Of a DNA stretch of 64,000 nucleotides, positions 1-64,000 are shown piece after piece (position 1 is the first letter of the stretch; each line of letters begins with the position of its first letter). Source of the stretch: Polaribacter sp. BM10 (GTDB lineage: Bacteria; Bacteroidota; Bacteroidia; Flavobacteriales; Flavobacteriaceae); contig NZ_CP019704.1 in the NCBI RefSeq assembly GCF_002005425.1, positions 2,872,001 through 2,936,000 on the forward strand, given 5' to 3'. The translations under genes and the position numbers were made by a program. Under the pieces are notes generated by a model. The model had not been told where the DNA came from and did not search any database. It saw nothing but the letters and a program-made list of their open reading frames with translations.

Positions 1-1
1 T

Positions 2-118
2 ACAGATGCAATGTTTGAGTTGCCAAGTTCAGACGATAAAGAATTTAATGTTACAAAAGAGTACGCAGAAGCAAAACTGACAAATACAACATTAAAAAAG
101 TTAAGAGCAGCTTCTTAA
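2..118 (+). CDS. clpX: ClpX C-terminus (partial)
   Basis: The last 38 codons of a gene that starts before the window. The reading TDAMFELPSSDDKEF, then a VTKEYAEAKL segment and a Lys-rich end, matches the C-terminal small domain of ClpX, the AAA+ unfoldase of the ClpXP protease. None of the zinc-binding domain, Walker motifs or pore loops lies in the window, so the name rests on the tail alone. A strong terminator follows about 20 bp after the stop, so this is the end of its transcription unit. Confidence 0.7.
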   Translation, partial: TDAMFELPSSDDKEFNVTKEYAEAKLTNTTLKKLRAAS

Positions 119-137
119 AAAATATTGTTTTATACTA

Positions 138-179
138 AGATCTCACAAGTTATTTTAAACTTGTGAGATCTCTTTTTTT
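138..179 (+). terminator. Rho-independent terminator after clpX
   Basis: A perfect 14-bp inverted repeat (138-151 with 158-171, 6-nt loop) is followed by a T-run. It separates clpX from dnaG. Confidence 0.9.
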
Positions 180-197
180 ATAAGAATAACTTCTTAT

Positions 198-205
198 TAT
201 ATTTG
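198..205 (+). promoter_or_regulatory. dnaG promoter, -7 element
   Basis: TATATTTG fits the Bacteroidetes -7 consensus TAnnTTTG exactly and lies 22 bp before the dnaG ATG. No clear TTG is seen at the -33 position. Confidence 0.5.
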
Positions 206-227
206 TTACACTAATTAATTAAAAGAA

Positions 228-2231
228 ATGATTTCTAGAAGTACCATAGACCGCGTTTTTGAATCTGCAAGAGTAGAAGAGGTTATTGGTGAGTTTGTTC
301 AGCTAAAAAAATCAGGAAGTAATTTTAAAGGATTGAGTCCGTTTGTAGATGAAAAATCACCATCTTTTATGGTTTCTCCTGTAAAGCAAATTTGGAAAGA
401 TTTTTCTACCGGAAAAGGAGGAAATGCTATATCGTTTTTGATGGAACATGAGCATTACTCTTATCCAGAAGCTATTAAATGGCTCGCAAAAAAATACAAT
501 ATAGAAATTGAAGAAACTGAGCAAACATCAGAAGAAAAAGCTCAGATGAACGAAAGAGAAAGTATGTTTATGGTATCTACTTTTGCCAAAGATTACTTTC
601 ATGACATCATGTTAAATACTAATAAAGGGAAAGCTATTGGACTTTCTTATTTTAAAGAAAGAGGTTTTAGAGATGATACGATAAAAACTTTTGAACTTGG
701 TTATTGTTTAGACGAGTGGGATGGTTTTACAAAAGCAGCTTTAAAAAAAGGATATGATATTAAATATTTAGCTTCTACAGGTTTAACTATTGTTAAAGAA
801 ACAAAACAATTCGATAGATTTAAAGGGCGTGTTATGTTTCCTATACACTCTATGTCTGGTAGAATTTTAGGTTTTGGTGGTAGAATTTTAACTGCGGATA
901 AAAAAGCGGCTAAATATTTAAATTCACCAGAAAGCGATATTTATCACAAGAGTAAAATTTTATACGGCCTTTATCAAGCAAAAAAAGAAATTGCAAAGCA
1001 AGATAATTGTTACTTGGTAGAAGGTTATACAGATGTAATATCATTTCATCAATCTGGTGTAGAAAATGTAGTTGCATCTTCTGGTACAGCGTTAACGCCA
1101 GATCAAATAAGACTTGTAAATAGACTTACAAAAAATATTACCGTTCTTTTTGATGGTGATGCGGCAGGAATTAGAGCTTCTATAAGAGGTATAGATTTAA
1201 TTCTAGAACAAGGCATGAATGTAAAAGTTGTGCAGTTTCCAGATGGAGAAGATCCAGACAGTTTTGCAAAATCTCACTCAACATCAGAGTTAAAAGCCTA
1301 TTTAGAAGAATCGTCTAAAGATTTTATAGAGTTTAAAGTTTCTTTGCTGTTAAAAGAATCTAATAACGATCCTGTAAAAAAGGCGGGTGTAATTAGAGAT
1401 ATTGTAACAAGTATTTCTAAAATTCCAGATGGTATTCAACGCGAAGTTTATGTACAAGAATGTGCTCGAATTATGGATATTTCTGAGCGTGTACTTTTTA
1501 GTGAATTAGCGCAATTATTAAAAAAAGGAATTCAAGACAGAAATAAGATAAGTAGAAAACAAAATAATTCTCAACAAGATCCCAACGAACCACCAGCAGA
1601 ATATTTTGCAAATAAAGAAAAGGCTCCCATGGGCTTGGTTAAAGGTAAAACTGCTGCAGAAAAGATAGATCAACTTTCTATTTTAGAAAAAGAAATTATT
1701 AGAATCTTGCTTTTATTTGGAAATGAAGAAGCTGAATTCTTAGAAGAAATTGAGAATGAGGATGAAGAGGGTAGAATAACTGTAACACAAAGAAAATATA
1801 ATAATAATGTTTCTGCAGAAATATATTTACATCTACAAGAAGACGAAATAGAGTTTACAAATGTTATTTTTCAAGAAATTTATACAGAAGTTATTTATCA
1901 ATTAAATCAGTATGAAAAACTAGAAATAGATGCGTTAGTGAACCATAAAAACTCAGACATTTCTTCTACTGTTACATCTATTATTATGGATGAGGAAAAG
2001 CATCAATTAAGTGATTGGCAAGGTCAAAATATAGAAGTTAAAGGTGCTTTAGACATTTTACCAAAATTAGTAAATGATGCTGTTTTTAATTTAAGACGCG
2101 TTTTAATAGGAAAGAAAATAGAAGACTTAATAAAAGAAGGAAGTCAAGATACCGCTATAGATTTAGAGACGATAAAAAACTATACGGGTCTAAAAATAAG
2201 GTTGTTCGAAAAGTTAAATAGAGTTGTTTAA
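228..2231 (+). CDS. dnaG: DNA primase DnaG, zinc-ligand-less form
   Basis: Replicative primase, 667 residues, which makes RNA primers for DnaB-driven replication forks. The N-terminal CHC2-type region is recognisable (GLSPFVDEKSPSF, then FSTGKGGN). The TOPRIM catalytic core follows at about residues 260-345 with VEGYTDVI and the metal-binding DGDAAG. The C-terminal part, from about residue 430, is the divergent helicase-interaction region. The odd feature is that all four zinc ligands of the CHC2 finger are replaced: by alignment with the Escherichia coli spacing, Cys/His/Cys/Cys become Ser37, Val40, Asp58 and Thr61. The fold motifs around them are kept, so this is a clean loss of metal binding and not a broken gene. 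It has its own promoter and no close partner downstream. Confidence 0.95.
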   Translation: MISRSTIDRVFESARVEEVIGEFVQLKKSGSNFKGLSPFVDEKSPSFMVSPVKQIWKDFSTGKGGNAISFLMEHEHYSYPEAIKWLAKKYNIEIEETEQTSEEKAQMNERESMFMVSTFAKDYFHDIMLNTNKGKAIGLSYFKERGFRDDTIKTFELGYCLDEWDGFTKAALKKGYDIKYLASTGLTIVKETKQFDRFKGRVMFPIHSMSGRILGFGGRILTADKKAAKYLNSPESDIYHKSKILYGLYQAKKEIAKQDNCYLVEGYTDVISFHQSGVENVVASSGTALTPDQIRLVNRLTKNITVLFDGDAAGIRASIRGIDLILEQGMNVKVVQFPDGEDPDSFAKSHSTSELKAYLEESSKDFIEFKVSLLLKESNNDPVKKAGVIRDIVTSISKIPDGIQREVYVQECARIMDISERVLFSELAQLLKKGIQDRNKISRKQNNSQQDPNEPPAEYFANKEKAPMGLVKGKTAAEKIDQLSILEKEIIRILLLFGNEEAEFLEEIENEDEEGRITVTQRKYNNNVSAEIYLHLQEDEIEFTNVIFQEIYTEVIYQLNQYEKLEIDALVNHKNSDISSTVTSIIMDEEKHQLSDWQGQNIEVKGALDILPKLVNDAVFNLRRVLIGKKIEDLIKEGSQDTAIDLETIKNYTGLKIRLFEKLNRVV

Positions 2232-2330
2232 AGTTATTAAATTGTAAAATTGGGTGTTTTCCCCTACTAAGGTATTATTTTCAGAATAGAATTTTTGTAT
2301 ATTGCACGTGCTAAAGAAAAATAATTTATT

Positions 2331-2462
2331 ATGAAAAGAGTATTACAACTATTAAAAATTGTTCAACTTTTTATTCTTCTTCCATTCGAAATCTCTAAAG
2401 GTTCTAAAAGACGAGCGTATATGAGAATTAAAAAAATGATGATTGCGGCAAATCTGCTGTAA
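2331..2462 (+). CDS. Small basic hydrophobic peptide, 43 aa (putative)
   Basis: A short open frame that starts MKRVLQLLKIVQLFILLPFE and ends with a Lys/Arg-rich half. It has one potential membrane-associated hydrophobic stretch (residues 4-20) followed by a positively charged tail (KGSKRRAYMRIKK). It sits alone between dnaG and nadE, about 100 bp after the dnaG stop, and ends just before a hairpin terminator that suits it. A TATATTGC sequence about 35 bp upstream could be a -7 element. I do not recognise a family. It may be a real small membrane peptide or a chance frame. Confidence 0.4.
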   Translation: MKRVLQLLKIVQLFILLPFEISKGSKRRAYMRIKKMMIAANLL

Positions 2463-2480
2463 TTTTTACCCTAAAATGCA

Positions 2481-2517
2481 AAAAAAAATCCCGCAATTTA
2501 ATTACGGGATTTTTTTT
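2481..2517. terminator. Bidirectional terminator between small ORF and nadE
   Basis: The hairpin ATCCCG/CGGGAT with an AT-rich upper stem is flanked by A8 on the left and T8 on the right, so it can end transcription on both strands. Confidence 0.8.
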
Positions 2518-3304
2518 ATTTTAAATTTTCTGGAATTTCACAGACTGGTATTGGTACCATTTTGTGCTGATTAATTCTGTTTAGCCTTTCATATATTTTG
2601 AAAACCTCTTTTTGTCTTCCTGTAAAATCACTTTCATTTTTTTGAAGATCTTGCATCTTCATAGCCCATTCTAATTCGTCATAAGAAGCCCCAATTTGAT
2701 CTTCATCGGTTCTACTATCTCCAAACAAGCCATCTGTAGGTTGCGCTTTTTGAATCGATTCTGGTACATTTAGATAAGCTGCTAATTCATAGACTTCAGA
2801 TTTCATTAAATCTGCAATAGGACTTAAATCTACGCCTCCATCACCATATTTAGTATAGAAACCAACACCAAAATCTTCAACCTTATTTCCTGTTCCGGCA
2901 ACTAAATAACTGTGTAAACCTGCAAAATAATATAAAGTAGTCATTCGCAACCTTGCTCTGGTATTTGCTAAAGTTAAATCTAGTTTAGCAGAACTCTCTG
3001 TGTTTGGTACAACTTTTTTAAAATCTTCAAAAGTAGATGTTAAATTCACTCTAACTTCAGAAACATTAGAAAATTTTTCTTTTAATTGTTTAATATGTTC
3101 TTCGGCTCTAGAAACCTGACTTGCTGCTTGGTGTATTGGCATTTCTACGCATAAAGTTGGTAAGCCGGTTTTGGCACAAAGTGTAGATGTTAAAGCAGAA
3201 TCAATTCCACCAGAAACACCAACAACAAAACCTTTTACACCAGCTTTTTCAGCATAACTTTTTAACCAAGAAATAATGTGAATTGCTACTTTTTCTGTAT
3301 TCAT
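2516..3304 (-). CDS. nadE: NAD synthetase (ammonia-dependent)
   Basis: Catalyses the last step of NAD synthesis, amidating nicotinic acid adenine dinucleotide with ATP. The PP-loop motif SGGIDSA lies near residue 31 from the chosen start. VAGTGNKVEDFGVGFYTKYGD and DLSPIADLMKSEVYELA are typical of the family. No glutaminase domain is attached, so it should use free ammonia. I chose the Met at 3304 (MNTEKVAIHI) over one 18 codons upstream. The upstream extension is atypical, and a likely promoter (AACTTTG around 3350-3360 on this strand) would place the transcript start inside it. The gene is divergent from gldB across about 60 bp. Confidence 0.93.
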   Translation of the reverse strand: MNTEKVAIHIISWLKSYAEKAGVKGFVVGVSGGIDSALTSTLCAKTGLPTLCVEMPIHQAASQVSRAEEHIKQLKEKFSNVSEVRVNLTSTFEDFKKVVPNTESSAKLDLTLANTRARLRMTTLYYFAGLHSYLVAGTGNKVEDFGVGFYTKYGDGGVDLSPIADLMKSEVYELAAYLNVPESIQKAQPTDGLFGDSRTDEDQIGASYDELEWAMKMQDLQKNESDFTGRQKEVFKIYERLNRINQHKMVPIPVCEIPENLK

Positions 3305-3363
3305 TAGATAAACTATTTTAGTATTTTTAACGTTTATAATTCTATTAGCAATATACAAAGTTT

Positions 3364-4326
3364 ATGAGATTTTTTCTAGTGATTTTAGCGGTTTTATTTA
3401 GTTTATATTCATGTAACACTAGTAATAGTATAAATAAAATAGATGTTTCTAATACTACTGTTAATTTTGATATGAAGCGTTTTGATGTAGATTTTTACAC
3501 ATCAAAAAAGGCAAACCTAAAAGAATTAAAAGAAACTTATCCTTATTTTTTTCCAAAAGAAATTTCAGATAGTCTTTCAATTTCAAAAATGAAAAATAAA
3601 GAAGAGTTAGAACTTTTTAATGAAACTCAACTTATTTATAAAGATATTAATCCGCTTAAAAGTCAACTAACCTCTTTGTTTAAGCATGTAAAATACTACA
3701 ATCCAAAATTTGAAGCGCCAAATGTTATTACGATGTTAACTAACATAGATTATGATAGTCGAGTAATTTATGCAGATAGTTTACTTATTATTTCTTTAGA
3801 TGTTTATCTAGGCAAAAATCACAGGTTTTATAATGATTATCCAACTTATATTAAAGCAAATAACACCAAAAATCATATTATTGTAGATGTGGCTAACGAG
3901 ATAATCAAAAGGCAAGTTCTACCTTCTAGAGAAAGAAGTTTTATTGCTAAAATGATTAATGAAGGAAAAAAAATGTACTTGTTAGATTTTTATTTACCAA
4001 ATGTTTCTGATATCGAAAAAATAGGATATCAAGAAGATAAATTTATGTGGATTAAAGAAAATGAAGAGCAAATTTGGGCCTATTTTATAGAAAAGAAACT
4101 ACTTTTTAGTACCGATACAAAATTGAATAAGCGTTTTTTAGAGGTAGCACCTTTTTCTAAGTTTTATATGGGGCAAGATAATTTATCTCCTGGTAGAGCT
4201 GGTGTTTGGTTAGGTTGGCAAATTGTTCGTTCTTATATGCAACAGAATGATGTATCTTTGCAAGAACTTTTAGAAATTAACGAATTAGATTTATATAAAA
4301 AATCTAAATATAAGCCTAGAAAATAA
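3364..4326 (+). CDS. gldB: Gliding motility lipoprotein GldB
   Basis: A 320-residue lipoprotein with a signal peptide ending in a lipobox (LYSC, lipidated Cys17). The body matches GldB: an early DVDFYTSKK segment, INPLKSQLTSLFKHVKYYNP, and a C-terminal NLSPGRAGVWLGWQIVRSYM block. In Flavobacterium johnsoniae GldB is needed for gliding motility and works with the T9SS/gliding machinery of the envelope. The stop shares a base with the start of gldC (ATAATG), so the two are translationally coupled. The neighbouring nadE is divergent. Confidence 0.9.
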   Translation: MRFFLVILAVLFSLYSCNTSNSINKIDVSNTTVNFDMKRFDVDFYTSKKANLKELKETYPYFFPKEISDSLSISKMKNKEELELFNETQLIYKDINPLKSQLTSLFKHVKYYNPKFEAPNVITMLTNIDYDSRVIYADSLLIISLDVYLGKNHRFYNDYPTYIKANNTKNHIIVDVANEIIKRQVLPSRERSFIAKMINEGKKMYLLDFYLPNVSDIEKIGYQEDKFMWIKENEEQIWAYFIEKKLLFSTDTKLNKRFLEVAPFSKFYMGQDNLSPGRAGVWLGWQIVRSYMQQNDVSLQELLEINELDLYKKSKYKPRK

Positions 4327-4661
4327 TGTCAGTAAAACATAACTCAGAAATTAAATTTAACGTTGGTTTAGACGAAAATAAAGTGCCAGAAGAAATTTCT
4401 TGGACTGCCAAAGATGGTGGCATAGAAAATGAAACTTCTAAATCGATTATGATATCTGTTTGGGATCATAAAAAGAAAGATACATTACGTATGGATTTAT
4501 GGACAAAAGATATGCCTGTTGATGAAATGAAACAATTTTATCATCAAACTTTAGTATCAATGGCAGATACTTTTGAACGTGCCACAGACGATCAAAAAAT
4601 GAGTGCTACAATGAGAGATTTTTGTGAGTATTTTGCAGAAAAATTAGAGCTTAAAAAGTAG
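4326..4661 (+). CDS. gldC: Gliding motility protein GldC
   Basis: A 111-residue soluble protein with no signal peptide, matching the size and sequence pattern of GldC (an EIKFNVGLDENKVPEEI start, then WTAKDGG and LRMDLWTKDMPVDEMKQFY). In F. johnsoniae gldC lies directly after gldB and its loss impairs gliding. The 1-bp overlap with gldB and the terminator 30 bp downstream define a two-gene unit. Confidence 0.9.
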   Translation: MSVKHNSEIKFNVGLDENKVPEEISWTAKDGGIENETSKSIMISVWDHKKKDTLRMDLWTKDMPVDEMKQFYHQTLVSMADTFERATDDQKMSATMRDFCEYFAEKLELKK

Positions 4662-4693
4662 TAACCTTATAAAAGTATTTTGATTAAAAAAAA

Positions 4694-4721
4694 GGATGTA
4701 TTTATTTACATCCTTTTTTTT
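4694..4721 (+). terminator. Terminator of gldBC
   Basis: The 7-bp stem GGATGTA/TACATCC with a 6-nt loop is followed by eight T. Confidence 0.85.
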
Positions 4722-4732
4722 GTGGAGTTTCC

Positions 4733-4772
4733 TCAAAAAAAAGAGAGCATATATTAAAATATATGCTCTCTT
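4733..4772 (-). terminator. Terminator of the OmpA-family gene
   Basis: A perfect 14-bp inverted repeat (4741-4754 with 4759-4772). The A-run at 4735-4742 becomes the U-tract on the minus strand. It is separate from the gldC terminator only 12 bp away. Confidence 0.85.
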
Positions 4773-4793
4773 TATAATTTTTATGGTTTTAGA

Positions 4794-6278
4794 TTACTCT
4801 AAAGAACCAGAAGGTTTAATCTCTACTCTTCTGTTTAGTTGTCTACCACCAGCGTTTTCGTTAGAGAATTTAGGTCTAGATTCTCCAAATCCTTTTGCGC
4901 TAAGGTTATCACTACTAATACCTTCTTTAATCATGTATTTTCTAACTGCATTTGCTCTTCTTTGAGATAAGTACAAGTTATATCTATCACTGTTTCTGTC
5001 ATCTGTATGTCCTTCAATAAGGAACTTAACATTTGGCACTTGCTTCATTAATTTAACAATCTTATCAATAGTACTAAAAGATATAGTTTTAATTCTATCA
5101 CTGTTAGTATCAAAGTATATACTAGTTGCTAATAATGCAATTTGATTGTTAATGTTAGACGCATTGTTAGTATTTTGTTCTGGTTTAGGACAACCTCTGT
5201 TCTCTACAGTTCCTGGAGTTGCAGGACAAAGATCTTTACCATCCATAATACCGTCGCCATCAGAATCTACATTTAATGGGCAACCTTCGTTAGATTCAGG
5301 ACCATATTCTAAAGGACATTTGTCTTTGTGGTCTGGTAAACCATCTTTATCAGAATCTACAGCTTTACCATTACCATAAACCATTACACCTGCAGGCGTA
5401 TTTGGTTCTATGTCTAATTCATCCATTACACCATCCTTGTCGGTATCAACAATTTGAAATTTACCTCTATTGTCTCCGTTTTCGTCACCCCAAATGGTAA
5501 ATACTTTCTTTTTTCCTAATTTAAAAGATACACCTATACTAGAAACAAAAAATGTTTCCCAATCTTGTTTATTAGATATTGCAGCATCTAAATGATCTTC
5601 GTAGTTAAAGTACATACCTGTTCTAAACTCTAAATCAAGTTTTTTATTCAATCTTCTTTTAAGACCAAATTGTGCAGATAAATAAATAGAACTTGCTGCA
5701 TTTTGGCTATTTCTTGATGGATTAAATCCAAAATCTACAATTTCTACATTTCTACCATCAGAAAATCTTTCATATAATGTAGAGTTGTATTGATGATAAC
5801 CAACACCAAAATAACCAGCAGCGTGCCATTTTGAAGCTGCTGTTTGATATAAGTTTGTAAAACTAAAAATTAAATTTAGTTCTGCACCATAAGCTGCACC
5901 TTCAAAGTTTAAGTTATCTTGATTTACTACTTTGTTTTCAGAATAAAGTACAAAGTAATTAGATTCATTAGAAAAATATTGAGCTCCACCAGAAATTTTA
6001 TTGTAAGAAACTTTAAATTCTAAACCTAAAAGTGGGTTAAACATTTTATTTACATAAGCATAACCACCAAAGTTAAAGTAATTGGTATCATCTCCTGTAC
6101 CAATAGAACGCAAATCTCCGTGCATAATAAAGTTACTAAAACCACCACCAACAGCCCAACTGTTAGAGTTTTCTAAATCTATTCTATTTCCGTAAGTAAT
6201 TTCGTCTGTAGTAAATTGACTAAATATTGCAGTGCTTGATAAACAAGTTAAAATTGCAATTAAAAAAATTCTCCTCAT
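4794..6278 (-). CDS. OmpA-family outer membrane protein with TSP3 repeats
   Basis: A 494-residue envelope protein. It has a signal peptide (MRRIFLIAILTCLSSTAIFS) and an N-terminal region of about 250 residues rich in aromatic beta-strands, suggesting an outer-membrane barrel. A calcium-binding thrombospondin type 3 segment follows at about residues 277-365 (DTDKDGVMDELD, DSDKDGLPDHKDKCP, DSDGDGIMDGKDLCP). The C-terminal OmpA domain binds peptidoglycan (IYFDTNSDRIK, LIEGHTDDRNSDRYNLYLSQRRA, LNRRVEI). The architecture suits a protein that anchors the outer membrane to the cell wall. It has its own promoter and terminator, so it is probably monocistronic. Confidence 0.9.
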   Translation of the reverse strand: MRRIFLIAILTCLSSTAIFSQFTTDEITYGNRIDLENSNSWAVGGGFSNFIMHGDLRSIGTGDDTNYFNFGGYAYVNKMFNPLLGLEFKVSYNKISGGAQYFSNESNYFVLYSENKVVNQDNLNFEGAAYGAELNLIFSFTNLYQTAASKWHAAGYFGVGYHQYNSTLYERFSDGRNVEIVDFGFNPSRNSQNAASSIYLSAQFGLKRRLNKKLDLEFRTGMYFNYEDHLDAAISNKQDWETFFVSSIGVSFKLGKKKVFTIWGDENGDNRGKFQIVDTDKDGVMDELDIEPNTPAGVMVYGNGKAVDSDKDGLPDHKDKCPLEYGPESNEGCPLNVDSDGDGIMDGKDLCPATPGTVENRGCPKPEQNTNNASNINNQIALLATSIYFDTNSDRIKTISFSTIDKIVKLMKQVPNVKFLIEGHTDDRNSDRYNLYLSQRRANAVRKYMIKEGISSDNLSAKGFGESRPKFSNENAGGRQLNRRVEIKPSGSLE

Positions 6279-6330
6279 TGTGGGTATAGTATATAATATT
6301 TAACAAATTTGGGGGGAATTAATATCGGTG

Positions 6331-6338
6331 CAAAAGTA
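6331..6338 (-). promoter_or_regulatory. Promoter -7 element of the OmpA-family gene
   Basis: TACTTTTG on the minus strand fits TAnnTTTG. It lies about 50 bp before the start and next to a C-run in the presumed 5' leader. Confidence 0.4.
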
Positions 6339-6349
6339 TAATATTTTTT

Positions 6350-7474
6350 TTAATTATACTTTATTTTATTTATGATAAAATTGTAATCTTTTTTGTTGTT
6401 AACAAAGTCTATTTCAGACACATCTATAATTAATAAGTTCAGGTTTTCTTGCGTTGATATAAAGCTTTTATAACCGTCGTGTATTTTTTTTAGATATTCA
6501 GATTCAATATTTTGCTCGTATGTTCTTCCCCTTTTTTTAATATTCTCTAAAAGTCGCTCTGTATTTTGATATAAGTACACATAAAGATCTGGTTTAGTAA
6601 TTTCTTTATATATTAAATTAAACATTTTTCGATACAATAAGTACTCATCATTAGATAAAGTAACTTGCGCGAATATTAAAGATTTAAAAATATAATAATC
6701 TGAAACAATGAAGTTCTTAAATAAGTCGAATTGTGCTAAATCATCGCTAAGTTGTTGATATCGGTCGGCCAAAAAACTCATTTCTAAAGGGAAAGCGTAT
6801 CTATCTTTATCTTCATAAAATTTAGGTAAAAACGGGTTGTCTGCAAATCTCTCTAATACTAATTTTGCATTAAATTCATCAGACATCATTTTAGCTAAAG
6901 AAGTTTTACCAGCACCAATATTACCTTCTATAGCAATGTAATTGTATTTCTCTGTAATTGGTATTGGTCTTACCAATTGTTCGCTTATTTTTTCTATTTC
7001 AGATTGATCGGTGCAACCTTGTAAGCATACATTGATTTGTTTTTTTTCTATTGGATGAATTACATTAGATGCTATTTCTTCTAAAGGAACCATTACAAAT
7101 TTTCTTTGTAACATTTTAGAGTGTGGTACAATTAGATTTTTAGAAAATATAATTTCGTCTTCAAATAATAAAACATCAATATCGATATTTCGATTTTCGT
7201 AATTTTCTGAAGATGTACGTTCTCGACCAAGCTCTTGTTCAATTGATAGGACATCTTTTAGTAAAGTGTCTGGTGGTAAATATGTTGAGACTTTAATACA
7301 TACATTGTAAAAGTTGTTACCTTCAAAACCCCAAGAAGCAGTTTTATAAATTGATGATATTTTTTGAATTGCGCCAATTTTGTCTCCAATTAAGTTGATG
7401 GCTTTTTGGAGGTTTTCTAGCTTATTTCCTTGGTTTGTACCTAAAGATAAATATGTAATACGTTGAATTTTCAT
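6350..7474 (-). CDS. folK: HPPK (FolK) - deoxynucleoside kinase fusion
   Basis: A 374-residue fusion. Residues 1 to about 150 are 2-amino-4-hydroxy-6-hydroxymethyldihydropteridine pyrophosphokinase (TYLSLGTNQGNKLENL, SIYKTASWGFEGNNFYN, ENRNIDIDVLLF), a folate-synthesis enzyme. Residues of about 178-374 form a deoxynucleoside kinase with the P-loop EGNIGAGKT (184-191), an LERFADNPFLPKFY segment, and a C-terminal lid with RGRTYEQNIESEYLKKIHDGY. The two activities belong to folate and to nucleotide salvage, linked only through thymidylate metabolism. The frame is uninterrupted and both active sites look intact, so this is a real fusion. I know such fusions from other Bacteroidetes. A hairpin separates it from pnp upstream. 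Confidence 0.92.
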   Translation of the reverse strand: MKIQRITYLSLGTNQGNKLENLQKAINLIGDKIGAIQKISSIYKTASWGFEGNNFYNVCIKVSTYLPPDTLLKDVLSIEQELGRERTSSENYENRNIDIDVLLFEDEIIFSKNLIVPHSKMLQRKFVMVPLEEIASNVIHPIEKKQINVCLQGCTDQSEIEKISEQLVRPIPITEKYNYIAIEGNIGAGKTSLAKMMSDEFNAKLVLERFADNPFLPKFYEDKDRYAFPLEMSFLADRYQQLSDDLAQFDLFKNFIVSDYYIFKSLIFAQVTLSNDEYLLYRKMFNLIYKEITKPDLYVYLYQNTERLLENIKKRGRTYEQNIESEYLKKIHDGYKSFISTQENLNLLIIDVSEIDFVNNKKDYNFIINKIKYN

Positions 7475-7527
7475 ATAGAGAGTACAAAGAAAATAAAAGC
7501 ATTTAGATTATTACGTTTTAAACAAAA

Positions 7528-7556
7528 AAAATCGCCAAAATAATTTTGGCGATTTT
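7528..7556. terminator. Terminator of pnp
   Basis: The stem ATCGCCAAAA/TTTTGGCGAT with a 3-nt loop is flanked by A and T runs. It lies after the pnp stop on the minus strand. Confidence 0.85.
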
Positions 7557-7583
7557 TAGTATTTAGATAAAAAAGTTTAAAAA

Positions 7584-9812
7584 TTAGTCTTTTTTATTTT
7601 CTCTAGGTTTTCTGTCATCACGTCTGTTATCTCTTCCGCGGTTGTCTCTACCTCCAGAACGCTTATCGTCTCTTGGTGGTCTAGCAACATAACCTTCTGG
7701 CTTTTCTAATAAAGCTTTTCTAGAAACTTTTTCTTTTCTAGTTCTTGGGTCAATTCCGAAATATTTAACATCTAAAATGTCTCCTAATTTTACAACATCA
7801 GAAACATTGTCTGTACGTTCCCATGCAAGTTCACTTACGTGTAATAAAACTTCGTTTCCTGGAGCTTCTGTATATTCTACAACAGCACCAAAATCTAACA
7901 TTTTAATTACTTTTACTTCGTAAACAGAACCCTTTTCTGGTTTAAACATCATAGATTCTATTTTAGAAATAACAGCTTCTATACCTTCTGGTTTTGTTCC
8001 TAAAATCTCTATAATTCCTTCTTCTGTTACAGCATCTTCTGTAATTACAATTGTAGTTTCAGTTTCTTTCTGTAATTCTTGAATGTGTTTACCACCTGGT
8101 CCAATAAATGCACCAATTAATTCGTTAGGAATTCTTCTGTTAACCATTTTCGGTGCATGAGCTTTTACTTCTGCACTTGGTGCCTCAATAGTATCAGTTA
8201 ATTTACCTAAAATATGTAAACGACCATCACGAGCTTGTTTTAAAGCATTCACTAAAATCTCGTAACTTAATCCTTTAATTTTAATATCCATTTGACATGC
8301 AGTAATACCTTCTGCAGTACCAGTCACTTTAAAGTCCATATCACCTAAATGATCTTCATCACCTAAAATATCAGATAAAACAGCATAACGATCACCATCA
8401 GAAATTAATCCCATAGCAATACCAGAAACTGGTCTTGTTAATTTTACACCAGCATCCATTAAAGCCATTGTACCTGCACAAACTGTAGCCATAGAAGAAG
8501 AACCGTTAGATTCTAATACTTCTGATACAACTCTTACTGTATATGGGCAATCATCAGGAATCATTCCTTTTAAACCACGTTGTGCTAAATTACCATGACC
8601 AACTTCTCTACGAGATGTTCCTCTTAATGGTCTAGCTTCACCTGTACAAAAAGGAGGGAAGTTATAATGTAAATAGAAAGATTCTTCACCTTCATAAGAT
8701 GGCATGTCTATTTTGTTAGCTTCTCTAGAAGTTCCTAAAGTTACTGTTGCTAATGCTTGAGTTTCACCACGAGTAAAAATAGAAGAACCGTGTGTAGACG
8801 GTAAGTAATCTACTTCACACCAAATTGGCCTAATTTCATCAGTTTTTCTTCCGTCTAAACGAATTCCTTCACTTAAAGTTAATTCTCTTACTGCTTCTTT
8901 TTCTGCTTTGCTGTAGTATTTAGATACTAAACCACCAAATTCTTCTAATTCTTCTTCTGTAAAAGTAGCAATTACTTCTTCTTTTACTGCTGCAAATGCA
9001 GCACCACGTTCTGCTTTAGAAGTTCCTTGTTTTGCAATCGCATAACATTTATCGTAAGCTAAATCGTGTATTTTTTTTGCTAATTCTTCATTTTGTTCTG
9101 CAGTAGCGTACTCACGTACTTCTTTTTTACCAAAAGCTTCTGCTAAAGCTACTTGTGCTTTAATTTGAACTTTAATAGATTCGTGTGCAAATTTAATTGC
9201 ATCTGCCATTTCTTCTTCAGAAATTTCATCCATTTCACCTTCTACCATCATAACAGAATCTGCAGAGGCACCAATCATCATATCGATATCAGACTCTGCT
9301 AATTGTGCTCTACTTGGGTTGATAACGAATTCTCCGTTTACTCTTGCAACACGTGCTTCAGAAATTGGGCATTCGAAAGGAAAATCACTTAATTGTATAG
9401 CGGCAGAAGCGGCTAAACCTGCTAATGCATCTGGCATAACATCTTCATCATGAGACATTAACTGTATCATAACTTGAGTTTCTGCGTGGTAATCTTTTGG
9501 AAACAACGGACGTAAAACTCTGTCTACTAAACGCATTGTTAATACTTCACCATCACTTGGTCTTGCTTCTCTTTTAAAGAAACCACCAGGATAACGACCT
9601 GCAGCGGCAAATTTTTCTCTATAATCTACCGTAAGAGGTAAAAAGTCTACATCTGCTTGTTTGTAATTAGATACTACTGTACATAATAACATTGCTTTTC
9701 CCATTTGAACAACAACAGAACCGTGTGCTTGTTTTGCTAATTTACCGGTTTCTAATGAGATGGTTCTTCCATCACCAAGGTCTATAACCTCTTTAAATAC
9801 TTTTGGAATCAT
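7584..9812 (-). CDS. pnp: Polyribonucleotide nucleotidyltransferase (PNPase)
   Basis: A 742-residue phosphorolytic 3'-5' exoribonuclease of RNA turnover. Two RNase PH cores are seen: the N-terminal one ([21 protein letters not shown]) and the catalytic second one ([36 protein letters not shown]). A KH domain ([22 protein letters not shown]) and an S1 domain ([29 protein letters not shown]) follow. The tail is short and rich in Arg, Asp and Gly, as in many PNPases that bind RNA or other degradosome parts. It lies downstream of rpsO on the same strand, the common bacterial rpsO-pnp order, but a terminator sits in the gap. Confidence 0.97.
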
Positions 9813-9958
9813 AAAATTTTAATTCTAATTTTTTAATACTTTGTGTTGTTGTGTTGTTGTTTGTTGTTGCAATGGAAATTCAAAAATGCTGTTACTATTT
9901 TTGATTTTTTATATTGTTGCTGATGTAGTTAGCATCAGACTTTTTAAATTTATTGTAA

Positions 9959-9992
9959 TAAAAAAGAGGCACGTTTATAGAGCCTCTTTTTT
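9959..9992 (-). terminator. Terminator or processing hairpin after rpsO
   Basis: The stem AAAAAGAGGC/GCCTCTTTTT with an 11-nt loop and an A/T-run lies 8 bp after the rpsO stop. The 145 bp between here and pnp hold no gene, only GT-rich repeats around 9841-9870. Confidence 0.75.
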
Positions 9993-9999
9993 GTGAGAA

Positions 10000-10269
10000 T
10001 TATTTTCTAATTCCTAATTCTTTGATAATCGCACGATATCTGTTGATTTCAGTTTTCTTTAGATAATCTAATAAACTTCTACGTTTACCTACCATCATTA
10101 CTAATGAACGCTCTGTATTAAAATCTTTACGATTTCTTTTTAAATGTTCTGTTAAATGGTTAATTCTGTGCGTAAATAACGCGATTTGCCCTTCTGAAGA
10201 ACCAGTATCGTTTTTTCCTTTACCGTGTTTTTCGAAAATGCTTTCTTTAACTTCTTTAGTTAAGTACAT
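10000..10269 (-). CDS. rpsO: 30S ribosomal protein S15
   Basis: An 89-residue primary 16S rRNA-binding protein of the small subunit. It has the standard length and the family core GSSEGQIALFTHRINHLTEHL and GKRRSLLDYLKKTEINRYR. It is the first gene of the rpsO-pnp pair. Confidence 0.97.
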   Translation of the reverse strand: MYLTKEVKESIFEKHGKGKNDTGSSEGQIALFTHRINHLTEHLKRNRKDFNTERSLVMMVGKRRSLLDYLKKTEINRYRAIIKELGIRK

Positions 10270-10326
10270 GCCAATATTATTTAAATGATTATTATGTATA
10301 TCAACGAAATTTTTTCATTGAAGGTG

Positions 10327-10334
10327 CAAATATA
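10327..10334 (-). promoter_or_regulatory. rpsO promoter, -7 element
   Basis: TATATTTG on the minus strand matches TAnnTTTG and lies about 58 bp before the rpsO start. Confidence 0.5.
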
Positions 10335-10413
10335 CTATTATTTTTCTGATAAAAATAAATCTTGTATAAAGAAATTGCAATACAATAATCTCATTTTAAT
10401 GGCTTGATAACCT

Positions 10414-10446
10414 ATATCTTAATAGGGTAATAATATATTAAGATAT
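10414..10446. repeat. 11-bp inverted repeat in the rpsO-pheA gap
   Basis: ATATCTTAATA (10414-10424) is repeated inverted at 10436-10446 with an 11-nt spacer. No T-run follows, so it is not a terminator. The gap from 10335 to 10555 holds no other gene or signal I can support. Confidence 0.4.
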
Positions 10447-10555
10447 TAACTTTACGATACATTGATTAATTATTAAAGAAATTCATAAAACCAGTACTTT
10501 TTATTAAGTATATTTTACCAAATTGTCAATTCTTTTATAAAAAATGCGATATAAT

Positions 10556-10585
10556 TTGTTTGTCTCAATATAATCTTTAGATTTG
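10556..10585 (+). promoter_or_regulatory. Promoter of the aromatic amino acid operon
   Basis: TTG at 10556-10558 and TAGATTTG at 10578-10585, separated by 19 nt, match the Bacteroidetes housekeeping promoter (-33 TTG, -7 TAnnTTTG) in both boxes. Transcription would start near 10590-10593, about 18 nt before the leader-peptide ATG. This is the best promoter match in the window. Confidence 0.7.
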
Positions 10586-10608
10586 TCACATCAATAAAGA
10601 GAATCAAT

Positions 10609-10689
10609 ATGTTAAATAACACTTGGGCACGTTTCTATTTTTACTTTTACTTTTTTAGTGAGAGGAGAGACTTTGTATCATGTTATTAA
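10609..10689 (+). CDS. Phe/Tyr-rich attenuator leader peptide, 26 aa
   Basis: ATG at 10609 opens a 26-codon frame that starts MLNNTWARF. Residues 9-16 read FYFYFYFF. In total, 6 Phe and 4 Tyr occur in 26 residues, and the frame ends at TAA 10687-10689. It lies between a consensus promoter and a terminator hairpin, directly upstream of pheA, an aminotransferase, tyrA and DAHP synthase, so the codon bias matches the pathway products. By analogy with pheL of enterobacteria it should act as a sensor: ribosomes stall on Phe/Tyr codons when those charged tRNAs are scarce. I know of no description of this peptide; its function is inferred from sequence and position. Confidence 0.85.
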   Translation: MLNNTWARFYFYFYFFSERRDFVSCY

Positions 10690-10739
10690 ACAAAAAAAAA
10701 ATATATAAAGTCTCGAATTTAATTCGAGACTTTTTTTTT
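10667..10739 (+). promoter_or_regulatory. Attenuator: antiterminator/terminator pair before pheA
   Basis: The terminator is a 13-bp near-palindrome, 10707-10719 with 10721-10733 (core GTCTCGA/TCGAGAC), followed by T9 ending 11 bp before the pheA ATG. Its 5' arm can instead pair with an upstream segment: GAGACTTTGTAT at 10667-10678 pairs with ATATAAAGTCTC at 10703-10714, 12 pairs including one G-U. The upstream segment lies inside the last codons of the leader peptide. A ribosome that finishes at 10689 would cover it, so the terminator forms. One stalled on the Phe/Tyr run (10633-10656) leaves most of it free, so the antiterminator forms and pheA is transcribed. Confidence 0.82.
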
Positions 10740-10750
10740 GATATCAATTC

Positions 10751-11575
10751 ATGAAAAAAGTAATCGCTATACAAGGAGCCGAAGGTTCAAATCATCATAA
10801 AGTTGCAAGAGACTTTTATGGTGCATCTATAGATTTAATAGAATGCATGTCTTTTGATACTTTGGTAGATAATTTATTAGATGCAACAGCAAGCCTTGGT
10901 GTTATGGCTATCGAAAATACAATTGCAGGTTCTATTATACCAAATTATGCATTAATTGATAAAAATAATTTACATATTACCGGTGAAGAATATCTAAATA
11001 TTCACCATCATTTAATGGCTTTAGAAGGTCAGAAAATAGGAGATATCAAAGAAGTTTGGTCGCATCCGATGGCATTATTACAATGTAAAGAGTTCTTTAA
11101 AAAATATCCGCAGATAAAATTAGTAGAAGATGTAGATACTGCAGAAGTAGCAAAGAGAATTTCTAACGAAAATTTAATTGGTATTGCAGCTATTGCTCCA
11201 AAAATTGCTGCAGAAATTTTTAATTTAGAGGTAATAGAAGATGAAATTCAAACAATAAAAGACAATGCAACAAGATTTGTAATTGTACAAACAACAGCGC
11301 CAGAAATAAACGAAAAAGTTAATAAGGCATCTTTAAAATTTCAATTAGATCATAAAAGAGGAAGTTTAGCAGCAATATTAAATGTGTTAAGCGATTGTAA
11401 AATGAATTTAACTAAAATACAGTCTTTACCGGTTATAGAATCTCCTTGGAAATATTCATTTTTTGTAGATGTTACTTTTGATGCTTACAAAGATTACGAA
11501 AAAGCAAAAGCTATTATAGAAATAATGGCAGAAGAATTTAAGATATTAGGAACGTATAAAAATGGGAGAAAATGA
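10751..11575 (+). CDS. pheA: Prephenate dehydratase
   Basis: A 274-residue enzyme converting prephenate to phenylpyruvate in Phe synthesis. The periplasmic-binding-like catalytic lobes show AIQGAEGSNHHKVARDFYG, VMAIENTIAGSI and IKDNATRFVIV, where the last Thr-Arg-Phe is the catalytic TRF motif. An ACT domain follows from about residue 190. Its usual Phe-binding signatures GALV and ESRP are replaced by GSLA and QSLP, so classical Phe feedback may be weak or different. No chorismate mutase domain is attached; that activity sits on the fourth gene of the operon. The stop overlaps the next start by 4 bp. Confidence 0.95.
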   Translation: MKKVIAIQGAEGSNHHKVARDFYGASIDLIECMSFDTLVDNLLDATASLGVMAIENTIAGSIIPNYALIDKNNLHITGEEYLNIHHHLMALEGQKIGDIKEVWSHPMALLQCKEFFKKYPQIKLVEDVDTAEVAKRISNENLIGIAAIAPKIAAEIFNLEVIEDEIQTIKDNATRFVIVQTTAPEINEKVNKASLKFQLDHKRGSLAAILNVLSDCKMNLTKIQSLPVIESPWKYSFFVDVTFDAYKDYEKAKAIIEIMAEEFKILGTYKNGRK

Positions 11576-12714
11576 TTAAAGCTGCCAAAAGATTAGATAC
11601 AGTACAAGAATATTATTTCTCTAAAAAATTAAGAGAAGTTAGAGGTTTAGCTGCTGAAGGAAAACCTATTATTAATATGGGAATTGGTTCTCCGGATTTA
11701 CAACCGCCCACAAAAGTATTAGACGCAATTTCTAATAGTTTGGGTGATTCGAGTGCACATAAATATCAATCTTACCAAGGTTTACCAGAATTAAGAAATG
11801 CAATTTCAAATTTTTATAAAAGCAAGTTTTCTGTAGATGCAAATCCAGAAAATGAAATTTTGCCTTTAATGGGAAGTAAAGAAGGAATTATGCATATTTC
11901 TATGGCTTTTCTAAACGAAGGCGATAAAGTTTTAATTCCGAATCCTGGTTATCCAACGTATACATCTGTAACAAAATTAGTGGGTGCAGAACCATTGTTT
12001 TACAATTTAAGTGATGCAACCAATTGGCAACCAGATTTTGAAGCATTAGAAAATCTAGATTTATCTAATGTAAAAATTATGTGGGTAAATTATCCGCATA
12101 TGCCAACAGGTACAGATGCAACATTAATAACTTTTCAAAAATTAGTAGCATTTGGTAAAAAGCATAATATTTTAATTGTAAATGATAATCCGTATAGTTT
12201 TATTTTAAATGATAACCCTATTAGTATTCTACAAGTTGATGGCGCAAAAGACATTGCTTTAGAATTGAATTCTTTAAGTAAAACTTTTAATATGGCTGGT
12301 TGGCGAGTTGGTATGTTGTTAGGAAATGCAACATATATCAACGAAGTTTTAAAAGTAAAGTCTAATATGGATTCTGGTATGTTTTACGGAATTCAAAAAG
12401 GAGCTATAGAAGCTTTACAATTATCTGATAGTTGGTTTTCTGATCAAAATAAAATTTACGAAGAACGTAGAAAATTAATCTGGCAGTTGGCAGATAAATT
12501 AAACGCCACTTATAATAAAAATGCAACAGGTTTATTTGTATGGGCAAAAATACCAGAAAGTAAAAAATCTGAAGAAGTAACAGATGCGGTTTTATACGAT
12601 AATGATATTTTTATAACACCAGGTACAATTTTTGGTTCTCAAGGAGAAGGTTATATAAGATTTTCTTTGTGTGTAACAACAGATGTAATTAAAGAAGCAA
12701 TATCAAGATTATAG
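11572..12714 (+). CDS. Class I/II PLP aminotransferase of the aromatic operon
   Basis: A 380-residue fold-type I aminotransferase. The N-terminal IINMGIGSPDLQPP, the mid-protein NPGYPTY and NYPHMPTG, and the PLP-lysine motif SLSKTFNMAGWRVG are intact. Position between pheA and tyrA, with a 4-bp overlap with pheA, implies that it transaminates phenylpyruvate and 4-hydroxyphenylpyruvate to Phe and Tyr. Sequence alone would also allow aspartate or LL-diaminopimelate-type activity, so the substrate is inferred from context. Confidence 0.9.
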   Translation: MIKAAKRLDTVQEYYFSKKLREVRGLAAEGKPIINMGIGSPDLQPPTKVLDAISNSLGDSSAHKYQSYQGLPELRNAISNFYKSKFSVDANPENEILPLMGSKEGIMHISMAFLNEGDKVLIPNPGYPTYTSVTKLVGAEPLFYNLSDATNWQPDFEALENLDLSNVKIMWVNYPHMPTGTDATLITFQKLVAFGKKHNILIVNDNPYSFILNDNPISILQVDGAKDIALELNSLSKTFNMAGWRVGMLLGNATYINEVLKVKSNMDSGMFYGIQKGAIEALQLSDSWFSDQNKIYEERRKLIWQLADKLNATYNKNATGLFVWAKIPESKKSEEVTDAVLYDNDIFITPGTIFGSQGEGYIRFSLCVTTDVIKEAISRL

Positions 12715-12717
12715 GTT

Positions 12718-13569
12718 ATGAATAATATTTACATGATTGGTATTGGTTTAATTGGTGGTAGTTTTGCTATCGATATTAAAAACCACAATCCAGAAGCAGT
12801 AATTCACGGAATTAGTAGAAAAGACGAAACGTTAAATAAAGCTTTAGAATTAAAATTAATTGATAAAAAAGCGACATTAGACGATTTAGAAAATGCAGAT
12901 TTAGTAATTGTTTCAATTCCGGTAGATGCAACTGTAAAATTATTACCAACAATTTTAGATAAAATTTCTGATAATACGTTGGTTGTAGATGCAGGTTCAA
13001 CAAAAGAAGCAATTTGTAAAGTTGTTGAACATCATCCAAAAAGACGTAATTTTTTAGCAGCACACCCAATTGCCGGTACAGAAAATTCAGGACCGTCAGC
13101 AGCGATTTCTGGCTTATATAAAGGGAAAACGAATATAATTTGCGAAGTAGAAAAAACAACTTTTAAATTGCAAGAAAAAGCATTAGACCTTTTTAGAGCT
13201 ATTGGAATGCGTATTCGTTACATGGATCCTGTTTCGCATGACAAGCATATTGCGTATGTTTCGCACTTATCTCACATTAGCGCATTTATGTTAGGTAAAA
13301 CAGTAATAAACAAAGAAAAAAACGAGCGCGATATTTTTGATATGGCAGGTTCTGGTTTTGCATCAACAGTGCGTTTGGCAAAAAGTTCGCCAGCAATGTG
13401 GACACCAATTTTTAAACAAAACAAAGAAAACGTAATAGAAACGTTAGAAGAATACATCAATAATTTACAAAAATTTAAAGAATTGATGCAACAAGATAAT
13501 TTCTCTGAAATTTTTAATGAAATGGAGAATACAAATTATATAAAACAAATTTTAAACGGCATAAAATAA
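12718..13569 (+). CDS. tyrA: Prephenate dehydrogenase
   Basis: A 283-residue NAD(P)-dependent enzyme converting prephenate to 4-hydroxyphenylpyruvate for Tyr synthesis. The Rossmann motif IGIGLIGGSFA is at the N-terminus. VVDAGSTKEAI, FLAAHPIAGTENSG (substrate-binding His) and DPVSHDKHIAYVSHLSH are the family signatures. It lies 3 bp after the aminotransferase gene. No ACT domain or chorismate mutase is attached, so regulation by Tyr would have to come from the leader or from the DAHP synthase. Confidence 0.95.
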   Translation: MNNIYMIGIGLIGGSFAIDIKNHNPEAVIHGISRKDETLNKALELKLIDKKATLDDLENADLVIVSIPVDATVKLLPTILDKISDNTLVVDAGSTKEAICKVVEHHPKRRNFLAAHPIAGTENSGPSAAISGLYKGKTNIICEVEKTTFKLQEKALDLFRAIGMRIRYMDPVSHDKHIAYVSHLSHISAFMLGKTVINKEKNERDIFDMAGSGFASTVRLAKSSPAMWTPIFKQNKENVIETLEEYINNLQKFKELMQQDNFSEIFNEMENTNYIKQILNGIK

Positions 13570-13589
13570 GAGCCAAAACAAGTAGAACA

Positions 13590-14672
13590 ATGAAGAATAC
13601 AAAAGAATTAAGAACATGGTTGGATGATATGAAACTAGATCATCCACTAGTAATAGCAGGGCCTTGTAGTGCAGAAACCGAAGAACAGGTTTTAAAAATC
13701 GCACACGAATTAAAAGATTCTGATGTAAACTATTATAGAGCAGGAATTTGGAAACCTAGAACAAGACCAGGAAATTTTGAAGGTGTTGGTGCATTAGGTT
13801 TAGGTTGGCTTAAAAAAGTAAAAGAACAAACAGGCATGAAAACCTGTACAGAAGTTGCCAATGCAGCGCACTGTAAATTAGCCATAGAGCATGATGTAGA
13901 TTTACTTTGGATTGGTGCAAGAACAGCTGTATCTCCATTTATTATGCAAGAAATTGCAGATGCGTTACACGGTACAGATAAAATTGTTTTAGTAAAAAAC
14001 CCAATAAACCCAGATTTAGCTTTATGGTTAGGTGGTATCGAACGTTTGTATACAGCAGATATTAAAAATTTAGGAGCAATTCATAGAGGTTTTTCTACAT
14101 ACGAAAAAACAAAATATAGAAATGTTCCAGAATGGCAAATTGCTATCGAGTTTCAAAATAAATTTCCAGATTTACCATTAATTTGCGATCCATCTCATAT
14201 TACAGGTAACAGAGAAATGATTTTTGATGTTTCTCAAACTGCCTTAGATTTAAACTTCGATGGTTTAATGATAGAAACACATTTCGATCCAGATAACGCA
14301 TGGTCAGATGCTGCACAACAAGTTACACCAACGAAGTTAAAGCAAATCATGGAAGATCTAAAAATTAGAAAAGAAACAAACACAGAAGCAGAATACAAAA
14401 GCAGTTTAGATAATCTAAGAGCGCAAATTAACGTGGTAGATAACCAGTTGGTAGAAACTTTAGGAAAAAGAATGAAAATTGCAGATCAAATTGGAGCTTT
14501 AAAGAAAGATAAAAACGTTGCAGTTTTACAATCGAAACGTTGGAACGAAATCTTAGGAAACATGATTTTAGAAGGTGAAAGTAAAGGATTAAGTGAAGAG
14601 TTTGTTTTAAAAATGTTTAAAGCAATTCATCAAGAATCTATCAATCATCAAGAAAAAATTATTAAAGGATAG
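13590..14672 (+). CDS. DAHP synthase - chorismate mutase fusion
   Basis: A 360-residue bifunctional enzyme. Residues 1 to about 260 are a type I-beta (KDPG-aldolase-like) 3-deoxy-D-arabino-heptulosonate-7-phosphate synthase: VIAGPCSAETEEQ, YRAGIWKPRTRPGNFEG, KTCTEVANAAH, VLVKNPINPDLALWLGG and CDPSHITGNR. Residues of about 270-360 are an AroQ-type chorismate mutase helix bundle: SLDNLRAQINVVDNQLVETL, KRMKIADQIGALKK and HQESI. It covers the first committed step and the branch to prephenate. A C-terminal mutase domain is known to serve as the allosteric site in such fusions. It closes the pheA operon and is followed by a terminator. Confidence 0.94.
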   Translation: MKNTKELRTWLDDMKLDHPLVIAGPCSAETEEQVLKIAHELKDSDVNYYRAGIWKPRTRPGNFEGVGALGLGWLKKVKEQTGMKTCTEVANAAHCKLAIEHDVDLLWIGARTAVSPFIMQEIADALHGTDKIVLVKNPINPDLALWLGGIERLYTADIKNLGAIHRGFSTYEKTKYRNVPEWQIAIEFQNKFPDLPLICDPSHITGNREMIFDVSQTALDLNFDGLMIETHFDPDNAWSDAAQQVTPTKLKQIMEDLKIRKETNTEAEYKSSLDNLRAQINVVDNQLVETLGKRMKIADQIGALKKDKNVAVLQSKRWNEILGNMILEGESKGLSEEFVLKMFKAIHQESINHQEKIIKG

Positions 14673-14687
14673 TTTTCTTGTTTTAAT

Positions 14688-14717
14688 AAAAAAACCGCCA
14701 ATTGGCGGTTTTTTTAT
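14688..14717. terminator. Terminator of the aromatic operon, bidirectional
   Basis: AAAACCGCCA/TTGGCGGTTTT is a near-perfect palindrome with A and T flanks. It also overlaps the end of the convergent gene at 14714. Confidence 0.85.
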
Positions 14718-15361
14718 TTTTTCTTGGTGTAAGATAGTCTTCTAGAAGCTTTTCTCATTAATTTATTTATTAGATCATCTGGGCTGCTACCTATTGAGCC
14801 TCTAACTTTTTTGTTATAATTCCATAATAAAACACCATCTGTTGCATTGTGTACACTCATATTAATTGTAGCACTATTTGTTGTACCCCAAAAACCTACA
14901 AGTAAACCAAGTGCAACAGAAGCTCCTTCAGACATTGGTTTTGTTGTTTTGTAAGTTCCTGAAATAACAGAGTCAACTCCTAAAATTTTTGCAATTTCTT
15001 CTAAAGTATATTCTTTTATGTTTTCTTGAGTTATGTTCTTTTTTCTTAATAATGCTGTCGTTTTGTTAGGGTCTTGTACTTCAGTTGTCTGTAAATCACC
15101 TCTTTTTTTTCTTTTTAAAAACCAAGAATACATTGCTAATTGTATACTTTTTCCTTCGTTTTTTTCAAGTTTTTCAAATTCTTCAGATGTCATTTTTTCT
15201 CTTTGCTTTGGTCTTAGTTTAACAGAAGCATCAAAAGGCAAAATTCCAATTATTTTATGATCTTTCGCAATTTCATCAAACTTGGGGTTTTCATAAAGAC
15301 TTGTTTGAGCTGTTGTAATAATTGTTACCAAAAGTGTAACTAAAAGAGTAATTTTTTTCAT
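14714..15361 (-). CDS. Exported protein, possible CsgG/GNA1162-like fold
   Basis: 215 residues with a cleavable-type signal peptide (MKKITLLVTLLVTIITTAQ). The mature part begins with a KIIGILPFDASVKLRPKQRE segment. It later has LEEIAKILGVDSVISGTYKT and a Ser/Gly-rich stretch around residue 150 (GASVALGLLVGFWGTTNSAT), then INMSVHNATDGVLLWNY. The pattern of a predicted factor first built, then a variable-like VDSVISGTY strand and NATDGVLLW, resembles envelope proteins of the CsgG/GNA1162 group, but this is weak pattern matching. It stands alone, convergent with the aromatic operon and divergent from rsgA. Function unknown. Confidence 0.8.
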   Translation of the reverse strand: MKKITLLVTLLVTIITTAQTSLYENPKFDEIAKDHKIIGILPFDASVKLRPKQREKMTSEEFEKLEKNEGKSIQLAMYSWFLKRKKRGDLQTTEVQDPNKTTALLRKKNITQENIKEYTLEEIAKILGVDSVISGTYKTTKPMSEGASVALGLLVGFWGTTNSATINMSVHNATDGVLLWNYNKKVRGSIGSSPDDLINKLMRKASRRLSYTKKK

Positions 15362-15396
15362 TTGTTTTTTTTTAAAGAAGCGAATATACGAACTTA

Positions 15397-15404
15397 TATA
15401 TTTG
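15397..15404 (+). promoter_or_regulatory. rsgA promoter, -7 element
   Basis: TATATTTG fits TAnnTTTG and lies about 60 bp before the chosen rsgA start, which supports the shorter protein start at 15465. Confidence 0.45.
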
Positions 15405-15464
15405 CGGATAATGAAATATTACAACTTCTTTATATTTCATTTTTTTATTCTCATCTTTGTATTA

Positions 15465-16430
15465 ATGATAGGAATCGTATACAAATCTACAGGAAGTTGG
15501 TATCAAGTAAAATCTACAGAAGGAGATTTTTATAAATGTAGAATCAAAGGAAAGTTTAGAATCAAAGGAATTAAAAGCACCAATCCTATTGCTGTAGGAG
15601 ACAATGTTGTATTCGATATCGAAAAAAAAGGAGACGAAGAAACAGGTGTAATTAAAAAGATTTTAGACAGAGACAACTTTATTGTTAGAAAGTCTGTGAA
15701 TCTTTCTAAGCAAACACATATTATTGCCGCTAATGTAGATCAGGTTTTTTTGTTAATTACAATTAATAATCCGCCAACTTTTACAACTTTTATAGATCGT
15801 TTTTTGGTTTCTACAAGAGCCTACAGAATAGATACAGTTTTGGTTTTTAATAAAATAGATTCGTACGAAATAGAAGAAAGAGCAGAAATTTTATACTTAA
15901 AAGACATTTACCAAGCAATAGGTTATACTTGTATAGAGGTTTCTGCAACAGAAAACAAAAATGTAAATCAAGTAAAAGAATTAATGCTAGGTAAAACATC
16001 TATGTTTGTTGGGCATTCTGGTGTTGGTAAATCTACATTAGTAAATGCTGTAGAACCTACTTTAGACCTAAAAACTAAAGAAATTTCCGATCAACATAGT
16101 CAAGGAAAACACACTACAACATTTGCAGAAATGTTCGATTTAAGTTTCGATGCAAAAATTATAGACACACCAGGAATTAAAGGTTTTGGAGTTGTAGATA
16201 TAGATAAATACGAACTTGGAGATTATTTTCCTGAATTTTTTGCATTAAAGCAAGATTGTAAATTTAACAATTGTATACATATTAAAGAGCCGCAATGTGC
16301 TGTAAAAGATGCTTTAGAAAATGAAGAGATTTCTTGGTCTCGCTATAAAAGTTATCTTCAAATATTAAACGGAGAAGAAGAAAAAGAACATTTTAGAACA
16401 GATGTTTGGAATGAAGAAGACAACGAATAG
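15465..16430 (+). CDS. rsgA: Ribosome small subunit GTPase RsgA
   Basis: A circularly permuted GTPase that helps 30S maturation. An N-terminal OB fold (GIVYKSTGSWYQVKS, NPIAVGDNVVFDIEK) is followed by the GTPase domain with G4 (FNKID) first, then G1 (GHSGVGKST) and G3 (DTPGIKGFG). A C-terminal zinc site (CKFNNCIHIKEPQCAVKDA) completes the family order. The frame stays open for 21 codons upstream (MRIMKYYNFFIF...). I reject that start because the extension is a hydrophobic stretch foreign to RsgA and overlaps the likely promoter. It heads a tight run with dtd, tatD and tcdA. Confidence 0.94.
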   Translation: MIGIVYKSTGSWYQVKSTEGDFYKCRIKGKFRIKGIKSTNPIAVGDNVVFDIEKKGDEETGVIKKILDRDNFIVRKSVNLSKQTHIIAANVDQVFLLITINNPPTFTTFIDRFLVSTRAYRIDTVLVFNKIDSYEIEERAEILYLKDIYQAIGYTCIEVSATENKNVNQVKELMLGKTSMFVGHSGVGKSTLVNAVEPTLDLKTKEISDQHSQGKHTTTFAEMFDLSFDAKIIDTPGIKGFGVVDIDKYELGDYFPEFFALKQDCKFNNCIHIKEPQCAVKDALENEEISWSRYKSYLQILNGEEEKEHFRTDVWNEEDNE

Positions 16431-16454
16431 CTGTTTTGTAAAATTTAAATTCTT

Positions 16455-16907
16455 ATGAAAGTTGTTATACAAAGAGTTACAGAAGCAAGTGTAACCATAA
16501 ATAAAATTAAAGTAGCAGCAATTAACCAAGGACTTTTAATTCTAGTTGGTATTGTAAACGAAGACACGCAAGAAGATATCGATTGGTTAGTGCGTAAAAT
16601 TACAAATCTTAGAATTTTTAATGATGAAAACGGTGTAATGAATCAGTCTCTTTTAGATGCTAAAGGCGACGTAATCGTTGTAAGTCAGTTTACTTTACAT
16701 GCTTCGACCAAAAAAGGAAATAGGCCAAGTTATATTAAAGCGGCAAAACCAGATGTTGCAATTCCGTTGTACGAAAACTTTGTAAAAACTCTTCAAAAAA
16801 ATATCGATAAACAAGTGCAAACAGGTGAGTTTGGTGCAGACATGAAAGTAGCGCTTTTAAATGATGGACCAGTTACAATTATTATAGATTCTAAAAACAA
16901 AGAATAG
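16455..16907 (+). CDS. dtd: D-aminoacyl-tRNA deacylase
   Basis: 150 residues, the usual length. It removes D-amino acids from mischarged tRNAs. The N-terminal MKVVIQRVTEASVTI, the catalytic-site VVSQFTLHAST and the C-terminal NDGPVTIIIDS are all present. It lies 24 bp after rsgA on the same strand and 5 bp before the TatD-family gene. Confidence 0.96.
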   Translation: MKVVIQRVTEASVTINKIKVAAINQGLLILVGIVNEDTQEDIDWLVRKITNLRIFNDENGVMNQSLLDAKGDVIVVSQFTLHASTKKGNRPSYIKAAKPDVAIPLYENFVKTLQKNIDKQVQTGEFGADMKVALLNDGPVTIIIDSKNKE

Positions 16908-16912
16908 TTTTT

Positions 16913-17554
16913 ATGAATTATTTCGATGCACATACGCATACTTTTTCTAAAGAAGAAAATGTTTTGTCTGTTGTAAATAAATATCCCGTATCAGAAAATT
17001 TTTCGCATCCATTTTCAATTGGTATTCATCCTTGGTTTATTAAAGTAAAAACACTTAATACACAATTTACTGTTTTAGAAGAAAATATACAGCATAAAAA
17101 TTGTTTAGCTATAGGAGAGTGTGGTTTAGATAAATTAACAGAGGTCGATTTTCAAACTCAGAAAGAAGTATTTGTTAAACAAATTCAATTGTCAGAAAAA
17201 TATAAAAAGCCGTTAATAATTCATTGTGTTAAAGCACATCAAGAAATAATTGAGTTAAAAAAAACATTAAAACCTAAACAAGTTTGGGTGTTTCACGGAT
17301 TTAATAAAAGCTTGCAACTTGCAGAAAGTTGTCTTAAAAACGGAATTATATTGTCTTTTGGAAAGGCAATTATCAATAGAAATAAAATAGCAGAGGTTTT
17401 TAAAAAATTGCCATTAAACGCTATTCTTTTAGAAACAGATAATGATGATGTAACTATTTTTGATGTTTACAAAAAAGCATCAGAAATTAAAAATATTGAA
17501 GTAACAGAACTTCAAAAACAAGTAGAGCAAAATTTTAAAAATATATTTATTTAA
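16913..17554 (+). CDS. TatD-family metal-dependent hydrolase
   Basis: A 213-residue TIM-barrel amidohydrolase. Metal ligands are visible in FDAHTHTF, in AIGECGLD (Glu), in PLIIHCVKAHQEI and in WVFHGFNKS. The late Asp is in LLETDNDD. Relatives act as 3'-5' DNA or RNA exonucleases or as D-aminoacyl-tRNA-related hydrolases; the substrate here is unknown. It is somewhat shorter than Escherichia coli TatD (about 260). It overlaps tcdA by 1 bp and sits after dtd, so it may share a tRNA quality-control context. Confidence 0.88.
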   Translation: MNYFDAHTHTFSKEENVLSVVNKYPVSENFSHPFSIGIHPWFIKVKTLNTQFTVLEENIQHKNCLAIGECGLDKLTEVDFQTQKEVFVKQIQLSEKYKKPLIIHCVKAHQEIIELKKTLKPKQVWVFHGFNKSLQLAESCLKNGIILSFGKAIINRNKIAEVFKKLPLNAILLETDNDDVTIFDVYKKASEIKNIEVTELQKQVEQNFKNIFI

Positions 17555-18267
17555 TGAGTTGGTTAGAGCGCACAGAGTTATTGGTGCAAAAAGAAGGTTT
17601 AGAAAAATTAAAGAATGCCAATATTTTAGTAGTTGGTTTAGGTGGTGTTGGTTCTTATGCAGCAGAATTTATAGCTAGAGCAGGTGTAAATAAAATGACA
17701 ATTGTAGATGGTGATGTTTTTGATGAAACAAATAAAAATAGACAATTACCAGCTTTAAACTCTACAATTGGTAAGCCAAAAGTAACAGTTTTAGCAGAAA
17801 GATTAAAAGATATCAATCCTACTATAGAATTAACAGTTTTGCAAGAATTTTTATCTCCAGAAAGAGCTTATGAAATTGTATCTAAAGATTTTGATTATGT
17901 ATTAGATTGTATAGATAGTATTACACCAAAAGTTAATTTAATTGTAGCAGCTAGAAGAAAAAAAGTTAAAATTATTTCTTCTATGGGAGCCGGTGGTAAA
18001 TTAGATGCAACTAAGATTAAGGTAAAAGATATTTCTAAAACTAAAAATTGTACAATGGCAAGAGTTTTAAGAAAACGACTAAAAGAAAGAAAGGTAGATA
18101 AGGGTGTTAAAGCTGTTTTTTCTGATGAAGTTCAAATTCCGGAGAGTGTAAAAATTACAGACGGAACCAACTTTAAGAAATCGTATTATGGTACAATAAG
18201 CTTTATGCCTGCAGCGTTTGGTTTGCAAGCAGCAGCACATGTTGTTAATTTTATTATAAAAAAGTAA
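17554..18267 (+). CDS. tcdA: tRNA threonylcarbamoyladenosine dehydratase
   Basis: A 237-residue ThiF/MoeB/HesA-type E1-like protein. The ATP-binding GLGGVGSYAAEFIARAGV, IVDGDVFDETNKNRQLPA and VLDCIDSITPKV motifs and the later SSMGAGGKLD are typical of TcdA (CsdL), which cyclises t6A37 to ct6A in tRNA. There are no MoeB-type zinc Cys pairs, in line with TcdA. It is the last gene of the rsgA run. Confidence 0.92.
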   Translation: MSWLERTELLVQKEGLEKLKNANILVVGLGGVGSYAAEFIARAGVNKMTIVDGDVFDETNKNRQLPALNSTIGKPKVTVLAERLKDINPTIELTVLQEFLSPERAYEIVSKDFDYVLDCIDSITPKVNLIVAARRKKVKIISSMGAGGKLDATKIKVKDISKTKNCTMARVLRKRLKERKVDKGVKAVFSDEVQIPESVKITDGTNFKKSYYGTISFMPAAFGLQAAAHVVNFIIKK

Positions 18268-18322
18268 AAAATATTTTCCAAGGAAAATAAAAGCGTTGTA
18301 TATTTGCCATGGAAAATATTTT
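18268..18322 (+). promoter_or_regulatory. Promoter with flanking 13-bp inverted repeat (YceI gene)
   Basis: AAAATATTTTCCA (18268-18280) is repeated inverted at 18310-18322. Between them lies a -7 box, TATATTTG at 18299-18306. A further GGAAAAT at 18282-18288 makes a small palindrome with the left arm (TTTTCC-AA-GGAAAA). The arm centres are 42 bp apart, about four helical turns. There is no TTG at -33. The start of transcription would fall in the right arm, so the two arms cannot form an RNA hairpin together. This looks like a protein-binding operator. Confidence 0.55.
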
Positions 18323-18344
18323 AAACTAATTAAATTAAAGTAAT

Positions 18345-18977
18345 ATGAAAAAAGTAGTTTTATCATTAGTATTAGTAGCATCAGTTTTAACTGCATGTAA
18401 AAGTGAAAAGAAAGAAAAAGTAGAAGCTAAAGAAGAAGTAAAAGTAGAAGCTACGCAAGATTTAAATAATGTAGATGTTGCTAGTTCTGTAATTACTTGG
18501 AAAGGTACAAAGCCAACAGGTGCACACAACGGTACAATTATGTTAAAAGAAGGTTCTTTAAACGTAGAAGAAGGTAAGTTAGTTGGTGGTACTTTTGTTG
18601 TTGATATGTCTTCTATGAAAAATGAAGATTTAGATGCAGAAGGTGGTGCAAAATTAGTTGGGCATTTATCAGCTCCAGACTTTTTTGATGTTGCAAAATA
18701 CCCAATGTCTAAATTTGTTATTACTAATGTAGAAGAAGCAGAAGGTAAATTAGCTGTAACAGGTAATTTAACAGTAAAAGATGTTACAAAAAGCATAACA
18801 ATACCTGCTACTTTAACTACAGAAGGAAATGTTACAACATTTAAAAGTGAAAAATTTAATGTAGATAGAGCAGATTTTAATGTAAAATACGGTTCAAAAA
18901 AATTCTTTGATAACTTAAAAGATAAGTTTATTGATGATATGATTGAGTTTTCTTTTACAGTTAACACAAAAGCATAA
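18345..18977 (+). CDS. YceI-family lipoprotein
   Basis: A 210-residue lipoprotein with the lipobox LTAC (Cys18), followed by a Lys/Glu-rich linker (residues 19-38) and a YceI lipocalin-like beta-barrel domain (VITWKGTKPTGAHNGTIML, FFDVAKYPMSKFVIT, LTVKDVTKSITIPA, FNVDRADFNVKYGSKKFFD). YceI proteins bind long isoprenoid or fatty lipids and are often induced by stress. The ligand here is unknown. Its promoter has an unusually large inverted repeat, and a terminator follows, so it is likely a singly regulated gene. Confidence 0.92.
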   Translation: MKKVVLSLVLVASVLTACKSEKKEKVEAKEEVKVEATQDLNNVDVASSVITWKGTKPTGAHNGTIMLKEGSLNVEEGKLVGGTFVVDMSSMKNEDLDAEGGAKLVGHLSAPDFFDVAKYPMSKFVITNVEEAEGKLAVTGNLTVKDVTKSITIPATLTTEGNVTTFKSEKFNVDRADFNVKYGSKKFFDNLKDKFIDDMIEFSFTVNTKA

Positions 18978-19007
18978 TTTGATTTAAACTTTAGATCGAA
19001 AAATTAT

Positions 19008-19041
19008 AAACCCAAAACGAAAGTTTTGGGTTTTCTTTTTA
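19008..19041 (+). terminator. Terminator of the YceI gene
   Basis: The 11-bp stem AAACCCAAAAC/GTTTTGGGTTT with a GAAA tetraloop is followed by a T-run. Thirty bases from 19011 are identical to the terminator at 22972. Confidence 0.9.
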
Positions 19042-19068
19042 TATTGCATCGCTATAAAAAAATGTTGC

Positions 19069-20979
19069 ATGAAAAAAAGTTCTTACCTGGCATTCATTTG
19101 CCTATTTTTTACCTTTTACATAATTAAGGCCCAAGAAACTGATTACTCTTACCAATCTATACCAGTTAATTTATTAGAAAATGCAAATGCAGTTGTAAGA
19201 GATAATTCTATAGAAATTACAATAGAAGATTTCGATAGAATGACTGTTCAAAAAAGAGAAGTTGTAACCGTTCTAAATAAATTAGGTAATGTAGATGCTA
19301 GATTAGTAGAAGGTTATGATGAAGACACAAAGATTACAGATTTATCTGTAAAAGTTTTTGATGCTAATGGTACAGAAATTAAAAAGTATAAAAAAAGAGA
19401 TTTTATAGATGTAAGCGCTGTAGATGGCGGTACATTATACTCAGACTCTAGAGTAAAATACTTAGACTATACACCAATATCTTATCCTTATACAGTTGTT
19501 TTCGAATCAGAATATAAAACATCAACAACGGGTTTTATACCTTGGTGGCAACCTATAAATGGTTATTATGTTTCAGTCGAAAAAAGTTCGTATAAAATTA
19601 ATAATCCAAAGAAAATTCCGTGGAGAACAAAAAAAACAAACTTTAAAGATTTTGCAGTAAAAGAATTAGAAAATGACTCTGAAATACTTTTTACAATAGA
19701 AAATCAACCAGGTTATAAACAAGAAAATTCAACAGTTCATTACAGAGAAATATTACCAAAAGCCTTAATTGCATTAAATAATTTTTCATTAAAAGGTGTA
19801 GCAGGCTCATATAAAAACTGGCAAGAATTTGGTTTGTGGATGCATTCTAAACTATTAAAAGGTAGAGATGTTTTAGATGCTGGCACAATATCAGCAATAA
19901 AAAACTTAGTAAAAGATATCGAAGATCCTATAGAAAAAGCAAAACTAGTGTATCAATATATGCAAAACAAAACAAGATACATAAGTGTACAAGTTGGTAT
20001 TGGTGGTTGGGAACCAATAGCAGCGAAAGAAGTAGATAGAGTTGGTTACGGTGATTGTAAGGGTTTAACTAATTATACAAAAGCTTTATTAAATGTTGCT
20101 GGTGTAACTTCTTATTATACAGTTGTATATGCTGATGAAAAAAGAGATATAGATAAAGATTTTTCGTCTATGCAAGGAAATCATGTGATTTTAAATATTC
20201 CTACAAAAGATAAGGATGTTTGGTTAGAATGTACAAGTCAAGATATGCCTTTTGGTTTTTTAGGCGATTTTACACATGATAGAAACGTTTTGGTTGTTAC
20301 ACCAGAAGGCGGTGTTATTAAAAGAACAGCTTCTTATAAGGATGAAAAAAATTTACAGGTAACTTCTGCAGATATTCAGTTGAATAAAGATGGTTCTTTA
20401 AAAGCTATATTAAATATTGTTTCAAAAGGATTACAATATGATGATAAACAACATTTTGATACGTACACGAACGAAGAGTTAATAAAAACTTATAAATCTA
20501 ATATTTGGTCTTATAATAATAACACTGATATAGAATCTGTAAAGATTAAGAATGATAAAAAAGAGATAATATTTGAAGAGGATATAATTTTAAATGTAAA
20601 AAATTATGCATCTATATCAGAATCTGAGTATTTGTTTAGAGTAAATGTATTCAACAGAAATAATTATGTGCCAAAAAGGTACCGAAAAAGAAAACTACCA
20701 CTTAAAATTTATAGAGGCTATAAAGACGAAGACACATACAAAATAACCTTGCCAGAAAATTACGTATTGAGCGTGCTTCCATCAGAGAAAATTATTAATT
20801 CAAAGTTTGGTACGTATAAAGTTTCATTTACAAAGATTAATGAAAAATCTTTTATCTATTACAAAAGACTAATTATAAAAGAAGGGACTTATTCTAAAGA
20901 AGATTATAAATCTTACAGAACTTTTAGAAGAAGTATTGCCAAATATGAAAATTTAAGAATCGCAATAAATAAAAATTAA
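19069..20979 (+). CDS. DUF3857 / transglutaminase-like protein (active form)
   Basis: A 636-residue exported protein with a signal peptide (MKKSSYLAFICLFFTFYIIK-AQ). The N-terminal DUF3857 beta domain (residues of about 25-230) is followed by a transglutaminase-like papain fold with the Cys330 motif GYGDCKGLTNYTKALL, His372 in QGNHVIL, and an acidic residue in WLECTSQD. A C-terminal beta domain of the DUF3858 type follows. Natural substrates of this Bacteroidetes family are unknown; it is thought to act in the periplasm or on the surface on peptide bonds. It overlaps the next paralogue (TAATG), so the two are coupled and may form a pair. Confidence 0.9.
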   Translation: MKKSSYLAFICLFFTFYIIKAQETDYSYQSIPVNLLENANAVVRDNSIEITIEDFDRMTVQKREVVTVLNKLGNVDARLVEGYDEDTKITDLSVKVFDANGTEIKKYKKRDFIDVSAVDGGTLYSDSRVKYLDYTPISYPYTVVFESEYKTSTTGFIPWWQPINGYYVSVEKSSYKINNPKKIPWRTKKTNFKDFAVKELENDSEILFTIENQPGYKQENSTVHYREILPKALIALNNFSLKGVAGSYKNWQEFGLWMHSKLLKGRDVLDAGTISAIKNLVKDIEDPIEKAKLVYQYMQNKTRYISVQVGIGGWEPIAAKEVDRVGYGDCKGLTNYTKALLNVAGVTSYYTVVYADEKRDIDKDFSSMQGNHVILNIPTKDKDVWLECTSQDMPFGFLGDFTHDRNVLVVTPEGGVIKRTASYKDEKNLQVTSADIQLNKDGSLKAILNIVSKGLQYDDKQHFDTYTNEELIKTYKSNIWSYNNNTDIESVKIKNDKKEIIFEEDIILNVKNYASISESEYLFRVNVFNRNNYVPKRYRKRKLPLKIYRGYKDEDTYKITLPENYVLSVLPSEKIINSKFGTYKVSFTKINEKSFIYYKRLIIKEGTYSKEDYKSYRTFRRSIAKYENLRIAINKN

Positions 20980-22949
20980 TGAAAATGAAAAAAGTATTAC
21001 CTCTACTATTATTATTATTAACAACCCAACTATCTATACTTGCCCAAGATTATAAATTTGGTAAAGTGAGTAAAGAAGAATTAGAAGAAAAATTTTATCC
21101 TTTAGATTCTACAGCAGATGCTGTTTACCTATTTAAAAAAAGAAGAACTTATTATGATTATATAACTAATAATGGTTTTCAATTGGTAACAGAGTTTCAT
21201 GAAAGAATAAAGGTTTATAATAAAGAAGGCTTTAACATGGCAACCAAAGAAGTTGTTTATTATAAACCAGAATCTGGCGAAAGTGAATCTGTAAGTTCTA
21301 TTAAAGGATATACTTTTAATTTAAATGGTAATAAAATTGAAAAAGAAAAGTTATCTACCAAAAGTATTTTTACAGAAAATATTAGCAAATTTAGAAGTGT
21401 TAAAAAGATTAGCATGCCTAAAGTTAAAGAGGGGTCTGTAATAGAGTTAAGATATAAAGTTTATTCGCCTTATGTACAATCAATATCAGATTTAAAACTG
21501 CAGTATCATATACCGGTTAAAAAATTAGATTACAGTGTAGAAATCCCAGAATATTATATTTTTAAGAAAAATACAATTGGTTATTATCCTGTAAAACAAA
21601 TTAGAACTTCTAAAAACGGCAAGATTGGAGATACCAATTATAAGATTGAAGTTACAAGTTTCGTGGAAGAAAACATACCGGCTTTAAAAAATGATGAACC
21701 ATTTGTTAGTAGTGTGAAAAACTATAGATCTGGTTTAAAATTCGAATTAACTCAAACAAACTTTATTAGTATCGGCGGAGATTTTAAATCTTACTCAAGC
21801 TCTTGGGAACAAGTCGCAAAACAAATTTATAAATCTTCTAGTTTCGGAGGAGAGTTGTCAAAATCGAGTTATTATAAAGACGATTTAAATAAAATTTTAG
21901 CAGAAAGTAAAACAGAGGTAGATAAGTTATTGAATATTTACAATTTTGTTAAACAAAGAGTTAAATGGAATGAATATTATGGTATTTATTCTGATAAAGG
22001 TGTAAGAAAAGCTTTTAAAGATAGAGTAGGTAATGTTGCAGATATTAATTTAATGCTAACATCTATGTTGCGTAATTCTGGCTTAAATGCAGATCCTGTT
22101 TTAGTAAGTACAAGAGCTAACGGAGTGCCTTTTTTTCCAACAATAGACGGTTTTAATTATGTTGTTTCTGTGGTCGAATTGTCTTCTGGAGGTTTGATTT
22201 TACTTGATGCTACAGAACCATATAGTACGCCAAATATTTTACCTAGAAGAGCATTGAATTGGAATGGGAGAAGAATCACAAAAGATGGTAACTCATCTTG
22301 GGTAAAATTAGCTACAACAAAACACGCAACAGAAGATAATAATATAATGGTTAATATTTCTGATGATTTAATGATTAACGGTCTTTACAGAACAAAGTTT
22401 AGTAATTTAAGTGCTTTAACTTATAGAAAAAACAACAATCACTTAACAGAAGAAGCTGTAGTAACAGGTTTAGAGGAAAAAACAAATGTAGAAATAGAAG
22501 ATATTAAAATTTTAAATGATAAAAACATTTATAAGATACCTACAAGAACTATAAAGTTTAATAGCGACGGATTGATAGAAAGTATAAACGGTAAATTATA
22601 TGTAGAACCATTATTATTTTTAACAGAACGTAGAAACCCTTTTAAATTAGAAGAAAGAAAGTTTCCGGTTGATTTTACAACACCATGGAAAGTGAAAAAT
22701 GTAGTTTCAATTAAAATACCTGAAGGTTATAAGATTGAAGCTATACCAGAAAGTTTTGCGATTGGCTTACCAGATAATTTAGGAGTTTTTAAATATCAGA
22801 TTCAAGAAAATGCTGGTAAAATTAGTACGATTAGTAGTATGCAATTTAATACAGCAATTGTATCTCCACAATATTACGAAAGTTTAAAAAAGTTTTATGG
22901 TGATTTAGTGAAAAAGCAAACTGAAAAAATTGTTTTAATAAAAATTTAA
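20979..22949 (+). CDS. DUF3857 / transglutaminase-like paralogue lacking catalytic residues
   Basis: A 656-residue exported paralogue of the preceding gene, with a signal peptide (MKKVLPLLLLLLTTQLSILA). The fold and domain order are the same, but the catalytic Cys position reads GNVADINLMLTSML, with Val353 in place of Cys. The His position is Tyr394 (FNYVVSVV). Only the Asp410 position (LLDAT) is kept. It is therefore probably a pseudoenzyme serving a binding or scaffold role next to its active partner. The frame is intact and the start overlaps the upstream stop. An alternative is a different chemistry that I cannot see. Confidence 0.9.
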   Translation: MKMKKVLPLLLLLLTTQLSILAQDYKFGKVSKEELEEKFYPLDSTADAVYLFKKRRTYYDYITNNGFQLVTEFHERIKVYNKEGFNMATKEVVYYKPESGESESVSSIKGYTFNLNGNKIEKEKLSTKSIFTENISKFRSVKKISMPKVKEGSVIELRYKVYSPYVQSISDLKLQYHIPVKKLDYSVEIPEYYIFKKNTIGYYPVKQIRTSKNGKIGDTNYKIEVTSFVEENIPALKNDEPFVSSVKNYRSGLKFELTQTNFISIGGDFKSYSSSWEQVAKQIYKSSSFGGELSKSSYYKDDLNKILAESKTEVDKLLNIYNFVKQRVKWNEYYGIYSDKGVRKAFKDRVGNVADINLMLTSMLRNSGLNADPVLVSTRANGVPFFPTIDGFNYVVSVVELSSGGLILLDATEPYSTPNILPRRALNWNGRRITKDGNSSWVKLATTKHATEDNNIMVNISDDLMINGLYRTKFSNLSALTYRKNNNHLTEEAVVTGLEEKTNVEIEDIKILNDKNIYKIPTRTIKFNSDGLIESINGKLYVEPLLFLTERRNPFKLEERKFPVDFTTPWKVKNVVSIKIPEGYKIEAIPESFAIGLPDNLGVFKYQIQENAGKISTISSMQFNTAIVSPQYYESLKKFYGDLVKKQTEKIVLIKI

Positions 22950-22969
22950 GCTAAAAAGTTAATTATATA

Positions 22970-23003
22970 AGCCCAAAACGAAAGTTTTGGGTTTTCTTTT
23001 TTA
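22970..23003. terminator. Terminator between convergent units
   Basis: The stem CCCAAAAC/GTTTTGGG with a GAAA loop and T-run can also serve the convergent CPBP gene. Thirty bases from 22972 are identical to the terminator at 19011. Confidence 0.85.
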
Positions 23004-23012
23004 TAATTTTTT

Positions 23013-23639
23013 TTAAGAAGGAAACCCTAACATATTTCCCATGCCAACAGTAAATAGCCAGCAGCCATAAATACTATGTTCTACACTAACTAAAAATGTA
23101 GATTTTGTTTTACTGTAGGTGTATGCAAATAGAAGTCCTCCAATAAAAGTTAAAATTAAAACCAATGTATTTTTAAATAATAAATGAGCAAGAGAAAACA
23201 AAAAAGCATTTATAAAAAGAAATAATTTCTCATTTTTAAACAATTCTAGATAGCGTTTAAAAAAGAAATTTCGGTAAAGTAATTCTTGCGGATATACAGA
23301 AAAAATCGAATAAAAAAGAAGTATTAAAATCCATAAAAGTGGTTTGTTTAAAACAACTATAAAGAGGTTTTTAGGGGCTGTAAAGTAAACGTAAAAAGAG
23401 GTGGTGATTGCTATCAAGAACAGCTTTATCATGGTTGATTTCCAAAAAAATCTCCAATCAATATTTTTCGAAATTCTTAATTTTACGTTTTCAACTTTAA
23501 GTAGAATGTACAAAATGTAAAAAAAACCAAGCAGACCAATTGTAAGTTTGATAATAGCATTATAAGTAAAAACAAAACTAATAGGAATCATTAAAAATAA
23601 AATTAATAGCTCTAATAGTTTGTAGTTTTTAGTCTGCAT
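23013..23639 (-). CDS. CPBP-family intramembrane metalloprotease
   Basis: 208 residues with about six hydrophobic segments. The family motifs are present in variant form: PQELLYRNFFFKRY (QE in place of EE), then FLFSLAHLLFKN, and VSVEHSIYG. The CPBP/Abi (PF02517) family includes prenyl-protein and bacteriocin-maturation proteases. Because the first motif Glu is Gln, activity is uncertain, though the second Glu and the His residues remain. It follows the Lrp gene with only 2 bp between, so it is cotranscribed with it. Confidence 0.8.
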   Translation of the reverse strand: MQTKNYKLLELLILFLMIPISFVFTYNAIIKLTIGLLGFFYILYILLKVENVKLRISKNIDWRFFWKSTMIKLFLIAITTSFYVYFTAPKNLFIVVLNKPLLWILILLFYSIFSVYPQELLYRNFFFKRYLELFKNEKLFLFINAFLFSLAHLLFKNTLVLILTFIGGLLFAYTYSKTKSTFLVSVEHSIYGCWLFTVGMGNMLGFPS

Positions 23640-23641
23640 AT

Positions 23642-24097
23642 TTATAAATTTATAGCTGTTGTATTTTTAACTTGCTCAATTGCAAAAGTACTATGTGTAC
23701 TGCCAATGTATTTGATAGCAGTAAGTTTTGTTATCATAAAATTTCTATAAGTTTCCATGTCTTTTACATAGATTTTTAAAATATAATCGTAATCTCCACT
23801 TACATGAAAACATTCGGAAACTTCTTCTAATTTTAAAATTTCATTTTCAAAAGTATGTACATATTCTTTAGAGTGCTGAATTAATTTTACATGGCAAAAC
23901 ACTAAAAAAGATTTATCAATTTTATTTTTATTTATAATTGCAACATACTTTTCTATTACTTTTTGATTTTCTAGTTTTTTAATTCTTTCATAAATAGCTG
24001 TAATAGATAGGTTTAGTTGTAAAGATAATTGTTTGGTGGTTTGTTTACTATCTACTTGTAATAAATTTATAAGTTTTTTGTCTATCGTGTCTAACAT
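23642..24097 (-). CDS. Lrp/AsnC-family transcription regulator
   Basis: 151 residues. The N-terminal winged helix-turn-helix (LDTIDKKLINLLQVDSKQTT, LNLSITAIYERIKKLENQKV) and the C-terminal RAM ligand domain (VSECFHVSGDYDYILKIYVKD) are complete. Such proteins sense amino acids. It is divergent from methionine gamma-lyase across about 150 bp of AT-rich DNA (24098-24246) with repeated AAATTTTAAA-like segments, so it most likely controls that gene, perhaps with methionine or a related amino acid as ligand. Confidence 0.93.
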   Translation of the reverse strand: MLDTIDKKLINLLQVDSKQTTKQLSLQLNLSITAIYERIKKLENQKVIEKYVAIINKNKIDKSFLVFCHVKLIQHSKEYVHTFENEILKLEEVSECFHVSGDYDYILKIYVKDMETYRNFMITKLTAIKYIGSTHSTFAIEQVKNTTAINL

Positions 24098-24246
24098 ATA
24101 ATTTTCTAAAATTTTAAATGAATCAAATTCTTTTTAGATATTAAAATTACTAATTGATTTAAAAATAGAAAAAAAATCTAAATTTTAAATTTTATATTGT
24201 TTTTATTTCTTAAAAATTGTCTTTTTGTGTAAATAAAACTATATAT

Positions 24247-25446
24247 ATGAAATTCAATCCAGCAGACAAAATTCAAGATTTACAATATTTCGGAGAGTTT
24301 GGAGGCGTTAATCCTTCAATTTCAGATTCATCTACTTATACATTCTTATCAGCAAAAACGATGTTCGATACATTCGAAGGAAATGCAGACGGATGTTATT
24401 TATATTCTCGCCATTCTACGCCAAGTAATTTGTATTTAGGCGAAGCTTTAGCGGCTATGGAAGGTACAGAAACTGCAAATGTAGCAGCATCCGGAATGGG
24501 AGCAATCACTCCTGTTTTATTGCAGTTAGTTGGTACCGGAGAACACATTGTTTCAAGTAGAACAATTTATGGCGGAACATATGCTTTTTTAAAGAACTTT
24601 ACACCAAGATTAGGTATAAATACTTCATTTGTAGATATTACCAAACTAGATATTGTAGAAGCTGCAATTACAGATAAAACAAAGGTTTTGTATTGCGAAT
24701 CTGTAAGTAATCCGCTTTTAGAAGTTGCAGATATCGAAGGTTTATCTGCATTAGCAAAAAAGTATAATTTAAAATTAGTAGTAGATAATACATTTTCTCC
24801 GTTATCAATATCCCCTGCAAAATTAGGTGCAGATGTTGTAGTACATAGTTTAACAAAATTTATCAATGGTTCTTCAGATACTGTTGGTGGCGTAGTCTGT
24901 GGTGCGCAAGATTTTATTAACGATTTACGAAACGTAAATGATGGCGCAAGCATGTTACTAGGTTCTACTATGGATAGTTTAAGGGCTTCTTCTATTCTTA
25001 AAAACTTAAGAACTTTACATATTAGAATGAAACAACATAGCTATAATGCTGCTTTTTTAGCTGATAAATTTGAGACTGATGGCTTAAAAACAGTATATCC
25101 TGGTTTACAATCGCATCCGTCACACGAATTATTTAAGTCTATGATGAATGCCGAATATGGTTTTGGTGGTATGTTAACTATAGATGCAGGCTCTTTAGAA
25201 AAAGCGAATGAGCTAATGGAGTTGATGCAACACAAAAACTTAGGTTATTTAGCTGTAAGTTTAGGTTTTTATAAAACCTTATTTTCTGCACCTGGTAGCT
25301 CTACATCATCAGAAATACCAGAAGAAGAACAAAAAGAAATGGGATTGTCTGATGGATTGATACGTTTTTCTATTGGTTTAGATAATGATATCGAGCGTAC
25401 ATATACAATGATGAAAACCTGTATGAAAGAAGTTGGTATTCTATAA
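24247..25446 (+). CDS. Methionine gamma-lyase-like PLP enzyme
   Basis: 399 residues of the Cys/Met-metabolism PLP family (fold type I). It has YLYSRHSTPSNLYLGEALAA, VAASGMGAITPVLLQL, SSRTIYGGTYAFLKN, VVDNTFSPLSISPAKLGADVVVHSLTK (PLP lysine), and a C-terminal IRFSIGLDN. The best fit is methionine gamma-lyase (methionine to methanethiol, 2-oxobutyrate and ammonia); cystathionine lyases or synthases are alternatives. I chose ATG 24247 (MKFNPADKIQ). The frame can be extended 10 codons to a TTG, but that adds no family sequence. It faces an Lrp gene and is followed by an NhaC-type transporter. Confidence 0.88.
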   Translation: MKFNPADKIQDLQYFGEFGGVNPSISDSSTYTFLSAKTMFDTFEGNADGCYLYSRHSTPSNLYLGEALAAMEGTETANVAASGMGAITPVLLQLVGTGEHIVSSRTIYGGTYAFLKNFTPRLGINTSFVDITKLDIVEAAITDKTKVLYCESVSNPLLEVADIEGLSALAKKYNLKLVVDNTFSPLSISPAKLGADVVVHSLTKFINGSSDTVGGVVCGAQDFINDLRNVNDGASMLLGSTMDSLRASSILKNLRTLHIRMKQHSYNAAFLADKFETDGLKTVYPGLQSHPSHELFKSMMNAEYGFGGMLTIDAGSLEKANELMELMQHKNLGYLAVSLGFYKTLFSAPGSSTSSEIPEEEQKEMGLSDGLIRFSIGLDNDIERTYTMMKTCMKEVGIL

Positions 25447-25472
25447 ATATTTAACGAATTCTTTAAAATAGT

Positions 25473-25591
25473 AAACTGTAATTAAAGCTAATTTAATTTA
25501 TTAGTAAAAAATATCTTAAAAAGGCTTTAAATTACAGTTTTAGCAAGAATTTAGATTTGTGTAATTCTTTACAAAATCGTAACATTACACA
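25473..25591 (+). promoter_or_regulatory. Leader/promoter region of the NhaC-family gene
   Basis: An imperfect inverted repeat (AAACTGTAATTAAAGC at 25473-25488, its complement with one bulge at 25524-25540) ends where the -33 box should be. TAGATTTG at 25552-25559 is a good -7 box. A second 8-bp inverted repeat, TGTGTAAT/ATTACACA (25558-25565 and 25584-25591), lies in the presumed 5' leader. No T-run follows either repeat, so they are more likely operators than terminators. Confidence 0.4.
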
Positions 25592-25607
25592 TCAAAATTT
25601 ATAGTAC

Positions 25608-27092
25608 ATGGAAAGCCAAAATATCAAACCAACAAATCCTCAAGACGAAAACATTATAGAAAATAAAGAACTCAATATTTGGGAAGCTTTAATACCTGTT
25701 TTTGCTTTGGTGGCCATGTTGTTTTATAATGTTTTTTATGTCTATGGTGATGATGCTTTAAGTGGTAGTAATCAATTTATATTATTATTAGGTGCAGCGG
25801 TTGCAGCTATAGTTGGTTTCAAAAATAAAGTGTCTTACAAACAAATGATAGAAGAGGTTGCAGAGAATGTAAAATCTACTTCGGGTGCTATTCTAATTTT
25901 ATTAATGGTTGGTGCTTTGGCAGGAACTTGGTTAATAAGTGGTATTATTCCTTCTATGATTTATTACGGATTACAAATCTTAAATCCGACGATATTTTTA
26001 GCAGCTTCTGTAATAATTTGTGCAATAATTTCTATTGCAACAGGTAGTTCTTGGACAACCTCTGCTACAGTTGGTATTGCATTAGTAGGTATTGGTAATA
26101 CATTAGGTATTTCTCCAGGTATGACAGCAGGAGCAGTATTGTCTGGTGCATATTTTGGTGATAAGATGTCACCGTTATCAGATACAACAAATTTGGCACC
26201 AACAATGGCTGGTGGAGATTTGTTTTCTCATATTAAATATATGTCATTAACAACAGTGCCAACAATTTTAGTAACATTATTAGCTTTTATTATTATTGGT
26301 TTTTCTATAGAAACTACTGGTTCACCCGATGTTTCAGATAAATTAACAGCTATTGATGCTGCTTTTAATATTTCGCCTTGGCTATTTATTGTGCCAGCAA
26401 TTGTAATTTTTATGATTGTTAAAAAAACAGAACCTTTAATTGCATTATTGGTTGGTACACTTCTAGCTGGTGTTGTAGCAGTTATAGCGCAACCAGAAAT
26501 TGTTTTAAATGTTGCAGGTGCAGATTCGCTTTCTTTTAATTCTGCATACAAAGGGGTTATGAATGCAATTACTGTAGATTCTGCGGTAGAAACAACAAGC
26601 GCCGAGTTAAATGATTTATTTACTGCGGGAGGAATGAGTGGAATGTTAGGAACTATTTGGTTGATAATTTGTGCAATGGTTTTTGGTGGCGTAATGGATG
26701 CAATAGGTGCTTTGTCTAGAATTAGCAAAGCGTTATTAAGTTTGGCTTCTTCTGTTTTCGGACTTTTTGCGAGTACAGTAGCAAGTTGTTTGGCTTTAAA
26801 TGTTACAGCTTCAGATCAATATTTAGCAATTGTGGTTCCTGGTAAAATGTTTAAAAAAGCTTACGAAGAAAAAGGTTTAGCGCCAGAAAATTTAAGTAGA
26901 ACTTTAGAGGATTCTGGTACAGTAACTTCTGTTTTAATCCCTTGGAATACCTGTGGTGCATACCAATCTGGAGTTTTAGGTGTTTCTGTAGCAGAGTACT
27001 TTTTCTTTGCAATCTTTAATTGGTTAAGTCCTTTTATGACGTTGTTATTTGCTGCATTTAACATCAAAATAAAACAATTAGTTAAAAAATAG
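25608..27092 (+). CDS. NhaC-family Na+-coupled transporter
   Basis: 494 residues with about 11-12 hydrophobic segments. The signature GAYFGDKMSPLSDTTNLAP, the early SGAILILLMVGALAGTW and the late LEDSGTVTSVLIPWNTCGAY place it in the NhaC antiporter family (PF03553). The family includes Na+/H+ antiporters and also amino acid or carboxylate transporters, among them MetT methionine transporters. Because it follows methionine gamma-lyase and an Lrp gene, methionine uptake is a real alternative to Na+/H+ exchange. It has its own promoter. Confidence 0.9.
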   Translation: MESQNIKPTNPQDENIIENKELNIWEALIPVFALVAMLFYNVFYVYGDDALSGSNQFILLLGAAVAAIVGFKNKVSYKQMIEEVAENVKSTSGAILILLMVGALAGTWLISGIIPSMIYYGLQILNPTIFLAASVIICAIISIATGSSWTTSATVGIALVGIGNTLGISPGMTAGAVLSGAYFGDKMSPLSDTTNLAPTMAGGDLFSHIKYMSLTTVPTILVTLLAFIIIGFSIETTGSPDVSDKLTAIDAAFNISPWLFIVPAIVIFMIVKKTEPLIALLVGTLLAGVVAVIAQPEIVLNVAGADSLSFNSAYKGVMNAITVDSAVETTSAELNDLFTAGGMSGMLGTIWLIICAMVFGGVMDAIGALSRISKALLSLASSVFGLFASTVASCLALNVTASDQYLAIVVPGKMFKKAYEEKGLAPENLSRTLEDSGTVTSVLIPWNTCGAYQSGVLGVSVAEYFFFAIFNWLSPFMTLLFAAFNIKIKQLVKK

Positions 27093-27102
27093 ACTTTAAA
27101 AC

Positions 27103-27546
27103 ATGATTGTAAAAGCTATTATTTCTGATGCTGAAAAGTTATCAGAAATTGCAATGCAATCTAAAGCAGTTTGGGGTTATTCTAATGATGATTTAGAAAC
27201 TTGGAGAGAAGACTTAACAATTACACCTAAAATTTTTGATGAAAATTATATTTGTAAATATGTATTGGATTCTAAAAATGTAGGTTTTTACGTTTTAAAT
27301 AATTTTAATTCAGATGTATATATTTTAGAGTTTTTGTTCATTGATCCAAATTATATTAAAAAAGGAATCGGTCATCAATTATTAGTTCATGCAATAGCTA
27401 TTTCTAAAAAGGCAAAAAGACTACAAGTTTTATCAGATCCTAATGCAGAAGCATTTTATACTAAATATGGTTTTAAAGTTATTGATAACTTAAAAAGTAG
27501 TATTCCGGGGAGATTATTACCAAAAATGGAATTACAACTTAGTTAA
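27103..27546 (+). CDS. GNAT-family N-acetyltransferase
   Basis: 147 residues. The acetyl-CoA-binding motif region LFIDPNYIKKGIGHQLLVHAI (R/Q-x-x-G-x-G/A type) and the later LSDPNAEAFYTKYGFKVI are typical of GNAT enzymes. The substrate is unknown. It lies 10 bp after the NhaC-family gene and may be cotranscribed with it. Confidence 0.88.
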   Translation: MIVKAIISDAEKLSEIAMQSKAVWGYSNDDLETWREDLTITPKIFDENYICKYVLDSKNVGFYVLNNFNSDVYILEFLFIDPNYIKKGIGHQLLVHAIAISKKAKRLQVLSDPNAEAFYTKYGFKVIDNLKSSIPGRLLPKMELQLS

Positions 27547-27558
27547 AAATACGAAAAG

Positions 27559-27798
27559 CTATTTTTTCTTCGGTATATTTAAAACACCAGAAATTATCAA
27601 TAAAATCCACGGTGTTCCGTGTAAAAGTACATCAAACCAATCTTTAGCTTGCATTCCTGTATCAGAAGAAAATGCATTCCCACCCAAAATCCATTGTAAT
27701 TTTCCCCAAATATGTGGCGGATTAAATGGAGCTAAACCTAATGTTAAACTAGCTAAAAGAAAAAGTTTCCAATTGTTTTTAAGTTGGCTTTTCATCAA
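27559..27798 (-). CDS. Small membrane protein, 79 aa
   Basis: A conserved-looking short protein with two hydrophobic segments (WKLFLLASLTLGLAPF near residues 10-25, and TPWILLIISGVLNI near the end). They are joined by a loop with PPHIWGKLQWILGG and DWFDVLLHG. A Lys-rich C-terminus probably stays in the cytoplasm. I recognise it as a type of protein found in other Bacteroidetes but with no known function. It lies 8 bp after the putative porin gene on the same strand, so they form an operon. Confidence 0.7.
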   Translation of the reverse strand: MMKSQLKNNWKLFLLASLTLGLAPFNPPHIWGKLQWILGGNAFSSDTGMQAKDWFDVLLHGTPWILLIISGVLNIPKKK

Positions 27799-27806
27799 TA
27801 CTTATA

Positions 27807-29759
27807 TTAAATAAACCAATTCCAAACCAAACCAAAACGAACCGTAAAATCTCTATACGGATAATTAGGTGCAGAAAAATAGTTTTTATCGGTAAAACTA
27901 GACGTTGCATTGTCAACTTTTAAATACAAACGAGTTCTTCTTACTTGAGCATTAAAAAATACATCAAAAGTAGGAAAACCTATTTGTTCATCATTCTGTA
28001 GTCTAAATTCTGCTAAAAGCGGATTGTACGCATTTGCATTATACTTTGTAAAGTATTTAAAAGTAATACCAATATTTACCAACATTGGTTTACCCTTAAA
28101 CCAATAATCTGTGTAATAAAAAGTGTTTCTAGTAACAAATTCTGGCACTCTAAAAACAGAACTTCCGCTTGTAACATTTTGATACATTAGAGTATTGTCT
28201 AAAGCGAATTTACCAAGCTTAAACTTTCTGTTAGCCTTTACTTTAAGATAGGTAATTTGATTTGCAAATTGTTGTGGTTTGCTATCTTCATCAAAATAAG
28301 TGTAATTGTCTATGTTTGTAAAGTTCAAAGAAGCATTACCCCATTTAGAAGCAAAATCAAAACCTAAATCTCTTGTGTTTACATTACTAAATTCGTTTTG
28401 CCAATTGTAAGCATCATATTCACTTTGGTGCAATAATGTATTAAAATTTGGCGATTTAGAGCTTAATAATAAGGTTCCCTTTACACTAAAAATACTATCT
28501 TTTTCAAAAATAGCTTCCCCTTTTAAATAATTACCAGAAAGTCTACCGTTGCCCGGTGTTACAGAAGCATCTGCATTTAGTTTAAAGTTTTTAATTTTAG
28601 CATTCCAATCTGCACCAAAAGAAATAGCGTTACCTTCTATTTTTAATTTATTGATGTTACTATTACTGTTTAAAATGGTGTCATAACCATAAGAATAATT
28701 AGTTAGTTCTGCTTTCGCTTTAAACTTACCCAAAACATATTTAGAGTTAAATTCTAAATTTAATTGGTTGTTTGTGAGTTTGCTAATTGCTTTTTTGTCA
28801 TCAGGATTAGAAGAGCTTGCACTGCCAAAAAAATCTTCTGTTAATGTATTTTGTATAAACTCGTAACTTTTATTTTCATTGGTAAAAACATGGCCGATTT
28901 TTAAATTGCTAAAATCTTTATTGTTTATTGAATCTTTGCTAGAAATCAGTTTATAACTGTGTTCTACATAAACTCGATTACTATCAAATTCGCTTTCAGA
29001 ATTGGTTAAATTAACGTCTAAACGAGCTCTTGTTTGAAAATTTTCATCATCAGTAATAAAATTTTCTAAAGAAGCCGTTGTTAAACCACCGTTTTCTTGA
29101 TGATAAAAATCTTGAGTAGTTAAATGTCCTCTTATTTCGTATTGATTTTGCTTTGTTGTGTAATGAAAAGCACCTCTAAAATTACCATTACTAACCAATG
29201 CTTGCCTGTAAGCACCTAAAGATCTAAGGCCTTTGTAAGACAAAGAAACATTTAATCGCTTAGAGAAGTTTAGTGTAAAAAGCGCGTCTAAAACTTGCCC
29301 TTGTTGCAAACCGGTTCTATAAAGTATTTCTGTAGTTGGTGTTGGTACTTCGTAATATTTAATATCGTCTATATCTAAATAGCTTACTTGTTTTGCGGTA
29401 AAACCAAGGTCTGGAAACCTGTAAATGTTATTAAAAGAATAACCTAAATTATTTAAAGTTTGTCCTTGATTGTGAAACTCTATAAACTCAAATAAATCTT
29501 TTCTAAGGTAATTAAACTTATATTCTTTCTGTAACGTTAGTGTAGTATCAATATAAGTAGTGTCTTTCTTATGAGAAAAAATCTTATAATCTGTATACTT
29601 TGTTTTGCCCGATAAAGTTACATTAATTGGGCTTGTATTTGTAGAATCTCTTAATATAACTGCGTTTCCGTTTAAACCACCTTGTCCAAAACCTTGTGAA
29701 AATAGATTTTGAGTTAGTAAAAAACAGATTAAAAAAGAGAAAATTATGTTACTTTTCAT
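27807..29759 (-). CDS. Putative outer-membrane porin
   Basis: About 650 residues, with a signal peptide (MKSNIIFSFLICFLLTQNLF) followed by many alternating-hydrophobicity strands, and a C-terminal FTVRFGLVWNWFI ending in an aromatic residue. This is typical of an outer-membrane beta-barrel and fits the Bacteroidetes putative porin family. I chose ATG 29759, seven codons inside the longest frame, because the signal peptide begins there. The cargo is unknown. It is divergent from rnhB. Confidence 0.8.
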   Translation of the reverse strand: MKSNIIFSFLICFLLTQNLFSQGFGQGGLNGNAVILRDSTNTSPINVTLSGKTKYTDYKIFSHKKDTTYIDTTLTLQKEYKFNYLRKDLFEFIEFHNQGQTLNNLGYSFNNIYRFPDLGFTAKQVSYLDIDDIKYYEVPTPTTEILYRTGLQQGQVLDALFTLNFSKRLNVSLSYKGLRSLGAYRQALVSNGNFRGAFHYTTKQNQYEIRGHLTTQDFYHQENGGLTTASLENFITDDENFQTRARLDVNLTNSESEFDSNRVYVEHSYKLISSKDSINNKDFSNLKIGHVFTNENKSYEFIQNTLTEDFFGSASSSNPDDKKAISKLTNNQLNLEFNSKYVLGKFKAKAELTNYSYGYDTILNSNSNINKLKIEGNAISFGADWNAKIKNFKLNADASVTPGNGRLSGNYLKGEAIFEKDSIFSVKGTLLLSSKSPNFNTLLHQSEYDAYNWQNEFSNVNTRDLGFDFASKWGNASLNFTNIDNYTYFDEDSKPQQFANQITYLKVKANRKFKLGKFALDNTLMYQNVTSGSSVFRVPEFVTRNTFYYTDYWFKGKPMLVNIGITFKYFTKYNANAYNPLLAEFRLQNDEQIGFPTFDVFFNAQVRRTRLYLKVDNATSSFTDKNYFSAPNYPYRDFTVRFGLVWNWFI

Positions 29760-29916
29760 ATAGAATTTCTTCGTGAACAAATGTAAAATAATTAAACGAA
29801 AATTTAAATGTTTAATTATCTCTATAAACGTTAATTACCAAATAACTTTTTTAACAATAAAAATCTAGTAAACCATTCTTTTAAAAAGCTAAAATAAAAT
29901 TTCTTTTCTTTGCATT

Positions 29917-30516
29917 ATGTTAGAACTTAATTATAGTGGTTTTGCCCTAGAAGCAGGTACAGACGAAGCTGGTAGAGGTTGTTTATCTGGGCCAGTAGTT
30001 GCTGCGGCAGTTATTTTACCAGATAATTTTTCGCATCCTTTTTTAAATGATTCTAAGCAATTATCAGAAAAAAAAAGAGAAGAAGTAAGACCATTTATAG
30101 AGCAACATGCAATTGCCTTTGGCGTTTCTTTTGTTTGGCAAGAAGAAGTCGATAAAATTAACGTGCTACAAGCATCTATAACAGGAATGCACAGAGCAAT
30201 CGAAAAACTAAATATTACACCAGAGTTTATTATTGTAGACGGCAACAAATTTAAAAACTATAAAGAAATTCCGCATAAAACAATTGTAAAAGGCGATTCT
30301 AAATACCTAAGTATTGCCGCAGCGTCTGTATTAGCCAAAACATACAGAGACGATTATATGGCAAAAATTCATAAAGAGTTTCCTATGTATAATTGGCAAA
30401 AAAATAAAGGCTATCCTACCAAAGAGCACAGAAATGCAATTAGAGAATTTGGCGCTACAAATTACCACAGAAAAACGTTTAAACTTCTGCCAGAACAAAT
30501 AAAGTTAGATCTTTAA
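29917..30516 (+). CDS. rnhB: Ribonuclease HII
   Basis: 199 residues. It cleaves the RNA strand at ribonucleotides in DNA. The active-site motif [20 protein letters not shown] is at the N-terminus, followed by [21 protein letters not shown] and [21 protein letters not shown]. The C-terminal [13 protein letters not shown] is standard. It stands alone, with the divergent porin upstream. Confidence 0.96.
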
Positions 30517-30524
30517 TTTTTTTA

Positions 30525-30610
30525 GAAGCTATTTCCTGCTTTCGTTACTCGCTTTTTTTGAGAAAAACAAAAAAGAGCTCAGACACGCCACTCAATCAGG
30601 GCTAAGAATT
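30525..30610. repeat. Possible dispersed intergenic element
   Basis: This non-coding stretch has a segment CTATTTCCTGCTTTCG, a central CTTTTTTTG...CAAAAAAGAG hairpin-like core, and an end CAATCAGGGCTAAG. I recall similar sequences (CCTGCTTTCG ... CAATCAGGGCTA) scattered between genes of other flavobacteria, so it may be a degenerate member of a dispersed repeat. Only one copy is in the window, so repetition cannot be shown here. Confidence 0.35.
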
Positions 30611-30696
30611 TTTGCCAACTAATTTTTTACAGAAACGTAATTTATATCTTAATCATAGGTAAAGTTTTTCTATTTTTACGCTCCAAAATTTAAGTG

Positions 30697-31749
30697 ATGA
30701 TTAAAAAAACAAGAGCAGAAATTACAAAATGCATTCTTCATAAAGTAGCAAATAAATTTAACAGCGGTCAAAATGTTTTCTCAGAAGACTTAATTCGTTT
30801 CGATCAAGAAAGTTACGATTTAATGAAGAATTTCTTAATGAAACCATTTGGTAATTTAACCCAAAGTTATCGTTTTGTAAATCATGAAGATGCGCGTTTA
30901 GATCCTTTAAATAACTTTACATCAGAAATTTTTAAAGAAGAAGCGGCTTTTGTAGATTACTCTAAAAGTATTGTAAATCATTTGTTCGAACAATCTAATT
31001 CGGCACAAATAAAAACAGGAGACGTTATTGTAGTTTTTATAGAAGGTATAGAATATAAAGATGTTTTAACAGAAGCTGTAGGTATTTTTAAGATAGAAAA
31101 TAAAGTAGATTTTTTTCAAACCTATTTAGACGATAACGAGAGTTTTGATGTAGTTGTACAAAAAGGAATTTCTACAAAAAGAATAGACAAAGGTTGTTTG
31201 ATTTTAAACACTGCAGACGCAGAAGGAACCGTGGTTTTTTCTGTAGATAATCATAATTACGATGCACAATACTGGATCAATAATTTCTTAAATGTAAAAC
31301 TTGCAGACGATTACAATTCGCACACGCAAAGTTATTTAGAAATGTGTAAAGAGTTTTCAGAAGAAGTAATAAAACCAGAATTAGGTATGCAGCAGCAAGG
31401 TAATTTTCTTGCAAATACTGTAGATTATTTTAAAGAAAATGAATCTGTAGATTATGCTACTTTTAAAGACGAAGTTTTTACAGACGAAAAACACAAAGAG
31501 CAGTTTGATGATTACAAAAAACACTTCGAAAATCTAAATGATGTATTAATAAGAAATAATTTTGATGTTTCTGGGGTTGTTTTAAAGAAAGAGAAAAGCA
31601 AACTTAAAACAGAAATAAAATTAGATACTAATATCAATATCAAGTTAGATGTAGATGCGCCAGAAGCTGCATCAGAATATATAGAAAGAGGTTACGACGA
31701 AGAGAAAAAAATGAAATATTACAAAGTGTACTTTAACGAAGAAAAGTAA
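30697..31749 (+). CDS. Nucleoid-associated protein, NdpA/YejK-like
   Basis: About 350 residues, no signal peptide. The N-terminal MIKKTRAEITKCILHKVANK start, the AVGIFKIENKVDFFQTYLDD strand pair and DAQYWINNFLNVKLADDYNSHT resemble the NdpA/YejK nucleoid-associated family. The C-terminal half is acidic and helical, ending in a beta segment (ETKIKLDTNINIKL-like). I chose ATG 30697; an overlapping GTG at 30694 gives only one more residue. Function in detail is unknown. Confidence 0.75.
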   Translation: MIKKTRAEITKCILHKVANKFNSGQNVFSEDLIRFDQESYDLMKNFLMKPFGNLTQSYRFVNHEDARLDPLNNFTSEIFKEEAAFVDYSKSIVNHLFEQSNSAQIKTGDVIVVFIEGIEYKDVLTEAVGIFKIENKVDFFQTYLDDNESFDVVVQKGISTKRIDKGCLILNTADAEGTVVFSVDNHNYDAQYWINNFLNVKLADDYNSHTQSYLEMCKEFSEEVIKPELGMQQQGNFLANTVDYFKENESVDYATFKDEVFTDEKHKEQFDDYKKHFENLNDVLIRNNFDVSGVVLKKEKSKLKTEIKLDTNINIKLDVDAPEAASEYIERGYDEEKKMKYYKVYFNEEK

Positions 31750-31800
31750 AATTTGTAAAATGTTTGTATTTGTTAAATTTCTAGATAAATAACAGAACCA

Positions 31801-32178
31801 ATGAATGATAAGAAAAACATACTTGCGTCTAATTTATCTACTGAATTTAAAAAATTGATTTTACAATTAAATAAAAGTAATACAAATAAAGATTTTCAGT
31901 TAAAAATACATGAGCCAAACCTATTTTGGGCAATAAATTGGAAAACTGATAGGTATTTAGAAGAGTGTTTTTGTGTTCGTTTGTATGCAGACAATACAAA
32001 ACACTCTTTAATTGCAGAGCACCAAGTTAAAGATGTATTTGATCATATTAACGATCCGTATTTTAACTATAAAGAAAAAACTTTAGAAGAATTTACGCTA
32101 ATTATTAAAGAAATAATTCAAAAAACAGAACAAGCTATTGTCGAGTCTTTAGATAAAGACTTAGACAAAGAAATGTAA
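31801..32178 (+). CDS. Hypothetical acidic protein, 125 aa
   Basis: I do not recognise this protein. It is soluble, with no signal peptide, and contains NLFWAINWKTDRYLEECFCVRLY in the middle and a charged helical C-terminus (about residues 85-125, ending in LDKDLDKEM). It lies about 50 bp after the nucleoid-associated protein gene on the same strand and is convergent with lipB, 9 bp away. Confidence 0.65.
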   Translation: MNDKKNILASNLSTEFKKLILQLNKSNTNKDFQLKIHEPNLFWAINWKTDRYLEECFCVRLYADNTKHSLIAEHQVKDVFDHINDPYFNYKEKTLEEFTLIIKEIIQKTEQAIVESLDKDLDKEM

Positions 32179-32187
32179 TTATTTTAA

Positions 32188-32895
32188 TTAATCTGCGATT
32201 ACAAACTCATTCACTTCAAAAAGATTTTTAAAATGTTTTAAAATTTTAGATTTTACTTCTTCTAAATCTAGTTTTTTACCTAATTCTGCTTCCATCGAAG
32301 CAACTGCTTTTCCTCTAATTCCACACGGAATAATATTGTCGAAATAACCTAAATTGGTGTTAACGTTTAAAGCAAAACCATGCATGGTAACCCAACGAGA
32401 AGATCGAATTCCCATTGCACAAATTTTACGTGCAAACGGTGTTCCAACGTCTAACCAAACTCCGGTTTCGCCATCACTTCTTTCACCTTTTAAACCATAT
32501 TCTGCAATTGTTAAAATTATGCTTTCTTCTAAAAGACGTAAATATTTATGAATATCAGTAAAAAAATTCTCTAAATCTAAAATAGGATAACCTACAATTT
32601 GCCCTGGTCCATGATACGTAATATCGCCACCACGATTTATTTTATAAAATGTAGCTCCTTTTTCTTCTAATTGTTTCTCGTTTAATAATAAATTACTCAA
32701 ATCTCCACTTTTACCTAAGGTATAAACGTGCGGATGTTCTACAAAAAGTAGGTGGTTATCCGTAGTTTGATTCAGGTTTTTTCTTCGATTAGCAATTTTT
32801 ACATCTACAATATCTTGTAAAAGTTTAGTTTGATAATCCCAAGTATCTTTATAATCTTTGACTTTAAGGTCTTTAAGTAGTATGTTTCTGTTCAT
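32188..32895 (-). CDS. lipB: Octanoyltransferase LipB
   Basis: 235 residues. It moves octanoyl from acyl carrier protein to lipoyl domains. The family motif NRGGDITYHGPGQIVGYPIL, the catalytic Lys region ARKICAMGIRSSRWVTMHG and the nucleophile Cys in IIPCGIRGKAV are all present. It is divergent from the metalloprotease gene across 64 bp. Confidence 0.96.
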   Translation of the reverse strand: MNRNILLKDLKVKDYKDTWDYQTKLLQDIVDVKIANRRKNLNQTTDNHLLFVEHPHVYTLGKSGDLSNLLLNEKQLEEKGATFYKINRGGDITYHGPGQIVGYPILDLENFFTDIHKYLRLLEESIILTIAEYGLKGERSDGETGVWLDVGTPFARKICAMGIRSSRWVTMHGFALNVNTNLGYFDNIIPCGIRGKAVASMEAELGKKLDLEEVKSKILKHFKNLFEVNEFVIAD

Positions 32896-32924
32896 ATTAT
32901 CGACTACAAAGATAAATATTTCCT

Positions 32925-32932
32925 TATATTTG
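32925..32932 (+). promoter_or_regulatory. Metalloprotease promoter, -7 element
   Basis: TATATTTG fits TAnnTTTG and lies about 28 bp before the chosen protease start. Confidence 0.5.
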
Positions 32933-32959
32933 AAAACCCCTAATCTACAAAATATTGTT

Positions 32960-35900
32960 ATGGTGATAAAATTAAATAAATTATTAATAACTGCTTTTTT
33001 GGCATGTTTATCGTTTGGTGTTCAAGGTCAAGAAATCTGGCAAAAAATAGATAGAAATAACAGTACTTTACAAAAGAAAGAGTTAAGAAGTTTTAAAAAT
33101 TTTCCAGATAAATTTTCTCTGTATAATTTAGATGTAAACCAGGTAAAAACAAATTTAAATTCTAAAGCTAAAACGGCTTTTACTACCATAAAATTACCTA
33201 ATTCAGAAGGAGATTTAGAGCTTTTTAAATTAAAAGAATCTTCAAATTTTGAAAAAGGATTAGCTGAAAAGTTTCCTTCGATAAAATCGTATACAGCAAT
33301 CGGTATTACAAATCCAACCTCTTTTGCTAAAGTAAGTGTTGGTTTAGATGGATTTCATGCAGTAATATTTTCTACAAACGGTAAAACGGTATACGTAGAT
33401 CCATATTCAAAAGATAATAAAGAATATATTGTATATAAAACCTCAGATTTAAAAGAAGAAGATCATCATTTTAAATGTGATGTAGAAGAAGTTGCAAACA
33501 AACAAATTGTATCAGAAATCGCTGCGAAATCTTTAAACGATGGAAATTTAAGAACTTTTAGATTGGCTTTAGTTTGTAGCGGAGAATATGCGCAGTTTCA
33601 CCTAAATAACCAAGGTATTTCTGCGGCTGCATCAGATTCAGAAAAAAAGGCAGCAGTTTTATCTGCAATGAACACTTCCATGACGAGAGTTAACGGTTTG
33701 TTCGAAAAAGATTTAGCCGTTAAAATGGTTATAGTTGCTAATAATGATGAAGTAATTTTCTTAGACCCAGATACAGATAATATTACAGATGGTGATCCTG
33801 ATGAGATGATTGATGAAGTGCAAACTATTGCAGATGCTAGGATAGGAACAGCCAATTACGATATTGGGCATATTTTTAGTATTGGCGGTGATGGATTAGC
33901 AGGTTTAGGAGTTGTTTGTGTTACTGGTCAAAAAGCAAAAGGAGTTACAGGTAGAAGTTCGCCTATCGGAGATCCTTATGATATTGATTTTGTAGCACAC
34001 GAAATGGGGCATCAATTTGGTGCAACACATACACAAAATAACGATTGCCAAAGAACAAATACTACTGCTGTAGAACCAGGAAGTGCTTCTACAATTATGG
34101 GGTATGCTGGTATTTGTGCGCCAAATGTACAAGGTCAAAGTGATGATTATTTTCATGCAGTTAGTATAAAACAAATGCAAAATGTAATTGCTTCTACTGC
34201 AAGTTGTGCCACTTTAACAAGTAATAACAACAGTGCGCCAGTTGCTAGTGCAGGTTTAGATTACAGTATTCCTAAATCTACACCTTTTGTATTAAGAGGT
34301 AATGCTACAGATGCAGACGGCGTTTCATCTTTAACTTATAATTGGGAACAAACAGATAACGAAGTTGGTGCAATGCCACCAAATAGCACAAACAATGTAG
34401 GTCCTATGTTTAGGTCTTTACCTTCTAAGGTTTCTTCGGATAGATACATGCCCGAGTTGGCAACAGTTATTTCTGGTAGCGTTTCTTCTACTTGGGAAGT
34501 TTTACCAAGCGTAGCAAGAGAAATGAATTTTTCTTTATTGGTTAGAGATAACAACAATACAGGTGGCGGAACTTCTAGAGATGATATGATTGTAACTGTA
34601 GAAGATGCAGATGCTTTTACTGTTACCTCTCAAAATACTGCAACTGTTTGGGATGCTGGTAGTTCTCAAACAATAACATGGAATAAAGGGACAACAGATG
34701 TTGCGCCAATAAATTGTGCTAACGTTAATATAAGATTGTCAATAGATGGCGGATTAACGTTTCCAATAATTTTAGCAGCAAATACAGCAAACGATGGTTC
34801 AGAAGTAATTTCTGTGCCTAATAATGTTACAACACAAGCCAGAATATTGGTAGAAGCTGCAGATAATATATTTTATAATGTAAACTCAGTAGATTTCGAA
34901 ATAGAATCTACAACGCCTTCTTTTTTGATTACAGATACCAGCGGAGAATTGTCTGCTTGTAACACCGGAAATCAAACAGTAGATTATAGTCTAAATTTAG
35001 ATTTTATCAATGGATATTCAGAAAATGTAACATTTGCAGCAACCGGTAATCCTTCTGGTTCTGTAGTTAGTTTTAATCCGACTTCTATAAATAGTGACGG
35101 TAATGTAACATTGTCTGTTTCTAATTTAGACGGAATTACAGCAGGAGATTATGAAATTAATATAGCAGCAAATAGCGCAAGTGTTAATCAAACAATAAAC
35201 TTAAATTTAAATATTACTGATGCTAATTTGGCTGTAACTACTTTGTTAACACCAACTAATCAGGCAACAGAAGTTTCGTTAATAGAAATATTAACTTGGC
35301 AAGAAGATGTAAATGCAAGTTCTTATAATGTAGAAGTTTCGTCTAATTCTAATTTTACAGATATAGTTTCTTCAGGAACTTCAAGCACCAATAATTATCA
35401 AGTTAATAATTTAAATCCTAATACAGAATATTATTGGAGAGTTAAAGGTGTAAACAATTGTAACGAAGGGGCGTTTTCGACTCCTTTTAGGTTTACTACA
35501 GAAACACCAGAATATTGTGCTGCTACTTATACAGATGAAGCAGGTGGGTCAGAACATATTACAAACGTAACTTTTAATTCTATTAATAACACTTCTGGCA
35601 ACGATACCGTAGATGGTTACCAAGACTTTACTGCTATTAATACCAACGTTTTTAGAAATGAAACTTATACAATTACAGTAACTTTTGATACGGCAGGTTT
35701 TCAAGATCACTGTTATGTTTTTATCGATTGGAATAGAGATTTTATTTTTGATAAAGAAACAGAAAGATATGATTTAGGTACAAAACTAGAAGATATTTCT
35801 ACGGCTACGTTTAGTATAAATGTACCTTCGGATGCTAAATTTGGTAAAACAACCATGAGAGTTTTAATAGAATATGATGATCCTGATGACGGTTTTGGAG

Positions 35901-36685
35901 ATGGGCCATGTGATGCAGATCAAAAAACCGAGTGGGGAGAAGTAGAGGATTACTCGATAACAGTAACAGAGCCGGAAATTGATATAAGTAATATTTCTGT
36001 ACAGACGACGTCAGAAACTTGTGTAGGTGAAAATGACGGAATAATTAAAGTTGACGTAAATCAAACATCTTTTACTTATAATGTAACTGTAACGGGTGGT
36101 TCAACAGTTTTAAATTCTCAAATAAGCGGTTCGTCAATAATGTTTGAAAATTTAAATCCAGGAATTTACACTGTTTGTATAGAGACAGAAGAACTAGAAT
36201 ACACACAATGTTTTGAAGTAGAAATTATAGCAGCGCAACAAATTTCTTTAAAAGCAACTGCAGAAAACGGATTAAGAAAATATACTTTTAACGTTGCCAA
36301 GGGTACTGCGCCTTACAATGTGTTTTTAAATGAAAAACTTGTTAGAGTTTCTAACGATACTAATTTTGAAGTCGAATTTAAAGAAGGTGGTAAGCTAGAA
36401 ATAAAAACGGCTAAAGAATGTGAGGGCGTTTTTAAGACAACGATAGAAGATGTTTTATTGTTGAAAAACCCAGTTGTAGATGCTGTAGAGTTATTACTTC
36501 CAATAGGAACCGAAAAAAGTACAATAGACGTTTTGATTTTTGATGTTCAAGGTAAGAAGGTATATCAGAATACAGAAAAGGTGCAAGATAATTCTGTAAC
36601 TATTCCGTTTAAAAATTATGCAAAAGGAATCTATATTTTAAAATTATCAATAGATGTGAAACCCATTAAATTATTAAAAGAATGA
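32960..36685 (+). CDS. Secreted zinc metalloprotease (M12-like), T9SS client
   Basis: 1241 residues. It has a signal peptide (MVIKLNKLLITAFLACLSFG), then a propeptide region, and a reprolysin-like catalytic domain with HEMGHQFGATH (His347, Glu348, His351, His357) and a Met-turn STIMGYAGIC. An Ig-like region follows, then a fibronectin type III domain (about 757-847, NPNTEYYWRVKG), a GEVED domain (about 914-1003, CYVFIDWNRDFIFD ... EWGEVEDYSI), and a C-terminal T9SS type A sorting domain (about 1167-1241, IFDVQGKKVYQN ... YAKGIYILKL). It should be exported by the T9SS and be cell-surface or extracellular. The frame extends 34 codons upstream into the lipB start region, but the signal peptide fixes the start at 32960. 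It overlaps the next lipoprotein gene by 4 bp. Confidence 0.9.
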   Translation: MVIKLNKLLITAFLACLSFGVQGQEIWQKIDRNNSTLQKKELRSFKNFPDKFSLYNLDVNQVKTNLNSKAKTAFTTIKLPNSEGDLELFKLKESSNFEKGLAEKFPSIKSYTAIGITNPTSFAKVSVGLDGFHAVIFSTNGKTVYVDPYSKDNKEYIVYKTSDLKEEDHHFKCDVEEVANKQIVSEIAAKSLNDGNLRTFRLALVCSGEYAQFHLNNQGISAAASDSEKKAAVLSAMNTSMTRVNGLFEKDLAVKMVIVANNDEVIFLDPDTDNITDGDPDEMIDEVQTIADARIGTANYDIGHIFSIGGDGLAGLGVVCVTGQKAKGVTGRSSPIGDPYDIDFVAHEMGHQFGATHTQNNDCQRTNTTAVEPGSASTIMGYAGICAPNVQGQSDDYFHAVSIKQMQNVIASTASCATLTSNNNSAPVASAGLDYSIPKSTPFVLRGNATDADGVSSLTYNWEQTDNEVGAMPPNSTNNVGPMFRSLPSKVSSDRYMPELATVISGSVSSTWEVLPSVAREMNFSLLVRDNNNTGGGTSRDDMIVTVEDADAFTVTSQNTATVWDAGSSQTITWNKGTTDVAPINCANVNIRLSIDGGLTFPIILAANTANDGSEVISVPNNVTTQARILVEAADNIFYNVNSVDFEIESTTPSFLITDTSGELSACNTGNQTVDYSLNLDFINGYSENVTFAATGNPSGSVVSFNPTSINSDGNVTLSVSNLDGITAGDYEINIAANSASVNQTINLNLNITDANLAVTTLLTPTNQATEVSLIEILTWQEDVNASSYNVEVSSNSNFTDIVSSGTSSTNNYQVNNLNPNTEYYWRVKGVNNCNEGAFSTPFRFTTETPEYCAATYTDEAGGSEHITNVTFNSINNTSGNDTVDGYQDFTAINTNVFRNETYTITVTFDTAGFQDHCYVFIDWNRDFIFDKETERYDLGTKLEDISTATFSINVPSDAKFGKTTMRVLIEYDDPDDGFGDGPCDADQKTEWGEVEDYSITVTEPEIDISNISVQTTSETCVGENDGIIKVDVNQTSFTYNVTVTGGSTVLNSQISGSSIMFENLNPGIYTVCIETEELEYTQCFEVEIIAAQQISLKATAENGLRKYTFNVAKGTAPYNVFLNEKLVRVSNDTNFEVEFKEGGKLEIKTAKECEGVFKTTIEDVLLLKNPVVDAVELLLPIGTEKSTIDVLIFDVQGKKVYQNTEKVQDNSVTIPFKNYAKGIYILKLSIDVKPIKLLKE

Positions 36686-37362
36686 GAAAATCAATAATTA
36701 TTTTTTGTGCATTTTGCATTAGCTTTTTTTTGGTAAGGTGTTCTAAAAAACAACCCGCTAATCAAGCGCCAAGTATTGTTCAATTAACATTTCCTTCTAA
36801 AGATTTGTTATGCACAGACAATACAATTGCATTTAATTGGAGTGCAGCTATCGATCCTGATAATGACGATTTAGAATATAATCTTATAATTGCTAAAGAT
36901 AGGCAATTAGTAGAAGTAATAGAAAATAGAACTATTTCTTCTACAGGTGCAACCATAACTTTAGAAAAGGCAACAGCTTTTTATTGGCAAGTAAGTGCTA
37001 TTGATGTTGTTAATAATCTATCTAGTAAATCAGAAATTTTTGCTTTTTTTACCAAAGGTGATGGTGTAACAAATTATGCTCCTTTTATGGCAGATTTAAA
37101 AACACCAACAGATAATGCAACAGTAAATGCAGGTAATTTAAGTTTAACTTGGGATGCTACGGATATTAATACAGACGATACTTTAACTTACGAAGTGTTT
37201 TTTGGTGAAGATGACGTAATTAATTCTGTGGCTACATCTCTATCTGAAAAAATGTATGATGTTTCTGTAACTTCTGGTAAAACATATTCATGGAAAGTGA
37301 ATGTTACAGATAATTCAGGTGCAACTTCAATAGGTCAAATTGCTACTTTTTCTGTAAATTAA
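36682..37362 (+). CDS. Lipoprotein with two FnIII-like domains
   Basis: A 226-residue lipoprotein (lipobox LVRC, Cys20) with two similar beta domains: residues of about 30-125 (TIAFNWSAAIDPDNDDLEYN, TAFYWQVSAID) and 135-226 (LSLTWDATDINTDDTLTYEV, TYSWKVNVTDNSG). They resemble fibronectin type III / cadherin-like folds. It overlaps the protease gene by 4 bp and is translationally coupled to it. A surface partner, docking protein or inhibitor of the protease is possible, but this is inference from position. Confidence 0.82.
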   Translation: MRKSIIIFCAFCISFFLVRCSKKQPANQAPSIVQLTFPSKDLLCTDNTIAFNWSAAIDPDNDDLEYNLIIAKDRQLVEVIENRTISSTGATITLEKATAFYWQVSAIDVVNNLSSKSEIFAFFTKGDGVTNYAPFMADLKTPTDNATVNAGNLSLTWDATDINTDDTLTYEVFFGEDDVINSVATSLSEKMYDVSVTSGKTYSWKVNVTDNSGATSIGQIATFSVN

Positions 37363-37372
37363 AAAAAAACAC

Positions 37373-37409
37373 AAAAAAAAGCCTCATCAATTTGATGAGG
37401 CTTTTTTTT
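37373..37409. terminator. Bidirectional terminator, protease unit / pruA
   Basis: The 9-bp stem GCCTCATCA/TGATGAGGC is flanked by A8 and T8, so it ends both convergent units. Confidence 0.9.
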
Positions 37410-37421
37410 GTTTAAAATATA

Positions 37422-39047
37422 TTATCCTAAGAAAGGATATTTGTAATCTGTTGGTGTTACAAATGTTTCTTTTATCAATCTAACAGAAGTCCAACGTAAT
37501 AAGTTTTGAGCAGAACCAGCTTTGTCATTTGTTCCAGAAGCTCTTGCTCCTCCAAATGGTTGTTGTCCTACAACAGCACCTGTTGGCTTGTCGTTAATAT
37601 AGAAGTTACCTGCAGCGTTTTCTAAAGCTTTTGATGCTTTTTCTACAATATATCTATCCGTAGATAAAATTGCACCTGTTAAAGCATATTCTGTAGATTC
37701 ATCAACTAGTTTTAAAGAAGCTTCCCATTCTGCATCTTCGTATAAATAAATTGTCATAACAGGGCCAAAAAGCTCTGTTGTCATAGTTGCAAATGTTGGT
37801 GATTTAGCTAAAATAACAGTTGGTTCTATAAAGTATCCAACAGATTTATCGTAGTTACCTCCAATAATTACTTCTGCATCTTTATCTTCTTTTGCGATAT
37901 CGATATACTTGGCAATTTTGTCGAAAGAACCTTCGTGTATTACTGCATTTACAAAGTTAGTTGGATCTTCTGGAGTACCCATTTTTAACTCAGAAATTTG
38001 CGCTTCTAAGTGTTTTTTAACATCGCCCCAAATAGAAGTAGGAATGTAAGCACGTGATGCTGCAGAACATTTTTGGCCTTGATACTCAAACGCTCCTCTT
38101 GTAATTGCTGTTGCAATTTGTAACGGATTTGCAGAATTATGTGCCCAGATAAAATCTTTACCACCAGTTTCTCCTACAATTCTTGGGTAGGTTTTGTATG
38201 TATGAATGTTTGTTCCAATTTGTTTCCATAGTTCTTTAAAAACAAAAGTAGAACCTGTGAAATGTAATCCAGAAAAATCTGGAGACTCTAAAACGGTATC
38301 AGAAATCATAACAGGATCACCATAAACAACGTTAATTACACCGTCTGGTAAACCAGCTTCTTTAAATAAGTCTACAATTACTTGTGCAGAATATGCTTGG
38401 TGGTCAGAAGGTTTCCAAACAACAACATTACCCATTAAGGCAGCAGATGCTGGTAAGTTGGCAGCGATAGAAGTAAAATTAAAAGGAGAAATTGCATATA
38501 CAAAACCTTCTAATGGTCTATATTCTAATCTGTTCCAGATTCCTGGTGCAGATGCTGGCTGATCTTTAAAAATATCAGTCATATATTCTACATTAAACCT
38601 AAAGAAATCTATCATTTCACAAGCAGCATCAATTTCTGCCTGATGTACGTTTTTAGATTGTGCAATCATTGTTGCAGCATTCATTTTTGCTCTGTAAGGT
38701 CCTGCTAATAATTCTGCAGCCTTTAAGAAAATAGAAGCTCTTTCCATCCAAGAAACAGAAGACCAAGCCTCTCTTGCAGCTAAAGCTGTAGAAATAGCAG
38801 ATTCTACGTGAGATTTGTCTGCTGTATGATATTGACCTACTACATGTTTATGATCATGCGGAGGTGTAATGTTTTTTGTGTTACCAGTTCTAACTTCTTC
38901 TCCATTAATATGCATTGGCACATCAATATTGTCGTTAAACATGGTTTTGTAAGTTGCTAATAATTCTTCTCTTTCAGGAGAACCCGGAGCATAGCTTTTT
39001 ACTGGTTCGTTTACTGCTTTTGGAACATTAAAAAATCCTCTTGCCAT
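37422..39047 (-). CDS. pruA: 1-pyrroline-5-carboxylate dehydrogenase
   Basis: 541 residues, an aldehyde dehydrogenase oxidising pyrroline-5-carboxylate / glutamate semialdehyde to glutamate in proline catabolism. The N-terminal MARGFFNVPKAVNEPVKSYA, VWKPSDHQAYSAQ, the catalytic-Glu region RIVGETGGKDFIWAH and the nucleophile Cys in EYQGQKCSAASRAYIP are typical of the PutA-C/PruA type. A proline dehydrogenase partner is not in the window. It has its own promoter and terminator. Confidence 0.95.
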   Translation of the reverse strand: MARGFFNVPKAVNEPVKSYAPGSPEREELLATYKTMFNDNIDVPMHINGEEVRTGNTKNITPPHDHKHVVGQYHTADKSHVESAISTALAAREAWSSVSWMERASIFLKAAELLAGPYRAKMNAATMIAQSKNVHQAEIDAACEMIDFFRFNVEYMTDIFKDQPASAPGIWNRLEYRPLEGFVYAISPFNFTSIAANLPASAALMGNVVVWKPSDHQAYSAQVIVDLFKEAGLPDGVINVVYGDPVMISDTVLESPDFSGLHFTGSTFVFKELWKQIGTNIHTYKTYPRIVGETGGKDFIWAHNSANPLQIATAITRGAFEYQGQKCSAASRAYIPTSIWGDVKKHLEAQISELKMGTPEDPTNFVNAVIHEGSFDKIAKYIDIAKEDKDAEVIIGGNYDKSVGYFIEPTVILAKSPTFATMTTELFGPVMTIYLYEDAEWEASLKLVDESTEYALTGAILSTDRYIVEKASKALENAAGNFYINDKPTGAVVGQQPFGGARASGTNDKAGSAQNLLRWTSVRLIKETFVTPTDYKYPFLG

Positions 39048-39087
39048 ATTGTATGATTTTAAGTTTTAATCTACTAATTTTGAGTTT

Positions 39088-39095
39088 CAAAGTTA
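39088..39095 (-). promoter_or_regulatory. pruA promoter, -7 element
   Basis: TAACTTTG on the minus strand fits TAnnTTTG, about 40 bp before the pruA start. Confidence 0.45.
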
Positions 39096-39203
39096 CAATT
39101 TTTGTTTCAATAAATTAAGTCGATTTTTAATCTCTTTTATTGAGAATAATTTAATTTTAGAGCTTCAATGTAAAAATTTTAATAATTAAATTTTAATTAT
39201 AAT

Positions 39204-39884
39204 ATGTGCACAGTTACGTACCTTCCTTTAGGTAATAACAATTTTATTTTAACGTCTAATAGAGATGAAACACCTTTAAGAAAAACATTACCACCTAAAG
39301 ATTATGTAGAAGATGGTGTGGTTTTAACATATCCTAAGGATGAAGTTGCTGGCGGAACATGGATTGGTTTAAGTGATAAAAAACGATTGGTTTGTTTGTT
39401 AAACGGCGGTTTTACGATTCATAAAAGAAAAGATTCTTACAAGATGAGTAGAGGTGTAATCGTTAAAAAAATATTAACAGAAGTTAATGCTGTTTCTTTT
39501 ATTAATCAATTTGATTTTGAAGGAATTGAGCCATTTACATTGATTCTTGTTGATTGGGAAAATAGTTTAAAAACTTTTGAATTGGTTTGGGACGGAGAGC
39601 AAAAACATTTTACAGAATTACCTCAAGAACCAAAAATTTGGTCTTCCTCTACATTATATACTGATGAAATGAAAACGCAAAGACGTATATGGTTTTCTGA
39701 GTGGTTGGCTATTAATTCGGTATTTGAGCAAGATAATATTCTTCAATTTCATCAGAATGAAAGTAAAGGTACTGCAGATATATCTTTAAAAATGAAACGT
39801 GATATTGTAGAAACAGTAAGTGTAACTTCAGTAAAAAAAGAAAGTTCTTCTGTAAATATGTTGTATTTAGATTTTGTAAATTAA
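39204..39884 (+). CDS. NRDE-family (TANGO2-like) protein
   Basis: 226 residues. The N-terminal MCTVTYLPLGNNNFILTSNRDE carries the NRDE signature, and Cys2 could be an N-terminal nucleophile as in Ntn-hydrolase-like relatives. EVAGGTWIGLSDKKRLVCLLNGG is conserved. The function of bacterial members is unknown; TANGO2 relatives have been linked to heme handling. Its stop overlaps the convergent DUF3667 gene by 4 bp. Confidence 0.85.
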   Translation: MCTVTYLPLGNNNFILTSNRDETPLRKTLPPKDYVEDGVVLTYPKDEVAGGTWIGLSDKKRLVCLLNGGFTIHKRKDSYKMSRGVIVKKILTEVNAVSFINQFDFEGIEPFTLILVDWENSLKTFELVWDGEQKHFTELPQEPKIWSSSTLYTDEMKTQRRIWFSEWLAINSVFEQDNILQFHQNESKGTADISLKMKRDIVETVSVTSVKKESSSVNMLYLDFVN

Positions 39885-41005
39885 TAAATTGCAAAAGAGA
39901 TTAAAGTAACTAAAACTACACCTAAAACTGCCATAATCATGTAGACAAAATTCAACATTAGAAATTTAAATAGTGTCTTTATGTAGCCTTGATTGTAAAA
40001 CTTTTTCATTGCTAAAAATAAGTAGGTTAAGAATATTAATATAAAAATAGAAGCGTTTTCTACTTTCATAAAAAAACTTAAAATATATACGATTGTTAGC
40101 AGCATAAAAAAAACAGTTTGTGTATGAAACACAAATATTAGATGGTCTACATATGTAAATTTTCTTCTAACATATAAAAGTTTTAAAAAGAGCGTAAATA
40201 ATGGTAGAAATATAAATAAAGAAATAGAGATATAAGACAGAGATTCGTTAACAAACTTATCATAACTATCATTGTCGTCCATTACTTTATTCATCACTTT
40301 TACTCTTTGATATAGAAATCTATTGTTAAAGTTTTTACTATATTTTAAAGAATCTAATGCATCATTTACATCTGTTTTTGGATGTTCTTTTTGAAATTCT
40401 AAAAATTTTTCTATTCTAGTTCCTTTTCCAAAACTAAAATTTCTTTTTTTCGCTTTTTTCTTTTTTATACTGTCATTTTCTTCCTTTTCTATGTCATCAA
40501 GAATTTTTTCTTTTTGTTTTTTAGAAATCGGAATAATAGACTTATCCAATTCCTTTTGCACAATTTTAGTAATAGAGTCTCTTTCTATTTCTGTATTGTT
40601 AATCTTTTCGTTAATACTTAATTCTTTTTGAACATCAGCCTTAACTAAAGCCTGATATTTTTTGTAATTAATTTTTAAACCTAAAATTAAAAATGAAATT
40701 ATAGAAACGGTAATGTAAAATCTAAAAGGATTGGAATACCTACTTCTTTTGCCTTCTTTGTAGTCTTTAGAAACTTTACCTGGGTTGGTAAGTAGCGGAA
40801 TTAAAGTTTTCCAAAACTTTGCATCAAAATTAAAAACACCATTAAACATTTCGTAAATAAAAGTTACAAAAGTTATTTTATCTCCTTTATTTTCTTGTCC
40901 ACATTCTGGGCAAAATTTTTCGTGACCGCTAAATGGATGCCCGCAATTTAAACAAGCAGGATCTTGAATTTTAGCAACTTTATTCTTTTTTTTAGCTAGT
41001 TTAAT
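39881..41005 (-). CDS. DUF3667 zinc-ribbon membrane protein, non-standard start
   Basis: The protein has an N-terminal zinc ribbon (CLNCGHPFSGHEKFCPECGQ, 40895-40954), a conserved ITFVTFIYEMFNGVFNFD segment, a basic GKVSKDYKEGKRSRYSNPF region, one early membrane segment, a charged central region of about 130 residues, and about four C-terminal membrane segments. This is the DUF3667 layout. The oddity is the start. The first ATG (40849) lies after the zinc ribbon. The frame upstream, open back to a stop at 41045-41047, contains no ATG, GTG or TTG. The best candidate is an ATT at 41003-41005, which overlaps the end of apaG. Function unknown. Confidence 0.7.
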   Translation of the reverse strand: MKLAKKKNKVAKIQDPACLNCGHPFSGHEKFCPECGQENKGDKITFVTFIYEMFNGVFNFDAKFWKTLIPLLTNPGKVSKDYKEGKRSRYSNPFRFYITVSIISFLILGLKINYKKYQALVKADVQKELSINEKINNTEIERDSITKIVQKELDKSIIPISKKQKEKILDDIEKEENDSIKKKKAKKRNFSFGKGTRIEKFLEFQKEHPKTDVNDALDSLKYSKNFNNRFLYQRVKVMNKVMDDNDSYDKFVNESLSYISISLFIFLPLFTLFLKLLYVRRKFTYVDHLIFVFHTQTVFFMLLTIVYILSFFMKVENASIFILIFLTYLFLAMKKFYNQGYIKTLFKFLMLNFVYMIMAVLGVVLVTLISFAIY

Positions 41006-41382
41006 AAGGCGGTAGTTGTTAATTGAAAAGTTGGGATATATACTTTAAATTGCTCGTAAGTTTCTAAGTTAATCATTGTGTAAAAACCTTTCATTGCGCC
41101 GATATTAGATGTTAAAAAACAACCAGATTTATATGTGTAATGATCGTTTGGTTCTAAAATTGGTGTTTGTCCAACAACACCTTCTCCGCTTACAATTTCA
41201 GTCTGATTTTGTGAATCAAAAATTTTCCAGAATCGATCTGTTAGTTTTACCTTGTTTTCACTTTGATTTGTAATCGATATAGTGTAAGAAAAAACATGAT
41301 GAAGCTTATTGTTTCTATAACTAGAACCATTGTAGTTAGTTTTTACAGAAATTTTTATGCCTTTTGTTACTAATTCTATCAT
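40996..41382 (-). CDS. apaG: ApaG-domain protein
   Basis: 128 residues, matching the ApaG/DUF525 fold: VTKGIKISVKTNYNG, VFSYTISITNQSENKVKL, FWKIFDSQNQTEIVSGEGV, VGQTPILEPNDHYTYKSGC and GAMKGFYTM are all characteristic. It is a small beta-sandwich protein; the cellular role is uncertain in most bacteria. I chose the Met at 41382 (MIELVTKG) because the 14 extra upstream residues are unlike the family. The stop overlaps the presumed start of the DUF3667 gene. Confidence 0.92.
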   Translation of the reverse strand: MIELVTKGIKISVKTNYNGSSYRNNKLHHVFSYTISITNQSENKVKLTDRFWKIFDSQNQTEIVSGEGVVGQTPILEPNDHYTYKSGCFLTSNIGAMKGFYTMINLETYEQFKVYIPTFQLTTTALLN

Positions 41383-41432
41383 ACATAGTAAAAGTAGTTT
41401 TTTTGATTTGTTTTTACAAATCAATTTACAAA

Positions 41433-42659
41433 TTAGTTATTTTGATTAAAGTAGCCTTTGCCAACACCAATAACTCTATCATACAAACTACCAATTGGTT
41501 TATAATACACCAAAACAGTGTATTCGTTTTCTGTTTCAAAAAAACTGCCGTTAATTTCGTTGGTGTTTAGAACGTTGTCTTTTCCTACGGATGCAAACGT
41601 ATAATTGTAAAAACCTTGTTTTAGTAAAATATTTGCTCTGTATGTATTTGTTTTTGGGTCAAAATACATTCTGTTGTCATCAGAAATAGTAAAATTATTA
41701 AATGCGCCATAAATATAAAGTTCCTTTTCTTTAAACATTTCTTCTACTTCTAATGTAAAATGCATTAAAGCGTAATCTGCTTCTGTGTTACTGTTGTTTA
41801 CTTCTAAATTTCTGACTAGAAATTGTCCGTTAATATCAGGGTTGTAGCTATATTGTCTGTATTTGTTATATGTAAAAGGATAAATATAATGATGATAAAT
41901 ATCGTCTCTTAAAACTTTTACAATATTTAAACTTGTATTTCTTATTAATTTACTATCAAAGTTTAAATATTCATTTCCACCCCAAAAATTTGTTTTATTT
42001 GTGTAAGTATATAATAACTGATTCGGTTTATAAAAAGTAGGTGATAAATTGCTAATTGTTTCTTGCCAATTATTATTTTTTAAAATGGTAACATTAATTT
42101 CTTGGTTAGGATTATTTATTCTCAATCCGTTATAGTTTACTGAAAATTGAACAGTTTGTTGTGTATTTAACGTCTTCGTATTTCTGCTTCTAACAACAGA
42201 AACTGGCACAATTGCTTTGTCTTCATATAATACAAATCTTCTAGAAAATACAACTTCATCATAAGTATTTAAAACCGATATTAAGTAATTACCGCTTTTA
42301 GTAATTGCTGTATTTGTGTTAGGTATTTGAACTTTATAATGTGTGTAATTTTGCAATGTATTAAAAGAATTTGTAACATTTATAATTGTATTTTGATCAA
42401 AACCATTTATAAACTGGCTAGAAAGTAATCGGCTTTTTTTCCAATCGTGCGTTTTTCTTTCTATTTTATATTGATATTCTTTACTATCTGCATCTAAATC
42501 ATCAAAAGAAAGTTCTAAAGTTGTGCCTAGAGGAACAATAGCAACAAAATTGTTTTCTTGTAGCGGCCTTAATTGAACTGTTTTAATGTTTTGTGCATTT
42601 GTAAGTGAACAAAAAATTAAAAAAATAAAAGTTAATTTCTTAAGGATGAATTTTATCAT
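41433..42659 (-). CDS. T9SS plug-like protein (DUF5103)
   Basis: 408 residues with a signal peptide (KKLTFIFLIFCSLTNAQ). The N-terminal beta domain (PLGTTLELSFDDLDADSKEYQYKIERKTHDWKKS, read in parts) and the later LYIYGAFNNFTISDDNRM, YRANILLKQGFYNY and YKPIGSLYDRVIGVG belong to DUF5103. In F. johnsoniae a protein of this family is the Plug that closes the SprA channel of the type IX secretion system when idle. By family it should sit in the periplasm at the outer membrane. It is upstream of apaG on the same strand (50 bp). Confidence 0.85.
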   Translation of the reverse strand: MIKFILKKLTFIFLIFCSLTNAQNIKTVQLRPLQENNFVAIVPLGTTLELSFDDLDADSKEYQYKIERKTHDWKKSRLLSSQFINGFDQNTIINVTNSFNTLQNYTHYKVQIPNTNTAITKSGNYLISVLNTYDEVVFSRRFVLYEDKAIVPVSVVRSRNTKTLNTQQTVQFSVNYNGLRINNPNQEINVTILKNNNWQETISNLSPTFYKPNQLLYTYTNKTNFWGGNEYLNFDSKLIRNTSLNIVKVLRDDIYHHYIYPFTYNKYRQYSYNPDINGQFLVRNLEVNNSNTEADYALMHFTLEVEEMFKEKELYIYGAFNNFTISDDNRMYFDPKTNTYRANILLKQGFYNYTFASVGKDNVLNTNEINGSFFETENEYTVLVYYKPIGSLYDRVIGVGKGYFNQNN

Positions 42660-42806
42660 ATTTTTTAAAATACTAAATTTATTACGCTGTTATTAAAAGC
42701 AAAGACTGTACCTTTTTTATTAAAATTGTAAAATTAATAAGAATAATTATTCAAATATCAATTTTAATTAGGATGTTTTTATTTTTATTAAAAAAACAAC
42801 AAGGTT

Positions 42807-42830
42807 TTCTAAATAATAAATTATTTAGAA
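42807..42830. promoter_or_regulatory. 24-bp palindrome upstream of nqr
   Basis: TTCTAAATAAT (42807-42817) is repeated inverted at 42820-42830 around a 2-bp centre. It lies about 70 bp before the nqrA -7 box and may be an operator. Apart from this and the promoter, the 280-bp gap 42660-42943 shows nothing I can support. Confidence 0.35.
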
Positions 42831-42898
42831 TAAATATAAATAAGAATATTTAACCAAGATTAAGCCTCATTTATGTGAATCTTCATCGTCAAAATCTT

Positions 42899-42906
42899 TA
42901 TTTTTG
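42899..42906 (+). promoter_or_regulatory. nqr operon promoter, -7 element
   Basis: TATTTTTG fits TAnnTTTG and lies 37 bp before the nqrA ATG. No TTG is seen at the -33 position. Confidence 0.5.
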
Positions 42907-42943
42907 CTTGATTTTTTTAGATAACTAAACATTCCAATTTACT

Positions 42944-44293
42944 ATGTCAAAAGACATTCGTATTAAAAAAGGCTTAGATATTAAGCTTGTTGGCGTTGCA
43001 GAAAAAAATATTACTAAGGTTTCTCAAAGTAGTGTTTATGCAGTTAAGCCAGAAGATTTTCACGGAATAATACCAAAACTTACAGCCAAAGAAGGTGCAG
43101 AGGTAAAAGCAGGAGAATCACTTTTTCATTCAAAAAGTGACGAACGAATTTTATTTCCTAGTCCGGTTTCTGGTAAAGTAGTAGAGGTAATACGTGGGGC
43201 AAGAAGAAAAGTTTTAGCAGTTAAAATTGCTGCAGATGCTACACAAGTATATAAAGAATTTGGTACTAAAGATGCAAACAATATGTCTGCAGATGAGGTA
43301 AAAGATTATTTATTTGCTTCTGGTTGTTGGCCATTTGTAAAACAACGTCCTTATGATATTGTTGCAAATCCAAACCAAGCGCCAAAAGCAATATTTGTTT
43401 CTGCATATGCAAGTGCACCTTTAGCAGCAGACTTAGATTACACTCTTGCAGGTAAAGAAGCAGAATTACAAGCAGCTATAACAGCTGTTTCGAAATTAAC
43501 AGCTGGTAAAGTACACGTGTCTGTTGGTTCAAATTCAGTTTCTCCTTTATCAAAGTTAACAGGGGTAGAATTGCATAAAGTTTCGGGGCCGCATCCATCT
43601 GGTAATGTTGGTACTCAAATTGCAAAAATAGATCCTATTAATAAAGGTGAAGTTGTTTGGGTTATTACACCACAAGATTTAGTGATTATTGGTGAGTTAT
43701 TCTTAACAGGAAAGTTAAATTTAACTAGAACAGTTGCTTTAACAGGTTCTAAATTTAGCAAACCTCAATATGTAACAGCAATTGCTGGTGCATCGATAGA
43801 AGATTTAGTAGCTAATAATGTAGAAAACGATAATACTAGAATTATTTCTGGAAACGTACTTACGGGTAAAGAAGTAAAATTAGATGAGTTTTTAGGTTAT
43901 TACGACAATCAAATAACTGCAATCCCAGAAGGAGATGATTATGAGTTTTTTGGTTGGAATAAACCAGTTTTTAATAAAGTATCTACTTCTAGAGCATTAA
44001 CCTTTTCTTGGTTAAACCCTAAGAAAAAATACGATCTTAACACCAATACTAACGGTGAGCATAGAGCCTTTGTTGTTACAGGTTCTTACGAGCAAGTTTT
44101 TCCTTTAGATATTTATCCAATGCAATTATTAAAAGCATTTATGTATAAAGATTTAGATGAAATGGAAGCTTTAGGTGGTTACGAAGTAGCGCCAGAAGAT
44201 TTTGCACTAACAGAATTTATTTGTGTATCTAAACAACCACATCAGAAAATTATTCGTGAAGGTTTAGATTTAATGAGAGAAGAATTAGGATAA
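42944..44293 (+). CDS. nqrA: Na+-NQR subunit A
   Basis: 449 residues, peripheral quinone-related subunit of the Na+-translocating NADH:quinone oxidoreductase. The N-terminal IRIKKGLDIKLVGVAEK, KPEDFHGIIPKL and KSDERILFPSPVSGKVVEV match NqrA. FASGCWPFVKQRPYDIVA and GPHPSGNVGTQIAKIDPI are conserved. It is the first gene of a complete six-gene operon. Confidence 0.97.
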   Translation: MSKDIRIKKGLDIKLVGVAEKNITKVSQSSVYAVKPEDFHGIIPKLTAKEGAEVKAGESLFHSKSDERILFPSPVSGKVVEVIRGARRKVLAVKIAADATQVYKEFGTKDANNMSADEVKDYLFASGCWPFVKQRPYDIVANPNQAPKAIFVSAYASAPLAADLDYTLAGKEAELQAAITAVSKLTAGKVHVSVGSNSVSPLSKLTGVELHKVSGPHPSGNVGTQIAKIDPINKGEVVWVITPQDLVIIGELFLTGKLNLTRTVALTGSKFSKPQYVTAIAGASIEDLVANNVENDNTRIISGNVLTGKEVKLDEFLGYYDNQITAIPEGDDYEFFGWNKPVFNKVSTSRALTFSWLNPKKKYDLNTNTNGEHRAFVVTGSYEQVFPLDIYPMQLLKAFMYKDLDEMEALGGYEVAPEDFALTEFICVSKQPHQKIIREGLDLMREELG

Positions 44294-44297
44294 AGTT

Positions 44298-45509
44298 ATG
44301 AGCTTAAAACAAAACTTACATAATTTAAAAGAGAAATATAAAGGAACAAAAATGGCTCCTGCGTTTAACGCAATCCATACCTTTTTATATTTGCCAAATG
44401 AGGTTACTCACGGAGGAACTCATATTAAAGCAGCAGACGATTTAAAGCGTACAATGAATATTGTAATTATGGCTTTAATACCATGTTTGCTTTTCGGAAT
44501 GTTTAATGCAGGTTATCAGCATTATGCCGCTATAGAAAGAGCTCAAGGTATTACATCTGAGTTTACAGTGTTAGGTTCTTTTTTAACTTGGGATAATCTA
44601 TGGATAGGTATTATTAAAGTATTGCCTTTAGTAATCGTTTCTTACGGAGTTGGTCTTATTGTAGAATTTATTTTTGCAGTAATTAAAGGTCATGAAGTAG
44701 AAGAAGGGTACCTTGTAACAGGTATGTTAGTGCCATTAATTGTACCAATCGACACACCTTTATGGATGTTAGCAGTAGCAGTTGTATTTGGAGTTGTAAT
44801 TGGTAAAGAAGTATTTGGTGGTACAGGTATGAATATTTTAAACCCAGCTTTAACTATTAGAGCATTTTTATTCTTTGCATATCCAACATGGATGTCTGGA
44901 GATAAAGTATGGGTTCATGATGCAGTAAATAGAGTTGGTACTGCAGATGCAATTTCTGGAGAAACTATTTTAGGTAGTTACGCACAAAATCAAGAAGTAA
45001 TTTATTCTACTTGGGACAAGTTTGCAGGATTTATTCCTGGTTCTGTAGGAGAAACATCTACATTATTAATTCTTCTAGGAGCAGCCTTTTTAATTTTTAC
45101 TAAAATAGGAAGCTGGAGAATTATAGTTTCTACATTTATAGGAGCAGCAGTTATGGGGTTAATTTTTAATCAAATTGTAGCCGCAGAAATTATTACAGAT
45201 TCTAGTAAATTCTACGGATTAATGAACACTGTTTGGTGGGAACATTTAATGATTGGTGGTTTAGCATTTGGTGCTGTATTTATGGCAACAGATCCTGTAA
45301 CAGCATCGCAAACAAATAAAGGTAAATGGATTTATGGTTTCTTAATTGGTTTTATTTCAATTATGATTCGTGTATTTAACCCAGCCTACCCAGAAGGAGT
45401 ATTTTTAGCAATCTTATTGATGAATGTATTTGCTCCAACAATAGACCATTATGTGGTACAAGGAAACGTAAAAAGAAGATTAAAACGTACTAAAGTTAAA
45501 ACTGCCTAA
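44298..45509 (+). CDS. nqrB: Na+-NQR subunit B
   Basis: 403 residues, an integral membrane subunit carrying covalent FMN and riboflavin. It has about 8-10 membrane segments. The FMN-attachment Thr is seen in ISGETILGSY (Thr223), and FGGTGMNILNPALTIRAFLFFAYP is the conserved core. It lies 4 bp after nqrA. Confidence 0.97.
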   Translation: MSLKQNLHNLKEKYKGTKMAPAFNAIHTFLYLPNEVTHGGTHIKAADDLKRTMNIVIMALIPCLLFGMFNAGYQHYAAIERAQGITSEFTVLGSFLTWDNLWIGIIKVLPLVIVSYGVGLIVEFIFAVIKGHEVEEGYLVTGMLVPLIVPIDTPLWMLAVAVVFGVVIGKEVFGGTGMNILNPALTIRAFLFFAYPTWMSGDKVWVHDAVNRVGTADAISGETILGSYAQNQEVIYSTWDKFAGFIPGSVGETSTLLILLGAAFLIFTKIGSWRIIVSTFIGAAVMGLIFNQIVAAEIITDSSKFYGLMNTVWWEHLMIGGLAFGAVFMATDPVTASQTNKGKWIYGFLIGFISIMIRVFNPAYPEGVFLAILLMNVFAPTIDHYVVQGNVKRRLKRTKVKTA

Positions 45510-45511
45510 TT

Positions 45512-46258
45512 ATGAGTAAGAGAACAGATAGTAATGGTTATACAATGGTTTTTGCCGTAGTAATGGTATTAATTGTTGGTTCTTTGTTAGCCTTTTTAGC
45601 ATCGTCTTTAAAGCCTACAATCAAAGAAAATGAAAGAATAGAAAAGCAACAAAATATTTTGTATGCTATGGGTGTTAATGAAAACGACGAATCTAGTGCA
45701 AACTTTGTATCTACATCAATCGCAGGAGAAGAGTTTTCTAAATACATAAAAAAACAAATCGTTATCGAAGGAGACAAAGTTTCTGAAAGTGATGATGCGT
45801 ATTTAATTGATGTTAAAAAGCAGCAAGCAAACGCTAAAGCAGGTAAAGTAAGAAAATTACCTTTATTTGTTGGAGAAAAAGATGGTAAAACATACTACGT
45901 AGCTCCTATTAGAGGGAAAGGTTTATGGGATGCTATTTGGGGATATGTTTCTATGGATGAAAACATGATTGTTCAAGGTGCTTATTTTGATCATAAAGGA
46001 GAAACACCTGGTTTAGGAGCAAACATCAAACAACGTTATTTTATGGACGACTTTATTGGCGAACATTTAATGACAGAATCTGGAGCTTTTAAAGGGATTA
46101 CTGTTGCTAAAGGAAACAACGATCCAAAAAACGAAGACAAAACAGATTATGAAGTAGACGCAATTGCTGGTGCAACAATTACTGGTGATGGTATTTCTGC
46201 TATGATAAAGAAAGATTTAGCACTTTATGTGCCTTACTTCAAAAACTTAAAAAAATAA
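45512..46258 (+). CDS. nqrC: Na+-NQR subunit C
   Basis: 248 residues with one N-terminal membrane helix (YTMVFAVVMVLIVGSLLAFL) and an FMN-binding domain. The covalent FMN Thr222 is in AIAGATITGDGIS, the SGAT-type motif with Ala in place of Ser. GLWDAIWGYVSMD and HKGETPGLGANI are typical. Confidence 0.97.
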   Translation: MSKRTDSNGYTMVFAVVMVLIVGSLLAFLASSLKPTIKENERIEKQQNILYAMGVNENDESSANFVSTSIAGEEFSKYIKKQIVIEGDKVSESDDAYLIDVKKQQANAKAGKVRKLPLFVGEKDGKTYYVAPIRGKGLWDAIWGYVSMDENMIVQGAYFDHKGETPGLGANIKQRYFMDDFIGEHLMTESGAFKGITVAKGNNDPKNEDKTDYEVDAIAGATITGDGISAMIKKDLALYVPYFKNLKK

Positions 46259-46261
46259 TTT

Positions 46262-46909
46262 ATGGGACTTTTATCAAAAAAAGACGCAGTATTACTTACA
46301 GACCCATTAGCAGATAATAACCCAATTACTATACAAGTATTAGGTATTTGTTCTGCATTAGCAATTACAGCAGAGTTAAAAGCATCTATTGTAATGGCAA
46401 TTTCTGTAATGTTTGTATTAGGTTTAGGAAACGTAGTGATCTCTTTAATGAGAAACATTATACCATCAAAAATTAGAATTATTGTACAACTAATTGTAGT
46501 TGCTACTCTTGTAATTATTGTAGATTTAGTTTTAAAAGCTTTTGCTTACGAACTAAGTAAAACACTATCTGTTTTTGTGGGATTGATTATTACAAACTGT
46601 ATTATTATGGGACGTTTTGAAGCTTTTGCTTTAGGTAACGGGCCATGGAGATCTTTCTTAGACGGTATAGGTAATGCAGTTGGTTATGGTGTAATATTAG
46701 TAATTGTTGGTTTCTTTAGAGAATTATTAGGTTCTGGTACTTTATTAGGATTTAAAGTTTTAGGAGATCCAATAGAGAAAACAGGATTGTATGCAATTGG
46801 TTATGAAAATAACGGTTTTATGCTATTATCACCAATGGCATTAATTGTTGTAGGTATTATTATCTGGATACAGCGTTCTAAAAATAAATCATTAATAGAA
46901 GAAAACTAG
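46262..46909 (+). CDS. nqrD: Na+-NQR subunit D
   Basis: 215 residues, an integral membrane subunit of the RnfAE/NqrDE family with six predicted helices. TDPLADNNPITIQVLGICSALA, NCIIMGRFEAFALGNGPW and FFRELLGSGTLLG are family signatures. Conserved Cys residues (ICSALA, TNCII) supply the Fe site between NqrD and NqrE. Confidence 0.97.
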   Translation: MGLLSKKDAVLLTDPLADNNPITIQVLGICSALAITAELKASIVMAISVMFVLGLGNVVISLMRNIIPSKIRIIVQLIVVATLVIIVDLVLKAFAYELSKTLSVFVGLIITNCIIMGRFEAFALGNGPWRSFLDGIGNAVGYGVILVIVGFFRELLGSGTLLGFKVLGDPIEKTGLYAIGYENNGFMLLSPMALIVVGIIIWIQRSKNKSLIEEN

Positions 46910-46936
46910 ACGCTAAGCGTTTAAATAATATAGAAT

Positions 46937-47662
46937 ATGGAACATATAGAATTATTTTTCAAATCGATATTTATAGACAACATGGTATTTGCTACATTCT
47001 TAGGAATGTGTTCTTACCTTGCTGTATCTAAAAAAGTAGCAACAGCTGTTGGTTTAGGTGCTGCAGTAATTTTTGTACTTGCAGTAACTGTGCCTTTAAA
47101 CTGGTTATTAGATCAATATATTTTAAAAGAAGGAGCATTGGTATGGTTAGGCCCAGAATATGCTGCTTACGACTTAAGTTTCCTATCTTTTATCATGTTT
47201 ATTGCAACAATTGCAACAATGGTACAATTGGTAGAAATTATTGTTGAAAAATTTTCACCATCATTATACAACTCATTAGGTATTTTCTTACCATTAATTG
47301 CTGTAAACTGTGCAATCTTAGGAGGAAGTTTATTTATGCAATCAAGAGAGATTCCTACGTTAGGTTTAGCATTAACTTATGGTGTAGGTTCAGGAATTGG
47401 TTGGTTTTTAGCAATTTTAGCTATTGCTGCAATTCGTGAAAAAATTAGATACTCTAGTGTACCACCTGCTTTAAGAGGGTTAGGAATTACATTTATAATT
47501 ACTGGTTTAATGGCAATTGGATTTATGAGTTTCGGTGGAATGTTAACTGGTGGTGATGAGAAGAAAGAAGGAGAACCAGTAGAAGAAGCTAAAGTGCAAA
47601 AAGAAGAGAAAATTAAAGAGGCTAAAGAAATTGTAGCTGAAAATACAAATATAAACCAATAG
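46937..47662 (+). CDS. nqrE: Na+-NQR subunit E with C-terminal tail
   Basis: 241 residues, six-helix partner of NqrD, with [12 protein letters not shown] and [12 protein letters not shown] carrying the Fe-site Cys. It is longer than the usual ~200 residues: after the last helix it has a charged tail of about 38 residues ([20 protein letters not shown] and more Lys/Glu), probably a flexible or helical cytoplasmic extension. A short palindrome, ACGCTAAGCGT (46910-46920), lies in the 27-bp gap after nqrD. Confidence 0.96.
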
Positions 47663-47666
47663 TAGC

Positions 47667-48977
47667 ATGATATTAGCAGCAGGTACAACAGGAACCATTA
47701 TTGCAACAGTAGCAGCTTTTTTACTATTAACCTTAGTATTAGTGGCATTACTACTATTTGTAAAACAAAAGTTATCACCATCTGGTCCTGTAAAGATTAT
47801 GATTAATGGTGAAAGAGAAATTGAAGTAGCATCTGGAGATTCTTTATTATCTACTTTAGGTAGTAATAAAATCTTTTTACCATCTGCTTGTGGTGGTGGT
47901 GGTACATGTATTCAGTGTGAATGTCATGTAAACTCTGGTGGTGGAGAAGCTTTACCAACAGAATTACCTCATTTTTCTAGAAAAGAATTAAAAGAAGGAG
48001 CACGTTTAGCTTGTCAAGTTAAAGTGAAACAAGACATGAATATTTCAATTCCAGAAGAAATTTTCGGAATTAAGAAATGGGATGCAGTTGTTGTAAGGAA
48101 TTATAATGTGGCTTCTTTTATTAAAGAATTTGTAGTAGAGATTCCAGAGGATATGGATTATAAAGCAGGTGGATATATTCAAATAGAGATTCCTCCTTGT
48201 GAAGTAAATTATTCTGATATGGATATTACGGCACATCCAGAAGAGCATCCTAGACCAGATATGTTTGAGGCAGAATGGGATAAGTTTAAATTACGTCCAT
48301 TGGTAATGAAAAATACTGAAACTGTTGAAAGAGCATATTCTATGGCTTCTTACCCTGCAGAAGGTAGAGAGATTATGTTAAATGTACGTATTGCAACACC
48401 TCCTTTCGATAGAGCTAAAGGTGGATGGATGGATGTAAATCCTGGAGTAGCATCATCTTATATTTTTAACTTAAAAAAGGGAGATAAATGTGTTATCTCT
48501 GGACCTTACGGAGAATTCTTTATCAATGAGTCTGACGCAGAAATGTTATATGTAGGAGGTGGTGCAGGTATGGCACCAATGCGTTCTCACTTGTATCATC
48601 TATTTAGAACTTTAAAAACAGGTAGAAAAGTTACTTATTGGTATGGTGGACGTTCTAAAGCAGAATTATTTTACATTGATCATTTTAGAGCTTTAGAAAA
48701 AGATTTTCCTAATTTTAAATTTTACATTGCTTTATCAGATCCTTTAGAAACTGATAATTGGAAAGTTAAAAAAGATATAAATGATGAATCTGGTGATGGT
48801 TTTGTAGGATTTATACACAATTGTGTTATTGATAATTATTTAAGTCATCATGAAGCACCAGAAGATTTAGAATTATACTTCTGTGGGCCTCCATTAATGA
48901 ATAAAGCAGTTCAAAAAATGGGAGAAGATTTTGGTCTTGCAGACGAAAACATTCGATTTGATGATTTTGGAGGTTAG
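47667..48977 (+). CDS. nqrF: Na+-NQR subunit F (NADH dehydrogenase module)
   Basis: 436 residues. An N-terminal membrane helix (IIATVAAFLLLTLVLVALLL) is followed by a 2Fe-2S ferredoxin domain with Cys75, Cys81, Cys84 and Cys116, the same spacing as Vibrio cholerae NqrF. An FAD domain (RAYSMASYPAEGREI) and an NADH domain (GGGAGMAPMRSHL, LYFCGPPLMNKAV) complete it. It accepts NADH electrons and feeds the pump. It ends the operon before a terminator. Confidence 0.97.
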   Translation: MILAAGTTGTIIATVAAFLLLTLVLVALLLFVKQKLSPSGPVKIMINGEREIEVASGDSLLSTLGSNKIFLPSACGGGGTCIQCECHVNSGGGEALPTELPHFSRKELKEGARLACQVKVKQDMNISIPEEIFGIKKWDAVVVRNYNVASFIKEFVVEIPEDMDYKAGGYIQIEIPPCEVNYSDMDITAHPEEHPRPDMFEAEWDKFKLRPLVMKNTETVERAYSMASYPAEGREIMLNVRIATPPFDRAKGGWMDVNPGVASSYIFNLKKGDKCVISGPYGEFFINESDAEMLYVGGGAGMAPMRSHLYHLFRTLKTGRKVTYWYGGRSKAELFYIDHFRALEKDFPNFKFYIALSDPLETDNWKVKKDINDESGDGFVGFIHNCVIDNYLSHHEAPEDLELYFCGPPLMNKAVQKMGEDFGLADENIRFDDFGG

Positions 48978-49000
48978 ACTTCAAATAAACATAACAGTAA

Positions 49001-49037
49001 AAAAAAAACTGATTCAGAAATGAATCGGTTTTTTTTA
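49001..49037 (+). terminator. Terminator of the nqr operon
   Basis: The stem AAACTGATTC/GAATCGGTTT (one G-U pair) with a short loop is followed by a T-run. Confidence 0.85.
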
Positions 49038-49095
49038 TTATTTGAATTAGTAATATTTTATTTTTACTTTTATACTTATCATTTAATATTATTAC

Positions 49096-50154
49096 ATGGC
49101 ATTGAATAGATTAACCAATTGGTTTAACCTTTCTAAACAGTATTTTTTTACCTACAAAGACGGTTTTTTTAATCTATCTTTCTTATCAAATTCACCAGAA
49201 CTTATTGTAAAAAGCTCTTTAAAAATGCCTTTTATGGGGCATGATAAAGATAAGCAACAATTAATAGTAGATACCCCATTTATAAAAGGGGAATGCTCTT
49301 ATGCAGAATTAGAAAAAGGTTTATGGGTAATGAGTTCTAAAATGTTTCATAAAAACAATGTTTCATTAAGTCCAATTTACGATAGATTTTGACCTTCTAA
49401 TTATTATTGTTTAATTATTAATTTCACCGAAGATGATTATAATTTAGGGTATTTTAAATCTAATAACATAAAAATAGAAAATCAATCTATAACATATATA
49501 AAACCTAAAGGTAATTATTTACATTGTCATTTAAAAGGTTCTTTTACAACTTTATATATGGTTTATTTTGATGATGATTGGGCAAAAAAACATATTATTA
49601 ATTCACCTAATGTTTCTAAAACTACTCTAGAATTGTTTAAAAATGATAATAAGAATTTTGTAAATTATAAATATCAAAATGAATTATTTAGTAATATCGT
49701 AAGTCAGTTTTCTTCTTCCTTTAAAAATTCTAAGAAACCTAACCTTTTAGAACTCAAAAAAATATCCTATAATTTTTTAGATCTTTTTTTTGATAATCTT
49801 GATAGCATAGAAGGTTACCAATTAAAAAGGTTGCAATTAAATGAAAATATTAAAATTAAAAAGATAGAGCACTTTTTAATGTCTAATATCTATGAGAAAT
49901 TTCCTGGGATAGATCTAATCTCTAAAGAATTTAAAATATCTCCCACCAAGTTAAAAAAAGATTTTAAATCAATTTACAACCTATCAATATATAAGTATTA
50001 CCAAAGTAAACAGATGCAGTTGGCTGCAAAATATATTTCTAGTGGTTTATTGATTAAAGACATAGCACAAAAATTTAATTATGAAAATGCCAGTAAATTT
50101 TCAAAAGCATTTTTCAAATATCATAATATTTTACCTTCTCAATTAAAAAAATAA
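49096..50154 (+). pseudogene. AraC-family regulator interrupted by one in-frame TGA
   Basis: One reading frame of 353 codons runs from ATG 49096 to TAA 50154 and is broken by a single TGA at 49390-49392 (codon 99). The 55 codons between that stop and the next ATG (49558) contain no other stop. The N-terminal part (SLKMPFMGHDKDKQQLIVDT, ELEKGLWVMSSKMFHKNNVS, then after the stop PSNYYCLIINF) reads as an AraC sensor domain. The C-terminal 100 residues are a double helix-turn-helix (FPGIDLISKEFKISPTKLKK, LIKDIAQKFNYENASKFSKA). Nothing else looks decayed, so the mutation is recent, or the stop is read through (TGA-C context), or the part after 49558 is made alone. It lies upstream of a large surface-protein gene. 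Confidence 0.8.
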
Positions 50155-50158
50155 AAAA

Positions 50159-50196
50159 AGTCTTATTGGGCTATTTGAGTCTTATTGGGTTATTTT
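50159..50196 (+). promoter_or_regulatory. Tandem 19-bp direct repeat, likely AraC site
   Basis: AGTCTTATTGGGCTATTTG (50159-50177) is followed directly by a second copy, AGTCTTATTGGGTTATTT, with one mismatch. AraC regulators bind such direct repeats with about two-turn spacing. It ends at the place of the -33 box of the next promoter, as expected for an activator site. Confidence 0.6.
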
Positions 50197-50213
50197 TAAT
50201 ACTACCTGTTATT

Positions 50214-50221
50214 TAATTTTG
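50214..50221 (+). promoter_or_regulatory. Promoter -7 element of the 1916-aa surface protein gene
   Basis: TAATTTTG fits TAnnTTTG; the ATG is 27 bp downstream. No TTG at the right -33 distance, which suggests activator dependence. Confidence 0.5.
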
Positions 50222-50247
50222 TTGGGACCAAACAAAATTTAAAAACA

Positions 50248-53200
50248 ATGATTAAAAAATTAACTACTACATTTTTATTATTATTTTCATTTATAGTATT
50301 CTCACAAACAGCAACCCATTTAAATTTTGATGGGGTAGATGATTATATTAGTGTAACAATGCCATCCAACATACCAATAGCAGCTTCAAACTACACTATA
50401 GAAGCTATGGTAAAACCAGAAGAATTAAATGGTAGAGGTATAGTTGGTTGGGGTAATTATGGTGTTATTAACCAAGTAAACGCATTTAGATTTGAAGGAT
50501 CCTCAGGCTTAAGAAATTATTGGTGGTCTAATGATGCTTTAGCAAATTTTACATTTAATTTAAATACATGGTATCATGTTGCTGTTACTTATGATGGTAG
50601 TACACGTAAATTTTATGTTGATGGTGTAGAAATAGAAAATATAGCTTCAAGTGGTATTAATGTACCAAATGCTAATAATTTTAGAATAGGCTCTACCAAT
50701 TTCGGGGAATATTTTAAAGGAGGTATGGATGATGTTCGAATTTGGAATGTCGCAAGAACTGCATCAGAAATTTCTAATAATAAAGATAAAGAACTTGTTG
50801 GCAATGAAACAGGTTTGGTTGCTTATTATAAATTTAATCAAGGAACAGATAATGCAGATAATTCTTCTATAACTTCTGCAACTGATGTAACAACTAATAA
50901 TAATGCAACATTAAAAAACTTTGCATTAACAGGCACAACATCAAATTGGGTATATGATGCCAGTAGAGTATTGAATACTGCACCAATATTCACATCAACA
51001 CATTTAAATTTTGATGGTGTAGATGATCAAATTAATATACCTTACAATTCTTCTTTTGATTTTTCTACAGGTACAGTTGAGGCTATGCTTAGATTACAAC
51101 CTAATAGCAATAATACAAGTTTTGCATCCATAAGAACAGGTTCTGGTAATAATACTAGATGGAGTTTACATATACATGAAGGAAACAATGAAGTTGGTAT
51201 ATACAATGGAAGTAGTTATAGTCAACTATCAGTAAATATAGAACCAAATGTATGGTATCATGTTGCTTTTGTTATGACCAGTTCATTAACAGAAGTTTTT
51301 GTAGATGGCATTTCAATAGGTACTATAAATATTGGTATTAATATAGGAGCAAATTCAAATATTCCATTTGTAATTGGAAACAATAATGACAGTACTTATA
51401 ATAATGAGTTTTTTATAGGTGATATTGATGAAGTAAGAGTTTGGGATGATGCAAGAACTGCTACAGAAATTTCAAATAATAAAGATAAAAAATTACTTGG
51501 CACAGAAACTAATTTAATTGCTTATTATCAATTCAACCAAGGGCTAGATAATCAAGACAATACAAATGTAGATACTTTACAAGACCTTACTGTAAATAAC
51601 TTTAATGGAAGCTTACAAAACTTTGCATTAACAGGCACAACATCAAATTGGGCATATGATGCCAGTAGAGTATTGAATACTGCACCAATATTCACATCAA
51701 CACCACCAACAACAGTTATTGAGAACAATACGTATAATTATACAGTAACCACTAGTGACGCAGAAGGTGATGATGTCTTTGTTTCAGTAACAACATTACC
51801 TAGTTGGTTAAGTTTTACAAATAATTCTACAGTAAGTACGTATGCAGGTAATGGTAATGCAGCTATTGTAAATGGTCCTTTGGCATCGTCACAATTTCAA
51901 TTCCCTAGACATATGACAATAGATAACTCAGGGAATATGTACATAGCCGATAGTAATATTATTAGAAAGATTTCAACTTTGGGAGAAGTTACTACATTTT
52001 CAAGTTCAGGATTTAATGAAATAACAGGTATTGCTGTTGATGCCTCTGGAAACGTATTTGTTTCAGATGAAGGAAATCATAACATAAAAAAAATTACTCC
52101 ATCAGGAACCGTAAGTACTTTTGTAGGTTCAAATTTATCCTATCCAGCAGGAATCGCTTTTGATAATCTTGGATATTTATATGTAGTAGATAGAGGGAAT
52201 AATATGATAAAAAAAGTTTCTCCTGCTGGAGTTGTCAGTGCATTTGCGGGAAGTGGAACTATGGGTTTACAAGATGGACAAGGTTCATTGGCGCAATTTT
52301 CAAATCCAAGAGGTATTGCATTAGACGCAGTAGGAAATATCTATGTAACAGATACTGATTTTAATAAAATACGTATGATTACTTCTGCAGGTATTGTTTC
52401 AACGCTACCAGCTAAAGTTAGTAACCCCAATAGTATTGCATTAGATTCTTATAATAACTTATACATCACAGAAACCTCTGCCTCAAATCATAAAGTTATA
52501 ATGATAAATACCATAGATGAAGAAGTTGTTGATATTGCTGGTGGTGTTGCAGGTTATGTGGAGGGTTCTGGTTTTGATGCTAGGTTTAGTTCTATTGGAG
52601 GGATTGCAATAGATAACTCAGGTACTATTTTTGTCTCAGATATAAGTAACTATAGAATACGAAGTATATTATTATCAAATGCTTATACCTTAAATGGAAT
52701 TTCAACTTCTTCAGATGTTGGTAATCATAATGTAGTGCTAAAAGCTAATGATAATAATGGAGGAATAGCAACACAAAATTTTACAATAAATGTTGCTGAG
52801 GTCTCTGCCCCAATTATATCAAGTTTAAGTCCTTTAGATGATGGTAATGATATAGCAATCAATACAAATTTAGAAATTACTTTTAGTGAAAACATTGCAA
52901 AAGGTACAGGGAATATAACCATTTATGATGCTTCAGATAATTCTGTAGTAGAAGCTATAGATGTAACTTCAGGTAATGTAACTATTAGTAATACTGTTGT
53001 TACTATTAATCCAACATCAGATTTGGCATACGATAAAAGTTATTATATACATATAGCAGCAACAGCATTTAAAAATTCAAGTGATAAGAATTTTGTTGGC
53101 ATTGTAGATAATACTACTTGGAATTTTTCTACACTACAAGGTTTACCAACCTTAACAACAACAGATGCTACAGCAATAGGAGAAAACACAGTAACTTTTG

Positions 53201-55998
53201 GTGGAGAAATAACCAACGAAGGTTTAGCATCACCCGTTACAGAAAGAGGGATTGTGTTTTCTACATATACTTTAGATACAGACCCAGAAATTGGCGAAAT
53301 AAATACTACAAAAATAATTGTAGGTAGCGGATTAGGAGTATTTACAGACACACAAACTTCTTTAGAAAGTAATAGAAAATATGCGTATAGAGCGTATGCT
53401 ATTAATAGTTCAGGAGTAAGTTATGGTGATTTAAAAACGTTTATTACAGATGCCAAAACAACAGATGCATTTATTACTAGATGGCAAACTTCTTCAGCAA
53501 ATGAAGCTATAAGTTTTATACAAAATTCATCTGTAAATATTGATTGTAAAGTAGATTGGGGAGATGGTTCACCAGTAGAAACGTTCACAAGTTTTCCTGT
53601 AAGCCACACCTACACAACTGCAGCATCTTATGAAGTAAAAATTACAGGTAATTTTCCTGGTTTTGAAATAGGTAATAAAACTGCTTTTGATGAAGTTGAT
53701 CAATGGGGGAATCAAATTTGGATTTCATTAGCCAACAGTTTTAGAGACTGTACAAGAATAAGCACTTTTAATGCCTTTAACATTATACTAAATACACCTA
53801 ATGTACCAGATTTATCTGCTATAATAGCTGGGGGCTTATATGGAATGTTTGAAAACACGTATTTTAGAGACGAAAATATAGCAAATTGGGATGTAAGCAA
53901 TGTAACAGATTTCTCAGGAATGTTTAAAGGAACGTTACGTTTTAATCAAGATATATCTAAATGGAATATGAGCAATGCAACCAATTTAAATGCGATGTTT
54001 GAAAATGCTGTTGAATTTAACCAAGATTTAAATGCTTGGGATGTTAAAAAAGTAACCACAACAACAGATATATTTAAAGGTGCTATTGCCTATAATCAAA
54101 GTTTAGAAAATTGGGTTTTTGATAATCAGGTGAATCAGATTAGTATAGATTTAGCAATCCCTAATATATCTACAGCAAATATGGATGCAACTTTATTTGG
54201 TTGGTATCAATATTATGTATCTGAAAACTCTTCTAATATATATCCTATACTATTTACTCTTTCTGGTAGTTACTGTAAGTTTACTATTTCAGAAATTTTT
54301 AACTTATTTGCTAAAGGTATAAATCTTGGTGGCTTACCTCAAGACTGCACAGCATTAGATGTAAATACATTTACAGGAGCAGTTAATAGTTCTTGGTTTG
54401 AAGCAGGAAATTGGAGTAAAAATTCTGTTCCAACAGAAACAGAAGATGTAGATATTCCTAGTGGTCAAACAGTAGATGTTGATATGTCTTTTTTTGAAGT
54501 TGCAAAAGCAAACAATTTATATTTAAATGGAACTTTAAATATCAATAGCGATGGAGAATTACTAGTAAAGGGTTTTTTAAAAGTGTTTAGTAGTCGTATA
54601 ATTAATATTAATAATGGTAAATTATTGGTAGAAAAATTTGTAGATGCTGTAATTGGTCGTCCTAACTTAAATTTTCATAAAAATTTAGATACAAATTGGC
54701 ATTTAGTAAGTTTACCTGTTATTAGATCATCTATTGAGCATCTTGTATCCAATGGTAATTTAGCTACTGGTACAGGTGGCAATTTAGGTTTTGCATCGTA
54801 TAATAATGCATTAAAACCAGCAACTGGTTGGCAATATATTAATGCATCAAGTACAGGAGAATTAATAAATGGAAAAGGATATATTATTAAAAGAGCAAGT
54901 GTAGGTATTACTTCATTTTATGGAGAATTAAACACTACAGCCAAAACAGAAATGGCAATAACAGAAGGTGGTGTAGGAGTTAATACAAATTCATGGAATT
55001 TAATAGGAAATCCTTATACCTATCCTATTTCTGTAAGTGCTTTTTTAAGTGAAAGTACAAATAACAATATTTCACAACTAAATGCTTCCTTTGCAGCTGT
55101 TTATAAATGGGATGGTAGCGAATATGTAATCCATAATTTGGGAATAGGTTCGGAATTTATTTATTTAAATCCAGGAGAAAGTTTCTTTGTAAATGCGAAA
55201 TCTGGTGGAGGATTAATAACTTTTACAAAACCAGAACCTTCTTCAGGTAGGTTAGGAGGTGGATTGGGAGGTCCTCTAAAATCAACAAATAATAAAATAA
55301 TAACACAATTTTCTGTAAAATTAAATGTAAGTGATGGAAATCAATCAGCATCAACAGAAATTAAATATTTAGAAAATGCTACAATTGGTCTAGATGTGGG
55401 CTATGATGCAGGGGTTTTTGGAGGCGTTTCAACAAATTTGGATGTGTATACACATTTAGTTTCTAATGATAATACGAATGATTTTGGGATACAATGTTTA
55501 CCCTTTAACAAGATAGAAGAAATGGTGGTTCCAGTAGGGATATCATTAACATCTGACACAGAAATAACCTTTTCAATAAAAAATGTAATTATGCCAGAAG
55601 GTGTTACTGTTTATTTAGAAGATAGGTTAAATAGTGTTTTTATTCCTTTAGAAGATAACAATACAGATTATACCATTAAAGTTTCAAAAGATGCAGATAA
55701 AATAGGTAGATTTTTTATACACACAACCTCAAAGAGTCTAAGTGTTTCAAATAGCTTATTAAATGATGTTTTAATTTATAAAAAAGATGCATCTACACTA
55801 ACAATTACTGGTTTAAATTCTGGTGATGCAACTATTAAGTTATATTCTATTTTAGGTAAAGAAGTATTAAAAAATTCGTTAAAATCAAAAGATATAATCA
55901 ATATTCCTCTTCCAAAATTATCAAAAGGAATTTATATTATTCAATTAGAAACTTTGCAAGGAAAGTTGAACAAAAAAATAATGATAGATTCAAAATAA
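50248..55998 (+). CDS. Giant modular T9SS surface protein (LamG/NHL/BspA)
   Basis: 1916 residues. It has a signal peptide (MIKKLTTTFLLLFSFIVFSQ), then two LamG/concanavalin-like domains (about 22-230 and 252-475), an NHL-type beta-propeller region (about 530-810, repeats such as GIAVDASGNVFVSDEGNHNI and GIALDAVGNIYVTDTDFNKI), an Ig-like SbsA domain (about 855-960) and an FnIII-like domain (about 965-1068). BspA-type DUF285 repeats follow (about 1150-1260, NWDVSNVTDFSGMFKG, KWNMSNATNLNAMFEN), then further beta domains. A T9SS type A sorting domain (about 1832-1916, KLYSILGKEVLKN ... LSKGIYIIQLE) closes it. It is likely a surface adhesin or glycan-binding protein. The AraC-type gene and direct repeat upstream suggest specific induction. 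Confidence 0.9.
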   Translation: MIKKLTTTFLLLFSFIVFSQTATHLNFDGVDDYISVTMPSNIPIAASNYTIEAMVKPEELNGRGIVGWGNYGVINQVNAFRFEGSSGLRNYWWSNDALANFTFNLNTWYHVAVTYDGSTRKFYVDGVEIENIASSGINVPNANNFRIGSTNFGEYFKGGMDDVRIWNVARTASEISNNKDKELVGNETGLVAYYKFNQGTDNADNSSITSATDVTTNNNATLKNFALTGTTSNWVYDASRVLNTAPIFTSTHLNFDGVDDQINIPYNSSFDFSTGTVEAMLRLQPNSNNTSFASIRTGSGNNTRWSLHIHEGNNEVGIYNGSSYSQLSVNIEPNVWYHVAFVMTSSLTEVFVDGISIGTINIGINIGANSNIPFVIGNNNDSTYNNEFFIGDIDEVRVWDDARTATEISNNKDKKLLGTETNLIAYYQFNQGLDNQDNTNVDTLQDLTVNNFNGSLQNFALTGTTSNWAYDASRVLNTAPIFTSTPPTTVIENNTYNYTVTTSDAEGDDVFVSVTTLPSWLSFTNNSTVSTYAGNGNAAIVNGPLASSQFQFPRHMTIDNSGNMYIADSNIIRKISTLGEVTTFSSSGFNEITGIAVDASGNVFVSDEGNHNIKKITPSGTVSTFVGSNLSYPAGIAFDNLGYLYVVDRGNNMIKKVSPAGVVSAFAGSGTMGLQDGQGSLAQFSNPRGIALDAVGNIYVTDTDFNKIRMITSAGIVSTLPAKVSNPNSIALDSYNNLYITETSASNHKVIMINTIDEEVVDIAGGVAGYVEGSGFDARFSSIGGIAIDNSGTIFVSDISNYRIRSILLSNAYTLNGISTSSDVGNHNVVLKANDNNGGIATQNFTINVAEVSAPIISSLSPLDDGNDIAINTNLEITFSENIAKGTGNITIYDASDNSVVEAIDVTSGNVTISNTVVTINPTSDLAYDKSYYIHIAATAFKNSSDKNFVGIVDNTTWNFSTLQGLPTLTTTDATAIGENTVTFGGEITNEGLASPVTERGIVFSTYTLDTDPEIGEINTTKIIVGSGLGVFTDTQTSLESNRKYAYRAYAINSSGVSYGDLKTFITDAKTTDAFITRWQTSSANEAISFIQNSSVNIDCKVDWGDGSPVETFTSFPVSHTYTTAASYEVKITGNFPGFEIGNKTAFDEVDQWGNQIWISLANSFRDCTRISTFNAFNIILNTPNVPDLSAIIAGGLYGMFENTYFRDENIANWDVSNVTDFSGMFKGTLRFNQDISKWNMSNATNLNAMFENAVEFNQDLNAWDVKKVTTTTDIFKGAIAYNQSLENWVFDNQVNQISIDLAIPNISTANMDATLFGWYQYYVSENSSNIYPILFTLSGSYCKFTISEIFNLFAKGINLGGLPQDCTALDVNTFTGAVNSSWFEAGNWSKNSVPTETEDVDIPSGQTVDVDMSFFEVAKANNLYLNGTLNINSDGELLVKGFLKVFSSRIININNGKLLVEKFVDAVIGRPNLNFHKNLDTNWHLVSLPVIRSSIEHLVSNGNLATGTGGNLGFASYNNALKPATGWQYINASSTGELINGKGYIIKRASVGITSFYGELNTTAKTEMAITEGGVGVNTNSWNLIGNPYTYPISVSAFLSESTNNNISQLNASFAAVYKWDGSEYVIHNLGIGSEFIYLNPGESFFVNAKSGGGLITFTKPEPSSGRLGGGLGGPLKSTNNKIITQFSVKLNVSDGNQSASTEIKYLENATIGLDVGYDAGVFGGVSTNLDVYTHLVSNDNTNDFGIQCLPFNKIEEMVVPVGISLTSDTEITFSIKNVIMPEGVTVYLEDRLNSVFIPLEDNNTDYTIKVSKDADKIGRFFIHTTSKSLSVSNSLLNDVLIYKKDASTLTITGLNSGDATIKLYSILGKEVLKNSLKSKDIINIPLPKLSKGIYIIQLETLQGKLNKKIMIDSK
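50915..51001 (+). repeat. 87-bp direct repeat, copy 1
   Basis: Inside the 1916-residue protein gene, at the LamG-linker boundary. It matches 51617-51703 with one mismatch, 702 bp apart. Confidence 0.85.
51617..51703 (+). repeat. 87-bp direct repeat, copy 2
   Basis: Second copy of the repeat at 50915; the flanking LamG domains are far less alike than this linker. Confidence 0.85.
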
Positions 55999-56001
55999 AT
56001 T

Positions 56002-56169
56002 ATGAAAAATAATAACAAAACTGATATAAATATCTCAAGAAAACAAGCGCTAAAAAAAATAGGAAACTATGGTAAATATGCAGCTTTAACAGCTTTAGGA
56101 ACATATTTAATTTTAAACCCACAGAAAGCCCAAGCTCAAAGCCCTGAGGCACCAGGAGTAGGTTTTTAG
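56002..56169 (+). CDS. Small exported peptide, 55 aa, Tat-like signal
   Basis: ATG 56002 begins 3 bp after the stop of the surface-protein gene. It encodes a 55-residue product with a basic ISRKQALKKIGNYGKY start, a hydrophobic AALTALGTYLILN stretch, a cleavage-like AQAQ, and a tail of only about 10 residues (SPEAPGVGF end). The N-terminus resembles twin-arginine signals (S-R-K in place of S-R-R). After cleavage only a short Pro/Gly peptide would be left. It is probably cotranscribed with the surface protein. I know similar short Tat-like proteins near surface genes in Bacteroidetes, but the role is unknown. Confidence 0.7.
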   Translation: MKNNNKTDINISRKQALKKIGNYGKYAALTALGTYLILNPQKAQAQSPEAPGVGF

Positions 56170-56282
56170 TTTATATATGAAATTGATAAATGTTCTTTTC
56201 AATCAAAAAAAGATTGTTAAGAACATTTTGTTTTTTGTTAAATACGAATGAATTATTTTTAACCTTAAATCTAAAAACCTCT

Positions 56283-56450
56283 ATGTTAAAGTGTCCAACT
56301 TGCTCTAAAAAGTATAAGAACAAATTAAAACTAACAGACTTTATCCCTTTTTTGGGGTATAAGAAATGCTTTAATTGCAGAAAAAAATATATCTGGATTC
56401 GATTTTTAAGAAAAAATTACTTTTTGAAAAATAAGTCTCTTTTAAAATAG
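56283..56450 (+). CDS. Small zinc-ribbon protein, 55 aa
   Basis: The frame is open further upstream, but I chose ATG 56283 (MLKCPTCSKKYKNK) because the zinc ribbon starts there. CPTC near the start and CFNC at about residue 30 make a four-Cys zinc site, followed by a basic Trp/Arg/Lys tail (KKYIWIRFLRKNYF). No signal peptide. Function unknown; it could bind nucleic acid or act as a small regulator. It overlaps the convergent next gene by 9 bp. Confidence 0.6.
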   Translation: MLKCPTCSKKYKNKLKLTDFIPFLGYKKCFNCRKKYIWIRFLRKNYFLKNKSLLK

Positions 56451-56906
56451 TAAATAAGTTTCTAAATGATATTTTGGTTCGTTGTTTTCATACTCAAATA
56501 ACTTAGAATAATCCATCACATTAGGTACATTATCTAACTCACATAAATAAGCAACAACATTACACAATCCTTTAAACAAAACCTCTTTATCTGATGGGTT
56601 TTGAGGTTTTGGATTGTAATGGCATAAAGGTGTTTTAAAACCACAAGCTTCTAAAAAAATCTTTTCTATCTGTAAAATTTCTTGTGGAGAATAGCCGTTA
56701 AATTTTCTACCTAAATTTTGATGTACTCTCCCCACATAACTTAATTGTAAAGAACCATGTTGGTTAGATAAATGTTTCCAACTATCATAATTATCTAAAA
56801 TATTTCCTACTGCACAAGCTGAACAATCCTCTGGATTTAAGGTGTCGTTATGAAAAGCATTATATAATTTTATAAGTGCATTTTCTAATCTTTTTGGAGT
56901 GTTCAT
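56442..56906 (-). CDS. Conserved hypothetical protein, 154 aa
   Basis: A soluble protein with a start RLENALIKLYNAFHNDTLNP and conserved-looking Cys residues (EDCSACAVGNIL, then ACGFKTPLC). GSLQLSYVGRVHQNLGRKFN and GYSPQEILQIEKIFLEACGF are further distinctive blocks. I recognise it as a flavobacterial family without a known function. It has no ferredoxin, FAD or NADH motif and should not be confused with nqrF. Confidence 0.75.
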   Translation of the reverse strand: MNTPKRLENALIKLYNAFHNDTLNPEDCSACAVGNILDNYDSWKHLSNQHGSLQLSYVGRVHQNLGRKFNGYSPQEILQIEKIFLEACGFKTPLCHYNPKPQNPSDKEVLFKGLCNVVAYLCELDNVPNVMDYSKLFEYENNEPKYHLETYLLF

Positions 56907-57030
56907 AAGGCAAATAATTTACTATAAACTAAAAATAGTAAATATTCAAGAGGCAATCAAAGTCAATAATGTTAAAGTTTTTAATTAGAATACTTAAAAA
57001 TCATTAGTTTCGTGCTAATTAATTTTTAAA

Positions 57031-57810
57031 ATGATTTATTTACCAATTCTAATAATAGTTGCTTTTTTCGTCTTTTTTTATCTTTTTCAAGAGCAATTTA
57101 TTTTTTTGAATGGAAAACAATTACCTAAAAACTATTCATTTATGTTTTCAAATGATTTTCATGAAGTTTTTATTCCAACAAAAGGAGATAATTTTATAAA
57201 CGCCATTCATTTTAAATTACAAAAGCCAAAAGGTATTATTTTATTTTGTCATGGTAATAATGGAAATTTAGTTAAATGGGGTAAAAGAGTACAATTTTTT
57301 CTAGATTACAATTACGAAGTTTTAGTATTTGACTATAGAAATTATGGTAAAAGCACCGGTGATTTTAATGAATACGGAATGTATAAAGATGCTCTTTGTG
57401 TTTATAATCATTTAAAAAATCAGTTTAAAGAAAATAATATTATTGTGTATGGTTTTTCTTTAGGAGGAACTTTTGCAACACATATAGCAAGTCATAATCA
57501 ACCAAAAATTTTAATTTTAGAAGCTCCGTTTTTTAATTTAGCCAAAGCAATACATAACTATTCTAAATTTATTCCGCTCTTTTTAGTTAAATACAAATTT
57601 AGAACTGATATAGATATTATTAAGGTAAAATCACCAATTATAATATTTCATGGTAATAGAGACGTTACTACTTCTTATAAAGATTCAATAGCATTAATTA
57701 ATCTAAATATTTCTAAACAAAATAGTTGTTTTATTATTGATGGTGGGACGCACCATAATATTAAAGAGTTTGATATTTATAAACACAAAATGAAAGAAAT
57801 TTTATCGTAA
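57031..57810 (+). CDS. Alpha/beta hydrolase
   Basis: 259 residues with an N-terminal membrane anchor (YLPILIIVAFFVFFYLF). The alpha/beta hydrolase core has the oxyanion segment FCHGNNGN, VFDYRNYGKS, and the nucleophile elbow GFSLGGTFA (Ser). Late IIFHGNRDVTT supplies the Asp, and GGTHHNI the His. It resembles BEM46/FrsA-like membrane-tethered serine hydrolases; the substrate is unknown. It is a separate unit. Confidence 0.88.
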   Translation: MIYLPILIIVAFFVFFYLFQEQFIFLNGKQLPKNYSFMFSNDFHEVFIPTKGDNFINAIHFKLQKPKGIILFCHGNNGNLVKWGKRVQFFLDYNYEVLVFDYRNYGKSTGDFNEYGMYKDALCVYNHLKNQFKENNIIVYGFSLGGTFATHIASHNQPKILILEAPFFNLAKAIHNYSKFIPLFLVKYKFRTDIDIIKVKSPIIIFHGNRDVTTSYKDSIALINLNISKQNSCFIIDGGTHHNIKEFDIYKHKMKEILS

Positions 57811-57859
57811 TAATTTTATAATTGTTTTAAATCGTATTTTTGATTTCTGATATTATTTT

Positions 57860-58309
57860 ATGAAAAAATTAGAAAAAATATTAAAAAGAAAGAAATACGT
57901 AAAGGTTAAGCTAAAAACCTTAGCTACTAATCATTTAGAATTAAAAGCTAAAATAAATGGCGTTAAAGGGCGCTTTATATTAGATACTGGTGCATCTAAT
58001 TCTTGTGTTGGTTTAAATGCCATCTCTAATTTTAAGTTAATTGCAGAAGAAAGTGAAACAAAAGCAGCAGGTGCAGGAGCTATTGATATGGAGACTCAGA
58101 TGTCTGAAAATAATAACTTAAAAATTGGTAGTTGGAAAACAAATCAATTACACCTAGTTTTATTTGACTTGTCGCATGTTAATACCGCTCTTAAACAGCA
58201 TAATGCAGATGAAGTTGACGGAATTATAGGTGCAGATATTTTACAGAAAGGTAAGGCCTTTATAGATTACAATAAAAATGTTTTATATTTAAAAAAGACA
58301 AAAAAATAA
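57860..58309 (+). CDS. Retropepsin-like aspartic protease
   Basis: 149 residues. The single active-site motif FILDTGASNSCVG near residue 40, then GAGAIDMETQMSENN and VDGIIGADILQKGKAFIDYN, show the clan AA retropepsin/DUF4124-like fold that works as a dimer. No signal peptide, so it is probably cytoplasmic. It lies 18 bp before the YqeY gene, so they are likely cotranscribed. Confidence 0.87.
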   Translation: MKKLEKILKRKKYVKVKLKTLATNHLELKAKINGVKGRFILDTGASNSCVGLNAISNFKLIAEESETKAAGAGAIDMETQMSENNNLKIGSWKTNQLHLVLFDLSHVNTALKQHNADEVDGIIGADILQKGKAFIDYNKNVLYLKKTKK

Positions 58310-58327
58310 TAATTTAATAAAGTAAAT

Positions 58328-58780
58328 ATGAGTTTGCAAAAAGAAGTAATGAATAAAATGAAAGAAGCAATGAAAGCAAAAGATACTGTTGCTTTACAGG
58401 CTTTAAGAGCAGTTAAATCTGCGTTTTTATTAGCAAAAACAGAATCTGGTGTTCAAGAAGAATTATCAGAAGAGCAAGAAATTAAAATTATTCAGAAACA
58501 AGTTAAACAACGTAAAGATAGTGCTGCTATTTTTATTAAGCAGGGTAGAGAAGACCTAGCGGCACCAGAACTTGCAGAATTGGCTGTATTAGAACAGTTT
58601 TTACCTGAAGCTTTATCAGAAGAAGAAATTGAAGGAGTAGTTATTGCTACTATAGATGATTTAAACGCCTCTGGGATGCAAGATATGGGGAAAGTTATGG
58701 CGGTTATGCAAGAAGAATTAGCAGGACAAGCAGATGGTAAAATTATTTCTACTTTAGTAAGAAAGCATTTGATGAAGTAA
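58328..58780 (+). CDS. GatB/YqeY-domain protein
   Basis: 150 residues, the standard YqeY length. MKEAMKAKDTVALQALRAVKSAF, KQVKQRKDSAAIFIKQGREDLA, ELAVLEQFLPEALSEEEIE and MGKVMAVMQEELAGQADGK match the family in order. YqeY shares the tRNA-binding tail domain of GatB; its own role is not settled. It ends at a strong terminator. Confidence 0.94.
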   Translation: MSLQKEVMNKMKEAMKAKDTVALQALRAVKSAFLLAKTESGVQEELSEEQEIKIIQKQVKQRKDSAAIFIKQGREDLAAPELAELAVLEQFLPEALSEEEIEGVVIATIDDLNASGMQDMGKVMAVMQEELAGQADGKIISTLVRKHLMK

Positions 58781-58795
58781 TTTTTTAAAGAATAA

Positions 58796-58829
58796 AAAAA
58801 GCCCAAACGTTTAAAAGTTTGGGCTTTTT
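58796..58829. terminator. Bidirectional terminator, YqeY / giant protein
   Basis: The 13-bp stem AAAAAGCCCAAAC/GTTTGGGCTTTTT with an 8-nt loop serves both convergent genes. Confidence 0.9.
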
Positions 58830-58850
58830 TATTTTTATGTATTTCTATAA

Positions 58851-61800
58851 CTATTTGTTATACAAAACCTTTTTACTGATAACACCTTTTTCAGTTTTAA
58901 TGTTTACAATATATACTCCGTTAGCTATATTCTTAATTTTAAGTCTGTTTTCACTATCAGAAGAATCAATGTTCCAGCTGTTTGTTTTTTGACCTAAAAG
59001 GTTAAATAATACTACGTTTTCGATGTTTAAATTGTTTTTATTATCAATGACAAACTCGTTAGTAGTTTTGTCTAAGAAAGTAGTTATTAAATCATTTATT
59101 GGATTCTCTAGATTTGCATCATCAACACTTAACACAGTGTCTTGACTAAATACTATCGAGAATCTATTTAAATGCTCTCCTTTATCTAATTGTAAAACAA
59201 CTTCGTTATTTGTAATGTCGTACGTTTTGTTATTCAATTTATCTTTTACAAAAATAGTGTTGTTTACCTTTTTGATATCATCTAAATTTAAAATAACAGC
59301 ACCTTTATAATCCATTATTATTTCAAAAGGAATCTCTAAAGAATTTGAAACACTTTGAATTCCTGCAATAACATATTTGTTATCACTATTTTCAAACTTC
59401 CAATAAACATCCGTTGCACCTAAATCGTTAATAGGACTATCAAAACCTTTTTCAAATTCAAAAGTATTGTTCGGGCTAAAAGACACTCCAATTTGTCTGT
59501 GTAATGGCTCTCTATCTTCGCTAACAAAGTCCATTCCTATTTTTAATAAAGGCAATGTGTTAAAGTCGCCATTATCTTGCTCAACAACCTTTTTTCTTTC
59601 AGATTTAAAGAATACAGCATTTCCACTATCTTCTGTAACATATTGTCTTTGACTGTTGTTAAACACGATTGGACCACCGTCAGAATCACCTCCAATAAAG
59701 AATCCTTGACCAATAGGAATGTAAGTTCCAGGAGTTTTAAATAAACTACTATCTGTACCACTTGATGGTGCACATGAAACATCTCCATCATCGTCATTCA
59801 TTTCTATAAAGTCAATATCAATTGTATTAGAATCTAAAGACTCAAATCTTATAGTAGAACCAACAATAACACAATCGTTAATAGTAAATGTTTCATAACC
59901 TGATGTTGCAGGTAAATCATAAGAACCAACTTCTACATTGTCTTTAAGGAAAATTAAAGTCTTACCTGTAACAGATTTGTAATTAATATTTATTTCATCT
60001 GTAGCTCTTGTAATTCTATTAAATTCTAAAAATTCTATACTTGTATTCAATCTTACAACTTCTCTTGCTTGATCTGTAATTGAAGAAGTATTAGTTGTCG
60101 CTTGTTCTGCTTCTAAGGTTATGCTAAAAGCACCAACAGCAGGTTTACCTAAACTAGCTACAGCCATAGAAAGATTAATTGTAGAGTAACCACCAACATA
60201 ACCTTGGTAATTATGTCCGCTAGTTTCAGAACTAGTATTTTCTTCGCCTACATGATCCCAGAAGTATAAACTACCATCGATAGAATTGATATTGTCTTTA
60301 ATGAATTTTAAAGCATTCATAGCAGACGGAAATGGATTTCCTATTAAATAAGAGTCACTTCCTCCAACTGCTGTAGTTAATTCTCCATCATTAGGATTAC
60401 CAACAAAAGTATAGTTTTGTGCTACTTCTGGTCCTTTAAAAATATAACCATCTGTTGGCGCTATTGTTCCTGATTTATACTTGTGTTCATAATTAGATCT
60501 TTGTCCTCTTGTGCTAGCAAAAGTATAAATCCAGTAATCTGCAATATTTATTGGTGTACCTGTACTACCATCATAACCGCCTACAAAATTAATATCTCTT
60601 GCAATGTTTGATGCTCCTTGACCAACAACACCCGTAAAACTAACCGGGTTTGTACCGTCTTTTAAAACTGATTCTATAGAATACGTTTGTAAATCGACTG
60701 TTCTTACAGGAGAACTCATGTAATTGTATCTATAAATATTTGCAAGTTCAGAGTTTTGTTCGACATACATTTTTCCGTTACCTGTAATATCGGCAACTCC
60801 TGTATGCGTTTGTACAAACTGACTTTTTCCAACCAATCGAATCTCTGCATTTGTGGTAATATTTAAATTATTGGTTACCACTAACAATTGATTGTCTATT
60901 GCTAGAATATTAGAACCTAATACCTCTAATTTACGCGCACTTAATCTTTCATTTTGATGTTCGTAATTTTCATCAACAGAAACATATCTAGATCTATCAG
61001 GATAACCATTATTCCAGTTACCACCAGTTCTTGTTGTTTTCTCTATTCTATGCAATCCTAACAAGGTGTTTGCATCTGAGTTCGAACTTTCAATCTCCGA
61101 AATTAACGGATCATGTGGATGTCTCTCAGCAGAATCAATTAAGAAATTATAAGGATCTAACGCATCATCTATAAATACTACCCATTCGCTTTCTGTATAA
61201 TTTACATTAGGTTGTAGCGTTTCATCTATTCTTACATACGATGTTTTATCTTTAAAAGATTCGATAATATCATATCTGTTTTCGTAAGAAGAGACCCCAT
61301 TTACTTTTGATAAAGTAATAATATCATTAGCACCACTAATATCAGTTAAATCGTTGTTTTTAACAGCAATTGCATTACTATTGATGTTAGTTAACGTATT
61401 ATTAGAGTTACCAAAAATAACCGATTGACCTGGAGCTAATGCAGATGTTACTGTGTGCGTTACATCTGGCGTAGTAGTTTGCACACCAGTTTTATCTTTA
61501 TATAATTGTATATTGATAAGGTTAGCAGCAATACTTTTTGTTGGATGGATATTTGTAATCTCAATCCATCTTTCTGATTCAAATTGATATACTTGTGTTA
61601 TCATAGGAATTCCATCATCTGTAATATCTCTATAATCTACATCACCAACAGTTAAAACATCTTGATCGTTATCGTCAAAATTATCTGTTTGTGTATTGTC
61701 GTACTCTCCGTTGATATCTGTATAACCTAAATCTGTATCTCCAGTTTCAGCTAAATCATTCAATCCGTTAGCACCAAATGTACCTGTTGATGTTCCATTA

Positions 61801-64000
61801 CCGTCATTTGGTAAAGCGGCACCAGATTCTATAACATCAAATAAACCATCACCGTCTGAATCAAGATCTAAATAATCTGGAGTAGTATCTGAACCAATAG
61901 CCGCACTTGCATCTGTATTTACAGGATTTAACCCTAAAGATCCTAAACCATTTGCATTACCATTTGGTGTTGCATCATAAGCGTCATCTAAACCATCGTT
62001 GTCAGCATCATTTCCAGATGGAGCAACATAATCTATAGTAGATTGCCCTTCAATGTTATCTGGTATTCCATCATTATCAGCATCTAAATCTATGTGATTT
62101 GCAATTCCGTCATTATCAAAATCATACACATCAGGAATTCCATCAGAATTTGAGTCAGTATAATTAGTTACAGAACCATCTCCAGCATTTCCATTATCTG
62201 TAGTATCTCTGTAATTAGGTGTTCCGTCTCCATCTTCATCACCATCAGCATCATTATTTCCATTTTCTACAAGATCTAAAATACCGTCGTTATCATCATC
62301 AATATCTATATTATCTGCGATACCGTCGTTATCTCTGTCTGATGTATCTCTATAATCTAAATCTCCAGCTCCAGGGAAATCGTTATCTGCATCTCCGTAA
62401 GCATTTTCTAGATTTGTAATATTTGTAACTTTATCACCGTTACCAAGACCATCATTTACAGTTGAACCTTGTATACTAGTATCATTGTTATCATCAAAAT
62501 TATCATCTAAACCATCATTGTCTATATCAGATCCAGATAAAACATTATCTGTATCTCCATTTTCAACAATATCTAAAATACCGTCATTATCAGAATCTGA
62601 ATCTAAATAGTCTGGTATGTTATCTACACTACTATCAGTATTTACAGGAGTTAAACCTATTTGACCATCTTCATAATTATCGTCAACTCCATTGTTGTTA
62701 GCATCTGTAATAGATGAACCAATTCCACTAGGTGCTACATAATCATTTGAAGTTTGACCTTCTATATTATCTGGTATACCATCGTTATCGGCATCGATAT
62801 CAATAAAGTCTAGTTTACCGTCGTTATCAGTATCACCGTTTGGATAAGAATTTGGTGTTCCATCGTTATTTGTGTCAGCACCAGTAACTATTAAAGCATT
62901 ATCAGTATTAGCACCATTGGCATCACTACCGTTAGCTAAAGCATTTGTAGGATCACCATCTACAACATCATTAAATCCGTCATTATCAGCATCCGTAAAG
63001 TTATCAGCTTTACCGTCACCGTTTGTATCTGTTCCACCAGCTTCAACCACATCTGCGATACCGTCGTTATCAGCATCTAAATCTAAATGATTTAAGATTC
63101 CGTCGTTATCAGTATCACCAGCAGGATAAGAATTTGGTGTTCCATCGTTATTTGTGTCAGCACCAGTAACGATTAAAACGTTATCAGTATTAGCACCATT
63201 GGCATCACTACCGTTAGCTAAAGCATTTGTAGGATCACCATCTACAACATCATTAAATCCGTCATTATCAGCGTCCGTAAAGTTATCAGCTTTACCGTCA
63301 CCGTTTGTATCTGTTCCACCAGCTTCAACAACATCAGCGATACCGTCGTTATCAGCATCTAAATCTAAATGATCTAAAATTCCGTCATTATCAGTATCAC
63401 CATTTGGATAAGAATTTGGTGTTCCATCATTATTTGTGTCTACACCAGTAACGATTAAAACGTTATCAGTATTAGCACCATTGGCATCACTACCGTTAGC
63501 TAAAGCATTTGTAGGATCACCATCTACAACATCATTAAATCCGTCATTATCAGCATCCGTAAAGTTATCAGCTTTACCGTCACCGTTTGTATCTGTTCCA
63601 CCAGCTTCAACAACATCAGCGATACCGTCGTTATCAGCATCTAAATCTAAATGATCTAAAATTCCGTCATTATCAGTATCACCATTTGGATAAGAATTTG
63701 GTGTCCCATCGTTATTTGTGTCAGCACCAGTAACGATTAAAACGTTATCAGTATTAGCACCATTGGCATCACTACCGTTAGCTAAAGCATTTGTAGGATC
63801 ACCATCTACAACATCGTTAAATCCGTCATTATCAGCGTCCGTAAAGTTATCAGCTTTACCGTCACCGTTTGTATCTGTTCCACCAGCTTCAACAACATCA
63901 GCGATACCGTCGTTATCAGCATCTAAATCTAAATGATCTAAAATTCCGTCATTATCAGTATCACCATTTGGATAAGAATTTGGTGTCCCATCGTTATTTG
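58851..64000 (-). CDS. Giant Asp-rich T9SS protein with TSP3-type repeats (5' end off window)
   Basis: The frame is open from the stop at 58851 to the right edge (over 1716 residues), with no true start in the window; the GTG at 63050 lies inside a repeat. The part first translated in the window is four 94-residue repeats, each with several calcium-binding motifs (DTDNDGILDHLD, DADNDGIADVVE, DTNGDGKADNFTDADNDG). Then come further TSP3-like DxDxDG repeats to about 61700, a lamin-tail-like domain (ERWIEITNIHPTKSIAANL, about 61130-61600) and several beta domains. A C-terminal T9SS type A sorting domain (about 58855-59140, LFNLLGQKTNSW ... IANGVYIVNI) follows. It is probably a calcium-stiffened, rod-like surface adhesin or secreted fibre. 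Confidence 0.9.
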   Translation of the reverse strand, partial: NNDGTPNSYPNGDTDNDGILDHLDLDADNDGIADVVEAGGTDTNGDGKADNFTDADNDGFNDVVDGDPTNALANGSDANGANTDNVLIVTGADTNNDGTPNSYPNGDTDNDGILDHLDLDADNDGIADVVEAGGTDTNGDGKADNFTDADNDGFNDVVDGDPTNALANGSDANGANTDNVLIVTGVDTNNDGTPNSYPNGDTDNDGILDHLDLDADNDGIADVVEAGGTDTNGDGKADNFTDADNDGFNDVVDGDPTNALANGSDANGANTDNVLIVTGADTNNDGTPNSYPAGDTDNDGILNHLDLDADNDGIADVVEAGGTDTNGDGKADNFTDADNDGFNDVVDGDPTNALANGSDANGANTDNALIVTGADTNNDGTPNSYPNGDTDNDGKLDFIDIDADNDGIPDNIEGQTSNDYVAPSGIGSSITDANNNGVDDNYEDGQIGLTPVNTDSSVDNIPDYLDSDSDNDGILDIVENGDTDNVLSGSDIDNDGLDDNFDDNNDTSIQGSTVNDGLGNGDKVTNITNLENAYGDADNDFPGAGDLDYRDTSDRDNDGIADNIDIDDDNDGILDLVENGNNDADGDEDGDGTPNYRDTTDNGNAGDGSVTNYTDSNSDGIPDVYDFDNDGIANHIDLDADNDGIPDNIEGQSTIDYVAPSGNDADNDGLDDAYDATPNGNANGLGSLGLNPVNTDASAAIGSDTTPDYLDLDSDGDGLFDVIESGAALPNDGNGTSTGTFGANGLNDLAETGDTDLGYTDINGEYDNTQTDNFDDNDQDVLTVGDVDYRDITDDGIPMITQVYQFESERWIEITNIHPTKSIAANLINIQLYKDKTGVQTTTPDVTHTVTSALAPGQSVIFGNSNNTLTNINSNAIAVKNNDLTDISGANDIITLSKVNGVSSYENRYDIIESFKDKTSYVRIDETLQPNVNYTESEWVVFIDDALDPYNFLIDSAERHPHDPLISEIESSNSDANTLLGLHRIEKTTRTGGNWNNGYPDRSRYVSVDENYEHQNERLSARKLEVLGSNILAIDNQLLVVTNNLNITTNAEIRLVGKSQFVQTHTGVADITGNGKMYVEQNSELANIYRYNYMSSPVRTVDLQTYSIESVLKDGTNPVSFTGVVGQGASNIARDINFVGGYDGSTGTPINIADYWIYTFASTRGQRSNYEHKYKSGTIAPTDGYIFKGPEVAQNYTFVGNPNDGELTTAVGGSDSYLIGNPFPSAMNALKFIKDNINSIDGSLYFWDHVGEENTSSETSGHNYQGYVGGYSTINLSMAVASLGKPAVGAFSITLEAEQATTNTSSITDQAREVVRLNTSIEFLEFNRITRATDEININYKSVTGKTLIFLKDNVEVGSYDLPATSGYETFTINDCVIVGSTIRFESLDSNTIDIDFIEMNDDDGDVSCAPSSGTDSSLFKTPGTYIPIGQGFFIGGDSDGGPIVFNNSQRQYVTEDSGNAVFFKSERKKVVEQDNGDFNTLPLLKIGMDFVSEDREPLHRQIGVSFSPNNTFEFEKGFDSPINDLGATDVYWKFENSDNKYVIAGIQSVSNSLEIPFEIIMDYKGAVILNLDDIKKVNNTIFVKDKLNNKTYDITNNEVVLQLDKGEHLNRFSIVFSQDTVLSVDDANLENPINDLITTFLDKTTNEFVIDNKNNLNIENVVLFNLLGQKTNSWNIDSSDSENRLKIKNIANGVYIVNIKTEKGVISKKVLYNK
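62872..64000 (-). repeat. 282-bp tandem repeats (four units in window)
   Basis: Units start at 62872, 63154, 63436 and 63718, exactly 282 bp (94 codons) apart, and the array continues beyond the window. The last three differ by only a few bases, also at silent positions. The unit at 62872 is the most diverged and marks the array edge. Confidence 0.95.

Follow-up and report, generated by a model that had tools for sequence, protein, structure and literature searches.

Organization of the pheA locus

The window (the whole stretch of DNA that was analysed, 64,000 nucleotides) contains pheA at the head of a run of genes on the forward strand, preceded by a promoter, a short leader frame and two sets of complementary segments. 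The features are as follows.

10267–10334, reverse strand: ribosomal protein leader S15-Flavobacteria (RF03161; 76.4 bits), oriented divergently to the pheA leader
10556–10558, forward strand: −33 box TTG of a Bacteroidota-type promoter, read on the sequence
10578–10585, forward strand: −7 box TAGATTTG, 19 nt after the TTG, read on the sequence against the consensus TAnnTTTG
10609–10689, forward strand: leader ORF MLNNTWARFYFYFYFFSERRDFVSCY, 26 codons, with ATG at 10609 and the stop codon TAA at 10687–10689
10633–10656, forward strand: Phe/Tyr control codons FYFYFYFF, leader residues 9–16, kept in relatives
10667–10678, forward strand: antiterminator 5′ strand GAGACTTTGTAT, 12 nt
10703–10714, forward strand: antiterminator 3′ strand ATATAAAGTCTC, overlapping the 5′ arm of the terminator
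10707–10733, forward strand: terminator hairpin, 12 bp with a loop of 3
10731–10739, forward strand: T9 tract of the terminator, 11 nt before the pheA ATG
10751–11575, forward strand: pheA, prephenate dehydratase (PDT), with an ACT match below the cut-off
11572–12714, forward strand: class I/II aminotransferase gene
12718–13569, forward strand: tyrA, prephenate dehydrogenase
13590–14672, forward strand: fused DAHP synthase–chorismate mutase gene

The initial annotation had described a promoter with both boxes (TTG, 19 nt, TAGATTTG), a 26-codon frame with FYFYFYFF at residues 9–16, a terminator with a T9 tract that ends 11 bp before the pheA ATG, and a 12-bp pairing of 10667–10678 with 10703–10714 that competes with the 5′ arm of the terminator; all four are present on the sequence at the coordinates listed above. 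The consensus TAnnTTTG is that of sigma-A in passages of PMC9723704. The −7 box begins 31 nt before the leader ATG, a distance more common than any other in the 108 loci that have this kind of box. Of the 209 near and family loci with a leader, 94 have a TTG-N18–20-TAnnTTTG arrangement in the 90 nt before it, compared with 0.4% of shuffles. Upstream, the first ORF with 100 codons or more is on the opposite strand to the pheA leader. With this ORF and the S15 leader both on the other strand, no upstream gene is seen that the terminator could serve.

Conservation of the leader in relatives

Sequences for comparison were drawn from four samples, with pheA recovered from 89 of 97 genomes (genus), 108 of 119 (family), 57 of 197 (class) and 128 of 148 (phylum). 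Examined were 80 of the 89 genus matches together with the locus described here, 80 of the 212 named relatives (Polaribacter and Tenacibaculum for the most part), nearly all of the family matches (taken as 30 + 60 + 2 loci, with 15 more at the end), all 57 class matches except G378, and 50 of the 128 phylum matches. Removal of near-duplicate upstream regions left 251 of 301 loci. A leader was counted where an ATG frame of 8–60 codons with at least six Phe/Tyr codons in ten lay at most 450 nt from pheA; dinucleotide shuffles provided the background, and the loci are related, so that the counts are not independent.

Such a leader precedes pheA in 117 of 119 near, 92 of 96 further family and 15 of 36 mostly more distant non-redundant loci, and arises in shuffles at rates of 3.2, 2.3 and 1.0%, respectively. 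A chance Phe/Tyr frame in AT-rich DNA is ruled out by these shuffle rates. The loci added last, which are mostly the most divergent of the family (PheA identity 47–58%), have a leader in 15 of 15 cases. A second class-level set has one within 700 nt in 21 of 35 loci and none in the other 14.

Each of the 224 leaders counted has both Phe and Tyr in the 12 codons that end with its last Phe/Tyr codon; the means there are 5.0 Phe and 3.3 Tyr. The residues that flank the aromatic run vary by lineage (WQGFYFYFYFF, YFWNGFYFYFFFKRGTGLL, YTYFNNWFYFFFSKRNETLYV). At the level of protein families, the leader at this locus has no match to a Pfam leader-peptide family at E 0.001, and six leaders have no NCBIfam or Pfam match at E 10.

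Nine loci were re-inspected over up to 1200 nt, and eight of them had no leader frame within 450 nt. The leader of L182 is further upstream, L237 has a weaker run (5 of 10) and L283 has a candidate with a GTG start. Among the near relatives, the Phe/Tyr runs of L081 and L085 are shortened and the frame behind the run is altered in L084; terminator-like hairpins are still there in all three. No such leader was found in up to 1200 nt upstream of pheA in L206, L207, L273 and L281. In L206, L207 and L281 pheA is followed by operon genes, yet no Phe/Tyr leader was found, and leader control may have been replaced in these loci.

When the loci with enough flanking sequence are sorted by gene content, a leader accompanies pheA and at least one other operon gene in 148 of 148 near, 58 of 59 family and 16 of 21 distant loci, and likewise in all 15 of the family loci added last. 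None of the 18 loci in which only pheA was recognised has a leader, even with the threshold lowered to 5 of 10; 17 of these 18 are distant, so that descent and operon structure are not separated. The sequence comparison suggests that the leader goes with the pheA operon and not with a lone pheA. Nearly all sampled Flavobacteriaceae that carry the operon have the pheA-operon leader, as do many other Bacteroidia. Divergent family members (L344, L350 and L352–L358) keep Phe/Tyr leaders before pheA followed by the DAHP synthase–chorismate mutase gene, with no aminotransferase or tyrA recognised between the two. As to whether Tyr codons disappear along with tyrA, the pheA–DAHP synthase loci keep their Tyr codons, but their tyrA may be elsewhere or too divergent for the search.

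Alternative terminator and antiterminator helices

The strands GAGACTTTGTAT and ATATAAAGTCTC form a 12-bp duplex with one G–U pair. The full leader folds with −35.4 kcal/mol (z of −4.0; 0 of 200 shuffles as good). If the RNA is cut at 10716, ahead of the 3′ terminator arm, it takes the antiterminator fold with −20.5 kcal/mol (z of −1.85), which 13 of 200 shuffles match, so that this fold is not significant in the single sequence alone.

Covariation was assessed in an alignment built without structure (A1; 101 sequences out of 162 regions). Outside A1 are most of the near regions, the non-family ones, and L194, L229, L230, L234, L263 and L278; some of the regions outside had been cut at the wrong T run. 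In A1 96.6% of the terminator cells are paired, with 68 double changes, and the antiterminator core is 90.3% paired, with 54 double changes; for both helices 0 of 500 shuffles reach either value. The covariation scores of the terminator and the antiterminator are likewise reached by 0 of 500 shuffles, and slid versions score far lower. The number of antiterminator pairs with a double change is reached by 39 of 500 shuffles and that of further pair types by 74 of 500, and the sixth pair of the antiterminator is unformed in 35 of the 101 rows. When all 162 regions are counted, 97.1% of the terminator and 92.1% of the antiterminator core are paired. The three strands involved co-vary, as in GAGAC/GTCTC/GAGAC, GGGAC/GTCCC/GGGAC and GGGAT/ATCCC/GGGAT.

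The same arrangement is found locus by locus. A leader and a terminator occur together in 117 near, 88 family and 15 distant loci, and the antiterminator duplex reaches p ≤ 0.05 against segment shuffles in 116 of the 117, 84 of the 88 and 13 of the 15. The antiterminator strand is seen in all three frames of the leader, being read as RRDF (L001), NETL (L123) or GTGL (L180), which argues that it is the RNA and not the peptide that is kept here. One common frame is used in 102 of the 117 near loci; the frame counts are approximate, as they take the first motif match and a few (for example L066) are misplaced.

Ribosome position and the predicted switch

The distance from the last Phe/Tyr codon to the first paired base of the antiterminator is 6–14 nt in 212 of the 213 loci with a significant antiterminator. 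A distance of 6–14 nt is about the reach, given the size of its footprint, of a ribosome with the last Phe/Tyr codon in the A site. The stop codons lie mainly at −2 to +25 nt from the start of the antiterminator, so that a ribosome finishing the leader would cover the antiterminator strand.

The effect of ribosome position was modelled with a 29-nt mask on the RNA of this locus cut at 10716. The antiterminator has a probability of 0.85–1.00 with codons 1–16 in the A site and of at most 0.10 from codon 17 onwards, which places the switch where the Phe/Tyr run ends. Even with no ribosome on it, the cut RNA favours the antiterminator (P of 0.75). At equilibrium, the full transcript prefers the terminator with the ribosome at 26 of the 27 positions, codon 7 being a tie, and the terminator probability ranges from 0.55 to 0.94. 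As the terminator is favoured at equilibrium, the model needs kinetic competition, with the switch made during transcription.

A probable 1:2 hairpin

When the full leader is folded, a further, long helix appears that is absent from the features listed in the initial annotation.

10610–10645, forward strand: strand 1 of the predicted 1:2 hairpin, from the fold of the full leader
10657–10692, forward strand: strand 2 of the predicted 1:2 hairpin, from the same fold, including the antiterminator strand

Synonymous sites were compared in the near relatives with an unbroken eight-codon run (101 of 119). The first codon of the run is TTC in 95 of 101, and the fourth is TAC in 95 of 97 Tyr codons; at the Phe/Tyr positions of pheA used as a control, T-ending codons are preferred at all 18. 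The Tyr codon at position 6 of the run is matched to the codon that follows the run: TAC occurs with AGY in 46 sequences and TAT with AAT in 52, with no crossed combinations and three others (n = 101). This pair of codons appears as a double change (29 of 62 rows) in the consensus fold of a second alignment (A2; 62 of 65 regions, with L051, L080 and L084 outside). A hairpin of the 1:2 kind is also present in the consensus fold of a second clade of 32 sequences, and both consensus energies are small, at about −3.6 kcal/mol.

Of the 224 leaders, 82 have a 1:2 pairing with p ≤ 0.05 when compared with base shuffles and only 49 when compared with synonymous recodings. In 198 of the 224, the start of the leader pairs with the segment after the run no less strongly than in the median synonymous recoding. 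The 1:2 hairpin is probably a third helix that competes for the antiterminator strand. A protective role is not borne out by the fold of the cut RNA without a ribosome, in which the antiterminator has a P of 0.75.

Proposed mechanism and alternatives

The region holds a short leader ORF with codons for amino acids that the operon produces, a sequence with the form of an intrinsic terminator between this leader and the first gene, and an antiterminator one strand of which also belongs to the terminator. Judged from sequence, the element is very probably a transcription attenuator that works through the ribosome, like those of the trp/phe kind, and its control codons are a mixture of Phe and Tyr. 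The initial annotation had offered the attenuator reading and had placed the antiterminator strand just after the Phe/Tyr run. Both points gain support from the comparison: the frame and its Phe/Tyr codons are conserved while the flanking residues vary, both alternative hairpins covary, and the spacing behind the run is held at 6–14 nt in 212 of 213 loci.

In the proposed mechanism a ribosome following RNA polymerase would begin to translate the leader. A shortage of charged tRNA-Phe or tRNA-Tyr would make it stall in codons 9–16, where it would break the 1:2 hairpin but halt just before the antiterminator strand (10667–10678). This strand would then be free to pair with 10703–10714, the terminator would be blocked, and pheA and the genes for the aminotransferase, TyrA and DAHP synthase–chorismate mutase would be transcribed. 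With both tRNAs plentiful, the ribosome would reach the stop codon and mask the antiterminator strand, and transcription would end near 10739. In an untranslated leader the antiterminator strand may be sequestered in the 1:2 hairpin; this is the least certain step. We infer that the leader is translated, that the helices compete kinetically, that Phe and Tyr are the amino acids sensed and that the operon is affected as described, with induction by shortage of Phe and Tyr.

The aromatic run itself allows another reading. The eight consecutive aromatic residues of this leader, and the dense aromatic stretches in those of relatives, could belong to a nascent arrest peptide, likened to TnaC, that stalls on sensing a metabolite, with the RNA switch following from the stall. 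The order and number of Phe and Tyr vary, however, and the residues around the run differ between lineages; the constants are the Phe/Tyr content and the spacing to the antiterminator, and we consider an arrest peptide highly improbable. A plain terminator, or a ligand-binding element that works independently of translation, would make the leader frame incidental in AT-rich DNA. The good stem followed by T9, the RNA-level constraint on part of the codon run and the ability of the cut RNA to make the antiterminator without a ribosome are all compatible with such an element. Nevertheless, shuffles yield such frames in only 1–3% of cases, the Phe/Tyr codons are kept while the strand that follows them changes frame, no upstream gene for the terminator is seen, and the window contains no T-box or riboswitch at gathering score, all of which leaves this explanation exceedingly improbable.

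The attenuator reading would also accommodate Trp as a third signal, which would make the leader an all-aromatic sensor. All-aromatic sensing fits the presence of DAHP synthase in the operon. Trp occurs in 141 of the 224 leaders (2.8% of residues, a figure that stands without a background rate) and in 12 of the 15 family leaders added last, often within the aromatic stretch (NFWFFYF); short leaders at class level include MKLTQTYFWFYP, and one type there has TYFWFYP. In the footprint model a stall at codon 6 would leave the antiterminator free too. Set against this, the last Trp is 5, 9 or 10 codons before the last Phe/Tyr in 127 of the 141 leaders, and TGGCAAGGTTTC pairs in the 1:2 hairpin of several near relatives. 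These positions and this pairing could explain Trp without sensing, and a role for Trp as a signal seems rather unlikely, though less so than either of the readings above. Leaders with Trp are found at many Flavobacteriaceae loci, in L350–L357, and in L307, L309 and L316.

It could equally be the case or not that the attenuator is an ancestral device of the Bacteroidia, dual for Phe and Tyr (perhaps with Trp in many Flavobacteriaceae) and inherited with the pheA operon, and that the 6–14 nt ruler reflects pioneer ribosomes that follow close behind RNA polymerase without Shine–Dalgarno pairing. PMC9976891 and PMC10931766 describe Bacteroidota ribosomes as initiating without this pairing. With the attenuator, aromatic amino-acid control in a large bacterial group acquires a named leader gene as well as a defined RNA switch. 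If the attenuator reading is true, leader translation would also be coupled to transcription in Bacteroidota, and this coupling would become directly testable with one reporter.

Other loci of the same genome show similar arrangements. At the hisG locus (L317:1191) a candidate histidine leader, MNFIQSHHHHFYNCNQAI, is followed by a terminator-like hairpin upstream of hisG, and at the ilvD locus (L323, position 1112 of the reverse complement) there is a candidate branched-chain leader, MKSFLNIISITSVIVIITV, with a terminator-like hairpin. These two candidates suggest that leader-type control may be general in this genome. In a simple scan, the three chorismate-binding genes of the genome had no adjacent trp leader, and its two homoserine dehydrogenase genes had no adjacent Thr/Ile leader.

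Comparison with known systems

The S15-Flavobacteria leader is the sole Rfam match at threshold in the window, and the pheA leader itself has weak matches only. Bacteroid-trp (RF01692), an older Bacteroidetes element listed as probably cis-regulatory in the passages of PMC2864571 that concern it, belongs to another operon as judged by its name, which points to trp genes; it has no match at the gathering threshold in the window, nor at E ≤ 5 in 10540–10770. The initial annotation knew of no report for this group, which is too strong a statement. In passages of their paper, Guerin et al. (2021; PMC9723704) note a structured 5′ element before pheA of Flavobacterium psychrophilum that has no Rfam match and is also conserved in further genera of the Flavobacteriaceae, together with clues for leader-peptide attenuation before amino-acid operons in this species. 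Their element precedes the same gene in the same family as the attenuator described here; a leader sequence, its codon content, alternative helices and covariation do not appear in the passages concerned. In Bacteroides thetaiotaomicron, a passage of PMC7366714 describes short frames in 5′ UTRs that are reminiscent of attenuator leader peptides.

A literature search for mixed Tyr/Phe leader peptides gave no match. Among the literature matches listed, PMC9723704 is the only direct precedent, and Lopatovskaya et al. (2010) might cover Bacteroidetes. As far as the literature searches reach, the leader sequence, the mixed Phe/Tyr code and the switch with its covariation are new, as are the spacing rule, the co-occurrence with the operon and the range over Bacteroidia.

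The logic proposed here is the same as that of pheL/pheA attenuation. The pheL leader of E. coli has Phe codons and is not known to hold Tyr codons. The Rfam family of the proteobacterial pheL/pheA system, Phe_leader (RF01859), shares a leader with Phe codons, an antiterminator and a terminator before pheA; its score against the leader at this locus is 26.3 bits (E of 0.014), below the gathering score of 55, and the element falls outside this family as modelled. The pheA attenuator differs from the pheL/pheA system in that both Phe and Tyr codons are present in all 224 leaders counted, and in that the leader precedes pheA, the aminotransferase gene, tyrA and the DAHP synthase gene together.
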